Shown here: piece after piece, positions 1 to 64,000 of the stretch
Numbering within the stretch: the stretch's first letter is position 1
Layout: every line of letters begins with the position of its first letter
NCBI RefSeq assembly: GCF_900102055.1
Contig: NZ_FNBA01000004.1
Coordinates: 186,001 to 250,000, forward strand
DNA length: 64,000 nucleotides
Reading direction: 5' to 3'
DNA from: Ulvibacter litoralis
GTDB taxonomy: Bacteria > Bacteroidota > Bacteroidia > Flavobacteriales > Flavobacteriaceae
The notes under the pieces: model-generated
What the model was told of the DNA's origin: nothing
Database searches by the model: none
Seen by the model: only the letters and a program-made list of their open reading frames with translations
Program-made: the position numbers and the translations under genes

Positions 1-1058
1 AATGGAATGCTTTAAAACTTTTAAATAGCAAAGGAGAATTTTTAAATTCAGCTGCAGGACAAGAAATTCTTGACATTGCAGAAAAAGGAGATATTACGTT
101 TGCTGAGGTAGATGATTTAGGGGAAATTTCGATTAATGATGCGTACATCGATTTGCATATTGATGAAATTTTAAACCTTCCATTAGTCAACATTGACGCA
201 ATTAAAAAGGCAAAGTTTAAAGTGGTTGTAGATGCCGTAAATTCAACTGGAGGAATTGCAGTGCCGTTATTATTAGAAGCATTGGGTGTAGAAACAGTAA
301 AATTGTACTGTACTCCAAACGGTGAGTTTCCACACAATCCAGAACCATTAAAAGAACATCTTTCAGATCTAATGGAACTTGTAGTAAAAGAAAATGCTGA
401 CTTTGGATTGGTAGTAGATCCAGATGTAGATAGATTGGCCTTTGTAGATGAAAAGGGAGAGATGTTTGGCGAAGAATATACCTTGGTTGCAGTAGCTGAT
501 TATATTTTGCAAAACACCAACGGAAATACAGTTTCAAACATGTCTTCTTCTCGCGCATTACGAGATGTGACGAAGAAGCATGGAGGTGTCTATACGGCAA
601 GTGCTGTAGGAGAAGTAAATGTGGTTGAGAAAATGAAAGAGACAAATGCTGTTATTGGTGGTGAAGGTAATGGAGGAATTATCTATCCTGAACTTCATTA
701 TGGAAGAGATAGTCTGGTAGGAATTGCTTTGTTTTTAAGTTATTTAGCCGATATAAATATTTCTGTTAGTCAACTTCGGAAAGAGTATCCTTCTTACTTT
801 ATGAGTAAAAAGAAGATCGAGCTTACACCACAATTAGATGTGGATGCAATTTTGAGTGAAATGGCAAATAAGTATGCTTCCGAAGAAATTAATTTAATTG
901 ATGGTGTAAAAATAGATTTTGAAAAAAATTGGGTACATCTTCGAAAATCCAATACTGAACCAATCATACGTATTTACACGGAAGCGCTGTCTCAAAAGGA
1001 AGCAGACTCCCTAGCCGATAGGGTAATAGGAGAAATAAAGATGGTTGCAAATCTATAA
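1..1058 (+). CDS. glmM: Phosphoglucosamine mutase / phosphohexomutase, 5'-truncated by window edge
   Basis: This is the C-terminal part of an alpha-D-phosphohexomutase, probably GlmM, which makes glucosamine-1-phosphate for UDP-GlcNAc synthesis in the cytoplasm. The reading frame is open from base 3 to the TAA at 1056-1058, about 351 codons. Flavobacterial members are near 460 residues, so roughly 110 N-terminal residues, including the phosphoserine loop, lie outside the window. The metal-binding loop DPDVDRLAF, the sugar-binding GGEGNGG and the phosphate-binding RKSNTEP near the C terminus are all visible. A TTG at 153 could be mistaken for the start, but coding clearly continues upstream of it. 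Phosphomannomutase activity cannot be excluded from sequence alone. Confidence 0.9.
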   Translation, partial: WNALKLLNSKGEFLNSAAGQEILDIAEKGDITFAEVDDLGEISINDAYIDLHIDEILNLPLVNIDAIKKAKFKVVVDAVNSTGGIAVPLLLEALGVETVKLYCTPNGEFPHNPEPLKEHLSDLMELVVKENADFGLVVDPDVDRLAFVDEKGEMFGEEYTLVAVADYILQNTNGNTVSNMSSSRALRDVTKKHGGVYTASAVGEVNVVEKMKETNAVIGGEGNGGIIYPELHYGRDSLVGIALFLSYLADINISVSQLRKEYPSYFMSKKKIELTPQLDVDAILSEMANKYASEEINLIDGVKIDFEKNWVHLRKSNTEPIIRIYTEALSQKEADSLADRVIGEIKMVANL

Positions 1059-1092
1059 GTTTTAGTTATTTTAGCGTGTTTAAAGTGATAAA

Positions 1093-2586
1093 ATGACAAC
1101 GCTAACCAACCAAACGACAACTAAACTTGAAGATTATTTCGATTCATTTCGAGAGCAAATTTTAGGGATAGATCAAACTTTTATGTCTCCTTTTGGAGAA
1201 CAAAAAATTGTCTATACCGATTGGACTGCTAGCGGAAGGTTGTATCGTCCTATTGAAGAAAAAATGCTTCATAAGTTTGGCCCTTTTGTAGCCAATACCC
1301 ATACTGAAACTTCAGTAATGGGGACTACGATGACGCGCGCCTATCATCATGCACGTACAATTATAAAGGAGCATGTAAATGCAAATAGTGACGATGTCTT
1401 GTTAACCTGCGGAACAGGAATGACTGGGGTTATTAATAAATTTCAACGCATTTTGGGATTAAAAGTTCCTGAAGTACTAAAAGATAAAGTTGAAATTTCT
1501 GAAGCGCAGCGACCTATTCTCTTCATATCTCACATGGAGCATCATAGCAACCAAACCTCATGGTTAGAAACCATAGCAAAGGTTGTAGTGATACCCTGTA
1601 ACGAAGTAGGTCTCTTTTGTTTAGAAAATTTTAAGCGTGTATTAGAAGAGTATAAAGATGCTTCTTATAAAATAGCTTCTATCACAAGTTGCTCTAACGT
1701 AACTGGGATTAAAACACCCTATTACGAAGTGGCAAAATTAATGCACCGAGAAGGGGGATTATGTTTTGTAGATTTTGCTTGCTCTGCGCCCTATATTGAT
1801 ATAGATATGCATCCTGAAAATGATCCTGAGGCCTATTTAGATGCAGTTTTCATGTCGCCGCATAAATTTTTGGGCGGACCAGGAACAAGTGGTGTTCTTT
1901 TATTCAACAAAAAATTATACCGAAATAAAATTCCTGACAATCCTGGAGGAGGAACTGTAACTTGGACCAATCCTTGGGGAAAACATAAGTATATAGACGA
2001 CATTGAAGAGAGAGAAGATGGAGGAACTCCAGGGTTTCTACAAGTAATTAGAGTTTCTCTAGCAATGCGTCTTAAAGAACAAATGGGAGTTTCTAATATT
2101 ATAGAGCGAGAGCACGAACTATTAGCTATTATTTTTGATCGTTTAAATCAATGTGATGCTGTTTCAATTTTAGCGGGAGAACATACTGATCGATTAGGAG
2201 TTATTTCATTAACAATAAAAAACACATATCATAATCTTGTTGTGAAAATGCTGAATGACCGTTTTGGGATTCAGTCACGCGGAGGCTGTAGTTGCGCAGG
2301 AACCTACGGACACTATTTGTTGGGAATAGGAGAATTAGAATCTGAAAATATAATAACAAAGGTTGAAGCTGGTACCTGCGAAGTAAAACCAGGGTGGGTT
2401 CGAATTTCAATTCATCCAACTACGACAACTGCTGAGGTTGAGTTTGTGTGTGAAAGTATTATTGCTGTGGCTGAAAACTATTCAGAATGGAAAAAAGAAT
2501 ATGTGTTAACGAATGGGAACTACGAACATGTCTCAGAAAAATTAAATCCAATAGGCGAATTATCTGAAGCTTGGTTTCAGTTCTAA
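1093..2586 (+). CDS. Class V aminotransferase-fold PLP enzyme (cysteine desulfurase-like)
   Basis: This is a 497-residue fold-type I PLP enzyme of the class V aminotransferase family (SufS/NifS/isopenicillin epimerase relatives). The likely Schiff-base lysine is K258 in SPHKFLGG, followed by GPGTSG. The pyridine-nitrogen aspartate is D227 in FVDFAC, and HMEHHSN around residue 147-153 fits the family's pyridine-stacking histidine region. A C-terminal SRGGCSCAG segment carries cysteines where desulfurases place their catalytic loop. At 497 residues it is longer than typical SufS (about 405). The substrate is not known. It starts 34 bases after glmM, so the two may be co-transcribed. No suf or isc genes are nearby, so a dedicated Fe-S role is not supported. 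Confidence 0.8.
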   Translation: MTTLTNQTTTKLEDYFDSFREQILGIDQTFMSPFGEQKIVYTDWTASGRLYRPIEEKMLHKFGPFVANTHTETSVMGTTMTRAYHHARTIIKEHVNANSDDVLLTCGTGMTGVINKFQRILGLKVPEVLKDKVEISEAQRPILFISHMEHHSNQTSWLETIAKVVVIPCNEVGLFCLENFKRVLEEYKDASYKIASITSCSNVTGIKTPYYEVAKLMHREGGLCFVDFACSAPYIDIDMHPENDPEAYLDAVFMSPHKFLGGPGTSGVLLFNKKLYRNKIPDNPGGGTVTWTNPWGKHKYIDDIEEREDGGTPGFLQVIRVSLAMRLKEQMGVSNIIEREHELLAIIFDRLNQCDAVSILAGEHTDRLGVISLTIKNTYHNLVVKMLNDRFGIQSRGGCSCAGTYGHYLLGIGELESENIITKVEAGTCEVKPGWVRISIHPTTTTAEVEFVCESIIAVAENYSEWKKEYVLTNGNYEHVSEKLNPIGELSEAWFQF

Positions 2587-2597
2587 TATTTCAGTGC

Positions 2598-3488
2598 TTA
2601 TAGAAATTCTTGCGGTACTTTATCTCTGTGCTTCCATCGTTTATGTGTCCATAAATAGTATTCAGGGGCCGCATAAATTTGCGCTTCTACAAGCTTTAAA
2701 AAAGCATCTGTAATTTCGTAGTCTTTAAACTCTCTAGGTGTTAACGTAATTGTTTTGAAAGTAGCTTCATAATACCCTCTTTTAACTTTGTCTATAGCAC
2801 AAAATAATACAGGCATGTCCAGCTTTTTTGCAACAAGTTCGGCGCCGGTATACGCAGGAACTTTAATATTCATGAAGTTTTGCCAATGATAGGCACTTTG
2901 TGCTTTTGGTGACTGATCTGACACAAAACCATTTAGAGTTAATTCTCCTTTCGCATCAGATTCTAGTAGCGTTGGGATTGTTTCTTTTGTGGTGATTAAA
3001 AAACTGTTATATTTCGCTCTAATACGTCTTATCATCGCGTCAAAATACTTATTGTCAAGTTTCTTGTACACTGCATGTGTTTTATAATTGATGTATTTCT
3101 GAAGGATGAAAATCCATTCCCAGCTTCCATAATGTGCAAGCACCAATACGATGCTTTTGTTTTGTGCTTCAATTTCACGAACAACTTCAATGTTTGTTGG
3201 TACAAAGCGTTTTAAAAGTTCTTTTTCAGAAATAGTAAGCGATTTTATAAATTCAACAATCATATCACAAAGATGATGGTAGAACTTTTTTTCAATTTCT
3301 TTTCGCTCTTCGGAAGACTTTTCAGGAAAGGCAAGTGATAGGTTTTCACGCACCGTTTTTTTGCGATAGCCTATAATAGAATGAATAAGAATGTATAGTC
3401 CATCCGAGATAAAATACAAAACTCTCATCGGTAATATGGATAGAATCCACAAAATGGGATATACTAAAATATAAACAAGTAATTGCAT
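2598..3488 (-). CDS. Lysophospholipid / lipid A acyltransferase family protein (LpxL/HtrB-like)
   Basis: This is a 296-residue inner-membrane acyltransferase of the LpxL/HtrB (lipid A late acyltransferase) family, which moves an acyl chain from acyl-ACP to a lipid A precursor or related lipid. A hydrophobic N-terminal segment (residues 2-20) precedes the catalytic H-x4-E motif, H119 and E124 in HYGSWE. The QSPK and MKVPAYTGAELVA-like segments typical of the family follow, with a C-terminal YLWTHKRWKHR signature around residue 277. It is convergent with the class V aminotransferase, with an 11-base gap. The exact acceptor is not determined. Confidence 0.88.
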   Translation of the reverse strand: MQLLVYILVYPILWILSILPMRVLYFISDGLYILIHSIIGYRKKTVRENLSLAFPEKSSEERKEIEKKFYHHLCDMIVEFIKSLTISEKELLKRFVPTNIEVVREIEAQNKSIVLVLAHYGSWEWIFILQKYINYKTHAVYKKLDNKYFDAMIRRIRAKYNSFLITTKETIPTLLESDAKGELTLNGFVSDQSPKAQSAYHWQNFMNIKVPAYTGAELVAKKLDMPVLFCAIDKVKRGYYEATFKTITLTPREFKDYEITDAFLKLVEAQIYAAPEYYLWTHKRWKHRDKVPQEFL

Positions 3489-3624
3489 AGCTAAATTTAC
3501 AGCAAAACTAAGTATTTTTGATAAGTAGTTAGAATTCTAAAGCAGTATTAACTTAAAAAATAATACAATAGTTTCAGAAAGTACTGCAACACATAATAGT
3601 TACATTTTTTTAGCCTCTATAACA

Positions 3625-4272
3625 ATGCAAAATATAAATATTGCTACCCTCATCATTATTGCTGCAAACGTATTAATTTCTTTAAAAGGGTTTAAAGATT
3701 TTACATTTTTTGAAAAGTATAAGTTTAACATTGCCGGTATTCGTCGTGGCGAGCAAATTAGAATGTTTACTTCAGGGTTTTTACATGCAGATTTTAATCA
3801 CTTATTGTTCAATATGCTAACACTTTATTTTTTTGCAGGTGTAGTTATTGGATATGTTGGGGTTTCAAAATTTATCGCAATATACATTGCCAGTTTACTT
3901 TTTGGTAGTTTACTTTCTTATTTCTTTCACAAAGACGAATACCATTATAGTGCAGTAGGGGCAAGTGGGGCCGTGACTGGGGTTTTGTATTCGGCAATTT
4001 TATTTATTCCAAATGAAAACTTATACTTGTTTTTTGCAATTCCAATTCCGGCGTGGATTTTTGGATTGGCATATTTGTTGTATTCTATTTACGGTATGAA
4101 AAACAAAGTTGGAAATATTGGTCACGATGCGCATTTAGGAGGTGCTATTGCGGGCTATATTTTAACCATTGCTTTTGCGCCTTATTTGCTGCAAACTAGT
4201 TTGTGGATTGTTGCCATTCTAGCTTTTCCAATTATACTTCTTTTTCTACTACATAAAACAGGAAAAATTTAA
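3625..4272 (+). CDS. Rhomboid family intramembrane serine protease
   Basis: This is a 215-residue six-helix membrane protein of the rhomboid family, which cleaves transmembrane substrates inside the bilayer. The Ser-His dyad is visible: S114 in GASG and H170 in AHLGG. The H59-x3-N63 pair (HLLFN context) in the second helix is also conserved. There is no extra soluble domain, so this is a minimal bacterial rhomboid. It is divergent from the acyltransferase gene across about 136 bases, with the SIMPL protein gene 13 bases downstream. Substrate unknown. Confidence 0.9.
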   Translation: MQNINIATLIIIAANVLISLKGFKDFTFFEKYKFNIAGIRRGEQIRMFTSGFLHADFNHLLFNMLTLYFFAGVVIGYVGVSKFIAIYIASLLFGSLLSYFFHKDEYHYSAVGASGAVTGVLYSAILFIPNENLYLFFAIPIPAWIFGLAYLLYSIYGMKNKVGNIGHDAHLGGAIAGYILTIAFAPYLLQTSLWIVAILAFPIILLFLLHKTGKI

Positions 4273-4285
4273 AAACAAAAAATCT

Positions 4286-4966
4286 ATGAAAACTGTAAAC
4301 ACATTATTAATCTTATTATTTAGTACTATGATGATCGCTCAAAACACACCACAACCTACAATAGATGTTACTGGAGAGGGAATTGTTTATGTGGTTCCTG
4401 ACGAAGCAACAATTAATGTTCGTGTAGAAAACGAAGGGCAAGAACCTAAGCAATTAAAAAATGAAAATGACGCTATCGTTAGTGAGGTTCTTTCGACCAT
4501 TAAACAAATGGGGATAAAAGATAAAGATATGCAAACAGAGTATGTACAGTTAAGTAAAAACTTCGATTACAATACTAAAACCTATAGTTATAAAGCAAAC
4601 CAATCTATTTCAATAAAGGTGCGAGATTTAAAAAAATACGAACCTCTAATGAATGCACTTTTAGAAAGCGGTATAAACCGAATAGACAATGTTTCCTTTT
4701 CTTCTTCTAAGAGTGAAGCGTTAGAATCTCAAGCTCGTAAAAAAGCCATTGAGAATGCTAAGATGAAAGCAGAAGAATACGTAGGAGCTTTAAACCAATC
4801 GATAGGTAAAGCCATTTCAATAAGTGAACAAAGAAGTTCAAATGGGCCGCAACCTGTATATCGTACGATGGCAAAAGCAAGCAGTGCTTCTGATGGAAGA
4901 GAAACAATAGCTCTTGGTGAAATAGAAATAAAAGCTAACGTAAACGTTAGCTTTTTATTAAATTAA
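4286..4966 (+). CDS. SIMPL domain (DUF541) exported protein
   Basis: This is a 226-residue protein with an N-terminal signal peptide (residues 1-19, ending near MIAQ) and a single SIMPL/DUF541 domain. The family includes BP26-like periplasmic or surface proteins whose biochemical role is poorly defined. Typical features are the early VTGEGIVYVVPDEATI segment, the central alternating strands and the C-terminal IALGEIEIKANVNV strand. It lies 13 bases after the rhomboid gene and is probably co-transcribed with it. Its last codons encode a perfect inverted repeat that looks like a transcription terminator (4930-4960). The stop is directly adjacent to the stop of the convergent TlpA-like gene. Confidence 0.88.
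   Translation: MKTVNTLLILLFSTMMIAQNTPQPTIDVTGEGIVYVVPDEATINVRVENEGQEPKQLKNENDAIVSEVLSTIKQMGIKDKDMQTEYVQLSKNFDYNTKTYSYKANQSISIKVRDLKKYEPLMNALLESGINRIDNVSFSSSKSEALESQARKKAIENAKMKAEEYVGALNQSIGKAISISEQRSSNGPQPVYRTMAKASSASDGRETIALGEIEIKANVNVSFLLN
4930..4960 (+). terminator. Rho-independent terminator inside the 3' end of the SIMPL gene, symmetrical
   Basis: The stem AAAAGCTAAC (4930-4939) pairs with GTTAGCTTTT (4946-4955) around a GTAAAC loop, with a T-rich tail after it. On the other strand the same hairpin follows the stop of the convergent TlpA-like gene (4967) and also ends in a T-rich tail, so it could terminate both transcripts. It is unusual in overlapping the last coding codons of the + strand gene. 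Confidence 0.7.
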
Positions 4967-6079
4967 TTACTCTCCAAGCAAAGAAGCTATTTTAGCCTCT
5001 AATGCTGGCCCTCTAAGGTTTTTAGCAATAATCTTTCCTTCTTCATCTAACAAAAATGTAGCAGGAATAGAACGCACACCGTATTGAGCAGCAATTGGAT
5101 CTTTCCAAGACTGTAAGTTAGAAACATGGTACCAGTCCATATTGTCATCGGCGATGGCTTTTATCCATCGATCTTTTTGACCTGCTTTGTCTAAAGAAAC
5201 ACTTATGATATTTAAACCCTTATCGTGGTATTTGTTATACACACGTACCACATTTGGGTTTTCTACTCTACAAGGACGACACCAAGAAGCCCAAAAGTCG
5301 ATAATAGTATATTTTCCTAATGTTTCTTGAAGCGATAACATAGTACCTTCAGGTGTGGGAGCTGTAAATTGTGGTGCCAATCCTCCGATTTCTGATTTTT
5401 GCATCCCAGCAATCGATTTATTTAGCGTTTTTGTTATTTCTGAAGCGGCTACTTTAGGAGATAGTTTTGTTACTATTTCTGAAGCTTCAGCAACCGTAAT
5501 GTCTTTTTTAGAAACCATTTCAGAAAGAAGCATCACAGAAAAGATACTATTGGTGTTTTCTGTAACAAATTGCTTTTTATATGCGGCTTCTTCAGCTAAA
5601 ATTGCTTTGTTTTCAGCTTGTATCTGACTTACAAGCAAATTGTCTTGTTGTTCTCGTGCTGTTTTAAAACGTGCAATATTGTTTTGTTTTTGTGAGTTAA
5701 AACCTCTAATTTTTTGAGAGAAGTCTCTATATGCTTTGTTTTGGTTACCACCAACCACAAACGATGATTGAATACTATCTTTGTATAAAGTAACTTTTAA
5801 ATCTTCATTTTCAGGAAAAAATATAACGTTACCATTGTACTTTGCTATGTTGAAATAGTTGATATTTGCACCCTCAGTTTTTGGTAACATTCCGGAAAAT
5901 TTTCCGTCTTGTACAAGTAGGGTATCTAATGCCTTTGGTTGATTGTTTTCGATGGTAAATACGATAACTGGAGTGTTGTTGTCAAATCCTTCAGCAGTAC
6001 CATCAATTGAATAGGTATCTTTGTTTGTATTACAAGATACAATAGAAAGTGTAAGTAATACGGCAAATAAGCGTCTCAT
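4967..6079 (-). CDS. TlpA family thiol-disulfide lipoprotein with N-terminal DUF4369-type domain
   Basis: This is a 370-residue secreted thioredoxin-like protein. The N terminus is a lipoprotein signal with a lipobox ending at C16 (SIVSC). Residues about 22-125 resemble the DUF4369 domain common in Bacteroidota TlpA proteins, followed by a helical linker. Residues about 230-370 form a thioredoxin fold with the redox pair C267-C270 in WCRPC and the cis-proline segment SIPATFLLD. It probably acts as a membrane-anchored periplasmic reductase, for example in cytochrome c maturation or protein repair. No cytochrome maturation gene is nearby, so the partner is unknown. Confidence 0.88.
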   Translation of the reverse strand: MRRLFAVLLTLSIVSCNTNKDTYSIDGTAEGFDNNTPVIVFTIENNQPKALDTLLVQDGKFSGMLPKTEGANINYFNIAKYNGNVIFFPENEDLKVTLYKDSIQSSFVVGGNQNKAYRDFSQKIRGFNSQKQNNIARFKTAREQQDNLLVSQIQAENKAILAEEAAYKKQFVTENTNSIFSVMLLSEMVSKKDITVAEASEIVTKLSPKVAASEITKTLNKSIAGMQKSEIGGLAPQFTAPTPEGTMLSLQETLGKYTIIDFWASWCRPCRVENPNVVRVYNKYHDKGLNIISVSLDKAGQKDRWIKAIADDNMDWYHVSNLQSWKDPIAAQYGVRSIPATFLLDEEGKIIAKNLRGPALEAKIASLLGE

Positions 6080-6217
6080 AAGTATGTGTGTTTTTCAGAA
6101 ACAAAAATAGTTGTTATATATTCTGAAAAAAAATGATAGAACGAAAATATTGCTTGTTAAACGAGATATTAATCTCAATAATTGTTAAATTTATACGTAA
6201 ATAGCTACTCTTAAAAA

Positions 6218-8590
6218 ATGAAAACACTAAAAGAAGAATTTCCTTTAGAAATCAAAATTGGTTTTAAAAAGGTGTTTGATCATTATCAGCGTGTTTTAGA
6301 TTCTGACACTTCAGTTTCTAAAGTACGTGCTGCTGAAGTGATGGCTATTGCGAAACAATACCCTATTTTATCTGAAGGCCTTACTTCAGAACAAGAATTA
6401 AAACAATACCAGCCGCAAATTGACATTCTTTTGGATGATATGTTTGCACCTGTACTTGGGACGAATGAAATTAAAACAGCAACGATCCCAATGCAAGAGC
6501 TTGTTTTTAAAGCCACGCCACGCTATACAGCGATTTTAAATGCAGCTGGTGAAGGATTTAAAATGGAGCTCGTTAATTTTAATGATGACAATTCGTACAT
6601 CATGGCGTGTAGCATCATTTTAAACATGTATTATGGCTACAATGCCGATTTTAAACGTCCATTTCATTACAATATTCCTGATGTAAATGGTAGAATTCGT
6701 AATTATAGAGTTCTTTACAACGCCGATTTTATTACGATAGATCGTACCGAAGCTGCAAAAGAGATTACAGAAGCAGACTTTTTAGAGTTACTCGAAAATT
6801 TTGATGATGTAGAAGTTTGGAAAGAAAAATTTCCTCCAGGAGGATATATTTCAAATGGTTTTATAATTGCAAATCTTTACGATGCCACCACCGATGTGTC
6901 GTTGTCTAACTTTAAAGCTTCTCTTTTACGGAACGAAACCAATATTAAATTTAATATCGATGAGTTTCAGAATATCTTACAATCTATTTTTAACCTTCCA
7001 GAAATTAAAATAGGATTCACATCTTTTAATGATGAAGAGGGTCTTTTTGAACAGGTTCCTGCTAAAATGAATGTGAATAGCTATGTTTTAAATGGAAAAG
7101 AAACAGAGTCGTGTGTAAATGCACTTTGTGATAAATCTTACACCGCTTTATTTCAAAAGAAAGAAACCTACAGTATTTCAGATGTTCCTCATTATTATAA
7201 ATTATATCCAGAAAATAAATTGTATAAGAAACTATACAAACAAGGGATACAAAGTGCTATTATTGCCGCACTTTATACTGGAGGAAAAGTTTTAGGGTTG
7301 TTAGAGATTGTATCTCCAAATAGAAGAGATTTAAATACTGTAAACGCCAGTAAACTTCAGGATGTTTTACCTTTTTTAATAGATTCTATTCATAAAACAA
7401 AAAAGAATGAAGAAGATACTATTGAGTTATTAATTCAAAGTGAATGTACTTCAATTCATCCAAGTGTACATTGGAAATTTCGAAAAGAAGCGAGAAGAGT
7501 TTTAAAATCTCAAAACACAAAAAATATACTTTCTTTTAGAGAGGTTGTGTTTGAAGATGTTTATCCTTTGTACGGTCAAATAGATATCAAAGGATCTTCC
7601 GAAGCAAGAAATGAGGCCACGAAATACGATCTTGTACTTCAGTTGAAACATGTTCAAAAAATTATAAAGAAGATTTTTAAACTAGAATCGTTGCCTATTT
7701 ATGAGCAAATAGATTTCAGAATTCAAACTTTTTTAAATGAATTAGAAGAACAATTTCAAGTTGATAGTGAGCGATATATATTGAATTTTTTACGTTCAGA
7801 AATAATTCCTTTATACCAACATTTAAGCACTAAAAACGCTGATTTAAAAAGTCTTATTGCTGAATACTATAAATTAGTAGATAACGATAAAGGGTTTGTG
7901 TACAAACATCGAAAAGATTATGATGAGTCTGTCATGCTTATTAACAAAAAAATGGCCGCTATCTTAGATAAAAAGCAAGTTGAAGCACAGGCTATGTATC
8001 CACACTATTTTGAACGATTTAAATCGGATGGAGTAGAGCATAATTTATACATTGGTGAGTCTATTACAAAAGAAAATAGCTTCAATCCTATTTACTTGTA
8101 TAATTTGCGATTGTGGCAATTACAGGTAATGTGTGAAATGGAAAATGAGTATTATAAGTTAAAAGAAAACTTATCGGTTCCGTTAGATGTGGCTTCTATG
8201 ATTTTAGTTTTTGGAAGTTCACTATCCCTTCGCTTCCGTATGGATGAAAAACGATTTGATGTAGATGGAACGTACAATGCGCGTTACGAAGTTGTGAAAA
8301 AACGTGTTGATAAGGCCAATATTAAGGGAACAGACGAACGTGTTACACAAGCAGGTAAAATTTCTATAGTATACACTCAAAAAGAAGATGAAATAGAATT
8401 TTTACAATACATTTCCTTTTTACAAGCTAAAAAGCAGCTTGATAACGCTGTTGAAATTTTAGAATTAGAAGATCTACAAGGGGTTACAGGACTTAAAGCA
8501 ATACGTGTAAAAGTATTGTATAGCAAAGGAAAAGACAGTGCAAAAGAATACTATACGTACGAGGATTTAATGGACGAAATTAGTTCGTAA
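6218..8590 (+). CDS. Large GAF-domain protein of unknown function
   Basis: This is a 790-residue cytoplasmic protein with no signal peptide or membrane segment. Residues about 240-400 look like a GAF-type small-molecule or signalling domain (IKIGFTSFNDEEG onward, ending in KVLGLLEIVSP). The remainder is mostly helical and charged and matches no catalytic family I recognise. No kinase, cyclase, phosphodiesterase or DNA-binding module is visible. It ends 4 bases from the convergent HD/Pycsar-type gene. Homologues of this size appear in flavobacterial genomes as GAF proteins. It could be a sensory scaffold, but that is inference. Confidence 0.65.
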   Translation: MKTLKEEFPLEIKIGFKKVFDHYQRVLDSDTSVSKVRAAEVMAIAKQYPILSEGLTSEQELKQYQPQIDILLDDMFAPVLGTNEIKTATIPMQELVFKATPRYTAILNAAGEGFKMELVNFNDDNSYIMACSIILNMYYGYNADFKRPFHYNIPDVNGRIRNYRVLYNADFITIDRTEAAKEITEADFLELLENFDDVEVWKEKFPPGGYISNGFIIANLYDATTDVSLSNFKASLLRNETNIKFNIDEFQNILQSIFNLPEIKIGFTSFNDEEGLFEQVPAKMNVNSYVLNGKETESCVNALCDKSYTALFQKKETYSISDVPHYYKLYPENKLYKKLYKQGIQSAIIAALYTGGKVLGLLEIVSPNRRDLNTVNASKLQDVLPFLIDSIHKTKKNEEDTIELLIQSECTSIHPSVHWKFRKEARRVLKSQNTKNILSFREVVFEDVYPLYGQIDIKGSSEARNEATKYDLVLQLKHVQKIIKKIFKLESLPIYEQIDFRIQTFLNELEEQFQVDSERYILNFLRSEIIPLYQHLSTKNADLKSLIAEYYKLVDNDKGFVYKHRKDYDESVMLINKKMAAILDKKQVEAQAMYPHYFERFKSDGVEHNLYIGESITKENSFNPIYLYNLRLWQLQVMCEMENEYYKLKENLSVPLDVASMILVFGSSLSLRFRMDEKRFDVDGTYNARYEVVKKRVDKANIKGTDERVTQAGKISIVYTQKEDEIEFLQYISFLQAKKQLDNAVEILELEDLQGVTGLKAIRVKVLYSKGKDSAKEYYTYEDLMDEISS

Positions 8591-8593
8591 TCA

Positions 8594-9781
8594 TTAATTG
8601 TTTACGAGTAGTTTAAACGAAATTGCAAAGGCAATTACAGATATAATTATTCCTGTCATAAATATGGCGTAAGTAAGTCTTAAAATTTTATATTTCCGTT
8701 GCAATACAATTCCTAAGAAATATAAATCTTTCGTCATCGATGAATAGATATAATCTTTGTCGTTTAGCATTTGATTCATTGCCCACTCAAATTCGGACAA
8801 GGTCATTTTGTGAAAATTTCCGAAGAACAATAGATTCACTTTTTTATTTTCCACGTCTTCTGTTGTAAACTTTCCAGAGGTGATATTAGGTCTCGTTGCT
8901 ATAATTGAAAGTACCATAGAGATAACCGTAAAAAGCATAAAAATTCCTGTTGGAATAATTAAGTACTCATTAGAAGCATTGTCTAGTTTTGGTATTAAAT
9001 TAGATAATGCGATTGAAATAATAATTGCATTTACAGAAAGTAAAATATTGGCCTTCGTATCTGCAATGTCACTAAGTTTAATGTGATTTTTTAAAGTAAC
9101 TCTAAAAACACTTTGGATGGCTCTTTCAGGATTATCTTTTTTAAGTTCCTCCTTTAGCTCTTTAACTTCTTTTTTGCTTTCCTTTTTTAGTTTCTTTTTC
9201 TCTTCTTTAATCTTTTCTATATTGGCTTCTTTTAAAGGATTCCAATTTTTCTTAGCATAATCGGTATAAAAAGTGTGTTGTGATGTAAGCAAGTCAATAT
9301 TGCCTGCAAGCCAATCTTTTTCACTGATGTCTTGTATGTCTTGTAGTTTTAATTCTAACCGAAGTAATTCGCTAGCTTCTTGAAAATAATTTTTAGCAAA
9401 ATGAGAACAATCTGCATCTCTAATTATTTTTTCGAGTTCATTTTTGGGAAGAGAATCTAGTTTTGTGACTAAAATGCAAGCTGTAACTTTGTCTATAAGT
9501 GACTGACTAGCATTTTTCTCATTTAAAAAGTTTGTTGCGATACGAACACTTTCTTTTTCGTGTTCGTGTGCGCCATGTATGTACCCAGTATCATGCAGTA
9601 TAGCAGCAAGCTGAAGTGCTTCAATATCTTCTGCACTGAGGGTACTGTTCTCTATAATTTCTTTTGTACTTTTAAGGACTCTTTTAGTATGTGTTAAATT
9701 ATGGTACAAACAAGTGCTCGGCAAACTAGAAGCAAAGAGTGTTGTAATATACTGAAAAGCGTCATCAACTAATTGAGACAT
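8594..9781 (-). CDS. HD-domain phosphohydrolase fused to a Pycsar-effector-type (DUF5706) membrane domain
   Basis: This is a 395-residue protein in three parts. Residues 1-180 are an HD hydrolase domain with metal-ligand candidates H27, H31 and the H63-D64 pair in ILHDTG. Residues about 185-215 are a lysine/glutamate-rich coiled coil. Residues about 217-395 match the DUF5706 domain named for Pycsar anti-phage effectors, with membrane segments near 250-265, 275-297 and 370-390. Classical Pycsar effectors respond to cyclic UMP or cCMP made by an adjacent PycC cyclase, but no cyclase gene flanks this one. HD-DUF5706 fusions are widespread in Bacteroidota and may be housekeeping. Whether it hydrolyses a nucleotide second messenger is untested. 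Confidence 0.8.
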   Translation of the reverse strand: MSQLVDDAFQYITTLFASSLPSTCLYHNLTHTKRVLKSTKEIIENSTLSAEDIEALQLAAILHDTGYIHGAHEHEKESVRIATNFLNEKNASQSLIDKVTACILVTKLDSLPKNELEKIIRDADCSHFAKNYFQEASELLRLELKLQDIQDISEKDWLAGNIDLLTSQHTFYTDYAKKNWNPLKEANIEKIKEEKKKLKKESKKEVKELKEELKKDNPERAIQSVFRVTLKNHIKLSDIADTKANILLSVNAIIISIALSNLIPKLDNASNEYLIIPTGIFMLFTVISMVLSIIATRPNITSGKFTTEDVENKKVNLLFFGNFHKMTLSEFEWAMNQMLNDKDYIYSSMTKDLYFLGIVLQRKYKILRLTYAIFMTGIIISVIAFAISFKLLVNN

Positions 9782-9831
9782 ATAGTAAGTTTTACGACCA
9801 AATTACTAAAAATATACGCTGTATTTACCTT

Positions 9832-12800
9832 ATGACGAAAATTAACATCTCTGTAACTTTAATACTATTATTATTTATAACTAGTTGTGCCACGTATTCT
9901 CCTAAATATAAGGAAGAAACAGTCCCTTTAACAGATACAATTGCTGATCGAGAATTGGATAAGACTTTTTTCTTGATTGGTGATGCGGGTGGTGCTAAAG
10001 TTGGAGAAACTACAAATACACTCAAAGCACTTAAGAAATATACAGACAGCACTGGCTCTAAAGGAGACTATGCCATCTTTTTAGGAGATAATATTTACGA
10101 TAGTGGCTTACCGCCAAAAGATGCTTCTCATAGAAAGGAAGCAGAACACCGTTTGGATGTTCAAATAGAGGCACTTAAAGATTTTAAAGGCAGAGTGTTG
10201 TTTATTCCAGGAAATCATGATTGGTATGACGACGGGTTAGTGGGGTTAAAACGTCAAGAAGAATATATTGAAGATGCGTTAAACGATAATGAAAGTTTTC
10301 AACCAGAAAACGGGTGTCCAATTGAAAATATAGAGGTTTCAGAAAACATAGAACTCTTAGTTTTAGATACGCAATGGTATATTTCAGACTGGGATAAGCA
10401 TCCTACAATGAATGATGAGTGTGATATTAACTCTCGAGAAGATTTCTTTTTAGAAATTGAAGGAGAACTTAAAAAGAACAACGGAAAAACCATTGTAATT
10501 GCAATGCATCATCCTGCTTATACCAACGGAATTCACGGAGGTGTTTATAATTTTCAGAAACATATATTTTCTACCAAACGGAAAATACCTTTGCCAATAC
10601 TAGGAAGTTTAGTGACTCAAATTCGTTCGCAAGGTGGGGTTTCTCCTCAAGATAGATATAACCTTCGGTACAATGAATTGATGAAACGCCTTATTACAAT
10701 GTCTAAATCAAGCGATAAAGTTGTTTTTGCCTCTGGACATGAACACAACCTTCAATACATTGAAAGTGAAGGGGTAAAGCAAATTGTTTCAGGTTCTGGT
10801 TCAAAAAGATCTGCGGCCAATTTAGGGCAAAATGGTTTGTTTTCATATGGAGGTGAAGGTTTTGCTGTATTAAATGTTTTTAAAGATGGCTCTTCTGAAG
10901 TGAATTTTTATGGAGCTCAAAACGGAACACCAAATTTAATGTTCTCAAAAAATGTGTACGAAAAAACACCCGATTATGATACTTCTCTTCTAGCTGAAGA
11001 GTTTGGAGTTTCTAGAGAAGTTTCAGTTTATAAAAAAGAGGATACTGAAAAATCCGATTCTTACAAATGGTTTTGGGGAGATCATTATCGCGATGTTTAT
11101 GGAACCAATGTTTTAGTGCCGGTTGCAACTATAGATACCCTTATGGGTGGATTTACTGTGGAAAGAAAAGGAGGAGGGCATCAAACAAGATCACTTCGAT
11201 TAATAGACAGTCGTAAAAGAAACTTTGCGTTACGAGCTGTAAAAAAGAGTGCAACTCAATTTTTACAAAAAGCGGTGTTTAAAGATATCTATGTGGAAGA
11301 TGAATTTGAGAAAACTATAACGGAAGATGTATTGCTCGATTTTTATACTTCTAGTCATCCTTTTGCAACTTTTACTATCGGAACCCTCGCAGATGCCATT
11401 GGTGTTTATCATACAAACCCGATGATGTTTTATATGCCAAAACACAAGGCACTTGGGAATTATAATGATGAATTTGGAGACGAATTATATATTATTGAAG
11501 AACGTCCAGACGACGGCTTTGTAGATGTACCTTCATTTGGAAGTCCTGACGGAATTGATAGTACAAGTGATGTGTTAGAGAATCTTCGGAAGGATGAGAA
11601 ATATAAAATTGACGAGCCTGCTTATATCAAAGCGCGTTTGTTCGATATGCTTTTAGGAGATTGGGATAGGCATCAAGATCAATGGCGTTGGTCCCGATTT
11701 GATATTTCGGATGATGAGAGTGTGTATCGTCCAATTCCGAGAGATAGAGACCAAGTGTTTTCTAATTATGACGGAGCATTGTTAGGAATTATACAAGCAC
11801 TTGTTCCAACAACAAGAGCCTTTCAAGTATATGATGGAGACTTAAAAAATGTAAAGTGGATTAATTTCTCAGGAATCAAATTAGATAGAACCTTTACACA
11901 AAATACTGGTAGAGACGTTTGGTTGGCACAAGCTAAATACATTCAAGAACACCTAACCGATGAAGCCATCGATGAAGCATTTAGTAAATTACCGATAGAA
12001 GTACAAGGTGAAACTTCTAGAGATATTTCAGATAAGTTAAAAGAAAGACGTGGTAATATAGTTGCTATTGCAGAAGAATATTACAATCATTTAAGCAAAC
12101 AAGTTATTATTACGGGTACCGATAAAGATGACTTTTTTGAAATAACTAGAGGAGATAAAACCACGACAATTACTGTTTCTAGAATTAAAGGAGGGGAAGT
12201 AAAAAAGCCGTTTAAAAAACGTGTTATAAATGCTTCGGAAACTAATGAAATTTGGGTTTATGGGTTAGACGATGATGATGAATTTTTGGTCAATGGAAGT
12301 GGGAAAAAACCAATTTTCACAAGAATAATAGGAGGTCAGAATAATGATGTCTATACCATGGAGAATGGTAAAAAAATAAAAGTGTACGATCATAAAACAA
12401 AACCCAATACCATTGTGAAGAAAGGAAGTGCAAGTTTCCGATTTAACAATATTTACGACAATAATACCTACGATTACAACCGATACATTAGCGCTGTAAA
12501 TACAATTGTGCCTTCAGTGGGCTATAACCCTGATGATGGCGTGAAACTAGGGATACAAGATGTTTATATGACAAAAGGCTTTAAAAGCGACCCCTACGAA
12601 TCGAAACATACGTTGAGCCTTGGATATTTTTTAGCGACTGAAGGTTTAGATTTACAATACACTGGAGAGTTTGCAAAAGCATTTGGTAAATGGAATGTCA
12701 TTGTCTCTGGACGATATGCAAATGAAAGTTTTACACAAAACTACTTTGGTTTAGGGAATGATACTAAAAACTTTGATGATGATCTAGAAATGGATTACAA

Positions 12801-13536
12801 TCGTGTAAAAACAGGAATTTACGGTGGACACATAGGATTGGTAAAAACAGGTCATTACGGTTCTAGAATTGCAATAACTACTGGTGTTGATAAAATTGAA
12901 GTTCAACAAACGGAAGGACGTTTTATCGCTTCTGTACTTCCTGCAGACAGTAAATTGTTTGAAAGTAATTTCTTTGGAAATGTAGACTTGGACTATAGTT
13001 ATTCGGGTAGTGACAGTAAAGCGTTTCCAACTCGTGGAATGTACTTCGGACTTCGTGTTGGTGCGACAACCAATTTAGAAGAGACAAAAAATACATTTGG
13101 GTATATTCACCCTTCCTTAGAATTTATTAATGCATTAAGTCGCAACCGCAAACTAGTATTGAAAACAAAAGTACAAGGTCAGTTTAAATTAGGAAACAAA
13201 TTTGAGTTTTATCAAGCGGCTGTTTTGGGAGCAAATACAGGCTTACGTGGATATAGAACACAACGTTTTGCTGGAAATAGTGCGTTGGCCTTTAACGCAG
13301 ATATTAATTACAAGTTAATACAATTTAAAACAGGCCTATTGCCTTTACAAATGTCGCTTTTTGGAGGATATGATGTTGGGCGTGTTTGGTTGAAAGGAGA
13401 AGATTCTAATACGTGGCACACCGATTTTGGAGGTGGACTTGTCATTAATGCTGTTGATACGGTATCAGGAGAATTTGGGTTGTTTGGAGGGAAAGAAGGA
13501 CCACGTTTTGCGTTCGGGTTCTTGGTTAGTCTGTAA
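9832..13536 (+). CDS. Calcineurin-like phosphoesterase fused to an Omp85/BamA-type beta-barrel, lipoprotein
   Basis: This is a 1234-residue envelope protein. The signal sequence ends in a lipobox at C19 (LFITSC). Residues about 40-330 are a metallophosphoesterase with GDAGG, LGDNIYDSG, GNHDW, AMHHPAY and SGHEHN motifs. Residues about 410-860 form a large middle region of unknown fold. Residues about 890-1234 resemble the 16-strand Omp85 surface-antigen barrel, including a LRGYRTQRFAGN segment and a hydrophobic C terminus (FGFLVSL). The plan resembles PlpD-type proteins, where an enzyme is joined to an Omp85 barrel, but with a phosphatase in place of the lipase. The enzyme side and substrate are unknown. 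The 3' end overlaps the convergent gene by 11 bases. Confidence 0.82.
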   Translation: MTKINISVTLILLLFITSCATYSPKYKEETVPLTDTIADRELDKTFFLIGDAGGAKVGETTNTLKALKKYTDSTGSKGDYAIFLGDNIYDSGLPPKDASHRKEAEHRLDVQIEALKDFKGRVLFIPGNHDWYDDGLVGLKRQEEYIEDALNDNESFQPENGCPIENIEVSENIELLVLDTQWYISDWDKHPTMNDECDINSREDFFLEIEGELKKNNGKTIVIAMHHPAYTNGIHGGVYNFQKHIFSTKRKIPLPILGSLVTQIRSQGGVSPQDRYNLRYNELMKRLITMSKSSDKVVFASGHEHNLQYIESEGVKQIVSGSGSKRSAANLGQNGLFSYGGEGFAVLNVFKDGSSEVNFYGAQNGTPNLMFSKNVYEKTPDYDTSLLAEEFGVSREVSVYKKEDTEKSDSYKWFWGDHYRDVYGTNVLVPVATIDTLMGGFTVERKGGGHQTRSLRLIDSRKRNFALRAVKKSATQFLQKAVFKDIYVEDEFEKTITEDVLLDFYTSSHPFATFTIGTLADAIGVYHTNPMMFYMPKHKALGNYNDEFGDELYIIEERPDDGFVDVPSFGSPDGIDSTSDVLENLRKDEKYKIDEPAYIKARLFDMLLGDWDRHQDQWRWSRFDISDDESVYRPIPRDRDQVFSNYDGALLGIIQALVPTTRAFQVYDGDLKNVKWINFSGIKLDRTFTQNTGRDVWLAQAKYIQEHLTDEAIDEAFSKLPIEVQGETSRDISDKLKERRGNIVAIAEEYYNHLSKQVIITGTDKDDFFEITRGDKTTTITVSRIKGGEVKKPFKKRVINASETNEIWVYGLDDDDEFLVNGSGKKPIFTRIIGGQNNDVYTMENGKKIKVYDHKTKPNTIVKKGSASFRFNNIYDNNTYDYNRYISAVNTIVPSVGYNPDDGVKLGIQDVYMTKGFKSDPYESKHTLSLGYFLATEGLDLQYTGEFAKAFGKWNVIVSGRYANESFTQNYFGLGNDTKNFDDDLEMDYNRVKTGIYGGHIGLVKTGHYGSRIAITTGVDKIEVQQTEGRFIASVLPADSKLFESNFFGNVDLDYSYSGSDSKAFPTRGMYFGLRVGATTNLEETKNTFGYIHPSLEFINALSRNRKLVLKTKVQGQFKLGNKFEFYQAAVLGANTGLRGYRTQRFAGNSALAFNADINYKLIQFKTGLLPLQMSLFGGYDVGRVWLKGEDSNTWHTDFGGGLVINAVDTVSGEFGLFGGKEGPRFAFGFLVSL

Positions 13537-14389
13537 GATTTAATTGATATACATTACCGCCGTTACTCTTATTGCGTTCATCTGTAATATATAGCGTTTT
13601 GGAGTCTTTAAAAGTAATTCCCTCTTTTTGGGAAGTGTATTTTAATTTGATTTCTTGAACAGTACCATTAAAAAAATCATCACCAGAATAATCGCTAAAA
13701 ATGAATACTCTATTGTAGGTTAACAATGCAATATTTCCTGTGGTATAATCAATAGCGGCAGAGGTTACTTGACAGTGACTTTGCTTATTGCATGTTTGGA
13801 ATGTTCCTAATAGTTTTGCTTCAGAAGCACCTTCAGAAGCATTTAATTTATACAATTTTGTGGTACCATCAAAGTCTTTACTTCTATTACGCGTAAAGAG
13901 ATAAAAATGATTGTTCAAAAAGAAAAAGGATTCGATATCGTAATTGCGATCTTTCTTTTTTGGAGGGAACTTATCTTGATCTTCTAACGTAAAGTTTGTC
14001 TTGGTGACTTCTGCTTCCGAAGAAGAAATATTGGAAGCGTTTTTCAATGTATAAATCACAAGGTTTTTTCGGTCATTATTGTTATTACCAAAATCACCAA
14101 TGTACAAATTTCCGTCAGGTGAAAAGGATAAATCCTCCCAGTCGATATTTGTAGCATTGGTGATATTAATTTCTAACTCAATTTTCCCGCTAATTGGATT
14201 AAAAGCATAGACTGCAGGTGAGTTTCCAGAGTCTTCTACCATCCACAACGTATTGTTTTTTGAATTGTATTCTGTTCCGCTAATTTCCTTTAATGATTTC
14301 GGGAGCGTTTCCTTTTTCGTTAGCACTCCATAGTCTTGACAGTTAGCTGTAAAAGCAGTTATTAGTAGAGCAAACAGAATTTTGGTCAT
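13526..14389 (-). CDS. Secreted beta-propeller-like protein of unknown function
   Basis: This is a 287-residue protein with an N-terminal signal (MTKILFALLITAFTAN, then C17). The cysteine could be lipidated, but the asparagine at -1 makes a lipobox doubtful. The body consists of repeated short strand segments (SGTEYNSKNNTLWMVEDSG, NIDWEDLSFSPDGNLYIGDFG, GITFKDSKTLYITDE) as in six-bladed SdiA-regulated/NHL-type propellers. The DWEDLS and GDFGNN pieces are typical of a family often annotated only as hypothetical or SdiA-regulated-like. No catalytic motif was recognised. It is convergent with the phosphatase-barrel gene and lies 16 bases from dps on the same strand. Confidence 0.65.
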   Translation of the reverse strand: MTKILFALLITAFTANCQDYGVLTKKETLPKSLKEISGTEYNSKNNTLWMVEDSGNSPAVYAFNPISGKIELEINITNATNIDWEDLSFSPDGNLYIGDFGNNNNDRKNLVIYTLKNASNISSSEAEVTKTNFTLEDQDKFPPKKKDRNYDIESFFFLNNHFYLFTRNRSKDFDGTTKLYKLNASEGASEAKLLGTFQTCNKQSHCQVTSAAIDYTTGNIALLTYNRVFIFSDYSGDDFFNGTVQEIKLKYTSQKEGITFKDSKTLYITDERNKSNGGNVYQLNLTD

Positions 14390-14405
14390 GGATGGGATTT
14401 AGTAA

Positions 14406-14897
14406 TTAGGCTTCAGGATGATTTTGATTCGTTTTCATAGTCCAAGCATCTAACATCCAGCTTACTTTTTCTAAGTTTCCGATGTATCCTCCAATTAAAT
14501 CGATGGTTCCTTCGTCTTCAGCTTCAGTAGCTTTTTCAACAACAGTACGCATTTGTTTCAAAATGATTCCGTGATCTTTTAATAAGATTTTCACCATTTC
14601 AACGTCTTCTGTTTTAGAAGAAGATTCTTTTATTGATGACATTTTAAGGTAATCGGTAAAATTACTTGTAGGTTGGTAGCGAAGAGTTAAAATTCGTTCG
14701 GCAATTTCATCCACTTTAATTTTAGCATCTTCGTACATTTCTTCAAATTTTACGTGAAGGTCGAAAAAGTTTTTGCCTACCACGTTCCAATGAAAATTTC
14801 TAAGTTTTTGATAGTACAAATGATAATCAGCTAATAGAATATCAAGTTCTTTTACCGTTTCAGAAATTTCTTTTTTATTAAATTGTAAGTAGCTCAT
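14406..14897 (-). CDS. dps: Dps-family ferritin-like DNA protection protein
   Basis: This is a 163-residue four-helix protein of the Dps family, which oxidises and stores iron and protects DNA in stress or stationary phase. The inter-subunit ferroxidase ligands are in place: H36 in NFHWNV, H48, E52, and D63/E67 in VDEIAER. The length matches the family. It has no long N-terminal lysine tail, so direct DNA binding may be weak. A TATCTTTG -7-like element lies on the minus strand at 14918-14925, but no good -33 partner was seen. Confidence 0.93.
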   Translation of the reverse strand: MSYLQFNKKEISETVKELDILLADYHLYYQKLRNFHWNVVGKNFFDLHVKFEEMYEDAKIKVDEIAERILTLRYQPTSNFTDYLKMSSIKESSSKTEDVEMVKILLKDHGIILKQMRTVVEKATEAEDEGTIDLIGGYIGNLEKVSWMLDAWTMKTNQNHPEA

Positions 14898-15100
14898 AAT
14901 TGTGTTTTTTTATACATCAAAGATAAGAGAATTACAGCGTAAATGTAAGTAAAACCAGTGCTTTAGCCTTTAATTAACGTAAAACACTACAGGTTTAACA
15001 AACCCTTAGGATTCTTAAATTTTTCTTGATATGTGGGCTTTGTTTTTTTAAGGAATCGCTTTATAAAATGTATTTTTGCTTAGATATTAGTTAACTGTTT

Positions 15101-15910
15101 ATGAAAGAAAATCTTACCATTGCCATACAAGCTGCTTTAGAGGCAGGTATAGAAATAATGAAGGTGTACGCAGCTCCTTTTAGTGTAAAACAAAAGGAGG
15201 ATTGTTCTCCAGTAACTCTTGCAGATACAAAAGCAAATGATGTGATTACTCGTTATTTGGAAAAGACAAAGGATCCAATTATTAGCGAGGAAAGCAAGCA
15301 AATTGCCTATGCAGATAGAAAAGAGTGGACACACTATTGGTTGGTAGATCCATTGGATGGCACAAAGGAGTTTGTAAGTAGGAATGGGGAGTTTACCGTA
15401 AATATTGCTTTAATCGTGAACGGAATTCCGAAACTAGGGGTTATTTATATTCCAGTAACTAAAACCTTGTATTTTACGGGTTCAGATATGGCTTCAGCGT
15501 ATAAAGTTGTACTTTCTAAGCATGATTGTACTCCTGCTGAAATTTTTTCAAATGCTTCGGAAATTTTTCCAGAAACGAAACCCACTTCCGAAGTTAAAAT
15601 TTTAGGAAGTAGGTCGCACCTTACTGTTGAAACAGAGGTGTTTATTTCTGAAGAAAAAAAGAAAAGTACCATTCAATTTGTGCAAAAAGGGAGTTCTTTA
15701 AAATTTTGTTTGCTAGCGGAAGGTTTGGCGCATATATATCCGCGATTTTCTCCAACCATGGAGTGGGATACAGGCGCAGGACATGCGATTTGTAATGCTG
15801 TAGGCATAGAAGTTATTGATGTTACAACTCAAAAGCCATTACAATACAACAAAGAAATACTGATAAACAACAGTTTTATTTGTAGGACAAAGAGGGATAT
15901 AATTAAATAA
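15101..15910 (+). CDS. cysQ: 3'(2'),5'-bisphosphate nucleotidase CysQ
   Basis: This is a 269-residue inositol monophosphatase-fold enzyme that hydrolyses PAP (3'-phosphoadenosine 5'-phosphate) to AMP, recycling a product of sulfate assimilation and sulfotransfer. The metal site is clear: E63/E64 in ISEES, D83-P-L-D86-G-T in DPLDGTKEF, and the C-terminal WDTGAGHAI. It stands alone, divergent from dps and 159 bases before the polysaccharide export gene. cysQ next to capsule loci is common in flavobacteria and may only reflect conserved gene order, since no sulfotransferase is present in this window. Confidence 0.92.
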   Translation: MKENLTIAIQAALEAGIEIMKVYAAPFSVKQKEDCSPVTLADTKANDVITRYLEKTKDPIISEESKQIAYADRKEWTHYWLVDPLDGTKEFVSRNGEFTVNIALIVNGIPKLGVIYIPVTKTLYFTGSDMASAYKVVLSKHDCTPAEIFSNASEIFPETKPTSEVKILGSRSHLTVETEVFISEEKKKSTIQFVQKGSSLKFCLLAEGLAHIYPRFSPTMEWDTGAGHAICNAVGIEVIDVTTQKPLQYNKEILINNSFICRTKRDIIK

Positions 15911-15955
15911 AAGCCCTATAATAAGTGAAAACCTGTGTTTTGGGTTGTCTAATTG

Positions 15956-15987
15956 TTGTAAGAGAAATAAAAGAATACCTATATTTG
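15956..15987 (+). promoter_or_regulatory. Flavobacterial-type promoter for the Wza-like gene
   Basis: TTG at 15956-15958 is followed by 21 bases and then TATATTTG at 15980-15987. This fits the TTG / TANNTTTG consensus known for Flavobacterium. It would give a 5' leader of about 75 bases before the ATG at 16070. Confidence 0.5.
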
Positions 15988-16069
15988 CAAACTTGAAATA
16001 ACGTGTACTCATACCATTTTAAAGCAGTATCGTTTGTTTTATACTTTTTACATCTAATTTAGTTAAAAA

Positions 16070-18481
16070 ATGAAAATTACTTTTAACCGTATTAATTTTA
16101 TAGGTTTTTTATTTGCCTTTTTTGTTTCCTTTACATTGCTGTCGCAATCGATACCTAGTGATTTAAATAGTTTAGATGATAAAGAAATTTTAGGCTATTG
16201 GCAACAAGCACAAGCACAGGGGTACACTTTGGCTCAAGTAAAAGCATTGGCTTTAGCAAGAGGTGTTTCGCCATCTAAAATAGCTGAGTTAGAAGGTAAA
16301 TTAAGTGGTATGTCTGCCTCTCCAGGCTCCATGTCGGATAGCCAAATAGATACTTCTTTAGATATAGTAAAAGGAGATTTAGAAGGATTCACAGGTAGTG
16401 AGGTTAAAAAAGAGATAAAAGATCCGCTTTTTGGATATGATTTTTTTAACAATGTAAATATTACGTTCACGCCCAATATTAATTTAGCGACACCTGCAAA
16501 TTATCAATTAGGTCCTGGAGATGAACTGGTAATTTCAATATGGGGAGCTGCAGAGAACACTTACAATCTTTCTGTAAATAGGGAGGGATCTATTCGTTTA
16601 AACGGGATAGCGCCTATATATGTAAACGGATTATCTATAGAGGAGGCAACTAAGAAAATTAAAGGAGCTTTAAGTAGAATATATGCAGGAGTAAACGAAC
16701 GGGAAAATAGTCCTTACAAGGTTTTTGTGGGAGTTTCATTAGTAAATGTACGAACAGTGCAAGTTGATATTATTGGTGAAGTAAAAGTACCAGGAACGTA
16801 CTCTTTAAGTGCATTGTCTTCAGTGTTGAATGCGTTATACGCTTCAGGAGGGCCTACCAAACAAGGTACCTTTAGAGATATTAGATTGATACGTAACGGT
16901 AAAGAAGTTGCCTCTTTTGATGTTTATGACTATTTGATTAATGGTTCTCAAGAAGGGAATAAAAACTTGAGAGATCAAGATGTTATCATTGTGTCTCCTT
17001 ACAAATCGAGAGTGCAAGTAAGTGGTGGTGTAAAAAGACCAGGTATTTATGAAATATTACCTTCGGAAAATTTGAATGATTTGTTAACATATGTGAGTGG
17101 TTTTAAGTCGAATGCGTATAGAGATCGAATTGTTCTAGAAAGAATTGAAGGTGATAGAATGGTGGTAAAAGAGTTGCTTACTAAAAACGCATTAGCAGAA
17201 GGTTTAAAAGACGGTGATAATCTTATTGTAAAAAACATTATTGATAAGTTTGAGAACCGAATTGAAATTGAAGGAGCGGTGTATAGACCAGGAAAATATG
17301 AGCTTACAGAAGGGTTAACATTAAAAGGACTTATAGAGAAATCTGCAGGTTTAACAGAATTAGCGTTTTCTACAAGAGCATTGCTTTTTAGAACAGATGA
17401 TAATATTAAGCAAACAGTAGTTCCTTTTTCGGTTACTTCTGTAATGAATGGAGAAAAAGATATTGTTTTAAAGCCTAACGATCGGGTTCGTATTTTTAAT
17501 AAATACAATCTTGAAGAACAAGGATTTTTAACCATATCGGGTGCTGTAAACTCACCAGATAAATTTCCTTACATGGAAAATATGACGATTGAAGATTTAA
17601 TTTTATTAGGAGGAGGTTTAAAAAAAGAGGCGAATAGTAGTGTTATTGATATTTATAGAAAAATTACTGATGATAACTATGAAACCCTTACAGAAAGTTT
17701 TAAGATAGCTGCTAATGGAAAATTGACATTAGATTCTGGCGATTCATTCCAATTGCAACCCAACGATCGCGTTTCTGTTCGTTATTTAATGGGAGTTTAC
17801 GAATCAGTAAATGTTTCAGTTAATGGAGAGGTAAGTTATCCAGGGGCATATTCTATTGAAACAAAAGATGAAAAAATTTCTGATTTAGTGATGAAGGCTG
17901 GAGGTATTTCTCCTTACGCTTTCGTAAAAGGAGCTACATTGATCCGAAAAAATCCATATCATAAAGAAATGCTACAGAATACTACAGTGGCATTTTTGTC
18001 AGAAAAAGAGGGCTCAGGAAGTGAAAGTATCGATTTGAATAACAGAGCTTCTTTTCGTGTAGGTATTGATTTAGAGAAAATATTGAAAGATCCAAACTCT
18101 AAACATAATTTAGTATTGAAAAACGGCGACATTTTAGACATCCCGTCTGTGATGCAAACAGTAAAAGTAGATGGAGAAGTATTAGTGCCTTCGTTGGTTC
18201 GTTTTGATAAGTCGTTTACATTAAAAGATTATATCAATAGATCTGGTGGATTTTCATCCAATGCAAAAAAAGGAAAAGCATATGTTATATATTCTAATGG
18301 AGATATAGCTGCAACCAAACATTTTTTATTCTTTAGAAATTATCCAAAATTAGAACCTGGAGCTGCAGTTATTATACCAACCAAGCCGGAACGAAAAGAC
18401 GGTTTAAACACACAAGAAGTTATAGGGCTTACTACTGGCTTAGCAACACTTGGATTGCTTATTAATAGTATAATTAAGTAG
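16070..18481 (+). CDS. Polysaccharide export outer-membrane protein (Wza-like, multiple SLBB domains)
   Basis: This is an 803-residue exporter component for a surface polysaccharide. An N-terminal signal peptide (about residues 1-26, LLSQS) is followed by a helical spacer. A Poly_export domain lies at about residues 143-220 (YQLGPGDELVISIWG). At least five SLBB-type beta-grasp domains follow, repeating patterns such as VQVDIIGEVKVPGTYSL and VNVSVNGEVSYPGAYSI. A hydrophobic C-terminal helix (residues about 784-803) probably crosses the outer membrane as in Wza. There is no evident lipobox. It has its own promoter and a strong terminator, so it is likely a monocistronic first gene of the locus. 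Confidence 0.92.
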   Translation: MKITFNRINFIGFLFAFFVSFTLLSQSIPSDLNSLDDKEILGYWQQAQAQGYTLAQVKALALARGVSPSKIAELEGKLSGMSASPGSMSDSQIDTSLDIVKGDLEGFTGSEVKKEIKDPLFGYDFFNNVNITFTPNINLATPANYQLGPGDELVISIWGAAENTYNLSVNREGSIRLNGIAPIYVNGLSIEEATKKIKGALSRIYAGVNERENSPYKVFVGVSLVNVRTVQVDIIGEVKVPGTYSLSALSSVLNALYASGGPTKQGTFRDIRLIRNGKEVASFDVYDYLINGSQEGNKNLRDQDVIIVSPYKSRVQVSGGVKRPGIYEILPSENLNDLLTYVSGFKSNAYRDRIVLERIEGDRMVVKELLTKNALAEGLKDGDNLIVKNIIDKFENRIEIEGAVYRPGKYELTEGLTLKGLIEKSAGLTELAFSTRALLFRTDDNIKQTVVPFSVTSVMNGEKDIVLKPNDRVRIFNKYNLEEQGFLTISGAVNSPDKFPYMENMTIEDLILLGGGLKKEANSSVIDIYRKITDDNYETLTESFKIAANGKLTLDSGDSFQLQPNDRVSVRYLMGVYESVNVSVNGEVSYPGAYSIETKDEKISDLVMKAGGISPYAFVKGATLIRKNPYHKEMLQNTTVAFLSEKEGSGSESIDLNNRASFRVGIDLEKILKDPNSKHNLVLKNGDILDIPSVMQTVKVDGEVLVPSLVRFDKSFTLKDYINRSGGFSSNAKKGKAYVIYSNGDIAATKHFLFFRNYPKLEPGAAVIIPTKPERKDGLNTQEVIGLTTGLATLGLLINSIIK

Positions 18482-18510
18482 TAGCTAATTTCACAGAATA
18501 TTTTGTCATG

Positions 18511-18555
18511 AACCTATCTTGAAGTTAAATCAAGATAGGTTTTTATTTTTTTTTG
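18511..18555 (+). terminator. Strong rho-independent terminator after the Wza-like gene
   Basis: AACCTATCTTGA (18511-18522) pairs perfectly over 12 bp with TCAAGATAGGTT (18530-18541) around an AGTTAAA loop, followed by a long T-rich run. It separates the exporter gene from the flippase gene that starts at 18684. Confidence 0.88.
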
Positions 18556-18683
18556 CATAATAGAATGCATCTAAATTATCGGTTTTATTTTTGAAAGGAT
18601 AAGATTCTGACGTGCCCACGTATTTTTTGATATCTTTATTGATTAAAAGCTTTGAAATAGCTGGCTTTTGATTATAACTGTTG

Positions 18684-20111
18684 ATGGCTTTAGATAAATT
18701 ATTAAAAAAAGGGTTGCTTTGGAGTGCTTTAGAAGTATTAGTTAAGCGTGTTTTCGACTTCTTTGTTAAACTTGTTTTAGCACGACTTTTATTTCCCGAA
18801 GAGTTTGGTGTAGTAGGTATGGCAGCTGTTTTCACTACATTTGTACAAGTGGTTTCAGAAATGGGTATAGGAGCTGCTTTAATTCAACGAAAAAAAGAAG
18901 AGCTAAAGGAAATTCATTTTCAGACTGCATTTTGGTTCGGTTTCGTTTGGAGTGTTGTATTATATCTTTTGGTTTTCTTCGTTTTGACTCCTTTAATTGC
19001 TGATTTTTACAATGAACCGATTTTGTTAAAAGTCATTCCTATTTTAAGTCTTCCAATTCTAATAAGTTCTATCAATAATGTAAACAAGGCACAACTCATG
19101 CGGGAGCTTGATTTTAAGAAGTTGGCTATTGTAAATAACTCATCGAGTATTATTGCTGGAGTAGGAGCTATACTACTTGCTGTGAATGATTTTGGAATTT
19201 GGGCGTTGGTTTTTAATGCTGTAGTCCCATTTTTTGTTGCGATTCCATTATTATTTTATGCTACAAAATGGGTTCCTAAGTTGGTGTGGGATCGTGTTGC
19301 TTTTAAGGAGATTTTTAGTTTTGGAATTTATACATTCGGAACAGCACTAATTTTAAACATCGCTGCAAATATTGATTACTTAGTAATAGGGAAATTAGTC
19401 GATGCTGCAGCGCTAGGAGCTTATACGTTAGCATTTATGTTAACAGGCTTAGTGAGTTCTCAAATAACAAGCATGTTAAATAGAGTTATGTTTCCATTTT
19501 ATAGCTCCATACAATCAAATATAAATAATGTTAAAAGTTATTACCTTAAAGTAGTTGGATATAGCGCGTTGTTAATTTATCCCATTATGTTATCATTAAT
19601 TGTTTTGGCTGGGCCTATACTTTCAATGTTATTTGGTGATAAATGGGTAGATACTAAGGTTCCGTTGCGGATTCTTTCCGTAGCAGTTTTAGTGAACGTT
19701 TTTACAAGTAGTTATAATTTATTGTATAGAAGTTTAGGACGACCTAGATTAGAAATGAAAATTCTTTTTTGTATGCTAATATTTGTAATTATTCCCTCAA
19801 TAACTATAGGAGGGTATTATTATGATGTGAGAGGTGTCGCTTACGGAATCCTTTTGGCTTCGATTATTAATTTTGTAGTTGTCTCAATACTACTGTACCG
19901 TCATTTTAATATCAGATTAATTACAATAGTAAAGCAATTGATGCCTTCAATTATAGCATTTATTCTTACATTTTATATTATTACGAGTCTATATTTATAT
20001 ACTGAAATACATTCCATTATTTTATTGGTATTTCTATTTGTTGTTTTTTATTCTATTTGCTACCTTTTTTATAAGAAAGAAGTAAAAAATATATTCAAGA
20101 AGTTTATTTAA
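18684..20111 (+). CDS. Polysaccharide flippase, MOP superfamily (WzxC-like)
   Basis: This is a 475-residue protein with about 12 hydrophobic helices, similar to the Wzx/WzxC lipopolysaccharide biosynthesis flippases that move undecaprenyl-linked repeat units across the inner membrane. The N terminus KGLLWSALEVLVKRVFDFFVKLVLARLL and the early LFPEEFGVVGMA segment are typical of the family. A TTG at 18681 is one codon upstream, but the ATG at 18684 is the natural start. It is the first of two flippase candidates in the locus (the other is at 31220), which implies two transport routes or a composite cluster. Confidence 0.87.
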   Translation: MALDKLLKKGLLWSALEVLVKRVFDFFVKLVLARLLFPEEFGVVGMAAVFTTFVQVVSEMGIGAALIQRKKEELKEIHFQTAFWFGFVWSVVLYLLVFFVLTPLIADFYNEPILLKVIPILSLPILISSINNVNKAQLMRELDFKKLAIVNNSSSIIAGVGAILLAVNDFGIWALVFNAVVPFFVAIPLLFYATKWVPKLVWDRVAFKEIFSFGIYTFGTALILNIAANIDYLVIGKLVDAAALGAYTLAFMLTGLVSSQITSMLNRVMFPFYSSIQSNINNVKSYYLKVVGYSALLIYPIMLSLIVLAGPILSMLFGDKWVDTKVPLRILSVAVLVNVFTSSYNLLYRSLGRPRLEMKILFCMLIFVIIPSITIGGYYYDVRGVAYGILLASIINFVVVSILLYRHFNIRLITIVKQLMPSIIAFILTFYIITSLYLYTEIHSIILLVFLFVVFYSICYLFYKKEVKNIFKKFI

Positions 20112-20146
20112 AAAAAGAACTAATGTGTTATATGTTTCTTTCTGTC

Positions 20147-20178
20147 AAACAATTACATAGTTATATTGTTTTTTTTTA
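20147..20178 (+). terminator. Possible AT-rich terminator after the first flippase
   Basis: AAACAAT (20147-20153) can pair with ATTGTTT (20165-20171), followed by a run of nine T. The stem is short and AT-rich, so this is only a candidate. Confidence 0.35.
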
Positions 20179-20312
20179 GGCTATAGAGTTAATTTATATG
20201 GTTTATTTACTAATTATTTTATGTTGAATTGAATAGTAATAATTATATTGTTCTTGCAAACCATTACATCCCCTAAGTTTTGTTCAATATTTAGAAAAAT
20301 GACTATAATTTT

Positions 20313-20930
20313 ATGAATGGTACTTTAAAGTTGTTTTTGAAACGTATTATTAATCATGTTAATCATTTTAGATTTAGAAATAAAGTTACTACTCAAGGAA
20401 GCGTAGATTTTGGATATACGAGTAGGATTTTACTTTGTAACGGAAGTAAAAAACAAGATATTATTCTTAAACATAGAAGTCGAATGTATGCTTCTTTAGT
20501 ATCAAAATTTGGTGGAAAAATTATTTTTGAAGAAAATGTGAAAATTGGATATGGTTCTGTTATTGCGTGTACTACTAGCATTACGATAGGAAAAGGAACC
20601 GCTATTGCTCATAATGTCACAATTATTGATAATAACAATCATCCAACCCATCCTGAGGATCGGAAACTTATGTATAATTCACCTTGGGATTCTCCATTGA
20701 GAAATTGGAATTATTCAAAATCAGCACCTATTAGTATTGGAGAAAATGTTTGGGTAGGAACAGGGTCTAGAATTCATAAAGGTGTCACTATCGGAGATAA
20801 TTCAATTATAGCGGCAAATGCTATGGTGACTAAAAATGTTCCAGCAAATTCTATAGTAGCTGGTAATCCTGCTAAAGTTGTTAAGGAGAACATTCAAAAC
20901 GAACCACGATTAATTATGGATAATGAATAA
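20313..20930 (+). CDS. Left-handed beta-helix (hexapeptide) acetyltransferase
   Basis: This is a 205-residue acyltransferase of the maltose/serine-acetyltransferase-like hexapeptide group, presumably O-acetylating a sugar of the polysaccharide from acetyl-CoA. The hexapeptide coils run from about residue 60 to the C terminus (ISIGENVWVGTGSRIHKGV, IGDNSIIAANAMV). They end in the classical VPANSIVAGNPAKVVKE segment. The catalytic histidine is probably in IAHNVTIID. Its 3' end overlaps the following polymerase gene by 8 bases, so the two are translationally coupled. The acceptor sugar is unknown. Confidence 0.85.
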   Translation: MNGTLKLFLKRIINHVNHFRFRNKVTTQGSVDFGYTSRILLCNGSKKQDIILKHRSRMYASLVSKFGGKIIFEENVKIGYGSVIACTTSITIGKGTAIAHNVTIIDNNNHPTHPEDRKLMYNSPWDSPLRNWNYSKSAPISIGENVWVGTGSRIHKGVTIGDNSIIAANAMVTKNVPANSIVAGNPAKVVKENIQNEPRLIMDNE

Positions 20931-22047
20931 ACTTTTACTATTCATTGTAGGTTTATTTTTAATACTATACCCATTTTATATATTTGATAGTGGGGTTCCA
21001 CAACCAGCACATTACCTAGCATTAATAGGTATCGTAATTCTACCTTTTACAAAAGGATTCAGGTCTCTTTTTAAAGAGAAAGTTGTTCGTTACTTGCTTT
21101 GGTTTATTCTTCTAGTAATCCTCATTAATACAAGCTACTTTTTCGTTCATTTTAAAGAAGATGGATTTATGTCCCCCTTCCTTATACATACGGCGTATTA
21201 CATTTATAATTTTGGATTCTTTCTCTTAATACTGCATGTTTTAAGAAAAGAAGATTATTCTAAGGTGAACAATACGATAGTGCTTTTTTTGCTACTTTCA
21301 TTAGTGCTTCAATTTATTTTAGCGGTAGTAGGAGTGAATAAAGTTACTCAATATATTGTGACAGAGCGAATGGTCATTTTCTTTAATAATCCAAATCAAC
21401 TTGGGTATTATGTGTTACTAGTAGTAAGCTTGTTTGCCATAGTACCAAGTAAGTTTAGATCAAACAAATGCATTGTTTTAGGAGTGATTATAGCTTCAAT
21501 TAGCTTAGGTGTTTTTTCAAGTTCAAGAATCGTATTACTAGGTTTGTTTCTGTTAACGGGAATTTTAATGTATCAACTTGGAATACAAGTAAAATATTGG
21601 ATTGTAATAGGTTTAGTAGGGGTGTTGATAGCCTCAATTATGTATAAAACGGAATACGTTCAAAAGAAAATAGAATTAATCGAAATTAGAAATCATCGAC
21701 AAGATACAACGGGTGTTTCTGAATTTCAGATAAGAGGATACGACAGGATTGTGCTTCATCCGAATTATTTGTTAGTTGGTGCAGGTGAAGGAAAGTACGA
21801 TCGATTTTCATCTTACCAAAAAGGGGAACTTCATTCGGGCTTTGGCACGATATTATTCGCTTATGGAATAATAGGATTGGTTCTATTCTTGGTGTTCTTT
21901 TTTAGTGCTATAAAGTTCAATTTTTTTTATAATTTATTGCTGTTGTCTCCAATATTAATCTATAATTTTGTGCATCAAGGAATTCGAAATCCATTGTTTT
22001 GGGCGCTACTAGCAGTCATTTTTTTAATAAATAATAAGCAAAAATAA
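20923..22047 (+). CDS. O-antigen polymerase/ligase family membrane protein (Wzy-like)
   Basis: This is a 374-residue protein of about 10-11 membrane helices. A large extracytoplasmic loop around residues 245-300 contains RGYDRIVLHPNYLLVGAGEGKYDRF and ends in HSGFGTILFAYGIIGL. That layout, and the conserved H-S before the next helix, are typical of Wzy_C/O-antigen ligase proteins. It probably polymerises lipid-linked repeat units at the periplasmic face. It overlaps the upstream acetyltransferase by 8 bases. A second, unrelated polymerase candidate (EpsG-like) is at 37976. A ligase (WaaL-type) role is possible. Confidence 0.8.
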   Translation: MNKLLLFIVGLFLILYPFYIFDSGVPQPAHYLALIGIVILPFTKGFRSLFKEKVVRYLLWFILLVILINTSYFFVHFKEDGFMSPFLIHTAYYIYNFGFFLLILHVLRKEDYSKVNNTIVLFLLLSLVLQFILAVVGVNKVTQYIVTERMVIFFNNPNQLGYYVLLVVSLFAIVPSKFRSNKCIVLGVIIASISLGVFSSSRIVLLGLFLLTGILMYQLGIQVKYWIVIGLVGVLIASIMYKTEYVQKKIELIEIRNHRQDTTGVSEFQIRGYDRIVLHPNYLLVGAGEGKYDRFSSYQKGELHSGFGTILFAYGIIGLVLFLVFFFSAIKFNFFYNLLLLSPILIYNFVHQGIRNPLFWALLAVIFLINNKQK

Positions 22048-22117
22048 TTTTTATTGCGTTCCTTTTTATTGTTAGAACATACCTTTTTTTTGAAGTAAAT
22101 TACTTGACTGGTCTACC

Positions 22118-22145
22118 TTGACTAGAGAAAAATATGTTATATTTG
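22118..22145 (+). promoter_or_regulatory. Flavobacterial-type promoter for the Wzz-like gene and downstream genes
   Basis: TTG at 22118-22120, a 17-base spacer and TATATTTG at 22138-22145 fit the TTG / TANNTTTG consensus. A second TATATTTG lies at 22154-22161. The leader to the ATG at 22314 would be about 165 bases, AT-rich, with no other element I can name. Confidence 0.5.
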
Positions 22146-22313
22146 CACCCGAATATATTTGCATGCACTTAATGTGTTGCTTTTTAATAGTTTGGGTGAA
22201 TTTAAAATGTAGGAATTTATTAAATTATAGTAATAACTTTCTATTTTATAAAAGTTTGTTTTAACAATAAATATTAGATATTCATTTGACGAAAGCATTT
22301 ATAAAATAATAGA

Positions 22314-23423
22314 ATGGAAGAGGAATTTACACCTGTAGAAAAAGTGAAAATAAATATTTTTTCTGAAGATATTCTTCTGCATATAATTAAACGACGAAGA
22401 TTCGTAATTATATTTGGAATTTGTTTTTTTGTACTAGGTCTTGCTTTAGCTATTCTCTCAACAAAAAAATACACTTCCAAAGCAGTCATTGTTCCGCAAA
22501 TGAATTCTTCTCAAGGAGTTAGTAAAAAATATGCAAAAATTGCTTCTTTAGCTGGAATAAACCTAAACAGTGGAGAGTCTAGTAATATTCTTCCAACCAT
22601 TTATCCACTTATACTATCAAGCGCACCTTTTCAGAAGGAACTATTAAAGACGCCGCTTACTATAAAAGGACAGGACAGTACAGTCTCCTTAACAAATTAT
22701 TTAAGTAACATTAGAAAGCCCTCTTTTCTAGATAAGGTTAAAAAATATACTATTGGGTTACCAGGATTGCTAATTAATAGCTTGAAGTCAAAACCAAAAG
22801 CAACAGCTAGCGCGGGGTTTAGAAAAGATACAACTTTGTTTGAATTTACTCCTGTTGAAAAAGGGCAAATAGGATTTTTAGATGGAGCTGTAGAGGTAAA
22901 ATATAATGATTTAGATGGTTATATTGAGATTATAGGAACACTTGAAGAGCCACTTGCGTCTGCAGAACTTGCACAACGAGCGTATAAGCTATTAGAGCAA
23001 TATGTTATTGAATATAACATTCAAAAATCGAAAGACGAATTGACATACATACAGGAGCGATTTGTAGAAGCTGAAGAGAATTTTTTTGAAAAGAGAGCCA
23101 AACTTGGTAATTATAGAGAACGGAATCAAAACCTTATTACAACTTCTGCAATAAACCGTGGAGAGCAATATAAAATTGAATACGATTTAGCATATTCAAT
23201 CTATTCAGAAATATCAAGTGAATTTGAAAGTGCTAAACTACAAGTTAAAAGGGATACTCCAATATTTACAGTCATAAAGCCAGTTACAGTTCCAACAGAG
23301 CCATCGTATCCTAATAAATTGATGATTATTATTAAGACGTTCTTCTTCGGAATTGCAATCTCTATATTTATTTTATTGTATAAATATTTCAAACCATACA
23401 TTAAAGATTACATTAATTATTAA
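22314..23423 (+). CDS. Chain-length determinant (Wzz-like) protein without kinase domain
   Basis: This is a 369-residue polysaccharide co-polymerase. It has two membrane helices, at about residues 32-51 (FVIIFGICFFVLGLALAIL) and 341-358 (TFFFGIAISIFILLYKY), enclosing a periplasmic domain with a helical stretch at about 230-300. A proline-rich segment PTEPSYPNK directly precedes the second helix, as in Wzz/Wzc families. No Walker motifs or tyrosine tail follow, and no separate BY-kinase or phosphatase gene is in the window, so chain-length control here is not of the fused Wzc type. Confidence 0.88.
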   Translation: MEEEFTPVEKVKINIFSEDILLHIIKRRRFVIIFGICFFVLGLALAILSTKKYTSKAVIVPQMNSSQGVSKKYAKIASLAGINLNSGESSNILPTIYPLILSSAPFQKELLKTPLTIKGQDSTVSLTNYLSNIRKPSFLDKVKKYTIGLPGLLINSLKSKPKATASAGFRKDTTLFEFTPVEKGQIGFLDGAVEVKYNDLDGYIEIIGTLEEPLASAELAQRAYKLLEQYVIEYNIQKSKDELTYIQERFVEAEENFFEKRAKLGNYRERNQNLITTSAINRGEQYKIEYDLAYSIYSEISSEFESAKLQVKRDTPIFTVIKPVTVPTEPSYPNKLMIIIKTFFFGIAISIFILLYKYFKPYIKDYINY

Positions 23424-23615
23424 TTTTCATAGTTTTTGCTCGTTCAAAAAATAATGAATATCAAAAAAATAATTTCAATACTAAAGTCAAAAATCGCATA
23501 GATCTCCACTGAAAATAATTTAATGAAAAGTCAATCGAGAGTTTCATTGGATTATAACAAACAAACTGTCGAGTCCTGAAGTAGAACTTAAGCTACTTTA
23601 GAAAAGAAAGTATTA

Positions 23616-23650
23616 ATCACTTCGGTAAAGTGTTTTAATATTTTTTTGAT
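23616..23650 (+). terminator. Weak terminator/attenuator candidate between wzz and legB
   Basis: CACTT (23618-23622) and AAGTG (23628-23632) form a 5-bp stem with a CGGTA loop, followed by TTTTAATATTTTTTT. It sits about 50 bases before legB. The stem is short, so termination may be partial or absent. Confidence 0.3.
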
Positions 23651-23695
23651 GAAAAGAAAGGAGAAGATTGTGGCTAAATAAATACTAAATAAACC

Positions 23696-24883
23696 ATGAA
23701 TGTTTTAAATTTAATAGGACGCGAAAAAGAATTATTTGCTCAAGACTTTAGGAAACATGAAGATACATTAGTCGATATCGTAAGTAGTTCTCGTTTTTTA
23801 GTAATAGGTGGTGCGGGTTCTATTGGTCAAGCTGTTACAAAAGAGATTTTTAAGCGTAATCCTAGAAAATTACATGTTGTCGATATTAGTGAGAACAATA
23901 TGGTTGAGCTGGTTCGCGATATAAGAAGTTCTTTCGGATATATCTCGGGAGATTTCCAAACATTTGCGTTAGATATTGGATCAATCGAATACGATGCCTT
24001 TATAAAATCGGATGGAGCTTACGATTATGTTTTAAATCTTTCAGCATTAAAGCACGTACGAAGTGAAAAAGATCCTTACACATTGATGCGTATGATAGAT
24101 GTAAACATCTTCAATACTGAAAAAACAATGCAGCAATCTATTGAAAACGGTGTGAAGAAATATTTTTGTGTTTCTACCGATAAAGCTGCAAACCCTGTAA
24201 ATATGATGGGGGCTTCAAAGCGTATTATGGAAATGTACTTAATGCGAAAAAGTAAAGAGTTGAAAATTTCTACCGCTCGATTTGCTAATGTTGCCTTTTC
24301 AGATGGTTCTCTACTTCATGGTTTTAATCAGCGAATACTAAAAAAGCAGCCAATAGTGGCGCCAAATGATATTAGAAGATATTTTGTAACTCCAAAAGAA
24401 TCGGGTGAATTATGTCTTGTGTCTTGTTTGCTTGGAGAAAATAGAGATATATTCTTTCCAAAGTTAGATGAAAATTTAAATTTAATTTCTTTTGCTGATA
24501 TTGCTGTTAAGTATCTTGAAGATTTAGGCTACACACCTCTTTTGTGCGATACAGAAGAAGAGGCTAGGTCTAGCGTTGATGCATTAATTAAGGAGAAAAA
24601 ATGGCCTTGTTTTTTTACCAATAGTGATACTACTGGAGAGAAAGATTTTGAAGAATTTTATACAGACAATGAAACATTAGACATGGATTCTTTTTATAAC
24701 TTCGGAATTATAAAAAATGAGCCTAACTTTGACCAATCAAAACTAGAGAATTTCACTGCGAGCATTCGTCAAATGAAAGATAATCAAATGTGGGAAAAAG
24801 AATCAATTGTTGATTTATTCAACACTATGATTCCTAACTTTGGTCATAAAGAGACAGGAAAATATTTAGATTCTAAAATGTAA
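23696..24883 (+). CDS. legB: UDP/GDP-GlcNAc 4,6-dehydratase, LegB type
   Basis: This is a 395-residue short-chain dehydrogenase-type nucleotide-sugar dehydratase that converts an NDP-GlcNAc to its 4-keto-6-deoxy derivative. The NAD-binding GGAGSIGQAV is at residues 38-47, and the catalytic VSTDKAANPVNMMGASKR segment lies near residues 160-177, where Met replaces the usual SDR Tyr as in FlaA1/PglF/LegB. The roughly 390-residue size and C-terminal extension match LegB rather than the membrane-bound PglF. Its usual partners, legC and an N-acetyltransferase, lie about 9 kb downstream (33832-35620). Between them are genes for a different sugar, suggesting the set was split. Confidence 0.78.
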   Translation: MNVLNLIGREKELFAQDFRKHEDTLVDIVSSSRFLVIGGAGSIGQAVTKEIFKRNPRKLHVVDISENNMVELVRDIRSSFGYISGDFQTFALDIGSIEYDAFIKSDGAYDYVLNLSALKHVRSEKDPYTLMRMIDVNIFNTEKTMQQSIENGVKKYFCVSTDKAANPVNMMGASKRIMEMYLMRKSKELKISTARFANVAFSDGSLLHGFNQRILKKQPIVAPNDIRRYFVTPKESGELCLVSCLLGENRDIFFPKLDENLNLISFADIAVKYLEDLGYTPLLCDTEEEARSSVDALIKEKKWPCFFTNSDTTGEKDFEEFYTDNETLDMDSFYNFGIIKNEPNFDQSKLENFTASIRQMKDNQMWEKESIVDLFNTMIPNFGHKETGKYLDSKM

Positions 24884-24985
24884 CTTTAGAATCTACTATT
24901 AAACTTGTTTAGAGATACCATTAGTAAAGTTGGTTATTACTTTTAAACTAAAGTGAATTATTAGAGTTTAAATTATCCTATTGAA

Positions 24986-26035
24986 ATGAAAAAAAAGATA
25001 CTTATTACCGGAGGAGCTGGATTTATTGGATCGCATGTGGTTCGATTGTTTGTAGAAAAACATCCAGATTATACTATTTATAATTTAGATAATTTAACCT
25101 ATGCGGGGAATCTTGCTAACTTAAAAGATATTGAAGCATCCGATAATTATAACTTCATTAAAGGGGATATTGTAGACGCAGCTTTTATCGATTCTTTATT
25201 CGAAAAATATCAATTTGATGGTGTAATTCATTTAGCAGCCGAATCGCACGTAGATCGCTCTATTACGAATCCTTTAGATTTTGTTTTCACCAATGTTGTT
25301 GGAACTATAAATTTACTGAATGCCGCTAAAAAATGTTGGAAGGATAATTTTGACAACAAATTGTTTTACCATGTAAGTACAGACGAAGTTTATGGTTCGT
25401 TAGGAGAAACAGGATTGTTTACGGAAGAAACTTCATACGATCCAAATTCGCCATATTCTGCTTCAAAAGCAAGTTCAGATCATTTTGTGAGAGCGTATGG
25501 AGAAACTTATGGGTTGCCATTTATGATAAGTAATTGTTCAAATAATTACGGACCAAATCATTTTCCAGAGAAATTGATTCCATTATTTATAAATAACATT
25601 ATTCAGAAAAAATCTTTACCTGTATATGGTGATGGTAATTACACCAGAGATTGGTTGTATGTAATAGATCACGCTATCGCTATAGAATTAGCTTTTCATA
25701 AAGGAAGAAAAGGGGAGACCTATAATATCGGAGGCTTTAACGAGTGGAAAAATATAGATTTAGTGAAATTATTATGTGCTCAAATGGACGCCAAGTTAGG
25801 TAGAGTAGCTGGCGAAAGTGAAGAGTTGATTACGTATGTGAAAGATAGACCTGGACATGATCTAAGATATGCAATAGATGCTTCAAAAATCAATAAAGAA
25901 TTAGGGTGGAAGCCAAGTGTTACTTTTGAAGAAGGACTGTCTAAAACAATTGATTGGTACTTAAGTAATGAAGAGTGGCTCACAAATGTCACATCTGGGG
26001 CTTATTTGGAGTATTATAAAAAACAATACAACTAG
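24986..26035 (+). CDS. rfbB: dTDP-glucose 4,6-dehydratase
   Basis: This is a 349-residue extended SDR enzyme converting dTDP-glucose to dTDP-4-keto-6-deoxyglucose. The NAD site GGAGFIGSH is at residues 9-17. The catalytic triad region is intact: T132-D133-E134 in STDEVYG, and Y157/K161 in YSASK. HLAAESHVDRSI is typical of RmlB. The length is normal. It sits 25 bases upstream of rfbA. There is no rmlC or rmlD in the window, so the product is not rhamnose; the aminotransferase at 26950 is the likely next step. Confidence 0.95.
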   Translation: MKKKILITGGAGFIGSHVVRLFVEKHPDYTIYNLDNLTYAGNLANLKDIEASDNYNFIKGDIVDAAFIDSLFEKYQFDGVIHLAAESHVDRSITNPLDFVFTNVVGTINLLNAAKKCWKDNFDNKLFYHVSTDEVYGSLGETGLFTEETSYDPNSPYSASKASSDHFVRAYGETYGLPFMISNCSNNYGPNHFPEKLIPLFINNIIQKKSLPVYGDGNYTRDWLYVIDHAIAIELAFHKGRKGETYNIGGFNEWKNIDLVKLLCAQMDAKLGRVAGESEELITYVKDRPGHDLRYAIDASKINKELGWKPSVTFEEGLSKTIDWYLSNEEWLTNVTSGAYLEYYKKQYN

Positions 26036-26060
26036 ATTAATCTAGATAAAATATAACAAT

Positions 26061-26930
26061 ATGAAAGGTATTATACTCGCAGGAGGTTCAGGAACAAGGT
26101 TACATCCACTAACGTTGAGTGTTAGTAAACAGTTGTTGCCAATTTATGATAAACCGATGATTTATTACCCTTTGTCTGTTCTAATGTTGGCAGGAATTAA
26201 GGAAATTTTAATAATATCTACTCCGCATGATTTACCAAATTTTATTAACTTATTTGGAAACGGTGAACAGTTTGGATTAAAGTTGTCTTATGAAGAGCAG
26301 CCTTCTCCCGATGGTTTAGCGCAAGCTTTTATAATTGGTGAGAAATTTATAGGCAATGACGATGTTTGTTTGGTGTTAGGAGATAACATCTTTTATGGAG
26401 CTGGCTTACAGAAATTATTAGTTAATGCTGTAAATACGGTAAAAGAGGAAGGGAAAGCAATTGTTTTTGGAAATTACGTACACGATCCTAAACGCTATGG
26501 AGTAGCAGAATTTGATGCCGATAAAAATGTATTGAGCATTGAAGAAAAGCCAGAGAATCCAAAATCTAATTATGCGGTTGTTGGTCTCTATTTCTATCCT
26601 AACTCCGTTATTGAAATTGCTAAAAATGTAAAGCCTTCAGACAGGGGAGAACTCGAAATAACGACAGTTAATCAAATGTACTTACAACAAGAAAACTTAA
26701 AGCTACAGATTCTAAGTAGAGGGTTTGCTTGGTTGGATACAGGTACACACGAGGCATTAACTGAAGCAACAGAATTTGTAAAAGCTGTTGAGAAAAGAAC
26801 AGGATTAAAAATTGCTTGTTTAGAAGAGATTGCACTAAATTATAATTGGATAACAAAAAAAGATCTTTCAAATAAAATTGAAAATCTTAAAGGGGATTAT
26901 TACGATTATCTTAAAAATATAACAAACTAA
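26061..26930 (+). CDS. rfbA: Glucose-1-phosphate thymidylyltransferase
   Basis: This is a 289-residue nucleotidyltransferase making dTDP-glucose from glucose-1-phosphate and dTTP. The pyrophosphorylase signature [13 protein letters not shown] is at residues 6-18. LGDNIFYG with the metal-binding Asp, VEEKP-like [11 protein letters not shown] and the [11 protein letters not shown] segment are all present. It follows rfbB and precedes the vioA-like gene by 19 bases, so the three probably form a dTDP-amino-sugar unit. Confidence 0.95.
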
Positions 26931-26949
26931 GTCTTAATATTTTATAGTA

Positions 26950-28032
26950 ATGATACCTGTTACAAAACCATTTTTACCACCCATAGAAGAATACAAAGAA
27001 TTAATTGATGGTGTTTGGGAGCGCCAGTGGCTTACCAATATGGGGCCTTTAGCTGTAGAGCTAGAAAACACTTTAAAAGAGTATTTGAACTTGGATAATG
27101 TTCTTTTTGTTACCAATGGTACCATTGCAATACAAATGGCAATCAAGGCACTTGATTTAACAGGCGAAATTATTACGACTCCCTTTTCTTACGTTGCTAC
27201 AACGAGTAGTATATTTTGGGAAGGTTGTACTCCAGTGTTTGTCGATATTGATAGAGATAGTCTAAATATAGACGCTACATTAATTGAAGCGGCAATTACC
27301 GATAAAACAACGGCTATTTTAGCGACGCATGTATATGGGAATCCTTGCGATGTAGAAATGATTGCTGCCATTGCCGAAAAGCACAATCTGAAAGTTATTT
27401 ATGATGCTGCCCACGCTTTTGGAGTAAATATTAATGGGAAATCTCTTTTTTACCACGGTGATATTTCAACATGTTCTTTGCATGCAACAAAGTTGTTTCA
27501 TTCTGGAGAAGGAGGACTTGTATTTGCGAATGATAAAACACTTATTGATAAAATAGCCTATACTAGAAATTTTGGACATAATGGTCCTGAAAACTTTCAA
27601 GGATTAGGAATTAATGGTAAAAATTCTGAGTTTCATGCAGCAATGGGGCTTGTCAATTTTAAGCATATAGATTACATTTTAAGTAAAAGAGCAGCTGTAG
27701 CTGAACGATATAATAATAACTTAGAGACCTTAAACGCTAGAAGACCAGTATGGCATCCAGACTCTAAACCTAATAATTCGTATTATCCATTAGTTTTTGA
27801 TACTGAAAAGCAGTTATTAGAGACGATTGAAGCATTAAAAAAAGAAGACATTTTTGGGAGACGTTACTTTTATCCTTCACTGGCAAAGTCGTTACCTTAT
27901 ATACCAACAGAACGTTTAGACATTACTGAAGATATAGCTTCAAGAGTTTTTTGCTTTCCGCTATATACCGAACTAACGTTAGAAGATGTAGATTTAATTT
28001 GTAGTATCGTATTAAAAACTCAAAATGATTAA
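26950..28032 (+). CDS. vioA: dTDP-4-keto-6-deoxyglucose 4-aminotransferase (VioA-like, DegT/DnrJ family)
   Basis: This is a 360-residue PLP sugar aminotransferase of the DegT/DnrJ/EryC1/StrS family. K181 in HATKLFHSGEGG is the Schiff-base lysine, and DAAHAFG (D152) fits the cofactor pocket. The HATKLF-H-S-GEGG pattern and size match VioA, which makes dTDP-4-amino-4,6-dideoxyglucose (dTDP-Qui4N). The position right after rfbB and rfbA supports the dTDP substrate. 3-amination (FdtB-like) is less likely because no keto-isomerase gene lies next to it. A 155-base gap with no clear promoter separates it from the CoA-lyase genes. Confidence 0.82.
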   Translation: MIPVTKPFLPPIEEYKELIDGVWERQWLTNMGPLAVELENTLKEYLNLDNVLFVTNGTIAIQMAIKALDLTGEIITTPFSYVATTSSIFWEGCTPVFVDIDRDSLNIDATLIEAAITDKTTAILATHVYGNPCDVEMIAAIAEKHNLKVIYDAAHAFGVNINGKSLFYHGDISTCSLHATKLFHSGEGGLVFANDKTLIDKIAYTRNFGHNGPENFQGLGINGKNSEFHAAMGLVNFKHIDYILSKRAAVAERYNNNLETLNARRPVWHPDSKPNNSYYPLVFDTEKQLLETIEALKKEDIFGRRYFYPSLAKSLPYIPTERLDITEDIASRVFCFPLYTELTLEDVDLICSIVLKTQND

Positions 28033-28187
28033 TATAACATTTTGTTTTTTTATTCTAGTTCCAAAACGAATAAAGGAGCTGGATGTAAATAATAAAAAGA
28101 TAATTATATAATTGATATTGAATATGACTGTGTTATTCATTAGCATAGTTTCACTGAAAATGAAGCAACAATTTAGTTAAACAACAT

Positions 28188-29009
28188 ATGTTAGATACTT
28201 ACTTTTTTATACCAGGAGATAAACAGAAATATCTAGATAAAATAGATGTTGTAAAGTCTGATTATATCGTTATTGATTTAGAAGATGCTGTTGCTTTAAA
28301 AAATAAAAATGAAGCACTTGAATTAGTATTAGGATTATCACTACAACCAAATTGCTTTGTTAGAATTCCATTTTTTGAAAATTGTTATTCGAATGAGCAG
28401 GTAGCGAAACTTATTCAGCATTTTGAAGGTAGAATTGCGGTACCTAAATTAAGTGAGAAAGCTGAAATAACTCAAATAAAAAATCTAGTCCCAGAAATAG
28501 ATTTGAATATGATAATTTTAGTTGAAAATCCACTATGTATTATCAATTTAGTTGAAATCATGAAGTCCTTTTCGTCACAAATACACGGAATAGGATTTGG
28601 TACTCACGACTTCTGTTCTATTACTGGAATGAAGCATACGTCAGAAAATTTAGACAATTATAAAAGGCAGTTGTTATTATATGCGAAGGCATTTAATGTC
28701 AATTATATAGATGGAGTAGATTTAGATTTAAAAGATTTCACTCAATTTAAAAAAGAATGTGTGTTTGCTTTTGAAATGGGGGCAAGTGGTAAGTTTTTAA
28801 TACATCCTAAGCAAATAGAAAAACTTAGAGAAGTGGCTTATTTGTCAGATGCTGAATTAGATGAGTTGCACTCTGTTTACGAAATAATTAAGGACATACC
28901 AGATAACATGATAGAGGTATATACCATTGGCGGAAAAGTCTATGAAAAACCCCATATAATGAGGATTAAAAAGGTAATGAGAAAAATACAAGAGTTTAGT
29001 AAAAATTAA
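28188..29009 (+). CDS. HpcH/HpaI-family CoA-ester lyase (CitE/malyl-CoA lyase-like), copy 1
   Basis: This is a 273-residue TIM-barrel protein of the citrate lyase beta/malyl-CoA lyase family, which makes or cleaves C-C bonds of 3-hydroxyacyl-CoA esters. IDLEDAVA at residues about 30-37, the arginine in FVRIPF, the Glu in ILVENP and the Asp in GTHDFCS are the expected metal and substrate residues. FLIHPKQ near residue 205 is also typical. There is no CitD or CitF partner, so this is a stand-alone lyase rather than citrate lyase. Its place between an amino-sugar gene and an N-acyltransferase suggests it supplies an acyl-CoA. It lies 11 bases before the MaoC-like gene. Confidence 0.82.
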   Translation: MLDTYFFIPGDKQKYLDKIDVVKSDYIVIDLEDAVALKNKNEALELVLGLSLQPNCFVRIPFFENCYSNEQVAKLIQHFEGRIAVPKLSEKAEITQIKNLVPEIDLNMIILVENPLCIINLVEIMKSFSSQIHGIGFGTHDFCSITGMKHTSENLDNYKRQLLLYAKAFNVNYIDGVDLDLKDFTQFKKECVFAFEMGASGKFLIHPKQIEKLREVAYLSDAELDELHSVYEIIKDIPDNMIEVYTIGGKVYEKPHIMRIKKVMRKIQEFSKN

Positions 29010-29020
29010 AACATAAAGAC

Positions 29021-29488
29021 ATGGAAGCAAATAAAATGGGAAATTATTTTGAGGACTTCAAAGTTGGAGAGGTAATTCATCATTGCCAATCAAAAACAAT
29101 TTTTGAGTCAGACAATAATCTATTTTCATTATTAACGATGAACCATCATCCTGTTCACATTAATATTGATTATTGTAAAGACAATCAGCATGGACAAGTT
29201 TTAGTTCCTGGAACTTTAGTGTTTTGTTTAGCAGTTCATTTAACAGTATTAGATATTAGTGGAAAAGCGATTGCTAATTTGGCGTATGAAAACATAGACC
29301 ATTTAAAACCCACTTTTATAAACGATACCATATACAGTAAAACAGAAATATTAGATAAAACCGATTCACGGTCAAAAAATGATAGAGGAATCGTGTATGT
29401 CGAAACTACTGGTTATAACCAAGATAATGTAGATGTCATTCGCTTCAGAAGAAAGATATTAATTAAAAAAAGTAATTATGAAGAATAG
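29021..29488 (+). CDS. MaoC-like hot-dog hydratase
   Basis: This is a 155-residue hot-dog-fold protein of the MaoC dehydratase/enoyl-CoA hydratase group. FEDFKVGEVIHH opens the domain and the central helix carries TMNHHPVHIN, the position of the hydratase D-x4-H motif. Here the aspartate position reads Asn, while the histidine is kept. VLVPGTLV follows as expected. A second Met at codon 6 (29036), right before GNYFEDF, may be the real start. The 3' end overlaps the second CoA-lyase gene by 11 bases, showing tight coupling. Mesaconyl-CoA hydratase-like chemistry is an inference from pairing with malyl-CoA-lyase relatives. Confidence 0.8.
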   Translation: MEANKMGNYFEDFKVGEVIHHCQSKTIFESDNNLFSLLTMNHHPVHINIDYCKDNQHGQVLVPGTLVFCLAVHLTVLDISGKAIANLAYENIDHLKPTFINDTIYSKTEILDKTDSRSKNDRGIVYVETTGYNQDNVDVIRFRRKILIKKSNYEE

Positions 29489-30386
29489 CCTACAGTTATT
29501 ACGCACGATGATGTTCGTTCCTGGGCATAACGAAAAAATAATTGATTCTGCATCTAAAAGCGCTGCCGATGCTCTTATTTTTGATTTGGAAGATAGTGTA
29601 CAACCCGTTTCAAATAAACTTCTAGCAAGAGAAATAATTGTTAGAAGATCTAAAGAGAAACAGTTTGATCGTTTTCAAAAGTTTGTTAGACTAAACGAAA
29701 TAGAAACAGAATTTTTTCTGCAAGATGTATTACAAGTAACAAAAGGTAATATAGATGGATTTTTGCTGTCTAAAACAAATACAAAAGAAGATGTTCAATA
29801 TTTAGATAATTTACTGACTTCTATTGAACTGGAAAGAGGATTGGAAGCAAATACGTTTACCATTGTTCCTATTCTTGAAAGTGCTTTGTCAATTGTAAAT
29901 ATTAATGAAATAGCAATTTCTTCAAAAAGAATAATTGCCTTAGGTTTTGGTTCAGAAGATTATGTGTCAGACATACAAGGTGTTCGTGATTTTGAAACAA
30001 ATCTGAGTATTTCTTTTCCTCGTAATTTAGTACCTATTGTTGCAAGAGCGCATAATTTAGAAGCCATTGATGCAGCGTATATTAATGTTCATGATTTAGA
30101 AGGGTTGGACAGACATCTTCAAATAGGTAAGGTCTTAGGATATGGTGGAATGTGGATTTTACACCCAAAGCAAAATGAATTAGCGAATAAAGTATTTAGT
30201 CCTACGGAAGAAGAATATAAAACTTCAGTTGAGTTCTTAAGATTATATGAAGAAGCTAAAAAACTAAATAAAGGAGTTGCTATTATAGAAGGTAAATTTG
30301 TTGGACCTCCTTTAATTACTAAATCTAAAGACATAATAGCAAGGGTTGAGTTAATAGAAAAGAGGAAACAACAGTTTAATAGTTAA
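29478..30386 (+). CDS. HpcH/HpaI-family CoA-ester lyase (CitE/malyl-CoA lyase-like), copy 2
   Basis: This is a 302-residue relative of the gene at 28188 in the same HpcH/HpaI family, but clearly divergent from it. FVPGHNEKII, IFDLEDSV, the arginine in KFVRLNE, VPILESALSI with the metal Glu, and GFGSEDYVSDIQG with the metal Asp are visible, followed by WILHPKQ. It overlaps the MaoC-like gene by 11 bases and precedes the N-acyltransferase by 9 bases. Two lyases around one hydratase suggests two successive C-C steps or a heteromeric lyase. No carboxylase or thiolase is nearby. Confidence 0.82.
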   Translation: MKNSLQLLRTMMFVPGHNEKIIDSASKSAADALIFDLEDSVQPVSNKLLAREIIVRRSKEKQFDRFQKFVRLNEIETEFFLQDVLQVTKGNIDGFLLSKTNTKEDVQYLDNLLTSIELERGLEANTFTIVPILESALSIVNINEIAISSKRIIALGFGSEDYVSDIQGVRDFETNLSISFPRNLVPIVARAHNLEAIDAAYINVHDLEGLDRHLQIGKVLGYGGMWILHPKQNELANKVFSPTEEEYKTSVEFLRLYEEAKKLNKGVAIIEGKFVGPPLITKSKDIIARVELIEKRKQQFNS

Positions 30387-30395
30387 ATTTATTTC

Positions 30396-31064
30396 ATGGA
30401 AAAGATTGTAATAATTGGAGGAAAGAGTTCTGCCACTTTAATAGCTGATTATATTTATGATGCACAACATAAACATAATGTGCCTATAGAATGCTTAGGA
30501 TTTGCTTTCGATGCAGAACCAGTTGGTACTGATATTAATGGGTTTCCTGTACTGTGTAAAGTTAGTGAGGCATACGACAAGTATAAAGAAGATGCAGCGG
30601 TGAAATTTATTTTTCAGATGTATGACATTCAAGACATGCAACGCACTATTGATTTTAAAGATAGCTTAGGAATACCTAAAGAACGCTATTGTACTTTTAT
30701 TCACCCTAGTTGTATGATTGCTAGAAGTGCTACAATAGGACAAGGAACAATTATTCTAGCGCATACAGTAGTAAACCCTAAAGCGACAATAGGTGAGTTT
30801 AATTCAATTATGAGTGGTGTTACAGTTGGTCACGATGCTACTGTTGGAGACTATAATTTAGTTGCCACTCAAGCCATAGTTGCTAATATTATAATGGGAG
30901 ACCGTAATTTTATTGGAATTAACGCTACAACAAACAATAAAATTTTTATTGGTGATGATTGTATGATTGGGATGGCTTCCAATGTTGTTAAAGATGTTCC
31001 TTCTGGCACTAAATGCTTTGGTAACCCTGCAAAAGCAGTGTCTACTCCCAAGAGATTAAAATAA
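30396..31064 (+). CDS. NeuD/PglD-family sugar N-acyltransferase (VioB-like candidate)
   Basis: This is a 222-residue protein with an N-terminal nucleotide-sugar-binding Rossmann-like part (KIVIIGGKSSATLIADYI) and a C-terminal hexapeptide beta-helix (about residues 105-220). The catalytic base is probably the histidine in TVGHDATVGDYN. The end, VPSGTKCFGNPAKAVSTPK, is typical. Members acylate the amino group of NDP-amino sugars. Its position after vioA and the CoA-lyase trio suggests it puts an acyl group, perhaps an unusual one, on dTDP-Qui4N. Acetyl-CoA as donor is the default alternative. Confidence 0.8.
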   Translation: MEKIVIIGGKSSATLIADYIYDAQHKHNVPIECLGFAFDAEPVGTDINGFPVLCKVSEAYDKYKEDAAVKFIFQMYDIQDMQRTIDFKDSLGIPKERYCTFIHPSCMIARSATIGQGTIILAHTVVNPKATIGEFNSIMSGVTVGHDATVGDYNLVATQAIVANIIMGDRNFIGINATTNNKIFIGDDCMIGMASNVVKDVPSGTKCFGNPAKAVSTPKRLK

Positions 31065-31219
31065 TAGTTAAATCGTGGAGACACCCTTAGTAAGTGTTTG
31101 TTGTTTAGGATGTATCGCCAAAAAAGCATCTAAATACGTAGAGACTTTTTTGTGTATATAAGTACACTATTGCTGGTACTCATATTCCTAATTAAAGAAA
31201 ATTAATAAAACGATATACG

Positions 31220-32746
31220 TTGAAAGAGGGAAATTTTAAATTAGGTAAGAACACTTTAATACTTTATGTTAAGCTATTTATTAATAGTATCATAGGGTTA
31301 TTATCGACAAGGTTATTGCTGAAATATTTAGGAGTTTCAGATTTTGGACTTTACAATGTTGTAGCCAGTATTGTTGTAATGATGAACTTTTTGAATGTTG
31401 TCATGATTTCGACAACATATCGATATATCGCTTTCGAGTTAGGAAAAGAAAAAAATGTTAAAGGAGTAAATTTAATATTCAACCTAAGCTCTGTGATCCA
31501 TATTACAATGGCAATCCTTGTTTGGATTATTGGTGAAACAGTAGGGGTTTATTATATTCATAACTATCTAAACATAGAATCTACAAACATAGGAGTCGCT
31601 ATTTTTGTGTTTAGAATGTCCATATTGGCTACGATTATCAATGTAGTTTCTATTCCTTATCAAGGATTGATTGTTGCTCATGAAAATTTTTATTTTCAAT
31701 CAATCGTCGAAATTATAAAGAATGTTGTAAACTTCTCTTTTGTATTATTTCTATCCTATTACTTAGGAAACCGGTTAAAACTATACAGTTTTTTAATAGT
31801 TCTTTCAACAATTGGTACCACATTAATGTATATTGTTTATTGTAAAAAACACTACGGCGAACAAATAAAGTGGAACTTTCAAAGAAAATTTTCACAGTAC
31901 AAAGAGCTTCTCGGTTATTCAGGATGGATGATGATAGGAGCGGGAGCAGAAATGGGAAAAAATTCATTACTACCAGTGGTATTGAATTTTTTTTATGGTA
32001 CTTTATTAAATGCCGCTTTTGGTATTGCAAACCAATTAAATAGATTCTTAATCCTCTTCTCTGGGAGTTTAGGTCAAGCAGCCATTCCACAAATCACAAA
32101 AAGCTACAGCGGTAATGATGATACTAGAATACTAATGCTAGTAAGCTATATAAGTAAGTATTCTTTTCTATTAATGTATTTATTGGCGTTTCCAATTTTA
32201 CTTCAAATAGATTTTTTATTAAATCTTTGGGTAGGAGAGGTGCCTCAATACACTGTTATATTTTGTCAGTTAATGATTGTAAACGCACTCATAGAATCTT
32301 TAAAAGCGGGTATTCCAGCAGCTGTGCAAGCTACGGGTAAAGTGAGATGGTTTATGCTTATAAATAGTACTATTAAAATTTTAGGTTTACCTTTGTCCTA
32401 CTTTTTATTAAAATATGGGTATAAACCCTATATCGTATTTCAAGTGTATATCATTATATCGTTGATTACTTTAGTAATAAGTATCTTTTTATTACATCGA
32501 ATTATTAATTTTAATGTTATTAGTTTATTAAAAACGTCTTACTTAAAACTGTTTTATGTGTGCGTGTTAACACTGCCGCTTTACTTTGTAAATAGCCATA
32601 TTGAATCCATTAATTATGGGCTTATATTTTCATTTATAGGAACTCCCATTCTTTATCTTTCAACTATTTACTTTGTAGGTTTAGATCAAAAAGAAAAAAG
32701 CCTTGCTAAAAGGTTATTAGTTAAACTAAAAGAAAAAATAAAATAA
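31220..32746 (+). CDS. Second polysaccharide flippase (Wzx-like, MOP superfamily), TTG start
   Basis: This is a 508-residue protein with about 12-14 membrane helices, similar to O-antigen/capsule flippases. The N terminus KLFINSIIGLLSTRLLLKYLG followed by VSDFGLYNVVASI is conserved in this group, so the TTG at 31220 is the only sensible start; the first internal Met (M54) would remove the first helix. It is followed after 5 bases by a glycosyltransferase gene. It is not closely similar to the first flippase at 18684, so this is not a recent duplication. A 155-base gap precedes it. Confidence 0.85.
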   Translation: MKEGNFKLGKNTLILYVKLFINSIIGLLSTRLLLKYLGVSDFGLYNVVASIVVMMNFLNVVMISTTYRYIAFELGKEKNVKGVNLIFNLSSVIHITMAILVWIIGETVGVYYIHNYLNIESTNIGVAIFVFRMSILATIINVVSIPYQGLIVAHENFYFQSIVEIIKNVVNFSFVLFLSYYLGNRLKLYSFLIVLSTIGTTLMYIVYCKKHYGEQIKWNFQRKFSQYKELLGYSGWMMIGAGAEMGKNSLLPVVLNFFYGTLLNAAFGIANQLNRFLILFSGSLGQAAIPQITKSYSGNDDTRILMLVSYISKYSFLLMYLLAFPILLQIDFLLNLWVGEVPQYTVIFCQLMIVNALIESLKAGIPAAVQATGKVRWFMLINSTIKILGLPLSYFLLKYGYKPYIVFQVYIIISLITLVISIFLLHRIINFNVISLLKTSYLKLFYVCVLTLPLYFVNSHIESINYGLIFSFIGTPILYLSTIYFVGLDQKEKSLAKRLLVKLKEKIK

Positions 32747-32751
32747 GCTTC

Positions 32752-33684
32752 ATGGAATCTAAATACGCTCCTTTTCTAATACCTACCTTAAATAGACACA
32801 GTCATTTTAAGAATTGTATTGAATCTCTTTTAAAATGTGATCAAGTAGAACAAACAGATATATTTATAGCTTTAGATTATCCGCTTACTGAAAAGCACTA
32901 TGAAGGTTATAATAAGATATTAGAATATTTAAGCTCTCCTGTTTTTGAATCTTTTAAGAGTTTGACTGTATTTAAGAGAGCGGAAAATTTAGGAGCCATA
33001 GAAAATATTAGACAAGCAAGAGAGGTTATTTATAAAGAATATGATAGGCTCATATTTAGTGAAGATGATAATGTTTTCTCAACCGATTTTCTTTCCTTTA
33101 TTAATGAAGGACTTGAGGTTTATAAAGATAGAGAGGATATTTTTTCAATTAATGGATATCATTTTCCTATCGAGCTTAATCACTATGATAAAGATGTTTA
33201 TTTGTTTGACGGTATGTCTGCTTGGGGTTATGGTACCTGGAAGCACAAATGGGAGCAAGTGAAATTTGATATTTCTCTTTTAGAAGAATTTTTAAAAGAT
33301 AAGGAGCAATTAAAGCATTTTAACAAGCCTCGTTTACTAAGTCGTATTCGTAGAATTGTTGAAACTAGAAAAATGACAGGAGACACTTTTATTGGTTACT
33401 ATCAACATGTTAATAAAATGTATTCTGTATTTCCTACAATAAGCCGAGTAAGAAATTTAGGGCATGACGGAACTGGAATCCATGGTGGGAATAGTGAAAA
33501 AGTACGAAAAATATATGCTGATCAAAAAATATCTGAAGGAGAACCTATAACTTTTCTACCAGATCTTGAGCCTAATTTCAAATTAATTAAAAAACTCAAT
33601 AATAATATAAACCCACCTCTTTATAAACTAATATTAAAAAATCCTTCAATTATACTAGAACAACTTAAAAAGAAGCTTTCTTAG
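32752..33684 (+). CDS. Glycosyltransferase, GT-A type with an EDD motif
   Basis: This is a 310-residue cytoplasmic glycosyltransferase. The N terminus APFLIPTLNRHSHFKNCIESLL resembles GT2-like folds, and LIFSEDDNVFSTDFLSFIN near residues 100-118 provides the metal-binding acidic motif. That EDD context followed by a D-F-L/F pair is reminiscent of GnT-I (GT13) relatives. SAWGYGTWKHKW follows. Donor and acceptor cannot be read from the sequence. It sits 5 bases after the second flippase and 147 bases before legC. Confidence 0.72.
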   Translation: MESKYAPFLIPTLNRHSHFKNCIESLLKCDQVEQTDIFIALDYPLTEKHYEGYNKILEYLSSPVFESFKSLTVFKRAENLGAIENIRQAREVIYKEYDRLIFSEDDNVFSTDFLSFINEGLEVYKDREDIFSINGYHFPIELNHYDKDVYLFDGMSAWGYGTWKHKWEQVKFDISLLEEFLKDKEQLKHFNKPRLLSRIRRIVETRKMTGDTFIGYYQHVNKMYSVFPTISRVRNLGHDGTGIHGGNSEKVRKIYADQKISEGEPITFLPDLEPNFKLIKKLNNNINPPLYKLILKNPSIILEQLKKKLS

Positions 33685-33831
33685 AATTATTGAAGTAACA
33701 CATATGTAAAACCTTGCTATAATAATGATTGGTATGGAAGCTGGAGATCTACTGATTTCCTATTGGTTTTCACAAACTCTGTTTATTGCATTCGAAATAA
33801 ATACTACGCTTATATTTTATAATGATGAACT

Positions 33832-34998
33832 ATGAATAAAAAATTTGAATTAATTGCTGATTTTATCCGAACTTCTTTCAAAAAAGATACCGAATTTATA
33901 GCATTACATGAACCCATTTTCGAAGGCAATGAAATAAAATATAGTAATGATGCAATTAAATCAACCTTTGTGTCAAGTGTCGGGAAATATGTAGATGAGT
34001 TTGAAGAAGAAATTGCAAAATATACAGGAGCTACCAAAGCAGTAGCCTGTGTAAATGGTACTAGTGCGCTACATCTAGCCTTATTAATAGGTGGTGTTGA
34101 GAAAGGTGACGAAGTAATAACTCAAGATTTGACTTTTATCGCTACGACCAATGCGATTAGATATTGTAATGCAGAGCCTATTTTTATTGATGTAGATAGA
34201 CACAGTTATGGTCTCTCTCCAATAGCATTAAACAACTGGCTTGAAGAGAATGTTGATATTGTTATTGTAAATGGAGAAAAACAAGCTATAAATAAAAAAA
34301 CGGGAGCAACTGTCAGGGCCTGTGTCCCAATGCATACGTTTGGACACCCTTGCGATATGGATAGCATCATGGATATTTGTAATAAATATGGAATTAATGT
34401 TATTGAAGATGCTGCTGAAAGTATGGGAAGCTTTTACAAAGGTAAGCATACAGGTACAATTGGCTTGATTGGAGTAGTTAGCTTTAATGGGAACAAAATT
34501 ATTACTACTGGAGGTGGAGGTATGTTGCTTTTTAATGATTCAGAACTTGCTGCCAAAGCGAAGCATTTAAGTACACAAGCAAAGATGCCACATGCTTGGG
34601 AATATAAACACGACCACATTGGTTATAATTATAGAATGCCAAATATAAATGCAGCTTTAGGTGTTGCGCAACTAGAGGAGTTAAATAATTTTGTCGCTCG
34701 AAAAAGAAAATTATCAGAACGATATATGGACTTCTTCCAATCAATTGAAATTGAGTTCGTAACAGAGCCTGTAAATTCACAATCAAACTATTGGTTAAAT
34801 GCTGTTTTACTGAAAGATAAAGAAGAACGAAATAGTTTTCTTGAGTTTATGAACGCAAAGAAAATAATGACACGTCCTTTATGGGAGCCAATGCATACTT
34901 TAACTATGAATAAAGACGCACAATGTGGCGATTTAACTAACTCTAAGTATATCGCTGAAAGATTGGTAAACATACCGAGTTCAGCAATTAGTTTGTAA
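33832..34998 (+). CDS. legC: LegC-family NDP-4-keto-6-deoxy-GlcNAc 4-aminotransferase
   Basis: This is a 388-residue DegT/DnrJ/EryC1/StrS aminotransferase. K222 in SFNGNKIITTGGGG is the PLP lysine, and EDAAESMG is in the cofactor site. The N-terminal extension before the barrel and the insertion near residues 140-160 fit the LegC family, which aminates the LegB product to a 4-amino-4,6-dideoxy-GlcNAc nucleotide. Its partner dehydratase is at 23696. The N-acetyltransferase gene begins 1 base after the stop. A second enzyme of similar role (PglE-like) is at 48309. Confidence 0.82.
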   Translation: MNKKFELIADFIRTSFKKDTEFIALHEPIFEGNEIKYSNDAIKSTFVSSVGKYVDEFEEEIAKYTGATKAVACVNGTSALHLALLIGGVEKGDEVITQDLTFIATTNAIRYCNAEPIFIDVDRHSYGLSPIALNNWLEENVDIVIVNGEKQAINKKTGATVRACVPMHTFGHPCDMDSIMDICNKYGINVIEDAAESMGSFYKGKHTGTIGLIGVVSFNGNKIITTGGGGMLLFNDSELAAKAKHLSTQAKMPHAWEYKHDHIGYNYRMPNINAALGVAQLEELNNFVARKRKLSERYMDFFQSIEIEFVTEPVNSQSNYWLNAVLLKDKEERNSFLEFMNAKKIMTRPLWEPMHTLTMNKDAQCGDLTNSKYIAERLVNIPSSAISL

Positions 34999-34999
34999 T

Positions 35000-35620
35000 A
35001 TGGAAAAGAGGAAGATCATACTGGTAGGCGGAGGAGGTCATTGCAAATCTTGTATTGATGTAATTGAAAGAGAAGATAAATTTACAATTGCTGGTATTCT
35101 CGATAAAGAAAGTTTAACTGGAGAAAAGATACTTGGGTATCCTATACTAGGCTCTGATCAATTAATAGAGGAATTTGCAAACGAGAATTATTGTTTTCTA
35201 ATTACTGTAGGTCAAATTAAATCATCAGCAATTCGAGAGAAAATATATAAAACCATTAAAAAAGTTGGGGGAGAATTACCTGTAGTTATTAGCCCTCATG
35301 CCATTGTGAGTAAATCGGCCACCCTTGAAGAAGGAACTATTGTAATGCATAGTGCAATCGTTAATGCAGCTGCAACAATTGGCAAATGCTGTATTCTGAA
35401 CACAGGATCGTTAGTCGAACATGATTGTAAAATAGGTAATTTTTGCCACATCTCTACCACCTCAACTATCAATGGATCAGTAGTTATAGGAGATTCTTGT
35501 TTTGTAGGTAGTAAAGCGGTAATAAATAATAATTTGAATATTAAAGGCTCAGTGATTGTTCCTTCAGGGAGTAGAGTAGCTGTTAATATTGATGCAATCG
35601 GTGTTTTCAAAAATACATAA
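35000..35620 (+). CDS. PglD/NeuD-family N-acetyltransferase (LegH-like candidate)
   Basis: This is a 206-residue acetyltransferase with an N-terminal GGGGHCKSCIDVI nucleotide-sugar-binding loop and C-terminal hexapeptide coils. The catalytic base is the histidine in VEHDCKIGNFCHI. It is expected to N-acetylate the 4-amino group made by LegC, giving a 2,4-diacetamido-2,4,6-trideoxy sugar nucleotide. It starts one base after legC, so the pair is coupled. The C-terminal end lacks the usual GNPAK segment and closes with VAVNIDAIGVFKNT. Confidence 0.82.
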   Translation: MEKRKIILVGGGGHCKSCIDVIEREDKFTIAGILDKESLTGEKILGYPILGSDQLIEEFANENYCFLITVGQIKSSAIREKIYKTIKKVGGELPVVISPHAIVSKSATLEEGTIVMHSAIVNAAATIGKCCILNTGSLVEHDCKIGNFCHISTTSTINGSVVIGDSCFVGSKAVINNNLNIKGSVIVPSGSRVAVNIDAIGVFKNT

Positions 35621-35674
35621 GTCAAAATAGCATTTATTAGTACGTAAAGAGTAGTAAAAGTTTGAATAATTAGT

Positions 35675-36877
35675 ATGAAGAAAAAAGTAGTTTGGATCTG
35701 TAGTTTTGCAAATGAAGAAGTTAAAAATATCTTAGAAAGTGAAAAAGATATTGATGCTGCGCCTTGGATTTCTGAATTAATAGGTATTTTCAGAAATAGA
35801 GAAGATATCGACTTATCTATAATTTCACCAAACTATTTTAACAATGAATATAAAGAGTTTACATTAGGTAATATTAATATATACTTATATAAATATAAGC
35901 CTAGCTTTCTACCTCATAGAGCATATAATTTAACGCTCAATTACAAAATAGCTACTAAATCTGTATTAAAAATAATGGGTGAATTAAACCCAGACTTGAT
36001 TCATTTACACGGCTCAGAAAATCCATTTTATGGGGCGAGTGCCCTTAAATTGATCAACAAGTTCCCTACACTTGTGTCTATTCAAGGCTTTGTTTCACTA
36101 TCTAGTAAGCCAAAAAATATCATAAGTCAATATGTTCGATGGAACAGAATGAGATTTGAACGGAAAATTAATTCTAAGGCCTCTTACTTTGTTTTATCTT
36201 CTACCAATGACAAGAAAAATTTAAAAGGAACTAATACAAAAGCTAAAATCTATATTAATTATTATCCAACCATCGTACCCGAGGTAAGCTCTTCAGATTT
36301 TATAGATAAGAAATATGATATTGTTTATTATGCTAGAGTTACTAAGAATAAGGGCATTGAAGATTTAATTAATGCTATGCATATTTTAAAAGAAACAAAT
36401 CCATCAATTAGTGCCATAATAATAGGAGGGGGAAGTGAAACTTATATAGGGTATATTAAGGAGTTGATTGTTTCGTTGGGGTTAACCAATAATATTAACT
36501 TTGCGGGATTTCAAAAAACACAACAAGATGTTTTTAGATTAGCAATTCAGGCAAAAATTTATGTATTGCCCACTCATTTTGATGGCGTCCCAGGTTCTAT
36601 TAGAGAATCGATGTTTATGAGAATTCCCGTAGTAGCAAATGCAGTTGGAGGGATTCCTAGTTTAAATGATGAAAAGGAATGTATTACCTTAGTAGAAAAT
36701 CAAAACATAAGCGACTTAGTAGAAAAAATTAAATTAGTCTTAAACGATAGAAAACGAACTGAAAAATTGGTTCAAAATGGGTTTGAATTAATTATGGACA
36801 AATATGATAATGAAAAAATATATCAAAATTTCATTAACATTTATAAAGATATTTTGCGAATAGAGCATAAACAATAA
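35675..36877 (+). CDS. Glycosyltransferase family 4-like protein
   Basis: This is a 400-residue GT-B glycosyltransferase. The C-terminal half has the GT4 pattern: VYYARVTKNKGIEDLI, IIGGGSETYI, and FDGVPGSIRESMFMRIPVVANAVGGIP, where E-x7-E-type glutamates bind the donor. The N terminus includes a WICSFANEEVKNIL segment. It is cytoplasmic or peripheral to the inner membrane. It is followed after 3 bases by the CBS-nucleotidyltransferase, so it may transfer the sugar that enzyme activates. The specificity is not known. Confidence 0.85.
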   Translation: MKKKVVWICSFANEEVKNILESEKDIDAAPWISELIGIFRNREDIDLSIISPNYFNNEYKEFTLGNINIYLYKYKPSFLPHRAYNLTLNYKIATKSVLKIMGELNPDLIHLHGSENPFYGASALKLINKFPTLVSIQGFVSLSSKPKNIISQYVRWNRMRFERKINSKASYFVLSSTNDKKNLKGTNTKAKIYINYYPTIVPEVSSSDFIDKKYDIVYYARVTKNKGIEDLINAMHILKETNPSISAIIIGGGSETYIGYIKELIVSLGLTNNINFAGFQKTQQDVFRLAIQAKIYVLPTHFDGVPGSIRESMFMRIPVVANAVGGIPSLNDEKECITLVENQNISDLVEKIKLVLNDRKRTEKLVQNGFELIMDKYDNEKIYQNFINIYKDILRIEHKQ

Positions 36878-36880
36878 ATT

Positions 36881-37948
36881 ATGAGTAAACAAGTAGACTT
36901 AAACAATCCAATATTTATCGGAAATCAACTGTCAATCTTAGAGGCGCTTGAACAGATGGATAAAATTGATCGAAAATTATTGATTGTTTTAAAAGGGGAT
37001 CAATTTCACAGTGTTTTAAGTATTGGCGATATCCAAAGAGCTATCATAAAAAAAATACCATTAGAGAGTCCAATATCTTCGATAATAAGAAGTCAGATTA
37101 CCGTTTGTTCAGAGTCAGATACTTTTGAAGAAATTAAGAAAAAAATGCTTGAATTCAGGACAGAATGCATGCCTGTAATTAATGATGAAGGGCGTTTGAC
37201 TAATTTATATTTTTGGAATGAAGTTTTTGATATTCATATTAAAAGGAAAACAGTTAAGTTAGATTTGCCTGTAATTATCATGGCAGGTGGTAAAGGGACA
37301 CGTTTAAAGCCTTTAACAAATATTTTTCCGAAACCTTTACTGCCAATTAATGAAAAGACCATTATAGAGGATATTATGGATCGTTTTGTGGCTGTTGGCT
37401 GCAATGATTTTCACCTTTCTGTAAATTACAAGGCAGAAACAATCAAAAACTACTTTAATGTTCTAGCTAATCCCGATTATAATGTAAGCTATTTTGAAGA
37501 AGACAAGCCACTTGGAACAGCAGGGTCTATGTACCTCATAAAAGATAAAATCAACTCTACATTTTTTGTATCAAACTGCGATATCCTTATAGATCAAGAT
37601 TTGGAAGAGATTTATAACTACCATAAAGAAAACAAAAATGAAATTACCATTGTTTCTGCTATTAAGCGTTATAAAATACCTTATGGTACTATTCAGACTA
37701 AAGAAAACGGTATTCTCGATAAATTAGATGAGAAACCTGAACTAGTCTTTCAAATAAATACAGGAATGTACATTTTAGAACCCAGTGTGTTAAAATATAT
37801 TCCTGAAAATGAGTTTTTTCATATTACACACTTAATTGAATTAATAAAAGAACATTCAGGAAATGTGGGAGTGTTTCCGATTGCGGAAAATAGTTGGCAA
37901 GACATTGGGAATTGGGATGATTATGGTAAAATTTTAAAAAAGCATTAA
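36881..37948 (+). CDS. CBS-domain nucleotidyltransferase (PtmE/LegX-like sugar-1-phosphate activator)
   Basis: This is a 355-residue two-part protein. Residues 1-115 hold two CBS-type motifs, and residues about 125-355 are a sugar-1-phosphate nucleotidyltransferase with IIMAGGKGTRLKPLT, FPKPLLP, VSNCDILID and the C-terminal WQDIGNWDDY. The same architecture is known in Campylobacter PtmE and related Leg-pathway enzymes that make GDP-GlcN for legionaminic acid. With LegB and LegC in the same locus, this suggests a GDP-linked amino sugar, though the nucleotide cannot be read from sequence. No NeuB- or NeuC-like genes follow. Confidence 0.82.
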   Translation: MSKQVDLNNPIFIGNQLSILEALEQMDKIDRKLLIVLKGDQFHSVLSIGDIQRAIIKKIPLESPISSIIRSQITVCSESDTFEEIKKKMLEFRTECMPVINDEGRLTNLYFWNEVFDIHIKRKTVKLDLPVIIMAGGKGTRLKPLTNIFPKPLLPINEKTIIEDIMDRFVAVGCNDFHLSVNYKAETIKNYFNVLANPDYNVSYFEEDKPLGTAGSMYLIKDKINSTFFVSNCDILIDQDLEEIYNYHKENKNEITIVSAIKRYKIPYGTIQTKENGILDKLDEKPELVFQINTGMYILEPSVLKYIPENEFFHITHLIELIKEHSGNVGVFPIAENSWQDIGNWDDYGKILKKH

Positions 37949-37975
37949 AATTTGCATAGATAGATTTACTACTGA

Positions 37976-39100
37976 ATGATTAGAATCATTGTCATATTTA
38001 TAATTGTATTAGCAGGTATTTGGTTTTCTTTAGAGTCGTATAAAAATTCATACGAGCAACGTAGAAAATTTTATATCCGCTTTGTGATTTTTATTTTAGC
38101 ACTTCAATCTGGCTTGCGGAACTGGGCAGTGGGAGCGGATACCTATCAGTATTACATCAGATGGGAAAATGTGAAGATAACTTCTTGGCAAAAAATATTA
38201 AATTCTTTTCTATATGGAGGTGAAAAAGACCCTTTTTACACGCTTTTTCAGAAGATATTGCAAATTTTATTTGATAATTATCAATTTTTTTTAATAGTTA
38301 TTGCTGTCATATTTATGATGGCATTGGGTAATTTTGTACTTAAAAACACTACTCGCATAAGCCATGCAATATTAGCCTTTATAATATATATGGGCTATTT
38401 TTATGGCTTTTTCTCCATAACAGGCTTGCGGCAAACCTTGGCAACGGCATTTTTATTATGGAGTTATGAGTATGTGAAAAAAGAAAAACTGATTCCTTTT
38501 GCAGTACTTGTTATTATAGGTGCCTCATTCCATATTACTGCACTAGTTTTTCTACCCTTGTATTTTGCGTCGAAAATTAAACGTCCTGAATTTGTCTTTG
38601 TGTGTGCTGTTTTTGGATTTCCCTTTTTCATGATTTTTAAAAACCAATTGGCAATTCTCTTTCTTAAATACAGTACACTACAAGATCGATTTGAAGCCTA
38701 TGCCAGTCAGTACCATCAAGGAGGATCGTTAATTCTAACCGCTTTTCAAGTGTTTCTAGCTATTTATGCATTGATGTTAATTAAAAAAGTATTGGCATTA
38801 GGAAACAAAACTTACTTAATGTATAATACCTTTGCTCTCGCATTGTTTTTTCTACCCTTGCAATGGGTAAATCCAAGTGCAGGACGTATTGCGCAATATT
38901 TCGCAATTATTATTATGGTGTGGATTCCATACCTACTTGATGCAACAGCGGGAGAATCGGAGAAAACAAGAAAATTTTTATATACATTGGCTATTATAGG
39001 GTTCTTTTTTATTACGCTATTTGCAATTCAAGGTCTTGATGAATATAAATTCTTTTGGGAAGAAATGGAGCTTCCAAAAGAGTACAGAGGAAGGATTTAA
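37976..39100 (+). CDS. EpsG-family polysaccharide polymerase-like membrane protein
   Basis: This is a 374-residue polytopic membrane protein of the EpsG family, thought to act as Wzy-type polymerases in exopolysaccharide clusters. The first loop carries LRNWAVGADTYQYYIRWENV, the family's R-x2-VG-x-DT-x-Y signature at residues about 47-66, followed by about 10 helices. A second Wzy-like gene is at 20923, so two polymerisation steps or a composite locus are possible. It lies 27 bases after the nucleotidyltransferase and 20 bases before capE. Confidence 0.8.
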   Translation: MIRIIVIFIIVLAGIWFSLESYKNSYEQRRKFYIRFVIFILALQSGLRNWAVGADTYQYYIRWENVKITSWQKILNSFLYGGEKDPFYTLFQKILQILFDNYQFFLIVIAVIFMMALGNFVLKNTTRISHAILAFIIYMGYFYGFFSITGLRQTLATAFLLWSYEYVKKEKLIPFAVLVIIGASFHITALVFLPLYFASKIKRPEFVFVCAVFGFPFFMIFKNQLAILFLKYSTLQDRFEAYASQYHQGGSLILTAFQVFLAIYALMLIKKVLALGNKTYLMYNTFALALFFLPLQWVNPSAGRIAQYFAIIIMVWIPYLLDATAGESEKTRKFLYTLAIIGFFFITLFAIQGLDEYKFFWEEMELPKEYRGRI

Positions 39101-39120
39101 AAATAATTTAAGTTAAGAAT

Positions 39121-40152
39121 ATGTTACAGAACAAAACACTACTAATCACGGGAGGAACAGGATCCTTTGGAAATGCTGTATTACAACGTTTTTTACACAC
39201 CGATCATTTTAGTGAAATCCGAATTTTTTCTCGCGATGAGAAGAAACAAGATGACATGCGAAATTCGCTCAAAAATGAGAAACTCAAGTTTTACATCGGT
39301 GATGTTCGAAATTACGATAGTATAGAGCGTGCCTGTAGAGGTGTAGATTATGTGTTTCACGCGGCAGCGCTGAAGCAGGTTCCTTCCTGTGAGTTTTTCC
39401 CATTGGAAGCCACACGAACCAATGTACTAGGAACTCAAAATGTAATTGATGCTGCAGCCTATAATAAAGTAAAAAAAGTGATTTGCTTAAGTACTGATAA
39501 GGCAGCGTATCCAATTAATGCAATGGGAATTTCTAAGGCATTAATGGAAAAGGTTGCAGTTGCAGCTTCTCGTAATAATCCTGATACAACGGTGTGTCTT
39601 ACACGTTATGGAAATGTAATGGCGTCTCGAGGCTCAGTAATTCCTTTGTTTTTAAAACAAATTCAAGAGAATAATCCGATTACGATTACAGATCCAAAAA
39701 TGACTCGTTTTTTAATGTCGCTAGATGAAGCTGTAGAATTAGTGTTATTTGCTTTTGAACATGGAAATGCAGGGGATCTTTTTGTAAATAAAGCACCCGC
39801 AGGAACGATAGGAGATTTGGCACAAGCATTAAAAGAAATGTGTAAATCGGATACTGAAATTAAAATTATTGGAACCCGTCATGGGGAGAAACTTTACGAA
39901 ACTCTCTGTACACGAGAAGAAATGATTAAAGCGGAAGATATGGGGGAATTTTACCGCATTCCAGCCGATAATCGAGATTTGAATTATGCGCAGTATTTTT
40001 CAGAAGGAGAAAAAGAAGTTTCAGAAATAGAAGATTACAATTCACACAATACTTCTCAAGAAGATGTGGAGGGAATGAAAAAATTACTGTCTAAACTTCC
40101 ATTAATACGCAAAGAAGTTTTTGGTGAGGATGTATTACAAATGCCAGGATAA
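39121..40152 (+). CDS. capE: UDP-GlcNAc 4,6-dehydratase (5-inverting), UDP-L-FucNAc pathway
   Basis: This is a 343-residue soluble extended SDR (CapE/FnlA/WbjB type) that converts UDP-GlcNAc to UDP-2-acetamido-2,6-dideoxy-beta-L-arabino-4-hexulose. GGTGSFGNAV is at residues 10-19, and the catalytic CLSTDKAAYPINAMGISK segment replaces the usual YxxxK. It is the first of the UDP-L-FucNAc set with capF (40625) and capG (42353). Only a small cupin gene and the repeat/pseudogene region interrupt the set. Confidence 0.9.
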   Translation: MLQNKTLLITGGTGSFGNAVLQRFLHTDHFSEIRIFSRDEKKQDDMRNSLKNEKLKFYIGDVRNYDSIERACRGVDYVFHAAALKQVPSCEFFPLEATRTNVLGTQNVIDAAAYNKVKKVICLSTDKAAYPINAMGISKALMEKVAVAASRNNPDTTVCLTRYGNVMASRGSVIPLFLKQIQENNPITITDPKMTRFLMSLDEAVELVLFAFEHGNAGDLFVNKAPAGTIGDLAQALKEMCKSDTEIKIIGTRHGEKLYETLCTREEMIKAEDMGEFYRIPADNRDLNYAQYFSEGEKEVSEIEDYNSHNTSQEDVEGMKKLLSKLPLIRKEVFGEDVLQMPG

Positions 40153-40160
40153 TTATTTCA

Positions 40161-40583
40161 ATGAAAGCGCCAAAATTCATAGAAGGAGGAAACCATAAAG
40201 ACGCACGAGGGACACTTTGTTATAATAACGAATTTGATGCTTCCGAAGTAAAAAGGTTCTATACCATAACCAATAATGACCTTTCATTTAAAAGAGGCTG
40301 GACAGGACACGCAATAGAAAGACGCTGGTTTATTGCTACTTCTGGTGTTTTTGAAATTACAGTAATTAAGATTGATACTTGGGAACAACCCAATCGTACT
40401 TTAAAACGACAAACATTTAAGATGTCTTCAGATAAATTAGATGTGTTAGAGGTCCCATCTGGTTTTGTAACCAGTATTCAAGCGCTGGAAACTGATTCTA
40501 AATTATTGGTGATGTCCGATTATATGTTAGGAGAGGTTACTGATGAACATCGTTTTGAAAGCACGTATTTTTCAGAAGAATAA
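40161..40583 (+). CDS. Cupin-fold sugar epimerase-like protein (WxcM-type)
   Basis: This is a 140-residue single-domain cupin, of the kind annotated as sugar epimerase or WxcM-like. DARGTLCYNNEFD at the start, GHAIERRWFIATSGVFEITV and the C-terminal LEVPSGFVTSIQALE are visible. It lies between capE and capF, an arrangement often seen in Bacteroidota L-FucNAc clusters. It may help with the epimerisation/reduction steps or be an accessory isomerase. The reaction is not established. Confidence 0.7.
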   Translation: MKAPKFIEGGNHKDARGTLCYNNEFDASEVKRFYTITNNDLSFKRGWTGHAIERRWFIATSGVFEITVIKIDTWEQPNRTLKRQTFKMSSDKLDVLEVPSGFVTSIQALETDSKLLVMSDYMLGEVTDEHRFESTYFSEE

Positions 40584-40624
40584 ATTAAAAAAAGAAATTT
40601 AAAATTTCTTAAATAACAAAGAGT

Positions 40625-41743
40625 ATGTTAAAAATTGGAATAACAGGAAAAGAAGGTTTTGTAGGGACACATTTGTACAATACATTAGGTACCACACCAG
40701 AACTGTATGAAAGAATAGACTTTAAACGTGCCTTTTTCGATGATGAGAAGGCGTTAGATGCATTTGTCTCAAGTTGTGATGTTATAGTACATCTAGCTGC
40801 TTTAAACAGACACAACGACCCGGAAGTGATATACGAAACCAATGTCGCTTTAGTTTCTAAGCTTATTGCAGCTTTGGAACGTACCAAAAGCACACCACAT
40901 GTATTATTTTCATCTTCTTCACAGGAAGAACGTGATAACCGCTACGGAAAATCTAAAAAGGAAGGAAGAGAATTATTTGAAGCTTGGGCACAAAAACAAA
41001 ATGCGGTGTTTACAGGAATGGTAATCCCGAATGTTTTTGGACCTTTCGGGCACCCATACTACAATTCGGTAGTTGCAACTTTTTCACATCAAGTAGCCAA
41101 TAATGAAACCCCAAAAATTGACGTTGATGGCGATCTTAAATTAATTTATGTAGGAGAGTTAGTTTCAGAAATAATTCAGAAAATTGAAGCTAAAGCGCAT
41201 GAGCCACTTTGTATTATAAAACATACTTCTGAAGCTAAAGTTTCAGAGTTATTGGCGCTTCTGAAGCATTACAAACTCGTATATCAAGAAAACGGAGAGA
41301 TTCCTGTGATTGAAAATACGTTCCAATTGAATCTGTTCAATACGTATAGATGTTATATGGATATCAAAAATCACTTTCCTGTAAAATTCACACAACATAC
41401 TGATCCGAGAGGGAGTTTTGTAGAGATTATTAGATTAGGGGTTGGAGGGCAAGTTTCATTTTCAACCACAGTTCCTGGCATTACCCGTGGGAATCATTAC
41501 CACAGCCGGAAAATTGAACGCTTTGCAGTTATAAAAGGAAAAGCGTTAATTCAGCTGCGAAAAATAGGAACTGATGAAGTGTTAGATTTTTATTTAGACG
41601 GAGACGAACCTGCGTATGTTGACATGCCAATTTGGTACACGCACAATATTAAAAACATAGGAGACGACATTTTATATACCAACTTTTGGATCAATGAACC
41701 GTACAATCCTGAAGATGCAGATACCTTTTTTGAAGAAGTTTAA
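40625..41743 (+). CDS. capF: Bifunctional epimerase/4-reductase, UDP-L-FucNAc pathway (SDR plus cupin)
   Basis: This is a 372-residue two-domain enzyme. The N-terminal SDR domain (residues 1-245) has TGKEGFVGTHLYN and a YGKSKKEGRELF catalytic segment. The C-terminal cupin (about 250-372) has HTDPRGSFVEIIR, TRGNHYHSRKIERF and the metal-binding histidines expected for CapF. It converts the CapE product to UDP-2-acetamido-2,6-dideoxy-L-talose. Directly after its stop begins the heptanucleotide repeat tract (41745), so capF and capG are separated by about 610 bases instead of being adjacent. Confidence 0.92.
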   Translation: MLKIGITGKEGFVGTHLYNTLGTTPELYERIDFKRAFFDDEKALDAFVSSCDVIVHLAALNRHNDPEVIYETNVALVSKLIAALERTKSTPHVLFSSSSQEERDNRYGKSKKEGRELFEAWAQKQNAVFTGMVIPNVFGPFGHPYYNSVVATFSHQVANNETPKIDVDGDLKLIYVGELVSEIIQKIEAKAHEPLCIIKHTSEAKVSELLALLKHYKLVYQENGEIPVIENTFQLNLFNTYRCYMDIKNHFPVKFTQHTDPRGSFVEIIRLGVGGQVSFSTTVPGITRGNHYHSRKIERFAVIKGKALIQLRKIGTDEVLDFYLDGDEPAYVDMPIWYTHNIKNIGDDILYTNFWINEPYNPEDADTFFEEV

Positions 41744-41744
41744 T

Positions 41745-41835
41745 CAGTGACTAGTGATTAGTGAACAGTGACTAGTAAACAGTAATTAGTAAGCAGTAAC
41801 TAGTGATTAGTGAGCATTAACAAGTCACAAGTCAC
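41745..41835 (+). repeat. Degenerate heptanucleotide repeat tract, 13 units (left)
   Basis: From one base after the capF stop, the DNA reads as 13 consecutive 7-base units without any phase slip. The first ten units follow YAGTRAN (for example CAGTGAC, TAGTGAT); the next is CATTAAC and the last two are both AAGTCAC. The final five units (41801-41835) match 42229-42263 of the right tract at 31 of 35 bases, in direct orientation. There is no ORF inside. It is not a CRISPR array, because the units are directly adjacent and variable. Confidence 0.9.
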
Positions 41836-41855
41836 TAGAATTAAAATAGAAAGAA

Positions 41856-42218
41856 ATGAAGACTCATAAGGACTTAGAAGTTTGGAAAAAGGCCATTGAT
41901 CTCGTGACTGATATTTATAATTTATCAGCAAGTTTTCCAACTGAAGAGAAGTACGGATTAACAAATTAAATGCGCAGAGCAGCGGTGTCTATACCTTCAA
42001 ATATTGCGGAAGGAGCCGCAAGACGAGGGGATAAGGAGTTTATTCACTATTTATATACTTCTCTTGGAAGCTGCATGGAGTTAGAAACACAATTGATTAT
42101 CTCAAAAAACCTTACTTTTGCAACGCAAGAGGATTTAGATAAAAGCCTAAGTACTTAAAATGATGTAGGTAAAATGCTGAACGGCTTGATAAAATCGGTA
42201 AAGAATAAACCGTTGTAG
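41856..42218 (+). pseudogene. Decayed four-helix-bundle (S23 / 23S rRNA intervening-sequence type) gene
   Basis: Starting at ATG 41856, the frame encodes KTHKDLEVWKKAIDLV, then EEKYGLTN, stop, MRRAAVSIPSNIAEGAARRG, KEFIHYLYTSLGS and ELETQLIIS, the standard four-helix-bundle/S23 family pattern. An in-frame TAA at 41967-41969 stands where the family has Gln (YGLTNQMRRA), so a single CAA-to-TAA change would explain it. A second TAA at 42156-42158 interrupts before NDVGKMLNGLIKSVKN, and the natural stop is TAG at 42216. Total length is 121 codons, normal for the family. Heptanucleotide repeats flank it on both sides. Related Avd proteins serve in diversity-generating retroelements, but no reverse transcriptase is here. 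Confidence 0.85.
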
Positions 42219-42228
42219 TAATATATGA

Positions 42229-42333
42229 TAGTGAATTGTGAGCAGTAACTAGTCACAAGTCACAAGTCACAGATCACAGATCACAGATAACAAATAATAA
42301 GTCACAGATCACAAGTAACAAATCACCAGTAAT
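42229..42333 (+). repeat. Degenerate heptanucleotide repeat tract, 15 units (right)
   Basis: Fifteen consecutive 7-base units with no phase slip run from 42229 to 42333, shifting from TAGTGAA-like to AAGTCAC- and AGATCAC-like units. The first five units are a direct repeat of 41801-41835. After a 35-base A-rich stretch, four more units in the same phase appear inside the start of capG (42369-42396). Confidence 0.9.
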
Positions 42334-42352
42334 CAAGTAAAAAAAAATAAAA

Positions 42353-43525
42353 ATGTACCCAAACACACCTGTCACCAATAACCAATCCCCAACTAAGAAG
42401 CTAAAAGTAATGACCGTTGTGGGTACTCGCCCAGAAATTATACGACTTTCAAGAACGTTAGATGCGTTAGATGCTTCGGAAGCGATTGAACATATATTGG
42501 TGCATACAGGTCAGAATTATGACTACGAGTTAAACCAGATATTTTTTGACGATTTAGAAATCCGAAAGCCCGATTATTTTCTAGAAGCCGCAGGGACAAC
42601 AGCAACCGAAACTATTGGGAATATATTAATTAAAGTAGATCCTTTGTTAGCGCAACTGAAGCCTGATGCTTTTTTAGTGTTAGGTGATACCAATAGTTGT
42701 TTGTGTGCTATTCCTGCGAAGAAAAGACACATTCCTATTTTTCATATGGAAGCAGGAAATAGATGTTTTGATCAACGCGTACCTGAAGAAACGAACCGTA
42801 AGATTGTAGATCATACCAGTGATGTAAATTGTACCTATAGTGATATTGCGCGTGAGTATTTATTGCGTGAAGGCTTACCTGCAGATCGTATTATTAAAAC
42901 AGGATCACCCATGTTTGAGGTGCTAAATCATTACTTGCCAAAAATTAAAACTTCAGATGTGTTAGAACGTCTGGATCTTACCGCTCATAAATATTTTGTA
43001 GTATCAGCACATAGAGAAGAAAATATTGGCAGCGATAGAAACTTTCAGAATTTAATGGAAAGTTTAAATTTAATAGCCGATACCTACAAGTTACCGATAA
43101 TCGTTAGTACACATCCACGTACTCGAAATATGATTGAAAAGAAAAAAATTGAAATGCGTCCAGAAGTTCAGTTTTTAAAACCCTTAGGTTTTAATGACTA
43201 CAACGCATTACAATTGAATAGTTATGCGGTACTTTCAGACAGTGGAACCATTTCTGAAGAATCTTCTATTTTAAATTTCCCGGCCTTAAATATTCGCGAA
43301 GCTCACGAACGTCCAGAAGCCATGGAAGAAGCTTCCGTAATGATGGTAGGATTAGCTCCCGAGCGTATTATGCAAGGCTTGGTTCAATTGCAAACACAGG
43401 CTAGAGGAGAAGAGAGAAGTTTTAGAAGGGTAGCAGACTATTCAATGCCAAATGTAGGTGAGAAGATGGTACGTATTATTTTAAGTTATACGAGTTACAT
43501 TAAAAGGGTTGTTTGGAGTGAGTAG
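42353..43525 (+). CDS. capG: UDP-N-acetylglucosamine 2-epimerase-type enzyme (non-hydrolysing), UDP-L-FucNAc pathway
   Basis: This is a 390-residue GT-B-like epimerase of the WecB/CapG/FnlC family, the last step to UDP-L-FucNAc. The conserved core begins at KLKVMTVVGTRPEIIRL; HTGQNYDYELNQIFFDDL, GDTNSCL, HMEAGNRCFDQRVPEE and SDSGTISEESSIL are intact. The first 15 or so residues (YPNTPVTNNQSPTKK) are not part of the family's usual start. They appear to be encoded by heptanucleotide-like repeats, so the ancestral start may have been nearer 42401-42410. It overlaps the next glycosyltransferase gene. Confidence 0.92.
   Translation: MYPNTPVTNNQSPTKKLKVMTVVGTRPEIIRLSRTLDALDASEAIEHILVHTGQNYDYELNQIFFDDLEIRKPDYFLEAAGTTATETIGNILIKVDPLLAQLKPDAFLVLGDTNSCLCAIPAKKRHIPIFHMEAGNRCFDQRVPEETNRKIVDHTSDVNCTYSDIAREYLLREGLPADRIIKTGSPMFEVLNHYLPKIKTSDVLERLDLTAHKYFVVSAHREENIGSDRNFQNLMESLNLIADTYKLPIIVSTHPRTRNMIEKKKIEMRPEVQFLKPLGFNDYNALQLNSYAVLSDSGTISEESSILNFPALNIREAHERPEAMEEASVMMVGLAPERIMQGLVQLQTQARGEERSFRRVADYSMPNVGEKMVRIILSYTSYIKRVVWSE
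42369..42396 (+). repeat. Four heptanucleotide-like units inside the 5' end of capG
   Basis: CTGTCAC, CAATAAC, CAATCCC and CAACTAA follow one another and stand exactly 140 bases (20 x 7) after the first unit of the right tract. They encode residues about 6-15 of CapG, before the conserved protein core. Confidence 0.6.
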
Positions 43526-44699
43526 CGGAACCATATTATATATTGGCGGATTTGAATTACCGGATAAGAATGCAGCAGCACATCGGGTTATTTCAAACGG
43601 AAAAATACTTCGAGAATTAGGCTATAAGGTTGTTTTTTGTGGAATGAATAAAGATTCTGAAAACAATGGAGTGTCTACGCCTCAGGAGTATTATGGATTT
43701 GAATGTTATTCACTTAACTACCCAAATAGCACTATAGATTGGTTTAAGTACATTATTGAGTATAATTATTATGTACATTTAATTAAAAGCCAAGAAAACG
43801 TAAAGGCGATTATTTGCTATAATTTGCCATCAGGTTCATTATATCGATTAAAAAACTATTGTAATAGCAATCAAATTAAGATTATTTCAGATTGTACCGA
43901 ATGGTATGAAGCACCTAAAGAAGGTGGTTTTTTAAATAGAAAAGTAAAAAAAGGAGACATCTTTTGGCGAATGCGAAATTTGCATTTTAAAATGGATGGA
44001 ATTATTTCTATTAGTGAATATCTTGATAGGTATTATTCGGTAAATAATCAAAATTCTATTAAAGTTCCTCCTTTAGTAGATGTTACTGATACTAAATGGC
44101 AAAATGACTTAGTGGTAACGAATCGTCCAGTCCAGTTTATTTATTCTGGATCTCCTTTCTCTTTAACAAGTAAATCTAGTGCTAAAGATCGACTTGATCT
44201 TATTATAAAAGCAATGTCTAACCTTAAAAAAGAAGGGCGTTCCTTTTTTTTGCATATTGTTGGAATAGAACTAGAAAATTTTATTGAGATATATCCTAAT
44301 TTTAAAGATGAGATAGAGTCCTTGAAAGATTCAATTTCTTTTTATGGTCGCGTATCTCATTCTGAGTCTGTTAGGTTGTTGAAGAGCAGTGATTTCTCAA
44401 TTTTTATTCGAGATGAAAATATTGTTACAAAAGCAGGATTTCCAACCAAGTTTGTAGAGTCTATTACCTGTGGAATCCCTGTATTAACCAATAAAAACAG
44501 CAATATTGTTGACTATTTAACAGAAGGAGAAAATGGTTTTTTAATTTCAACAGAAAGTGATAAAAGCATTCAAGATTCCATAGACAAAGCTATTTCATTA
44601 AGTCCTGAAGAAATTTATAAAATGAAAGTAAATTGTAAAAAATCTCAGGTATTTGATTATCATAATTTTTTAGACGATTTTAAATCGTTGCTAAAATAA
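43518..44699 (+). CDS. Glycosyltransferase (GT4-like)
   Basis: This is a GT-B glycosyltransferase of about 393 residues. The N-terminal ILYIGGFELPDKNAAAHRVISNGKIL matches a family common in polysaccharide clusters; IISDCTEWYE and GIISISEYLDRYY lie mid-protein. The donor-binding half has FIYSGSPFS, YGRVSHSESVRLL and KFVESITCGIPVLTN. Two starts are possible: TTG at 43509, or GTG at 43518, which leaves a more typical short N terminus. Both overlap the end of capG. Its substrate may be UDP-L-FucNAc by position, but that is inference. Confidence 0.82.
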   Translation: MSSGTILYIGGFELPDKNAAAHRVISNGKILRELGYKVVFCGMNKDSENNGVSTPQEYYGFECYSLNYPNSTIDWFKYIIEYNYYVHLIKSQENVKAIICYNLPSGSLYRLKNYCNSNQIKIISDCTEWYEAPKEGGFLNRKVKKGDIFWRMRNLHFKMDGIISISEYLDRYYSVNNQNSIKVPPLVDVTDTKWQNDLVVTNRPVQFIYSGSPFSLTSKSSAKDRLDLIIKAMSNLKKEGRSFFLHIVGIELENFIEIYPNFKDEIESLKDSISFYGRVSHSESVRLLKSSDFSIFIRDENIVTKAGFPTKFVESITCGIPVLTNKNSNIVDYLTEGENGFLISTESDKSIQDSIDKAISLSPEEIYKMKVNCKKSQVFDYHNFLDDFKSLLK

Positions 44700-44708
44700 G
44701 CGTGCACT

Positions 44709-45887
44709 ATGAAAAATATTTTTTTTGGAATGCTTTTAATAAGCTTGCTGTCTCTCCCTTTTTTAGGTTGTGGAAATGGAAAGTCACATGAAGGTGTTAA
44801 TAAAAAGGTGAGTAAAGAATTTTCGAATCAGCTTAAAATTAACCAAAAATCAACTTTTACAGATCAAGCGGAAGGTATCGATTTGGTAAAAATTGTCGAT
44901 TATTTACCGAATGGCTACTCCAAGCTGGGAGATACAGATTATACAGATGTTATTCAAGATGTACTTGACAAACATAGTACTGTAGAATTTCCAAATTTTC
45001 CAATCTTAGTAAATGATAAAGGACTAAGAATTAGAAGTAATTCCAAATTATATTTTCAAAAAGAATCATTGCTGAAACTGAAATCTTCAGCTAAGGTGCT
45101 GTATGCGATACTGAATATTGCTAAAGTGGAAAATGTATCGATTTACTCTCCAACAATAGAAGGAGATCGATATAGACGCGTAAACCCTGAAGACAAAAAA
45201 GGAGAATGGGGAATGGGTATATGGATACAGGAATCAAAAAATATATCTGTTTTTAATGCAAAAGTGACCCATTGTTGGGGTGACGGTATTTACATTGGAG
45301 GAGGGCGTGACATAGTTCCAAATGATTCAATTTATATTCATCGGCCTATTATAGATGAAAATAGAAGAAATGGAATTTCTATTACGAGTGGTAAAAATAT
45401 CAGAATCATAGAACCAGTTGTTTCAAATTCTCGCGGTAAAAGTCCAGAATCGGGTATTGATATTGAGCCTAATAGTAACACATCTACACTTAATAATATT
45501 TATATTGAGCGCCCGAAAACATTCAATAATCAAAATCATGGGATTGTAGTTGCCCTAACTAGTTTGGTGGGAGAATTAGACAATCATGTGAATATAGAAA
45601 TTGTAAATCATATTGATGAGTATTCAACTTATGGTTTTACGATGGCCGATTTTCGACCTAAAAAAGATAAAGAAGTGAAGAAACTCACCGGAAACGTTAT
45701 TATTAAAAACGCTATTTGGAAGTTTAATAAACAGGCATATGCATTAGGTAATACCAGTGATTTATATCCACCCGTCAATTTCTTTAATTGTAAAGTGTAT
45801 TCCGATGTAAATAATGTAAATGTTGTGGATGAAGGAATGCAATACAAAATGAAATTTCTGAAAAAAAAGGGATATTTTTTTCAATAA
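44709..45887 (+). CDS. Right-handed beta-helix lipoprotein in the polysaccharide operon
   Basis: This is a 392-residue exported protein with a lipobox ending at C21 (PFLGC). The body shows pectate-lyase-superfamily parallel beta-helix coils: LRIRSNSKLYFQ, NVSIYSPTIEG, NISVFNAKVTHCWGDGIYIGG, NGISITSGKNIRIIEPVV, GIDIEPNSN. The CWGDGIYIGGG segment is typical of glycoside-active beta-helices. It might cleave, epimerise or bind the exported polysaccharide in the periplasm or at the outer membrane. No catalytic residues can be assigned. It lies 9 bases after one glycosyltransferase gene and 23 bases before another, so it is clearly in the operon. Confidence 0.78.
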   Translation: MKNIFFGMLLISLLSLPFLGCGNGKSHEGVNKKVSKEFSNQLKINQKSTFTDQAEGIDLVKIVDYLPNGYSKLGDTDYTDVIQDVLDKHSTVEFPNFPILVNDKGLRIRSNSKLYFQKESLLKLKSSAKVLYAILNIAKVENVSIYSPTIEGDRYRRVNPEDKKGEWGMGIWIQESKNISVFNAKVTHCWGDGIYIGGGRDIVPNDSIYIHRPIIDENRRNGISITSGKNIRIIEPVVSNSRGKSPESGIDIEPNSNTSTLNNIYIERPKTFNNQNHGIVVALTSLVGELDNHVNIEIVNHIDEYSTYGFTMADFRPKKDKEVKKLTGNVIIKNAIWKFNKQAYALGNTSDLYPPVNFFNCKVYSDVNNVNVVDEGMQYKMKFLKKKGYFFQ

Positions 45888-45910
45888 ATAATTCTAAACA
45901 AGCTAAAGAG

Positions 45911-47077
45911 TTGAACAGAAATAAACCTAAACTAATTCGGATTACAACAGTACCCATCTCTTTAGAAAAATTGCTAGAAGGACAGCTTACGTTTATGCAG
46001 CAGTTTTATGAAGTGACGGCTATTTCCGCAGAAAAAGAGAAACTTCAAGAATTTGGGAAGGCAAACAATGTGGCTACCTACTTCATTGAATTAACACGAA
46101 AAATTACACCACTGCAAGATTTGAAAGCAGTGTACAAATTGTATAAATTTTTAAAAAAAGAAAAACCATTGATCGTTCACACGCATACTCCAAAAGCGGG
46201 TATTGTAGGAATGTTAGCGGCGTATCTAGCAAAAGTTCCGTTGCGATTGCATACAGTTGCAGGTTTGCCGTTAATGGAGGCGACAGGTTTTAAAAGAAAA
46301 ATTTTAAACTTCGTAGAAAAAAGTACGTATCGCTTTTCAACAAACGTTTACCCAAATTCTAAAGGGTTGTACGATTTTATTACTTCGGAAGGTTTTACAG
46401 CCCCTAAAAAGCTTCAAATTATTGGAGCTGGAAGCTCTAATGGAATAGATACGTCTTATTTTGACCCTGCTCTTTTTACTACTGAAGCTAAACAGCAGAA
46501 AAGAAACGAAATAGGAATACCGCAGAATAATTTTGTTTTTGTTTTTGTTGGACGTTTGGTGAAAGACAAAGGAATTAATGAATTAGTAACTGCTTTTTCA
46601 AAATTAAGTTCTGAGAACACGAATGTATCTTTATTGTTAGTAGGCCCTTTAGAAGCAGATTTAGATCCATTGGCTCCTGAAACACTTATCGAAATTAACA
46701 ACTTAAAGAACATTTATAGTATCGGATACCAAAACGATGTTCGTCCATTTTTTGCACTGAGCGATGCCTTGGTTTTTCCTAGTTATCGAGAAGGGTTTCC
46801 AAATGTAGTACTACAAGCCGGAGCTATGGGATTACCTGCCATTGTTTCAGATATAAATGGTTGCAACGAAATTGTTTCAGAAAATAATAATGGGTGTATT
46901 ATTCCTGTAAAAAACGCAGAAGCTATATTCACAGCAATGAAAAACCTAGTGAATACTAAACCTTTGTACGAAACATTAAAAGAAAATGCTAGACCAGTGA
47001 TCACATCAAAGTACGAACGAAAAGAAATCTGGGAGCATTTGTTGAGAGAATATCGTCGATTAGAAGCAAAGCTTTAA
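45911..47077 (+). CDS. Glycosyltransferase family 4, TTG start
   Basis: This is a 388-residue GT4 enzyme. HTHTPKAGIVGMLAAYLAKVPLRLHTVAGLPL at about residues 93-125 and VFVGRLVKDKGINELV are typical of family 4 members such as PglA and CapM. SDALVFPSYREGFPNVVLQAGAMGLPAIVSDINGCNEIV carries the donor-site glutamates. The start is TTG at 45911 (NRNKPKLIRIT); no ATG is nearby. Because it immediately precedes the pglC-like gene, it may add the second sugar to undecaprenyl-linked diNAcBac, as PglA does, but this is inference. Confidence 0.87.
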   Translation: MNRNKPKLIRITTVPISLEKLLEGQLTFMQQFYEVTAISAEKEKLQEFGKANNVATYFIELTRKITPLQDLKAVYKLYKFLKKEKPLIVHTHTPKAGIVGMLAAYLAKVPLRLHTVAGLPLMEATGFKRKILNFVEKSTYRFSTNVYPNSKGLYDFITSEGFTAPKKLQIIGAGSSNGIDTSYFDPALFTTEAKQQKRNEIGIPQNNFVFVFVGRLVKDKGINELVTAFSKLSSENTNVSLLLVGPLEADLDPLAPETLIEINNLKNIYSIGYQNDVRPFFALSDALVFPSYREGFPNVVLQAGAMGLPAIVSDINGCNEIVSENNNGCIIPVKNAEAIFTAMKNLVNTKPLYETLKENARPVITSKYERKEIWEHLLREYRRLEAKL

Positions 47078-47089
47078 TATATTTGTAGC

Positions 47090-47692
47090 GTGTATAAAAA
47101 CGGACTTAAATTAGTTTTAGACAGTATTGTGGCTTTAATTGCTTTAGTGCTAATAGCCCCTATATTTTTATTGGTAACCTTATTTTTAACCTTTGCGAAT
47201 GATGGAAAGCCTTTTTTCTTTCAGAAGCGACCTGGTAAAAATGAACGTATTTTTACAATTATTAAGTTCAAAACCATGAATGAGAAAAAGGACCTAGCGG
47301 GTAATTTGTTGCCAGACGAAAAACGGTTAACGGCCATCGGAAAATTTGTAAGAGCTACTTCTTTAGATGAAATTCCGCAGCTAATAAATGTATTAAAAGG
47401 CGATATGAGTTTTGTGGGGCCAAGACCATTACTTCCAGAATATTTGCCTTTATATAACGAAATGCAAAAGAAAAGACATTTGGTAAAACCAGGAATAACA
47501 GGTTGGGCACAGGTAAGTGGTCGAAACGCAATAAGTTGGGAGAAAAAATTTGAGTTAGATGTTTGGTATGTACAGCATCAATCTTTTTTATTGGATTTAA
47601 AAATACTTTTGAAAACAGTGAAAAAAGTTCTTTTTAAAGAAGACATCAATACAGAAGGACAAGCAACCACAACACCATTTAAAGGAAATTAA
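47090..47692 (+). CDS. pglC: Initiating phosphoglycosyltransferase (PglC-like, monotopic), GTG start
   Basis: This is a 200-residue minimal bacterial sugar transferase that moves a phospho-sugar to undecaprenyl phosphate to start repeat-unit assembly. It has the reentrant membrane helix (residues about 8-33), then KRPGKNERIFTIIKFKTM, the essential Asp-Glu pair D93-E94 in SLDEIPQ, and DMSFVGPRPLLPEY, HLVKPGITGWAQVSGRNAISW. The length matches Campylobacter PglC rather than the large WbaP. The start is GTG at 47090. It is followed 1 base later by pglD, then pglE and pglF, so UDP-diNAcBac is the likely donor. Confidence 0.92.
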   Translation: MYKNGLKLVLDSIVALIALVLIAPIFLLVTLFLTFANDGKPFFFQKRPGKNERIFTIIKFKTMNEKKDLAGNLLPDEKRLTAIGKFVRATSLDEIPQLINVLKGDMSFVGPRPLLPEYLPLYNEMQKKRHLVKPGITGWAQVSGRNAISWEKKFELDVWYVQHQSFLLDLKILLKTVKKVLFKEDINTEGQATTTPFKGN

Positions 47693-47693
47693 T

Positions 47694-48305
47694 ATGAAAG
47701 AAATTTCGTTGTATGGAGCGGGTGGACATTGTTTTGCTGTAGTAGCTTTAATAAAATGTTTGGCAGAATATACACCCAATGTCGTTTTTGATGATGCTCC
47801 TCAATATCAAGATATTTTAGATGTACCTGTTAGTTACTTTAAGGATTATAAAAAAGAAGTAAAAACACTTTGTATTTCTGTTGGAAATAATGCAGTAAGA
47901 AAGATGATTTCTTCAAAAATAAAAGCAGAATATCCATCCTTTATACATCCATCTGCAGTAATTTATCCTTCATCAACCATTGGTAAAGGAACTGTTATTT
48001 TTCCGAATGCTGTAATTGACGCATCTGTTATAATTAGTGATTTTTGCATCATAAATAACAATGCGACGGTATCGCATAATTGTCGTATCGATAACTTTGT
48101 ACACATTGCTATTCAAGCTGCAGTTGCAGGTGGAGTGACAATAGGAGAGGGAACAATAGTTGGAGCTGGAGCAGTGATATTACCAGAAGTAAGTATTGGG
48201 AAGTGGGTTACAATAGGAGCTGGAAGTGTAATTACAAAAGACATACCCGATGGAGCCATTGTTTATGGAAATCCAGGTAAAATAATAAGATATAATATAG
48301 TATAA
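47694..48305 (+). CDS. pglD: UDP-4-amino-sugar N-acetyltransferase (PglD-like)
   Basis: This is a 203-residue acetyltransferase with N-terminal GAGGHCFAVVALI nucleotide-sugar loop and C-terminal hexapeptide helix. The catalytic base is the histidine in TVSHNCRIDNFVHI. VTIGEGTIVGAGAVILPEV follows, and IPDGAIVYGNPGKIIRYN closes the protein. It acetylates the 4-amino group of the PglE product to make UDP-diNAcBac. It sits between pglC and pglE with gaps of 1 and 3 bases. Confidence 0.9.
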   Translation: MKEISLYGAGGHCFAVVALIKCLAEYTPNVVFDDAPQYQDILDVPVSYFKDYKKEVKTLCISVGNNAVRKMISSKIKAEYPSFIHPSAVIYPSSTIGKGTVIFPNAVIDASVIISDFCIINNNATVSHNCRIDNFVHIAIQAAVAGGVTIGEGTIVGAGAVILPEVSIGKWVTIGAGSVITKDIPDGAIVYGNPGKIIRYNIV

Positions 48306-48308
48306 TAG

Positions 48309-49439
48309 ATGAATCCAAAAATATATTTATCCTCTCCACACATGGGAGGTACTGAACAAAATTTTGTAAATGATGCTTTTGATACCAATTGGATAGCACC
48401 GTTAGGGCCTAATGTAAATGGTTTTGAGTCTGATTTAGAAAACTATCTTAAAGAGGATGTTCATGTGGCAACTTTAAGCTCAGGAACAGCTGCGATTCAC
48501 CTTGCCTTGATTATGTTGGGTGTTACTCGTGGTGATGAAGTTATTTGTCAGAGTATGACGTTTTCTGCTTCTGCAAATCCGATAGTATATCAAGGAGCGA
48601 CACCTATATTTATCGATAGTGAAGTAGATACCTGGAATATGTGTCCTATTCATTTGGAAGAAGCGATAAAGGATAGGATTTCGAAGGGGAAGAAACCAAA
48701 AGCCATTATTCCGGTTCACTTATATGGAATGCCATACAAGGTAGATGAAATAAATGCAGTTGCTCAAAAATATGGAATTCCTATTGTTGAAGATAGTGCC
48801 GAAGCCTTAGGAAGTACGTATAAAGGTCAAAAATGTGGAACCTTTGGCGATATATCAATATTATCGTTCAATGGTAATAAGATCATTACAACCTCAAGTG
48901 GAGGAGCTTTAGTAACCAAAGATGTAAGCTTAAAAAATAAGGCAATGTTTCTAGCAACCCAAGCAAGAGATGAGGCTTTGCATTACCAGCATTCTCAGAT
49001 AGGTTATAATTACAGATTAAGTAATGTTTGTGCGGGAATAGGAAGAGGGCAGATGGAAGTTTTGGATAAACACATTGGTTTGCGCAGAGAAATGAATGTA
49101 TTTTATAAAGATATTTTTAAAACTATGGAAGGGGTAACTGTTTTTACAGAACCTTCAGAAAGCATTTTTTCTAACCATTGGTTGTCTAGTATTACAATAG
49201 ATACAACCAAAACAAAACTGTCGGCAGAGAAAATACGTATATCTTTAGATAAAGACAATATAGAATCTAGACCTTTGTGGAAACCAATGCATTTACAACC
49301 TGTTTTTAAAGATGCTCCTTATTATGGAGCTAAAACAGCACAAACACTTTTCGAAAATGGATTGTGTTTGCCTTCGGGTTCAAATTTAGGAGAAAAGGAA
49401 AAACAAAGGATTCGTGCTGTTTTAGAAAATATCAACTAG
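48309..49439 (+). CDS. pglE: UDP-4-keto-6-deoxy-GlcNAc 4-aminotransferase (PglE-like)
   Basis: This is a 376-residue DegT/DnrJ family PLP aminotransferase. K191 in SFNGNKIITTSSGG is the Schiff-base lysine; EDSAEALGS is in the cofactor site, and IYLSSPHMGGTEQ opens the protein as in PglE/bacillosamine aminotransferases. It aminates the PglF product for PglD. It is tightly linked to pglD and lies 22 bases before pglF. It is related to, but distinct from, LegC at 33832, which is consistent with two parallel 4-amino sugar routes. Confidence 0.9.
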   Translation: MNPKIYLSSPHMGGTEQNFVNDAFDTNWIAPLGPNVNGFESDLENYLKEDVHVATLSSGTAAIHLALIMLGVTRGDEVICQSMTFSASANPIVYQGATPIFIDSEVDTWNMCPIHLEEAIKDRISKGKKPKAIIPVHLYGMPYKVDEINAVAQKYGIPIVEDSAEALGSTYKGQKCGTFGDISILSFNGNKIITTSSGGALVTKDVSLKNKAMFLATQARDEALHYQHSQIGYNYRLSNVCAGIGRGQMEVLDKHIGLRREMNVFYKDIFKTMEGVTVFTEPSESIFSNHWLSSITIDTTKTKLSAEKIRISLDKDNIESRPLWKPMHLQPVFKDAPYYGAKTAQTLFENGLCLPSGSNLGEKEKQRIRAVLENIN

Positions 49440-49461
49440 ATTTTTGTAATTTCGCATTTAA

Positions 49462-51429
49462 ATGTTCATGGATAAATTAAAACAAAAGTTTTTTAATAAT
49501 CTCTATACAGGAGATAATAAGTTAAAAATACTAGACCAGCGTTACTTACCGCGCTGGGCTGTTATTTTATTAGATGTTCTTTTTTGTATTTTTTCTATGG
49601 GGGTTGCATACTTTGTTCTCTTAGAAACTCCTATGGTTTTTCCTGAAATAGTATCAATACTAGTTCAAGGAACCGTTATAATTGCTTTAAATATAATTTT
49701 CTTTTTTGTCTTCAAAACGTATTCGGGTATTATTCGCCACTCTACGTTTATGGATATTTTTAAACTAGCGTTTTCTTCTTTCTTTACAGCAATAACGGTA
49801 ATTTCCATTAGCTACATTTACTTTTTTACAAGTGGCAGCAAATTGTTTTTAAGCACTTTTGTGTTGCTCTACATGTTACTTTCTTTTACTACAATGTTAC
49901 TTTTTAGAATTTCAGTAAAAGAAGTATATCAATTTATGAAGAATAGCTCTGTTGGTAGCTTCAAAAAAAGGGTTGCCATTGTTGGAGTAGATGATCACAC
50001 CATTTCTTTAGGGAAAGCATTAACTACAGAGTCTAATCTGCCTTTTCAATTGGTAGGGTTTTTAAGTGAAAGCTTTGGATCTAAGCGATATAAAATTTTA
50101 GGCAAACCCGTCATTCCCCTAAAAGATAACTTTGCAGAGGTAATTTCTGTTCACCAAATTGATGGAATATTAATTATAAGTGAATCACTTACAAGTAAGG
50201 AGAAAAACCAAATCGTAGATGAATGTTTGGCTAACAATGTTGAAATGTTTAATGTTCCACTATTAGAAACTTGGAATAAGAAAGAAGACATTCAGAGTCA
50301 GATAAAACCAATTCAGATTGAAGATTTATTAGATAGAGATCCTATTTTAATTGAAAGTGACTCTATAAAGAATGATTTACACGGTAAAACAATTTTAGTA
50401 ACGGGTGGTGCAGGATCTATTGGAAGTGAAATAGTACGGCAAATTGCCGAATTTGATCCTAAATTGATTGTTGTGTTAGATCAAGCAGAATCAGCTTTGC
50501 ATGAACTTGAAATTTACTTAATACAAAACTATCCAAAGCTCAATTTCATTACAGAATTAGCTAACATTAGCAACATGTATCGTTTGGAAATGCTTTTCGA
50601 TAAGTATGATTTCGAAATGGTCTATCATGCCGCTGCTTATAAACACGTTCCTTTGATTGAAAGAAACCCTTTAGAGGCAATTTATGTAAATATTCTAGGA
50701 ACGGTAAATCTTTCAGTGCTCTCTGTAAAACATAATATCGACAAGTTTGTAATGGTTTCTACAGATAAAGCTGTAAACCCAACCAATGTAATGGGAGCTT
50801 CAAAACGAGCTGCAGAAATGTATGTGCAGTCGCTTCAGAATAGCAATAAAGATTTAAAGACAAGATTTATTACCACACGTTTTGGAAATGTATTAGGATC
50901 TAATGGATCTGTAATTCCACATTTCAGAAAACAAATCACTCAAGGGGGACCAGTTACCGTTACACATAAGGATATTATTAGATATTTCATGACCATTCCA
51001 GAAGCGTGTCAGCTAGTGTTACAAGCAGGTACCATGGGAGTTGGAGGAGAAATTTTCGTGTTTGATATGGGGAAACCCATTAGAATTCTCGATATGGCAG
51101 AACGGATGATTCGTCTTTCTGGATTTGAGCCTTATGAGGATATTGATATTAAAATCACAGGACTTCGTCCTGGAGAGAAATTGTATGAAGAGTTGTTGAA
51201 TGATACTTCAACGGTATTGCCTACACATCATCCAAAAATTATGATTTCTAAAGTTCCTTGCGGTGCTTTTGAAGAAATCAATAAAAAAATGAAAACCTTA
51301 ATTAAGACAGCTACACGTCATAAGGACAGTCAAGTTGTAAAACTCTTAAAAGACTTAGTTCCAGAATTTATTAGTGAAAATTCAGAATTTGAGGTTCTTG
51401 ATACTACTTCATTTATAAAAAAAGAATAG
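49462..51429 (+). CDS. pglF: Membrane UDP-GlcNAc 4,6-dehydratase (PglF/WbpM-like)
   Basis: This is a 655-residue inner-membrane enzyme. Four hydrophobic helices fill residues about 20-145, a Rossmann-like CoA-binding-type domain spans about 165-290, and an SDR dehydratase domain runs from about 310 to the end. VTGGAGSIGSEIVRQI is the NAD site. VSTDKAVNPTNVMGASKR carries the Met-type catalytic site, and FGNVLGSNGSVIP and TGLRPGEKLYEELL are family signatures. A second ATG at 49468 may be the true start. It makes the 4-keto precursor for PglE. It ends the pglC-D-E-F block, with the Wzi-like gene 58 bases downstream. Confidence 0.93.
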   Translation: MFMDKLKQKFFNNLYTGDNKLKILDQRYLPRWAVILLDVLFCIFSMGVAYFVLLETPMVFPEIVSILVQGTVIIALNIIFFFVFKTYSGIIRHSTFMDIFKLAFSSFFTAITVISISYIYFFTSGSKLFLSTFVLLYMLLSFTTMLLFRISVKEVYQFMKNSSVGSFKKRVAIVGVDDHTISLGKALTTESNLPFQLVGFLSESFGSKRYKILGKPVIPLKDNFAEVISVHQIDGILIISESLTSKEKNQIVDECLANNVEMFNVPLLETWNKKEDIQSQIKPIQIEDLLDRDPILIESDSIKNDLHGKTILVTGGAGSIGSEIVRQIAEFDPKLIVVLDQAESALHELEIYLIQNYPKLNFITELANISNMYRLEMLFDKYDFEMVYHAAAYKHVPLIERNPLEAIYVNILGTVNLSVLSVKHNIDKFVMVSTDKAVNPTNVMGASKRAAEMYVQSLQNSNKDLKTRFITTRFGNVLGSNGSVIPHFRKQITQGGPVTVTHKDIIRYFMTIPEACQLVLQAGTMGVGGEIFVFDMGKPIRILDMAERMIRLSGFEPYEDIDIKITGLRPGEKLYEELLNDTSTVLPTHHPKIMISKVPCGAFEEINKKMKTLIKTATRHKDSQVVKLLKDLVPEFISENSEFEVLDTTSFIKKE

Positions 51430-51487
51430 TATATTTATCATACTACTAACCCTCTTTTGTCTATTGTAAAAGACTTTATTCTTATTT

Positions 51488-52891
51488 ATGGAAAAGCAGA
51501 TTTTTATTTTTTTTAGTTGTTTTCTGCTTTCATTACCCTTACACTCCCAAGAGGCAACAACAGTAAATTTAGAGAGTGAAAATCATAAACCGTTTGAAAA
51601 TAAAGGACTCGTTCTTGATTTTTTTGAGATATCAGGATTAGCATTAGTAGCTAATGATGATTCTCTTCCATTTTGGATGTATCGTAATACGAACGATAGA
51701 ATGCGTTCCCAAACCAATGCTATGGGACTTTTACGCGGAAGCGCCTCTTATTACTTTTCAGAAACTAGTTATATAGAAGTTGGGGCTGGTGTGGTCGCTG
51801 CAGATGGTTTTGATGATACAACCATACATCGTGATGAATTGTATCTATCTTATCAGAATTCTTGGTTAAAAGCTACGCTAGGAAGTAAGACTCCTTTTCA
51901 AAAATACCAAGGATTGTCTATTGTTGGCGATAATTTTTTACTTTCGGGAAATGCAAGAGCATTGCCAGGACTTATTATAGAAGCAAATAACCCTATTCAA
52001 TTACTAAAAGGGTTAGAATTAGATTGGGCAATAGCACATTATAGTTTAAATGATGACCGCTATGTAGACGATGCTATGGTTCATTATAAACGGTTGGGAT
52101 TAACCTATGGAATTAATGAAAAAAATCGTTTTTCAGCAGGGATAGAACATTATGCGCAATGGGGAGGAACCTCGCCAGAATTTGGAAAATTGCCAAATTC
52201 TTTTAATGATTTTTTGAAAGTCTTTATAGCTTCGAACGCTAACGAAGATGCACCTTTAGGAGATCAATTAAATGGACTAGGAAATCATTTAGGAATATAC
52301 AATTTTGAATATATTCATAACTCAGAATCAGGATATTTAAAGATGTATCATCAACACCCTTTTGAAGATGGGTCAGGTTCTGCATTTAAAAATTTCCCGG
52401 ATGGTATTTGGGGGTTGTATATTGGACCGAACACCAAAGATTATGACAGTTTTGTAACAGGTTTTTTAATTGAATTTGTACAAACTACCAATCAAAGTGG
52501 GGCTGCAAATGAAGGCAGTTCTCGGGATAATTATTTTAACAATTCTATTTATGCATCTGGATGGACCTACCACCAAACAACTATCGGAATTCCATTACTA
52601 GTTCCTTATGAATCTAGGAATTCTATTAGAAACAACAAATCTAGAGGGATTAATCTTGGAATTGCCATGGGGCATAAAAGATGGTCGTTCAAATCAAAAG
52701 TTAGTTTTGTAGAAAATTTTGGTTCATTTGCAGACCCAATAGATCCTAAAGAAAGAGCTGTTTATAGTTATATAAACACAAAGTATTCTCTCGATACATA
52801 TGGGAGTATTTCTCTTTTATTGGGATATGATTATAGCAATCAGAATGAAGATAATTTTGGTGGAGGGCTTCAGTACAGTTATAAATTTTAA
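51488..52891 (+). CDS. Capsule assembly Wzi-family outer-membrane protein
   Basis: This is a 467-residue outer-membrane beta-barrel with a signal peptide (residues 1-20, LPLHSQ). Family features include PFWMYRNTNDRM near residue 60, alternating amphipathic strands (YIEVGAGVVAA, LYLSYQNSWLKATLG) and GLELDWAIAHYSLNDDRY. It ends with a strand finishing in F (GGGLQYSYKF). Wzi-type proteins help attach or organise capsule at the cell surface. Its place at the end of the polysaccharide locus suggests the product is a capsule-like or surface-bound polymer. Confidence 0.87.
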   Translation: MEKQIFIFFSCFLLSLPLHSQEATTVNLESENHKPFENKGLVLDFFEISGLALVANDDSLPFWMYRNTNDRMRSQTNAMGLLRGSASYYFSETSYIEVGAGVVAADGFDDTTIHRDELYLSYQNSWLKATLGSKTPFQKYQGLSIVGDNFLLSGNARALPGLIIEANNPIQLLKGLELDWAIAHYSLNDDRYVDDAMVHYKRLGLTYGINEKNRFSAGIEHYAQWGGTSPEFGKLPNSFNDFLKVFIASNANEDAPLGDQLNGLGNHLGIYNFEYIHNSESGYLKMYHQHPFEDGSGSAFKNFPDGIWGLYIGPNTKDYDSFVTGFLIEFVQTTNQSGAANEGSSRDNYFNNSIYASGWTYHQTTIGIPLLVPYESRNSIRNNKSRGINLGIAMGHKRWSFKSKVSFVENFGSFADPIDPKERAVYSYINTKYSLDTYGSISLLLGYDYSNQNEDNFGGGLQYSYKF

Positions 52892-52947
52892 GAAATTCTG
52901 ATTTTCTTGGGAAATTATTTCAATCGTAAGGACGTATTGTCGAAACT

Positions 52948-52976
52948 TTGACTCCTTTCGTCGAAAAATATATTTG
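52948..52976 (+). promoter_or_regulatory. Flavobacterial-type promoter upstream of the response regulator
   Basis: TTG at 52948-52950, an 18-base spacer and TATATTTG at 52969-52976 fit the TTG / TANNTTTG consensus, giving a leader of about 58 bases. A further TAACTTTG lies at 53013-53020 without a good -33 partner. Confidence 0.45.
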
Positions 52977-53040
52977 AAATTTAAAATACTTCTATTAGAT
53001 TTAATATAAGTTTAACTTTGTATTTGAAATTTAATTAAAT

Positions 53041-53469
53041 ATGAAGCAATCGGTGAATTGTGTTTTATTAGTAGATGATGATAAAGCTACTAATTTTTTT
53101 AATAAAATGGTAGTAAATAGACATGGAGGCTTCTCTCATGTAGTCTCTACTCAAAGTGGCTTAGAAGCATTAGAATATCTTAAAGAGGTTAACAATGCGA
53201 AAAAAGTAAAACCCGACTTAATATTTCTAGATATTAACATGCCAGCAATGAATGGTTGGGAATTTCTCATTGAATTTGAAAAATTTGATAATGCCTTTAC
53301 TGATACCATTAAAGTAATTTTATTATCCACATCTTCAGACCCAGCAGATGTAAAAAAATCTATAGATAAGCATCCTGTAGATGATTATATAAACAAACCG
53401 CTTTCATTTCCACTTCTCAATGAAGTGTTGGCAAATCATTTTGCTAACAAAGTAGAAATCGGTTGTTGA
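53041..53469 (+). CDS. Single-domain response regulator (CheY-like)
   Basis: This is a 142-residue receiver domain with no output domain. D12-D13-D14 form the acidic pocket, D64 in IFLDINMPAMNG is the phosphoacceptor, S96-T97 in LLSTSSD the switch region, and K119 in YINKP the conserved lysine. Stand-alone receivers usually signal by protein contact. It is 60 bases upstream of the TonB-receptor gene and 3 kb upstream of a histidine kinase in the same direction, which makes that kinase a reasonable partner. A second receiver of the same type is at 62290. Confidence 0.9.
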   Translation: MKQSVNCVLLVDDDKATNFFNKMVVNRHGGFSHVVSTQSGLEALEYLKEVNNAKKVKPDLIFLDINMPAMNGWEFLIEFEKFDNAFTDTIKVILLSTSSDPADVKKSIDKHPVDDYINKPLSFPLLNEVLANHFANKVEIGC

Positions 53470-53529
53470 AAAATGCCCTTTTAAATTTATTTGGGGTCAC
53501 TTCAAAATAAATTAAAATAAAAGAATAAC

Positions 53530-56301
53530 GTGCCTAATAATACCCAACTACCCAATAAAAAAGTAACAAATTCATTTAAAAACACTTTTAAAAATAGAAA
53601 CTTAGTATTAAGTTTTATTTTTTCATCTGTTTTTTTTCTATTTTCAATAGAAAGTTATGCTCAATCTCGAGCGACTATTTCTGGTAATATTTCAGATCAA
53701 TTTGGAAACTTACCAGGAGCCAGAGTAAGTATTGAGGGAACGATTCAAACTACAACGACCGACGTAAATGGTAACTATTCATTTTCCGTAGAAGAAGGGA
53801 CGTATATCTTAACGACTCAATTTGTTATGTATAATACACTGTCTAAATCTGTGACAGTTGAAGTTGGAGAGGAGGCTATTTTAAATTTCGAATTAGAAAC
53901 GGCTTTTTCAATAGATCAACCTGTTTCATTAGGCTCAAGAGCAACCCCAAAATCAAGCTTAAAAACATCGGCTCCTGTAGATGTAATTGGTCCTCAAATA
54001 ATTTCAAATTCATCACGAACAGAGCTCAGTGCAGTATTGCATTATTTGGCTCCTTCCTTCCATTCTACACATCAAACTATTGCAGATGGTACAGATCATA
54101 TAGACCCTGCGACCCTTCGCGGATTGGGTACAGATCAAGTATTAGTTCTTATAAATGGAAAAAGAAGGCACAATAGTTCACTGCTTAATGTTAATGGAAC
54201 TGTAGGAAGAGGAAGTGTAGGAACCGATTTTAATGCCATTCCGTTAGCAACCATTGAACGCATTGAGATTTTGCGTGAAGGTGCTACATCACAATATGGA
54301 TCTGATGCAATTGCTGGAGTAATTAATATTATTCTGAAAGAACAAACCGAGGTTATAGATATAGATAATCGGGTTTTAATTAATACAGCAGGTGATGGTT
54401 TCGAAAACTATTCGTCAGGTAATTTTGGGCTGAAGATTGGCAATAATGGATTTTTAAATGTTACTGCGGAATATAGAAAACGTAAAGCAACCAATCGTGC
54501 AGGTGATTATACAGGAACTGTATATTCTAACAACCCTTCTGAAGATGCTGTTTTAATTGAAGAAAATGATTTTTTTGGACAAACTCAATATTCGGGGAAA
54601 CGAGTAATGGAAATTGGTAATGCTGAAACTCAAAATTTAGCCCTTTATTTTAATGGTGAGTTTCAAATGACTCCAACCGCAACCATTTACCTTCATGGTG
54701 GTAGAAATTACAGGGAAGGAAAGTCTAAGGGATTTTTTAGATTTCCAAAAGAAACAGATCGTGTTGTTCCAGAATTATTTCCAAATGGTTTTTCCCCTGA
54801 AATTCTTACCGATATTCAGGATGATGCAATTGTAGTTGGAATCAAAGGAGTTAAAAATGAATTTAACATCGATTTTAGTCACTCTATTGGTGGAAACAGA
54901 ATTGATTATACCGTAAACAACTCGAATAATGCATCTTTAGGGATTGCGTCTCCAAGAACATTCTATTCTGGAGGTTTCGCCTACCATCAAAATACAACAA
55001 ATCTAGACCTTGCAAGACAATTTAAGTTTTTAAAAGGAATTAGTGTTGCTTTTGGTGCTGAGTTACGCGTAGAAAATTATCAAATCATTGCAGGAGAAGA
55101 AGCGTCTTATATTACTGGTGAAAGCACGTATGTAGATCAAGATGGTGTGGAAAGACCAAGAATTTCTGGAGCTCAAATATTTCCAGGAATACAACCAGAG
55201 AATGAGCTGAGTAGGTTTAGAACCAATAGCGCAGGTTATTTGGATATTGAAACGAATATAACAGATAACCTTTTATTTAAAACTGGAGGACGTTATGAGT
55301 CCTCTAACGATTTTGGAAGTCAAGGAGTTTATAAACTTTCTAGTCGGTATCGTATCAATGATCATTTAAGTATTAGAGGGTCTTATTCAAAAGGATTTAG
55401 AGCTCCTTCATTGCATCAAGTGTTTTTTCAGAATATCAGTTCTCAGTTTATTGATGGCGATATTGTACAAGTGGGGACTTTTAACAATGAAAGTGCTGTT
55501 GCTACAGAAGCCTTTAAAATTGAGCGATTGCGAGCAGAAATATCAAAACATTTTAGTGCTGGCTTAAGTGGGAAACTTGATGATCGATTTACATATAGTC
55601 TAGATTATTACCTCATTAATATTAAAGATCGTATTGTATTATCTGGACAGTTTTCTGAAGGGTATGAAACGGTATTAGCTCCTTTCAATGTAGGTGCCGC
55701 ACAATTCTTTACAAATGCGATAGATTCAAGAACAATGGGGGGAGATATTTCTATTCATTACAAAAAATCGGATGCCAATGGTGCTTTTAATGGGTCGTTA
55801 TCGGCTAACATTACAAATACCCAAGTAGTTGGACCAATAAAGGTTTCTTCTTCATTAGAAGGGCAAGAATCTGTTGTTTTTAATAGAGAAGAAATTGCTA
55901 GAGTTGAGAAAGCTCAGCCTAATTTCAAGCTTACTTCAATGCTATCTTATGAGTTTGATAAATATAAACTTCAATTGGGAAATACACTTTTTGGAGAGGT
56001 TCAATACTTACATCCAGATGATGGAGATCCTAAAAATTGGATAATAAATGAATACACAGGACTTGTAGAAACTCGAGATCAGACTTTTTCTCCGAAAGTT
56101 CTTACAGATATTTCAGTAGCTTATCAGTTTAATGACAATATAAAAGCTACATTAGGGGGGAATAATATTGCCAATGTTTACCCAGATGCACATACACATT
56201 CCGCAAATAGAGATCAGGGTAATTTTGTATACAGTAGACGTGTACAACAATTTGGTGTAAGCGGTGCTAATTATTATTTTAGATTATTATTACGTTTATG
56301 A
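53530..56301 (+). CDS. TonB-dependent receptor with N-terminal carboxypeptidase-regulatory-like domain, GTG start
   Basis: This is a 923-residue outer-membrane transporter. A long positively charged n-region precedes the signal core (LVLSFIFSSVFFLFSIESYA). Residues about 50-130 form a CarboxypepD_reg-like domain (ISGNISDQFGNLPGARVSIEGT). The plug is next (RGLGTDQVLVLINGKRRHNSS, TIERIEILREGATSQYGSDAIAGVINII), then the barrel with a final FRLLLRL strand. The start is GTG at 53530; no ATG lies between it and the signal core. There is no SusD partner. The ligand is unknown. It overlaps the kinase gene by 4 bases (ATGA), so the two are coupled. Confidence 0.92.
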   Translation: MPNNTQLPNKKVTNSFKNTFKNRNLVLSFIFSSVFFLFSIESYAQSRATISGNISDQFGNLPGARVSIEGTIQTTTTDVNGNYSFSVEEGTYILTTQFVMYNTLSKSVTVEVGEEAILNFELETAFSIDQPVSLGSRATPKSSLKTSAPVDVIGPQIISNSSRTELSAVLHYLAPSFHSTHQTIADGTDHIDPATLRGLGTDQVLVLINGKRRHNSSLLNVNGTVGRGSVGTDFNAIPLATIERIEILREGATSQYGSDAIAGVINIILKEQTEVIDIDNRVLINTAGDGFENYSSGNFGLKIGNNGFLNVTAEYRKRKATNRAGDYTGTVYSNNPSEDAVLIEENDFFGQTQYSGKRVMEIGNAETQNLALYFNGEFQMTPTATIYLHGGRNYREGKSKGFFRFPKETDRVVPELFPNGFSPEILTDIQDDAIVVGIKGVKNEFNIDFSHSIGGNRIDYTVNNSNNASLGIASPRTFYSGGFAYHQNTTNLDLARQFKFLKGISVAFGAELRVENYQIIAGEEASYITGESTYVDQDGVERPRISGAQIFPGIQPENELSRFRTNSAGYLDIETNITDNLLFKTGGRYESSNDFGSQGVYKLSSRYRINDHLSIRGSYSKGFRAPSLHQVFFQNISSQFIDGDIVQVGTFNNESAVATEAFKIERLRAEISKHFSAGLSGKLDDRFTYSLDYYLINIKDRIVLSGQFSEGYETVLAPFNVGAAQFFTNAIDSRTMGGDISIHYKKSDANGAFNGSLSANITNTQVVGPIKVSSSLEGQESVVFNREEIARVEKAQPNFKLTSMLSYEFDKYKLQLGNTLFGEVQYLHPDDGDPKNWIINEYTGLVETRDQTFSPKVLTDISVAYQFNDNIKATLGGNNIANVYPDAHTHSANRDQGNFVYSRRVQQFGVSGANYYFRLLLRL

Positions 56302-58133
56302 TTTTAAAAAAAGAAAACTTATTTTTACTTAAAAGCAATTCGCCTTTTGTTTTCTTTTTCTTCATTTTATGTGGTTCTCAAGCCTTATTTTCTCAAAACA
56401 ATACGGAAGAAGAGATTAAACGCCTACAACGCGCCATTTTCATTACTAATTTTTCACAACAGATAATTTGGCCCGACATTGAAGACAATCGCGTTTTTAA
56501 AATAGGAGTCCTTGGACCAGACCGAACCGTGCTAGATATACAATCGCTTGCACAACAACGAAGAATTTATAATAAAAAAGTAGAAGTAAAACGCTTCTCA
56601 TTAGTGAAGGATATTGACGATATTCAAGTATTGTATGTAAATAATAAATACAATTATGATATCGAATACATTCTAAAAAAGATTGCAAACAAACCTATTT
56701 TATTAATTACTGAAGATTATGAATACAATACTTCCATGATTAATATGGTGAATATAGGAATGAGTTTTGAATATGAAATTAATTCAGAACTGTTACGAAA
56801 GCATGGATTTATTGTTTCACCTTCTTTAAGAGAACACTCCATTACCACTGCTGAAAAATGGAAGGATCTATACCTTTCTACGGAAAAGTCGTTAAAATTG
56901 GCTTCGGAAAAAACACAAACTCAACAGCAACTTTTAGAAAAGAAAAATAAACAGTTAAAAAACCAGAAGGAAACAATTAACCTTCAGCAAAATGAACTTG
57001 TTTTAAACGAAGAGCAAGCAAGCATTGAACGTAAAAAGTTATTAAAAACACTGTCAGAATCAAATGAGTTTCATACTAAAAAGTATGAAGAAAAACTTGC
57101 TATCGAACGTGAATTGGAAGAAAACATTCAGCAGCAAATCAATTTTATAAAATACCAAGAACGTATTATAGATAGCAGTAATGCGCAAATAAGTCTTAAA
57201 ACAGAGTTTCTTGAGCTTCAACGAAAAGAAATAGCTGAAAAAGAAATTATTTTAAACGATAAAGTTTCAGAAATAGATTCTCAAAAAAAGGCAAACCTAC
57301 TTTTATTGGCCTTGTTAGCAATAGTCTTAATTGCTAGTTTTATTATTTATAGAAATTATCTTTCGAATAAAAAATTAAACAAATTATTAAGTGCTCAAAA
57401 ACTACAGGTTGAATTACAGTCTTTAGCATTGGAACAAAAAAATAGGGATTTAGAACAATTCGCTTACATTGCGAGTCATGATTTAAAAGAACCCCTGAAC
57501 AGTATATCTAGTTTGATTGATATTTTACAGCAAGAATACGGTAATAAGTTTGACGACGTTGGTAATCAAAGTTTGGAATATGTAAAGAGTTCTAGCGATC
57601 GTATGAGAGATCTTATTGATGCGTTGCTATCATATTCCCGACTTGGTGTATTAAAAGAAGAGGTGACGGTTAATACAGAAGATTTGATAGTAGGTATTCA
57701 GGAGGACTTAAAATTCCGTATAGATGAAAAGAAAGCTTTAATTGTTACTGAAAATTTACCTGTTATCACAGGATCTCCAACTGAGTTGCGAATGTTATTT
57801 CAAAATTTAATTGGAAACGCTTTAAAGTTTGTTGCTGAAGATGTTCAACCTAGAGTTGAAATTTCATGTTCAAAAATTTATACCCCCAAAAGTCAAACGA
57901 AAGGAGTTTGGGAATTTGCAATTAAAGACAATGGTATTGGTATTGCAAAAAAATACCACGAACGTGTTTTTTCAATTTTTCAAAGACTTCATGCGCGCGA
58001 TACTTATGAAGGAACCGGAATTGGCCTAGCGCACTGCAAAAAAATTGTAGAAGCGCACGGCGGAAAAATTAGAATTGAATCTAGTGAAGGAAATGGAGCT
58101 ACTTTTTATTTTACAATCCCTTTTCAAGAGTAG
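56298..58133 (+). CDS. Histidine kinase with periplasmic YfiR-like (DUF4154) sensor domain
   Basis: This is a 611-residue membrane kinase. A signal/anchor (residues 8-32) is followed by a YfiR/DUF4154-type domain at about 38-190. A long coiled coil runs at about 190-330, then a transmembrane helix at 334-351 and a second short coiled coil. HisKA follows with H394 in IASHDLKEPLNS, and HATPase with NLIGNALKFV, DNGIGIAKKYHE and GTGIGLAHCKKIVEAHGG. YfiR is known as a periplasmic repressor of a diguanylate cyclase; here the same type of domain is fused to a kinase. Overlap with the TonB-receptor gene suggests it senses something linked to transport. The likely output is the receiver at 53041. Confidence 0.88.
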   Translation: MILKKENLFLLKSNSPFVFFFFILCGSQALFSQNNTEEEIKRLQRAIFITNFSQQIIWPDIEDNRVFKIGVLGPDRTVLDIQSLAQQRRIYNKKVEVKRFSLVKDIDDIQVLYVNNKYNYDIEYILKKIANKPILLITEDYEYNTSMINMVNIGMSFEYEINSELLRKHGFIVSPSLREHSITTAEKWKDLYLSTEKSLKLASEKTQTQQQLLEKKNKQLKNQKETINLQQNELVLNEEQASIERKKLLKTLSESNEFHTKKYEEKLAIERELEENIQQQINFIKYQERIIDSSNAQISLKTEFLELQRKEIAEKEIILNDKVSEIDSQKKANLLLLALLAIVLIASFIIYRNYLSNKKLNKLLSAQKLQVELQSLALEQKNRDLEQFAYIASHDLKEPLNSISSLIDILQQEYGNKFDDVGNQSLEYVKSSSDRMRDLIDALLSYSRLGVLKEEVTVNTEDLIVGIQEDLKFRIDEKKALIVTENLPVITGSPTELRMLFQNLIGNALKFVAEDVQPRVEISCSKIYTPKSQTKGVWEFAIKDNGIGIAKKYHERVFSIFQRLHARDTYEGTGIGLAHCKKIVEAHGGKIRIESSEGNGATFYFTIPFQE

Positions 58134-58165
58134 GTTTTACCATTTCGACTATCTTTGGCCTTTAG

Positions 58166-59728
58166 ATGAGCACACTAATTCAAATTTCAATATTACCCCG
58201 TCAGCAACAAGATGAAGCCTATATTCTAGATGTAGCCTTAGAAAAGGCAAAATTAAGAAAAGGGGATATCAGCGATTGGCGTATTCGTAAACGTTCTATA
58301 GATGCGCGAAGAGAGCCTATTAAGATCAATCTTCAGTTGGAGTTTTGGCTTCAAAATGAAGTTAGAGAAACCATTCCACCTTTCATTCCTACCAATGTTT
58401 CCGAAGCAAAAAAAATAGCGATTATCGGAGCAGGACCTGCAGGTTTATATGCCGCATTACGAGCTATTGAAGCCGGTTTAAAGCCTATAGTGTTTGAACG
58501 AGGAAAAGATGTGCGCGAGCGTAGAAGAGACTTGGCAGCCATTAATAAAGAACAAATTGTAAATCCGGAGTCTAATTATTGTTTTGGAGAGGGCGGAGCA
58601 GGAACTTATTCTGACGGAAAGCTTTATACCCGTTCTAAAAAACGTGGCAATGTATTAAAAGCAATGGAGTGGTTTGTTCACTTTGGAGCAGATGAAGATA
58701 TTTTAGTGGAAGCACATCCACACATTGGAACCAACAAACTTCCAAAAATTATTACGACCATGCGCGAGGCGATTATGGAAAATGGAGGAGAAGTGCACTT
58801 TAATTCGAAACTTACCGATATAAAAATTGAAAACAATGCTATTACAGCTATTGAAATTAATGATAGTAACTGGCAGCAGTTTGATGATGTGGTGTTAGCC
58901 ACAGGCCATTCTGCACGGGATATTTTCTATTTATTACACGAAAAAAACATTAAAATTGAAGCGAAACCTTTTGCCATTGGAGTTCGTGTAGAACATCAGC
59001 AACAGCTTATAGATCGCATTCAGTATCACGGAGATGATGAAAATCCGTACTTGCCACCTGCTTCGTACGCGTTGGTAGAGCAAGTTGATGGTTTGGGTGT
59101 GTATTCTTTTTGTATGTGTCCTGGCGGAATTATAGCGCCTTGTGCAACGGCTCAAGAGGAAGTGGTGACCAACGGATGGAGTCCTAGTAAGCGCAATAAT
59201 CCGTATGCAAATTCAGGTGTTGTGGTGAGTGTTGCTCCAGAGGATCTTCCTAATTTTAAAGAAGGAGATCCTTTTGTATGTTTAGATTTTCAGAAAGAAG
59301 TAGAAAAAAAATGTTGGGAAGCTGGAGGTAAAACACAACAGGTTCCGGCACAACGTATGCTCGATTTTGTAGAAGGAAAAGTATCTTCAGATTTTCCTAA
59401 AACGTCCTACCAACCTGGAATTGTGGCGGCCGATTTAAATGAAATTTTACCAGATTTACTCGCAAAACGTTTAAAGAAAGCTTTTGTGTCCTTCGGAAAA
59501 AAAATGAAGGGCTATTACACCAATGAAGCGGTATTGCATGCGCCAGAAAGCAGAACGTCGTCGCCCGTGTCTATTCCTCGGAATCTAGATACCTTAGAAC
59601 ACATTGAAATTAAAGGCTTGTATCCTTGTGGAGAAGGTGCTGGATATGCTGGCGGAATTATTTCTGCAGCCATTGACGGGATTAATTGCGTGGATGCTAT
59701 TGCTAAAAAATACCAAGAGCAGGAATAG
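58166..59728 (+). CDS. FAD-dependent dehydrogenase-like oxidoreductase (COG2509 type)
   Basis: This is a 520-residue flavoprotein. The dinucleotide-binding IIGAGPAGLYAALRAIEAG is at about residues 89-107, preceded by an N-terminal domain. CFGEGGAGTYSDGKLYTR, VVLATGHSARDIFYLL and CPGGIIAPC are features of the COG2509 family of uncharacterised FAD dehydrogenases. GLYPCGEGAGYAGGIISAAIDGI near the C terminus completes the fold. The substrate is unknown. It lies 32 bases after the kinase gene, perhaps by chance in the same transcription unit. Confidence 0.85.
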   Translation: MSTLIQISILPRQQQDEAYILDVALEKAKLRKGDISDWRIRKRSIDARREPIKINLQLEFWLQNEVRETIPPFIPTNVSEAKKIAIIGAGPAGLYAALRAIEAGLKPIVFERGKDVRERRRDLAAINKEQIVNPESNYCFGEGGAGTYSDGKLYTRSKKRGNVLKAMEWFVHFGADEDILVEAHPHIGTNKLPKIITTMREAIMENGGEVHFNSKLTDIKIENNAITAIEINDSNWQQFDDVVLATGHSARDIFYLLHEKNIKIEAKPFAIGVRVEHQQQLIDRIQYHGDDENPYLPPASYALVEQVDGLGVYSFCMCPGGIIAPCATAQEEVVTNGWSPSKRNNPYANSGVVVSVAPEDLPNFKEGDPFVCLDFQKEVEKKCWEAGGKTQQVPAQRMLDFVEGKVSSDFPKTSYQPGIVAADLNEILPDLLAKRLKKAFVSFGKKMKGYYTNEAVLHAPESRTSSPVSIPRNLDTLEHIEIKGLYPCGEGAGYAGGIISAAIDGINCVDAIAKKYQEQE

Positions 59729-59733
59729 CCGTG

Positions 59734-60693
59734 TTATTCTAGTCCGATGCTCATTTTTTGAAGTAATTCTTTCACCCTTATTTTTAGCGCTTCAGGTTCA
59801 ATAATTTTAGCATAATCGCCAAACATCACGTACCATCTTGGGAAACCTTCTTGTAAACTCGAGGTCATAAACGTCATTTCTATGTGATTTCCTTTTTGAA
59901 TTTCTGACACAAATCCCTGTTGCTCTTTTTCAGAGGTTATAAAACGAGCGATTCTTTTATCCACTAGAATTCTCACTTTGGTTTTTGCAACATCATAATT
60001 TTTAGATCGATGCTCGTCAATCGTTCCATGTTCTTTACTGAAACTTGTTTGTGTTCGCTTAATTTTCAGAATTCTATCGGTTCTGAATTGGCGGTAATCC
60101 TGTCTGTAATGACAAAAACCTAATACGTACCAAAAGTTGTTTTCATGAAAAACGCCCACGGCTTCTATATTTCTTTCTGAAGGATTTTTGGCTTGAAGTG
60201 AATGGTATTTTAAAAAAACTTGTTTCTTGTCAGCGATACTTTCAAAAAGGATTTCTAGAGCATCTGGAATATCTTGATTAAAAAGTTGGGTTGAAGGCGC
60301 CATGGTAATATGATTTTCTAGGGCCGAAATCCAATCTTTTTCTTTTCCTTGAAGTACAGATTTAATTTTGTACATCGCTGTTTTGTGATAGGCTCCCAAC
60401 GATGCGTCGGTGTATTTTTGCATTAACTTTTCAGCAGCAACAAAACTTCCTGCTTCTTCACGTGTAAACATAATAGGAGGTAAGCGGTATCCGTCTAAAA
60501 TGGAATAACCAACACCTGCTTCACTAGAAATTGGAACGCCAGAGGCTTCTAAGGTTCTAATATCTCTGTAAATAGTACGTAGACTTACTTCAAACCTATC
60601 GGCAAGCTCTTGTGCCTTTACAATGCGTTTGGATTGCAGTTGAATAAGGATGGCAACGATTCGGTCAAAGCGTTTAAGTGTATCTAATCCCAT
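59734..60693 (-). CDS. WYL-domain transcriptional regulator (YafY family)
   Basis: This is a protein of about 319 residues when read from the ATG at 60693 (MGLDTLKRFDRIVAIL), which matches the family's usual start. The frame stays open upstream to 60768, but those 25 residues look unlike the family. An HTH_11-type winged helix spans residues about 1-60 (KAQELADRFEVSLRTIYRDIRTLE). The WYL domain follows (FWYVLGFCHYRQDYRQFRTDRI), then a C-terminal WCX-like extension. It is divergent from a DinB-family gene. Two copies of an inverted repeat in the shared intergenic region are candidate binding sites. Confidence 0.88.
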   Translation of the reverse strand: MGLDTLKRFDRIVAILIQLQSKRIVKAQELADRFEVSLRTIYRDIRTLEASGVPISSEAGVGYSILDGYRLPPIMFTREEAGSFVAAEKLMQKYTDASLGAYHKTAMYKIKSVLQGKEKDWISALENHITMAPSTQLFNQDIPDALEILFESIADKKQVFLKYHSLQAKNPSERNIEAVGVFHENNFWYVLGFCHYRQDYRQFRTDRILKIKRTQTSFSKEHGTIDEHRSKNYDVAKTKVRILVDKRIARFITSEKEQQGFVSEIQKGNHIEMTFMTSSLQEGFPRWYVMFGDYAKIIEPEALKIRVKELLQKMSIGLE

Positions 60694-60822
60694 AATAGCA
60701 TAACATATCTCCCAAAGATAAGATTTCAAACGAGAGCGGTTAGTAGAATGAAACTTCAATCTTTTCATGCCTGTTTTAATTTTTCTGAAAGTGTTTTGTA
60801 CAGCAAAGTAATGTGAACCTTA

Positions 60823-60838
60823 TGACAACCTATTGTCA
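60823..60838. promoter_or_regulatory. Candidate WYL-regulator operator 1 (TGACA-N6-TGTCA)
   Basis: TGACA at 60823-60827, six bases, then TGTCA at 60834-60838. A second copy lies at 60889-60904, exactly 66 bases centre to centre. Confidence 0.6.
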
Positions 60839-60888
60839 ACAGTACTTTCCGAAGAAATAAAAAAATATTCAAACTAAATTTTCACTAC

Positions 60889-60904
60889 TGACATATAGCT
60901 GTCA
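60889..60904. promoter_or_regulatory. Candidate WYL-regulator operator 2 (TGACA-N6-TGTCA)
   Basis: TGACA at 60889-60893, six bases, then TGTCA at 60900-60904. It ends 11 bases upstream of TACTTTTG (60916-60923), a possible -7 element for the DinB gene, a place where a bound protein would affect RNA polymerase. Confidence 0.6.
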
Positions 60905-60958
60905 CTAGCTGCTTTTACTTTTGAAAAACATTAATAATCAACTCTAAAAAATGTATGT

Positions 60959-61456
60959 ATGAAAACAACAGAACAACCTCAGAAAGAAGCCGTAATGCTA
61001 TCGCCAGAACAATTAGTAGCCCATTGGCAAGGACACAGAAACTTAACGCGGAGGGTGATTGAGGCATTTCCGGAAAAAGAATTTTTTACCTTTTCAATAG
61101 GAGGAATGCGACCTTTTTCGATAATGGTTATGGAACTTTTAGGAATTGCGGCTCCTGGACTTTGCGAAATTGCCACAGGAAAACCTGCAACAATCGATGA
61201 AGAGCATCCAGCGGTAGATTTAACGAAATCACAGATTTTAGAACTTTGGGACAAAACAACTGAAGATATTAATTTGTATTGGGAAATGCTTCCTATAGAA
61301 CGTTTTCAAGAAACGATATTGGCTTTTGGACAGTATGAAGGTACTGTTATATCGTCCATTTTATATTTTGTCGATAATGAGATTCACCACCGCGGACAAG
61401 GATATGTGTATTTACGATCGTTAGGAATTGAACCACCTGCATTTTGGGAGCGCTAA
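60959..61456 (+). CDS. DinB-family four-helix metalloprotein
   Basis: This is a 165-residue protein of the DinB/YfiT-like putative metalloenzyme superfamily. AHWQGHRNLTRRVIEAFPEKEF near the start and the C-terminal DNEIHHRGQGYVYLRSLGIEPPAFWER carry histidines at the usual metal-binding places. Members include thiol S-transferases, but most are uncharacterised. It is divergent from the WYL regulator, a very common pairing in Bacteroidota. A 72-residue protein follows 18 bases later. Two candidate operators and a -7-like TACTTTTG element precede it. Confidence 0.87.
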   Translation: MKTTEQPQKEAVMLSPEQLVAHWQGHRNLTRRVIEAFPEKEFFTFSIGGMRPFSIMVMELLGIAAPGLCEIATGKPATIDEEHPAVDLTKSQILELWDKTTEDINLYWEMLPIERFQETILAFGQYEGTVISSILYFVDNEIHHRGQGYVYLRSLGIEPPAFWER

Positions 61457-61474
61457 TCTTTAAATAAAAGTATA

Positions 61475-61693
61475 ATGAATACAGTTTTGGTTTTTAAAAC
61501 TTCAGTAGTAAAACAAAAGGATATTATTTTTTTAAGTCCGTTGTTAAACACCGTACTTCATTCTACAGATTGTTGGAATTTCGACTTGGAGGATTGTGAT
61601 AATATTCTCCGAGTTGAAACGCAGTCGTTGCCTGCAAATAAGATTGTATCTATTTTGTTAGATAACGGCTATGATTGTAATGAATTACACTAA
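61475..61693 (+). CDS. Small protein of unknown function downstream of the DinB gene
   Basis: This is a 72-residue protein reading MNTVLVFKTSVV, then KIVSILLDNGYDCNELH at the end. Length and strand/helix alternation are like a small ferredoxin-like fold such as HMA domains, but the CxxC metal site is missing (cysteines are scattered: DCWNF, EDCDN, DCNEL). I do not recognise a family for certain. It is 18 bases after the DinB gene, so it is probably co-transcribed with it. Confidence 0.55.
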   Translation: MNTVLVFKTSVVKQKDIIFLSPLLNTVLHSTDCWNFDLEDCDNILRVETQSLPANKIVSILLDNGYDCNELH

Positions 61694-61737
61694 AATAGTA
61701 TGTTAAAATTTTATCTAATATTTATGATTTAAAATAG

Positions 61738-61767
61738 TTGTCATTCTTCTATATGATAGTAATTTTG
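61738..61767 (+). promoter_or_regulatory. Flavobacterial-type promoter for the COG2426 gene
   Basis: TTG at 61738-61740, a 19-base spacer and TAATTTTG at 61760-61767 fit the TTG / TANNTTTG consensus. The ATG at 61782 would leave a very short leader. Confidence 0.5.
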
Positions 61768-61781
61768 CAAAACTTTAAGAA

Positions 61782-62246
61782 ATGTATTTGTTAGAAGAAA
61801 TTATCATAGCTATTTTGTGGAGTATGTCTCCTTTTGGTGAAGCAAAAGTGGGCATTCCTTATGGGCTTGTACATGGTATAAACATCTATTTAGTATTTGT
61901 AGTTTGTTTTTTAGCCAATGTTCTTGTTTTCCCTATCATGATGCTTTTTCTAGAAAAAATAAACCGTTATTTATTGAAATGGTATTATTATAAAAAAGCG
62001 GCATTGTGGGTAGCGCGAAGAGCGAAATCAGGATCTGGAAATAAAATTCAGCGATATGGATTTTGGGGTCTTATTTTATTTGTAATGATTCCTTTACCAG
62101 GTACCGGTGTGTATGCGGGCTCTATTGCCACCTATCTTTTTAAGATTGAAAAACAAAAAGCATTTTATGCCAATGTCATTGGCATATTTTTCTCTTCAGT
62201 TATTGTTTGGGTAACTACGGTGCTAACAATGAAAGGGATAGGATAG
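61782..62246 (+). CDS. Small membrane protein of the COG2426 'small multi-drug export' family
   Basis: This is a 154-residue protein with about four membrane helices. PFGEAKVGIPYGLVHGI near residues 17-32 and FVMIPLPGTGVYAGSIATYLF near residues 105-126 are the two pseudo-symmetrical signature segments of the family, which has DedA-like features. The drug-export label comes from early annotation and has weak support; the substrate is unknown. It is convergent with the response regulator at 62290. Confidence 0.82.
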   Translation: MYLLEEIIIAILWSMSPFGEAKVGIPYGLVHGINIYLVFVVCFLANVLVFPIMMLFLEKINRYLLKWYYYKKAALWVARRAKSGSGNKIQRYGFWGLILFVMIPLPGTGVYAGSIATYLFKIEKQKAFYANVIGIFFSSVIVWVTTVLTMKGIG

Positions 62247-62280
62247 TTTGTCACTGAATCTTATCGAACAAATTTTTTAT

Positions 62281-62304
62281 AAACGTTACCTAAGACGTTT
62301 TTCG
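62281..62304. terminator. Weak two-way terminator candidate between convergent genes
   Basis: AAACGT (62281-62286) pairs with ACGTTT (62295-62300) around an eight-base loop. In the + direction TT follows; in the minus direction an ATAAAAAATTTG stretch follows. It overlaps the last codons of the minus-strand response regulator. Weak. Confidence 0.3.
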
Positions 62305-62763
62305 CATCACATCTAGATTAATATCTACTTCTTGATAATCGTATGTTCCAAGATATGGTCTATAGTTTACTAGTATTTTATTGAACTTCTCGGAGGTAAT
62401 TGGCTTCTCAATATACCCTTTACAGTTTACTTCTTTTGTTACACTTTTAATGTCTTCAGGATCAATAGATGATGACACTATATAAATACAAGTCTGACTA
62501 TTTTGAATACTTTTAACTTTATTAAATGCACTCAAAAATTGAGTTCCATTCATTTCTGGCATATTGATATCTAATAAAATGATATCAGGTATAAATTTAG
62601 TTTGAAAGGTATTCGTTTCTTCTATATTCTTAAGAAAGTCCAACGCAACAATAGCACTATCAAAAGATTTGATATTAGCTGCGATACCTGAATTTTCAAT
62701 AATTTTTTGAGTGACAAATAAATTAATTTTATTGTCGTCGATTAGCATAATGTTTACTATCAT
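62290..62763 (-). CDS. Single-domain response regulator (CheY-like), second copy type
   Basis: This is a 157-residue receiver domain with no output domain. D9-D10 form the acidic pocket, D65 in IILLDINMPEMNG is the phosphoacceptor, S96-S98 in VSSSIDPEDI the switch, and the lysine in YIEKPIT closes the active site. It is similar in plan to the regulator at 53041 (DINMP-x-MNG; S-D-P-x-D). It stands alone, with no kinase adjacent. A 185-base gap without clear features separates it from the next gene. Confidence 0.9.
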   Translation of the reverse strand: MIVNIMLIDDNKINLFVTQKIIENSGIAANIKSFDSAIVALDFLKNIEETNTFQTKFIPDIILLDINMPEMNGTQFLSAFNKVKSIQNSQTCIYIVSSSIDPEDIKSVTKEVNCKGYIEKPITSEKFNKILVNYRPYLGTYDYQEVDINLDVMRKTS

Positions 62764-62948
62764 AGGTATGTGTTTATTTAAGAGTTGGAATTACTTTAAA
62801 ATAAGCGTCATCGTTTATTGTACGTTAACACATATCTGTTATATTTAATATTTCTACATTAATTTAGTACAAGCCTACTACATTTTCTAACACGTCATTT
62901 GTTCTCTCGCTATAGTATAAGTTTACTTATTTTGATAGTTAGGAATGT

Positions 62949-63776
62949 TTAACTAATTCCATAATATTTATTTTTTGATTCTATACAATACTGTTTTGCT
63001 GCATTTATATTACTAAAAACGGCATAGGGAGTAATTGGGTCATATATTCTTTTATAGGATGTTATAAGTAATTTTATTCCGATTGAGTTTAAAAGAAATG
63101 CTTCTGAAATTCTCAGATTAACTAATTTGGGTGATTTAGCAAATAGGGTAGCCGCTTCTGAAGAAAAAGTTCCTCTAGAGTCTCTGGCATCAATTAAAAA
63201 AGGCATGGCCTTACCATTGCATAATTTTGTAACGGTTTTAATGAAAATTTCAACTTTTGCCGTGTCTAATTTATAATTAGCATCTTTATTTTTAAAATGA
63301 CAAAAAAGAATACCATCTTCAATCCAAAATCTAGAGTCTTCAATTTGTACAGTAGTTTTCTTTTTCTTTTTACCATTAAAGTTTTTAAACACTTCTGTAC
63401 AATCTGCAATTGCTAAATCATAATCGTTAAAAACAGTGTTTGGAACAATTAAGTTGGACGTAAAATTATAAATCAGTAATAGTCCTTTTAAACTGTAAGA
63501 TTTCACTAAAAATGTTTTTGATAGTACTAAACTATTCAATTTGGTATTTCTAGATAACAGTTTAAATATTCTGATAGAACTTGAATCATTTACTTCTCTT
63601 AAATTAATTAAAATAGGTAAAAATTTGCCTTCACTTATTGTAGAAATTTCATTTATAAAGATTTTTTCAATTTCACTTTCAGAATTAATTTTTCCGAATC
63701 CACTGTAAATTTCACAATGAATTATATGTTGATCAATCCAAAATTTTATTGTAGGTGTTATTGTATCATACATCAT
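62949..63776 (-). CDS. Protein made of two tandem copies of a small alpha/beta domain (STAS/SpoIIAA-like?)
   Basis: This protein has about 275 residues from the ATG at 63776. A TTG at 63791 is in frame, but AAAGGAG right before the ATG looks like its ribosome site, and ATG 63773 would give better spacing. Residues about 8-115 and 150-265 are two copies of one domain: FWIDQHIIHCEIY / FWIEDGILFCHFK, then LPILINLREV / MPFLIDARDS, ending in TVFNDYDLAIADC / AVFSNINAAKQYC. The alternation resembles SpoIIAA/STAS-like folds seen in Bacteroidota regulators, but I cannot assign a function. No catalytic motif was seen. Confidence 0.7.
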   Translation of the reverse strand: MMYDTITPTIKFWIDQHIIHCEIYSGFGKINSESEIEKIFINEISTISEGKFLPILINLREVNDSSSIRIFKLLSRNTKLNSLVLSKTFLVKSYSLKGLLLIYNFTSNLIVPNTVFNDYDLAIADCTEVFKNFNGKKKKKTTVQIEDSRFWIEDGILFCHFKNKDANYKLDTAKVEIFIKTVTKLCNGKAMPFLIDARDSRGTFSSEAATLFAKSPKLVNLRISEAFLLNSIGIKLLITSYKRIYDPITPYAVFSNINAAKQYCIESKNKYYGIS

Positions 63777-63908
63777 AGCTCCTTTTTTCAAAAATAAAAA
63801 GAGTTCAATAGGAGTGCCAAGAATAAATAATTTAGAAATAAATCTTTAAACCTATGGTTAATAAGTGTTTAAAATTAAGAGTGTTCTTGTTTGAAATATT
63901 ACATGTGT

Positions 63909-63958
63909 CGGAATACCGTGCTCTTACATTCAAAAAATATCATACTCACGGAATATCG
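63909..63958. promoter_or_regulatory. Two CGGAATAYCG motifs 40 bases apart at the right edge
   Basis: CGGAATACCG (63909-63918) is a near palindrome and CGGAATATCG (63949-63958) a closely similar copy exactly 40 bases downstream. They lie upstream of the two-domain protein gene. Possible operator pair; no regulator is identified. Confidence 0.3.
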
Positions 63959-64000
63959 TTATTTCTTTATGGGTTTTAAGATCCCTAACTTATTCATTTT

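Follow-up and report, generated by a model that had tools for sequence, protein, structure and literature searches.

The gap between the capF-like and the capG-like gene of Ulvibacter litoralis holds an S23-type frame set between tracts of seven-nucleotide units, and the question that this locus raises is what kind of sequence this is and how it came to lie between two genes of one pathway. The window analysed here is a stretch of 64,000 nucleotides, and all coordinates refer to it. S23 proteins form a family of homopentamers that is distantly related to Avd. Heptanucleotide repeats of bacteria include the STRRs of cyanobacteria.

The separate parts of the picture are already in print: S23 ORFs within intervening sequences (IVSs) of rRNA (PMC4990558), arrays of heptanucleotide units, and the occurrence of S23 genes in cas loci. 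The heptad TAACTGA has been described in Beggiatoaceae, Cyanobacteria and Bacteroidetes (MacGregor 2015, PMC4679880) and the heptads GGGAATC and GGGGATT in Xanthomonas and Nostoc (Rehm 2015, PMC4692102), and 18 S23 genes in cas loci were listed among CRISPR-Cas-associated functions (PMC3936711). Our searches of the open-access literature turned up no paper that connects S23 genes with inverted heptad arms or that describes cassettes of this kind at operon junctions.

Results

The capF-capG gap holds a broken S23 gene between inverted heptad tracts

The insert, which starts at the stop codon of capF (end at 41743) and precedes the conserved portion of capG, measures about 650 bp. The features of the locus are as follows:

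40625..41743, + strand: capF-like gene (Epimerase and Polysacc_synt_C; Pfam PF01370 and PF14667; from the ORF list), upstream neighbour
41744..41819, no strand: left arm of GTGA-type heptads, with GT[GA]A in a single phase at 41747-41810
41820..41839, no strand: inner left tract of TCAC-type heptads, the type switching at 41820
41856..42218, + strand: S23 / four-helix-bundle frame (PF05635), broken by TAA codons in frame at 41967-41969 and 42156-42158
42229..42252, no strand: inner right tract of GTGA-type heptads
42253..42336, no strand: right arm, made of TCAC-type heptads that complement those of the left arm
42337..42371, no strand: poorly matching units that hold the annotated capG ATG (42353), with an in-phase portion of the right arm on either side
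42372..42392, no strand: three more heptads in unchanged phase (TCACCAA TAACCAA TCCCCAA), within the annotated capG ORF
42353..43525, + strand: capG-like gene (Epimerase_2; Pfam PF02350), downstream neighbour

Ten GT[GA]A motifs share one phase in the left arm, from 41747 to 41810, and eleven consecutive in-phase units of the TCAC, TAAC or TAAT type run from 42253 to 42329 in the right arm. A preliminary description of this DNA had reported 7-base periodic tracts on either side of the S23 frame, and the lag-7 identity bears this out, with 0.64 for the left tract (41744-41855) and 0.60 for the right tract (42221-42404) compared to maxima of 0.46 and 0.44, respectively, in 1000 dinucleotide shuffles; the tested pieces of capF, S23 and capG lacked a lag-7 peak. 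The last five units on the left and the first five on the right had also been described as direct repeats. The best 35-base direct match between the tracts is indeed 31/35, because each tract changes heptad type internally, but the main relation is an inverted one: the outer left tract is of the GTGA type and the outer right tract of the TCAC type, which gives 34-nt arms of 74% complementarity, and the score of the left tract against the reverse-complemented right tract (12.5) was reached by none of 500 shuffles.

The downstream end of the insert does not lie at 42352, where it had been placed before, as heptads continue to 42392. The alignment of capG homologues begins at codon 15 (42395) in 13 of 17 cases and at residues 5, 10, 10 and 13 in the others. 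Since the homologues mostly match capG from residue 15, about the first 14 codons of the annotated ORF belong to the insert. The annotated capG start is inside the insert (42353-42394), so that either the annotation of the N-terminus is wrong or the protein carries additional residues encoded by the arm. An Rfam scan of 40500-43700 returned no family at the gathering threshold.

Read across its two TAA codons, the window frame scored 132.1 bits with PF05635 (curated cut-off 33.8), and its open 62-aa piece still 74.6 bits; the TIGR02436 score was 73.3 at a cut-off of 24, which places the frame in the S23 (23S_rRNA_IVP) family. The earlier description of a single S23-type ORF was thus right about the family, but not about an intact ORF: an intact four-helix-bundle gene at this place is ruled out by the two in-frame stop codons, and the window copy cannot give rise to a full-length S23 product. 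The genome of U. litoralis has an intact second S23 gene, located between clpP and a DUF58 gene, and this copy has GTGA-type arrays in inverted orientation, one per side.

Relatives have an empty capF-capG junction

We compared the capF-capG junction with that of 17 capG-orthologue loci from relatives (64-86% identity). In all 17, capF aligned to its last residue and capG started -4 to 62 nt later; neither a six-frame profile search for S23 nor a reading by eye for heptads found anything in these gaps. By the same measure, the gap in the window is 666 nt and contains S23. Since the relatives are without the gene and the tracts together, the gene and both tracts came or went as one and, on these alignments, the S23 gene with its tracts is a single insert of about 650 bp. 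The insertion proposed for this gap in the preliminary description is supported, apart from its downstream end.

Inverted heptad arms are common at S23 genes

S23, or four-helix-bundle, genes are common: they were found in 113 of 149 Flavobacteriaceae genomes, which carry 4.6 copies on average if positive, and in 157 of the 198 Bacteroidota sampled. Certain database records label the proteins as ribosomal proteins, and a search of phage records with one S23 query gave no match. For the analysis of flanks, we used 86 loci from Flavobacteriaceae, 29 from a Bacteroidota draw, which overlaps partly with the Flavobacteriaceae, and 80 from named genomes, 76 of them usable. The Flavobacteriaceae loci include the window copy (L002), the ORF of which was taken to end at the second TAA. 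Of 91 Flavobacteriaceae loci, five (L001, L094, L114, L120, L123) were left out, as were three of 25 Vibrionaceae loci (L293, L297, L307), since the motif search did not place the ORF; four of the 80 named-genome loci, including the archaeal L222, were left out because of short flanks. The 35 loci of other phyla were sorted by record title and include Ignavibacteria and Melioribacteraceae. As the loci are mostly the top-scoring matches of each search, the sample is biased towards well-conserved S23 genes.

Within-locus arm complementarity was higher than in pair-shuffled and far-window controls in all four sets. The far-window 95% level was exceeded by 60/86 loci from Flavobacteriaceae (26 did not exceed it), 19/29 from the Bacteroidota draw (10 did not), 34/41 from named Bacteroidota (7 did not) and 29/35 from other phyla (6 did not), the titles of the latter spanning CPR lineages, Clostridia, Verrucomicrobia, Planctomycetes, Acidobacteria, Proteobacteria and more. 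In the named genomes, inversion at 61 of 76 S23 genes exceeded the 95% level set by 183 non-S23 ORFs from these loci, and lag-7 identity was 0.407 at the S23 genes compared to 0.282 at those ORFs. The idea of a mobile unit, raised in the preliminary description, is supported by this pre-set test of heptad flanks at other S23 genes and by the joint absence of gene and flanks in relatives.

With an arm-score cut of 10.5, which was set after inspection of earlier arm-score results, 136 of 191 loci scored above the cut; the plasmid S23 loci (6/10 above it) and the Vibrionaceae were weaker, the latter with 9/22 loci above 10.5 (13/22 not) and far windows at 1/22. Plasmid locus L321 has direct rather than inverted arrays, and none are visible at L320. 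Direct-orientation scores exceeded the control level, too, in 21/86 Flavobacteriaceae loci. The polarity of the flanks was assessed with the pattern AGTN4x3 in 195 loci: upstream of S23, it was found 31 times in sense and 4 times in antisense orientation, and downstream twice in sense and 29 times in antisense orientation, with corresponding counts of 0, 1, 0 and 0 in 186 far windows. Both this polarity and the inverted arms of the window contradict the earlier suggestion that the ORF and one flank were copied together as a direct-repeat unit.

In the 136 loci above 10.5, the aligned arms had a median length of 26 nt, and their inner ends preceded the S23 start by a median of 30.5 nt and followed its stop by a median of 9 nt. 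For 130 of them, a frame of 100 codons or more was identified upstream in the same direction; the outer end of the left arm was located at a median of 4 nt past the stop of this frame, and within -10 to +15 nt of it in 84/130.

The heptad units vary between cassettes, even within one genome, while the arms of one cassette match each other; some cassettes have, as read by eye, 8-nt units (L003, L004, L069, L085). Comparison of the arms of 13 same-genome cassette pairs gave medians of 5.8 and 4.8, and a value of 12.0 for the sole pair with an S23 identity of at least 55%. Across contexts, arm similarity grew with S23 identity, from a mean of 6.02 (8496 other pairs) to 8.01 (269 pairs with at least 55% identity), and this tracking of the S23 lineage was equalled in 0 of 2000 permutations. 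Arms and gene therefore appear to travel together, and the arms appear, from these similarities, to drift afterwards. Taken as a whole, S23 genes are best read as mobile cassettes with inverted heptad arrays as their ends.

Single-linkage clustering of the loci by matches between their flanking ORFs put 41 loci into one context, in which neighbouring gaps are merged. On a quick tree, 98 rows in 10 contexts required 16 context changes, with a minimum of 9. Since many S23 genes of Flavobacteriaceae are found at one place across genera, most copies look inherited and not freshly moved. Movement is thus occasional; the cassettes then stay in place for a long time, and the window copy has decayed.

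Filled and empty junctions in cyanobacteria

Cassettes that are present in one record and absent from another, at junctions whose flanks are nearly identical, were seen in a three-gene operon of Nostoc plasmids, for which nine of 11 matching records were compared. The geneA/geneB junction consists of a stop codon, 3 nt and ATG in five plasmids and holds an S23 cassette in C052_D and 53789_a (420 nt each) and in strain N6 (602 nt); in C057_A, there is a 199-nt gap with a different short annotated gene. The geneB/geneC junction is empty (-1 to 4 nt) in eight plasmids and is filled in 53789_c by 505 nt with a different S23, the GGGAAAA-type arms of which differ from those of the geneA/geneB cassettes. 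C052_D and 53789_c, filled at opposite junctions, have a geneB that is 99.7% identical. The cmr2/cmr3 junction, compared in three of 22 matching records, carries a cassette in PCC 7003 and none in PCC 7002 or PCC 6714. There was no clear target-site duplication at these Nostoc and cmr junctions; a possible TTCTA at one Nostoc junction and a possible ATG at another could both be explained by resemblance to heptads or to the start codon.

On cyanobacterial plasmids, S23 genes were seen in the cas6-cas4 gap and in the cmr2-cmr3 gap (L319, L321, L316). In N6, the S23 gene is interrupted by a repeat that has heptad arms and no S23 of its own (L326:960-1200), and seven further copies of this repeat were examined (L332-L338). 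It is MITE-like, its conserved heptad arms lying about 100 nt apart, and is found in Nostocales at 95 places in 43 plasmid records.

Heptad arrays across genomes track S23

In the 149 Flavobacteriaceae genomes, the pattern AGTN4x5 had a median of 11 matches in the 113 S23-positive genomes compared to 0 in the 36 negative ones, and at least three matches were found in 80/113 and 2/36 of them, respectively. The Spearman correlation between array load and S23 was 0.69, and 0.66 after accounting for genome size, both values being uncorrected for kinship. Arms adjacent to S23 add only 0.16 pattern matches per locus in this set and are therefore not the source of the correlation. For 159 Vibrionaceae, the medians were 11.5 with S23 and 2 without (p 5e-8, likewise uncorrected for kinship), and 52/105 S23-negative genomes of this family had at least three array matches. 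Outside Bacteroidota, 14 of 15 named S23-positive genomes had array matches. A control pattern, the reversed TGAN4, tracked S23 as well (median 4 compared to 0), presumably because many units contain TGA. A period-8 phenomenon of equal weight was rejected: AGTN5 occurred in 35/149 Flavobacteriaceae genomes, many of the matches listed being 4-nt repeats, compared to 100/149 for AGTN4.

For 20 arrays picked by hand in five S23-positive genomes, 18 had no S23 frame within about 1.5 kb, a count that does not estimate a share, as the pick omitted one array known to lie beside S23. Several of these arrays begin directly past a stop codon or finish directly before a start codon. The existence of arrays without nearby S23 means that arrays are not only arms and that S23 is not strictly required for their presence. 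Two of the 20, at L280:1430-1540 and L286:1480-1600, are heptad arrays in inverted pairs; they make a bare hairpin that separates a stop codon from a start codon and has no gene inside. The genome of U. litoralis itself has GTGATTG-type arrays that alternate with a dispersed repeat (TTTCTTTTGCTTGTCCAAAAGAAACGAACC...) on contigs C15, C30, C38 (300-302 kb) and C44 (L062-L064, L066, L067), several of them near contig ends and with no S23 profile match inside. A solo array of seven GTGACTT units, without partner arm or S23, is located at C33:231826-231878 (L065:2160-2420).

Discussion

The capF-capG gap of U. litoralis probably contains a decayed small mobile cassette, i.e. an S23 gene in inverted arms of ~7-nt units, which was inserted whole. 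As a possible mechanism, the S23 protein would recognise the heptad arms as DNA and act on them, and it may also act in trans on arrays without S23. During DNA synthesis, slippage would extend the units, and switching of the template from one inverted arm to the other would keep the two arms alike. The joining chemistry could be supplied by host enzymes, which we invoke because the cassette is too small for a transposase. Junctions between a stop and a start codon may be the least harmful places for insertion.

An RNA-level explanation is rather unlikely. Here, the insert would be an IVS whose arms pair in the operon transcript and which RNase III excises, selection for the stem keeping the arms complementary. 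The S23 ORFs in rRNA IVSs do have complementary ends around them and are cut by RNase III (PMC4990558), the cassettes are intergenic, where RNA continuity may be dispensable, and the folded RNA of the insert, which the preliminary description had pointed to, beat all 20 shuffles tried, albeit mildly (z -2.26). However, the 518 arm mismatches include 81 of the gene-strand G.U types at 76.7 expected, with no sign of wobble tolerance, and 115 of the opposite-strand type at 85.9 expected; a 7-nt period is needless for a stem, and arrays without a partner exist. The missing excess of gene-strand G.U and a period that RNA pairing does not need favour handling at the DNA level. It is unlikely, too, that the association is passive, with slippage making arrays independently of S23 and S23 merely persisting in arrays or in tolerant genomes. 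S23 landing in one existing array should have direct flanks, whereas the polarity is 31:4 and 2:29; the empty junctions examined have no arrays, arm sequence tracks the S23 lineage across contexts, and the lag-7 excess and the inversion are linked to S23 genes and not to other ORFs of the same loci. These results have to be set against arrays without S23 nearby, which are easily found, the arrays of S23-negative Vibrionaceae, and the S23-less heptad-armed repeat dispersed in Nostocales plasmids, all of which a passive origin would accommodate.

That S23 genes are resident regulatory genes at conserved places, e.g. before a thiolase-like gene, with the arms as regulatory sequences, seems very unlikely to us. 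The cluster of 41 loci in one context, with neighbours named by eye, and the strong link between context and S23 lineage on the quick tree would fit such genes. On the other hand, S23 identity was below 40% in 30 and 40-55% in 226 of 415 same-context pairs, the 41-locus context was entered or left several times (9 changes), S23 is also found in unrelated operons, including capsule and cas operons, and 36 of 149 Flavobacteriaceae have no S23 match at all. Least credible, and highly improbable, is movement of the cassette in trans by a reverse transcriptase or a Y1 transposase in a DGR-like or REP/RAYT-like manner, of which the DGR-like form had been entertained in the preliminary description. 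The genome of U. litoralis has no match to PF00078 or PF01797, 49 S23-positive genomes with neither enzyme have a median of 6 array matches, and 10 genomes with one enzyme but no S23 have a median of 0. Array load shows no association with reverse transcriptases (p 0.23) and a weak one with the presence of Y1 (p 0.0017). The distant relationship of S23 to Avd (NF033474 with E 9e-7 and 29.2 bits for L005, cut-off 80; phrog_3206) speaks for such a partner, but as a necessary one, either enzyme is rejected by its absence here and by arrays that persist without it.

A decayed cassette can be compared to several known systems. The IVSs in 23S rRNA of Coxiella and Leptospira share the protein family, complementary ends around an ORF and an interruptible host RNA with it, and the ORF is decaying in Coxiella as well. 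In contrast to these IVSs, which lie in rRNA helices, the window insert is located between capF and capG, outside 23S and 16S genes, and the operon cassettes have 7-nt periodic arms with a unit differing per cassette. Avd is a distant sequence relative with a four-helix bundle, but two intact S23 proteins from relatives reached only 29.2 and 23.4 bits at a cut-off of 80, and the window S23 piece had no match to the Avd model; unlike a diversity-generating retroelement, the locus has no reverse transcriptase (PF00078) at its disposal in the U. litoralis genome. The cassettes resemble MITEs and REP-type repeats in being short, with inverted ends and no internal transposase, but differ from them in carrying a conserved protein gene and in ends that vary between cassettes. 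With insertion sequences and MITEs, they have filled and empty sites in near relatives in common, but not the terminal inverted repeats shared by a family, as arm similarity across contexts is low (6.02 compared to 8.01). The published heptanucleotide repeats are likewise 7-nt tandem arrays, largely intergenic and absent in some relatives, in the portions of the reports concerned with them (PMC4679880, PMC4692102). S23 goes unmentioned in those portions, whereas here, a subset of the arrays are inverted S23 arms and array load tracks S23.

More tentatively than for the window itself, S23, a small pentameric protein, may be the agent of transposase-less mobile elements, recognising the heptad arrays specific to each cassette and spreading them. 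Bacterial heptanucleotide repeats such as TAACTGA, GGGAATC and the STRRs of cyanobacteria may largely be its products; S23 genes would then be the autonomous elements, and the bare or MITE-like heptad-armed elements would depend on them. S23 as a mobile cassette gives a simple reason for the scatter of these genes through operons, cas operons included, and cassette insertion is a simpler reading of S23 genes in cas loci than a function in CRISPR-Cas. At the same time, the link between S23 and arrays offers a candidate cause for heptanucleotide repeats, and could account for an orphan protein family as well as for a class of repeats that has been a puzzle in bacteria.
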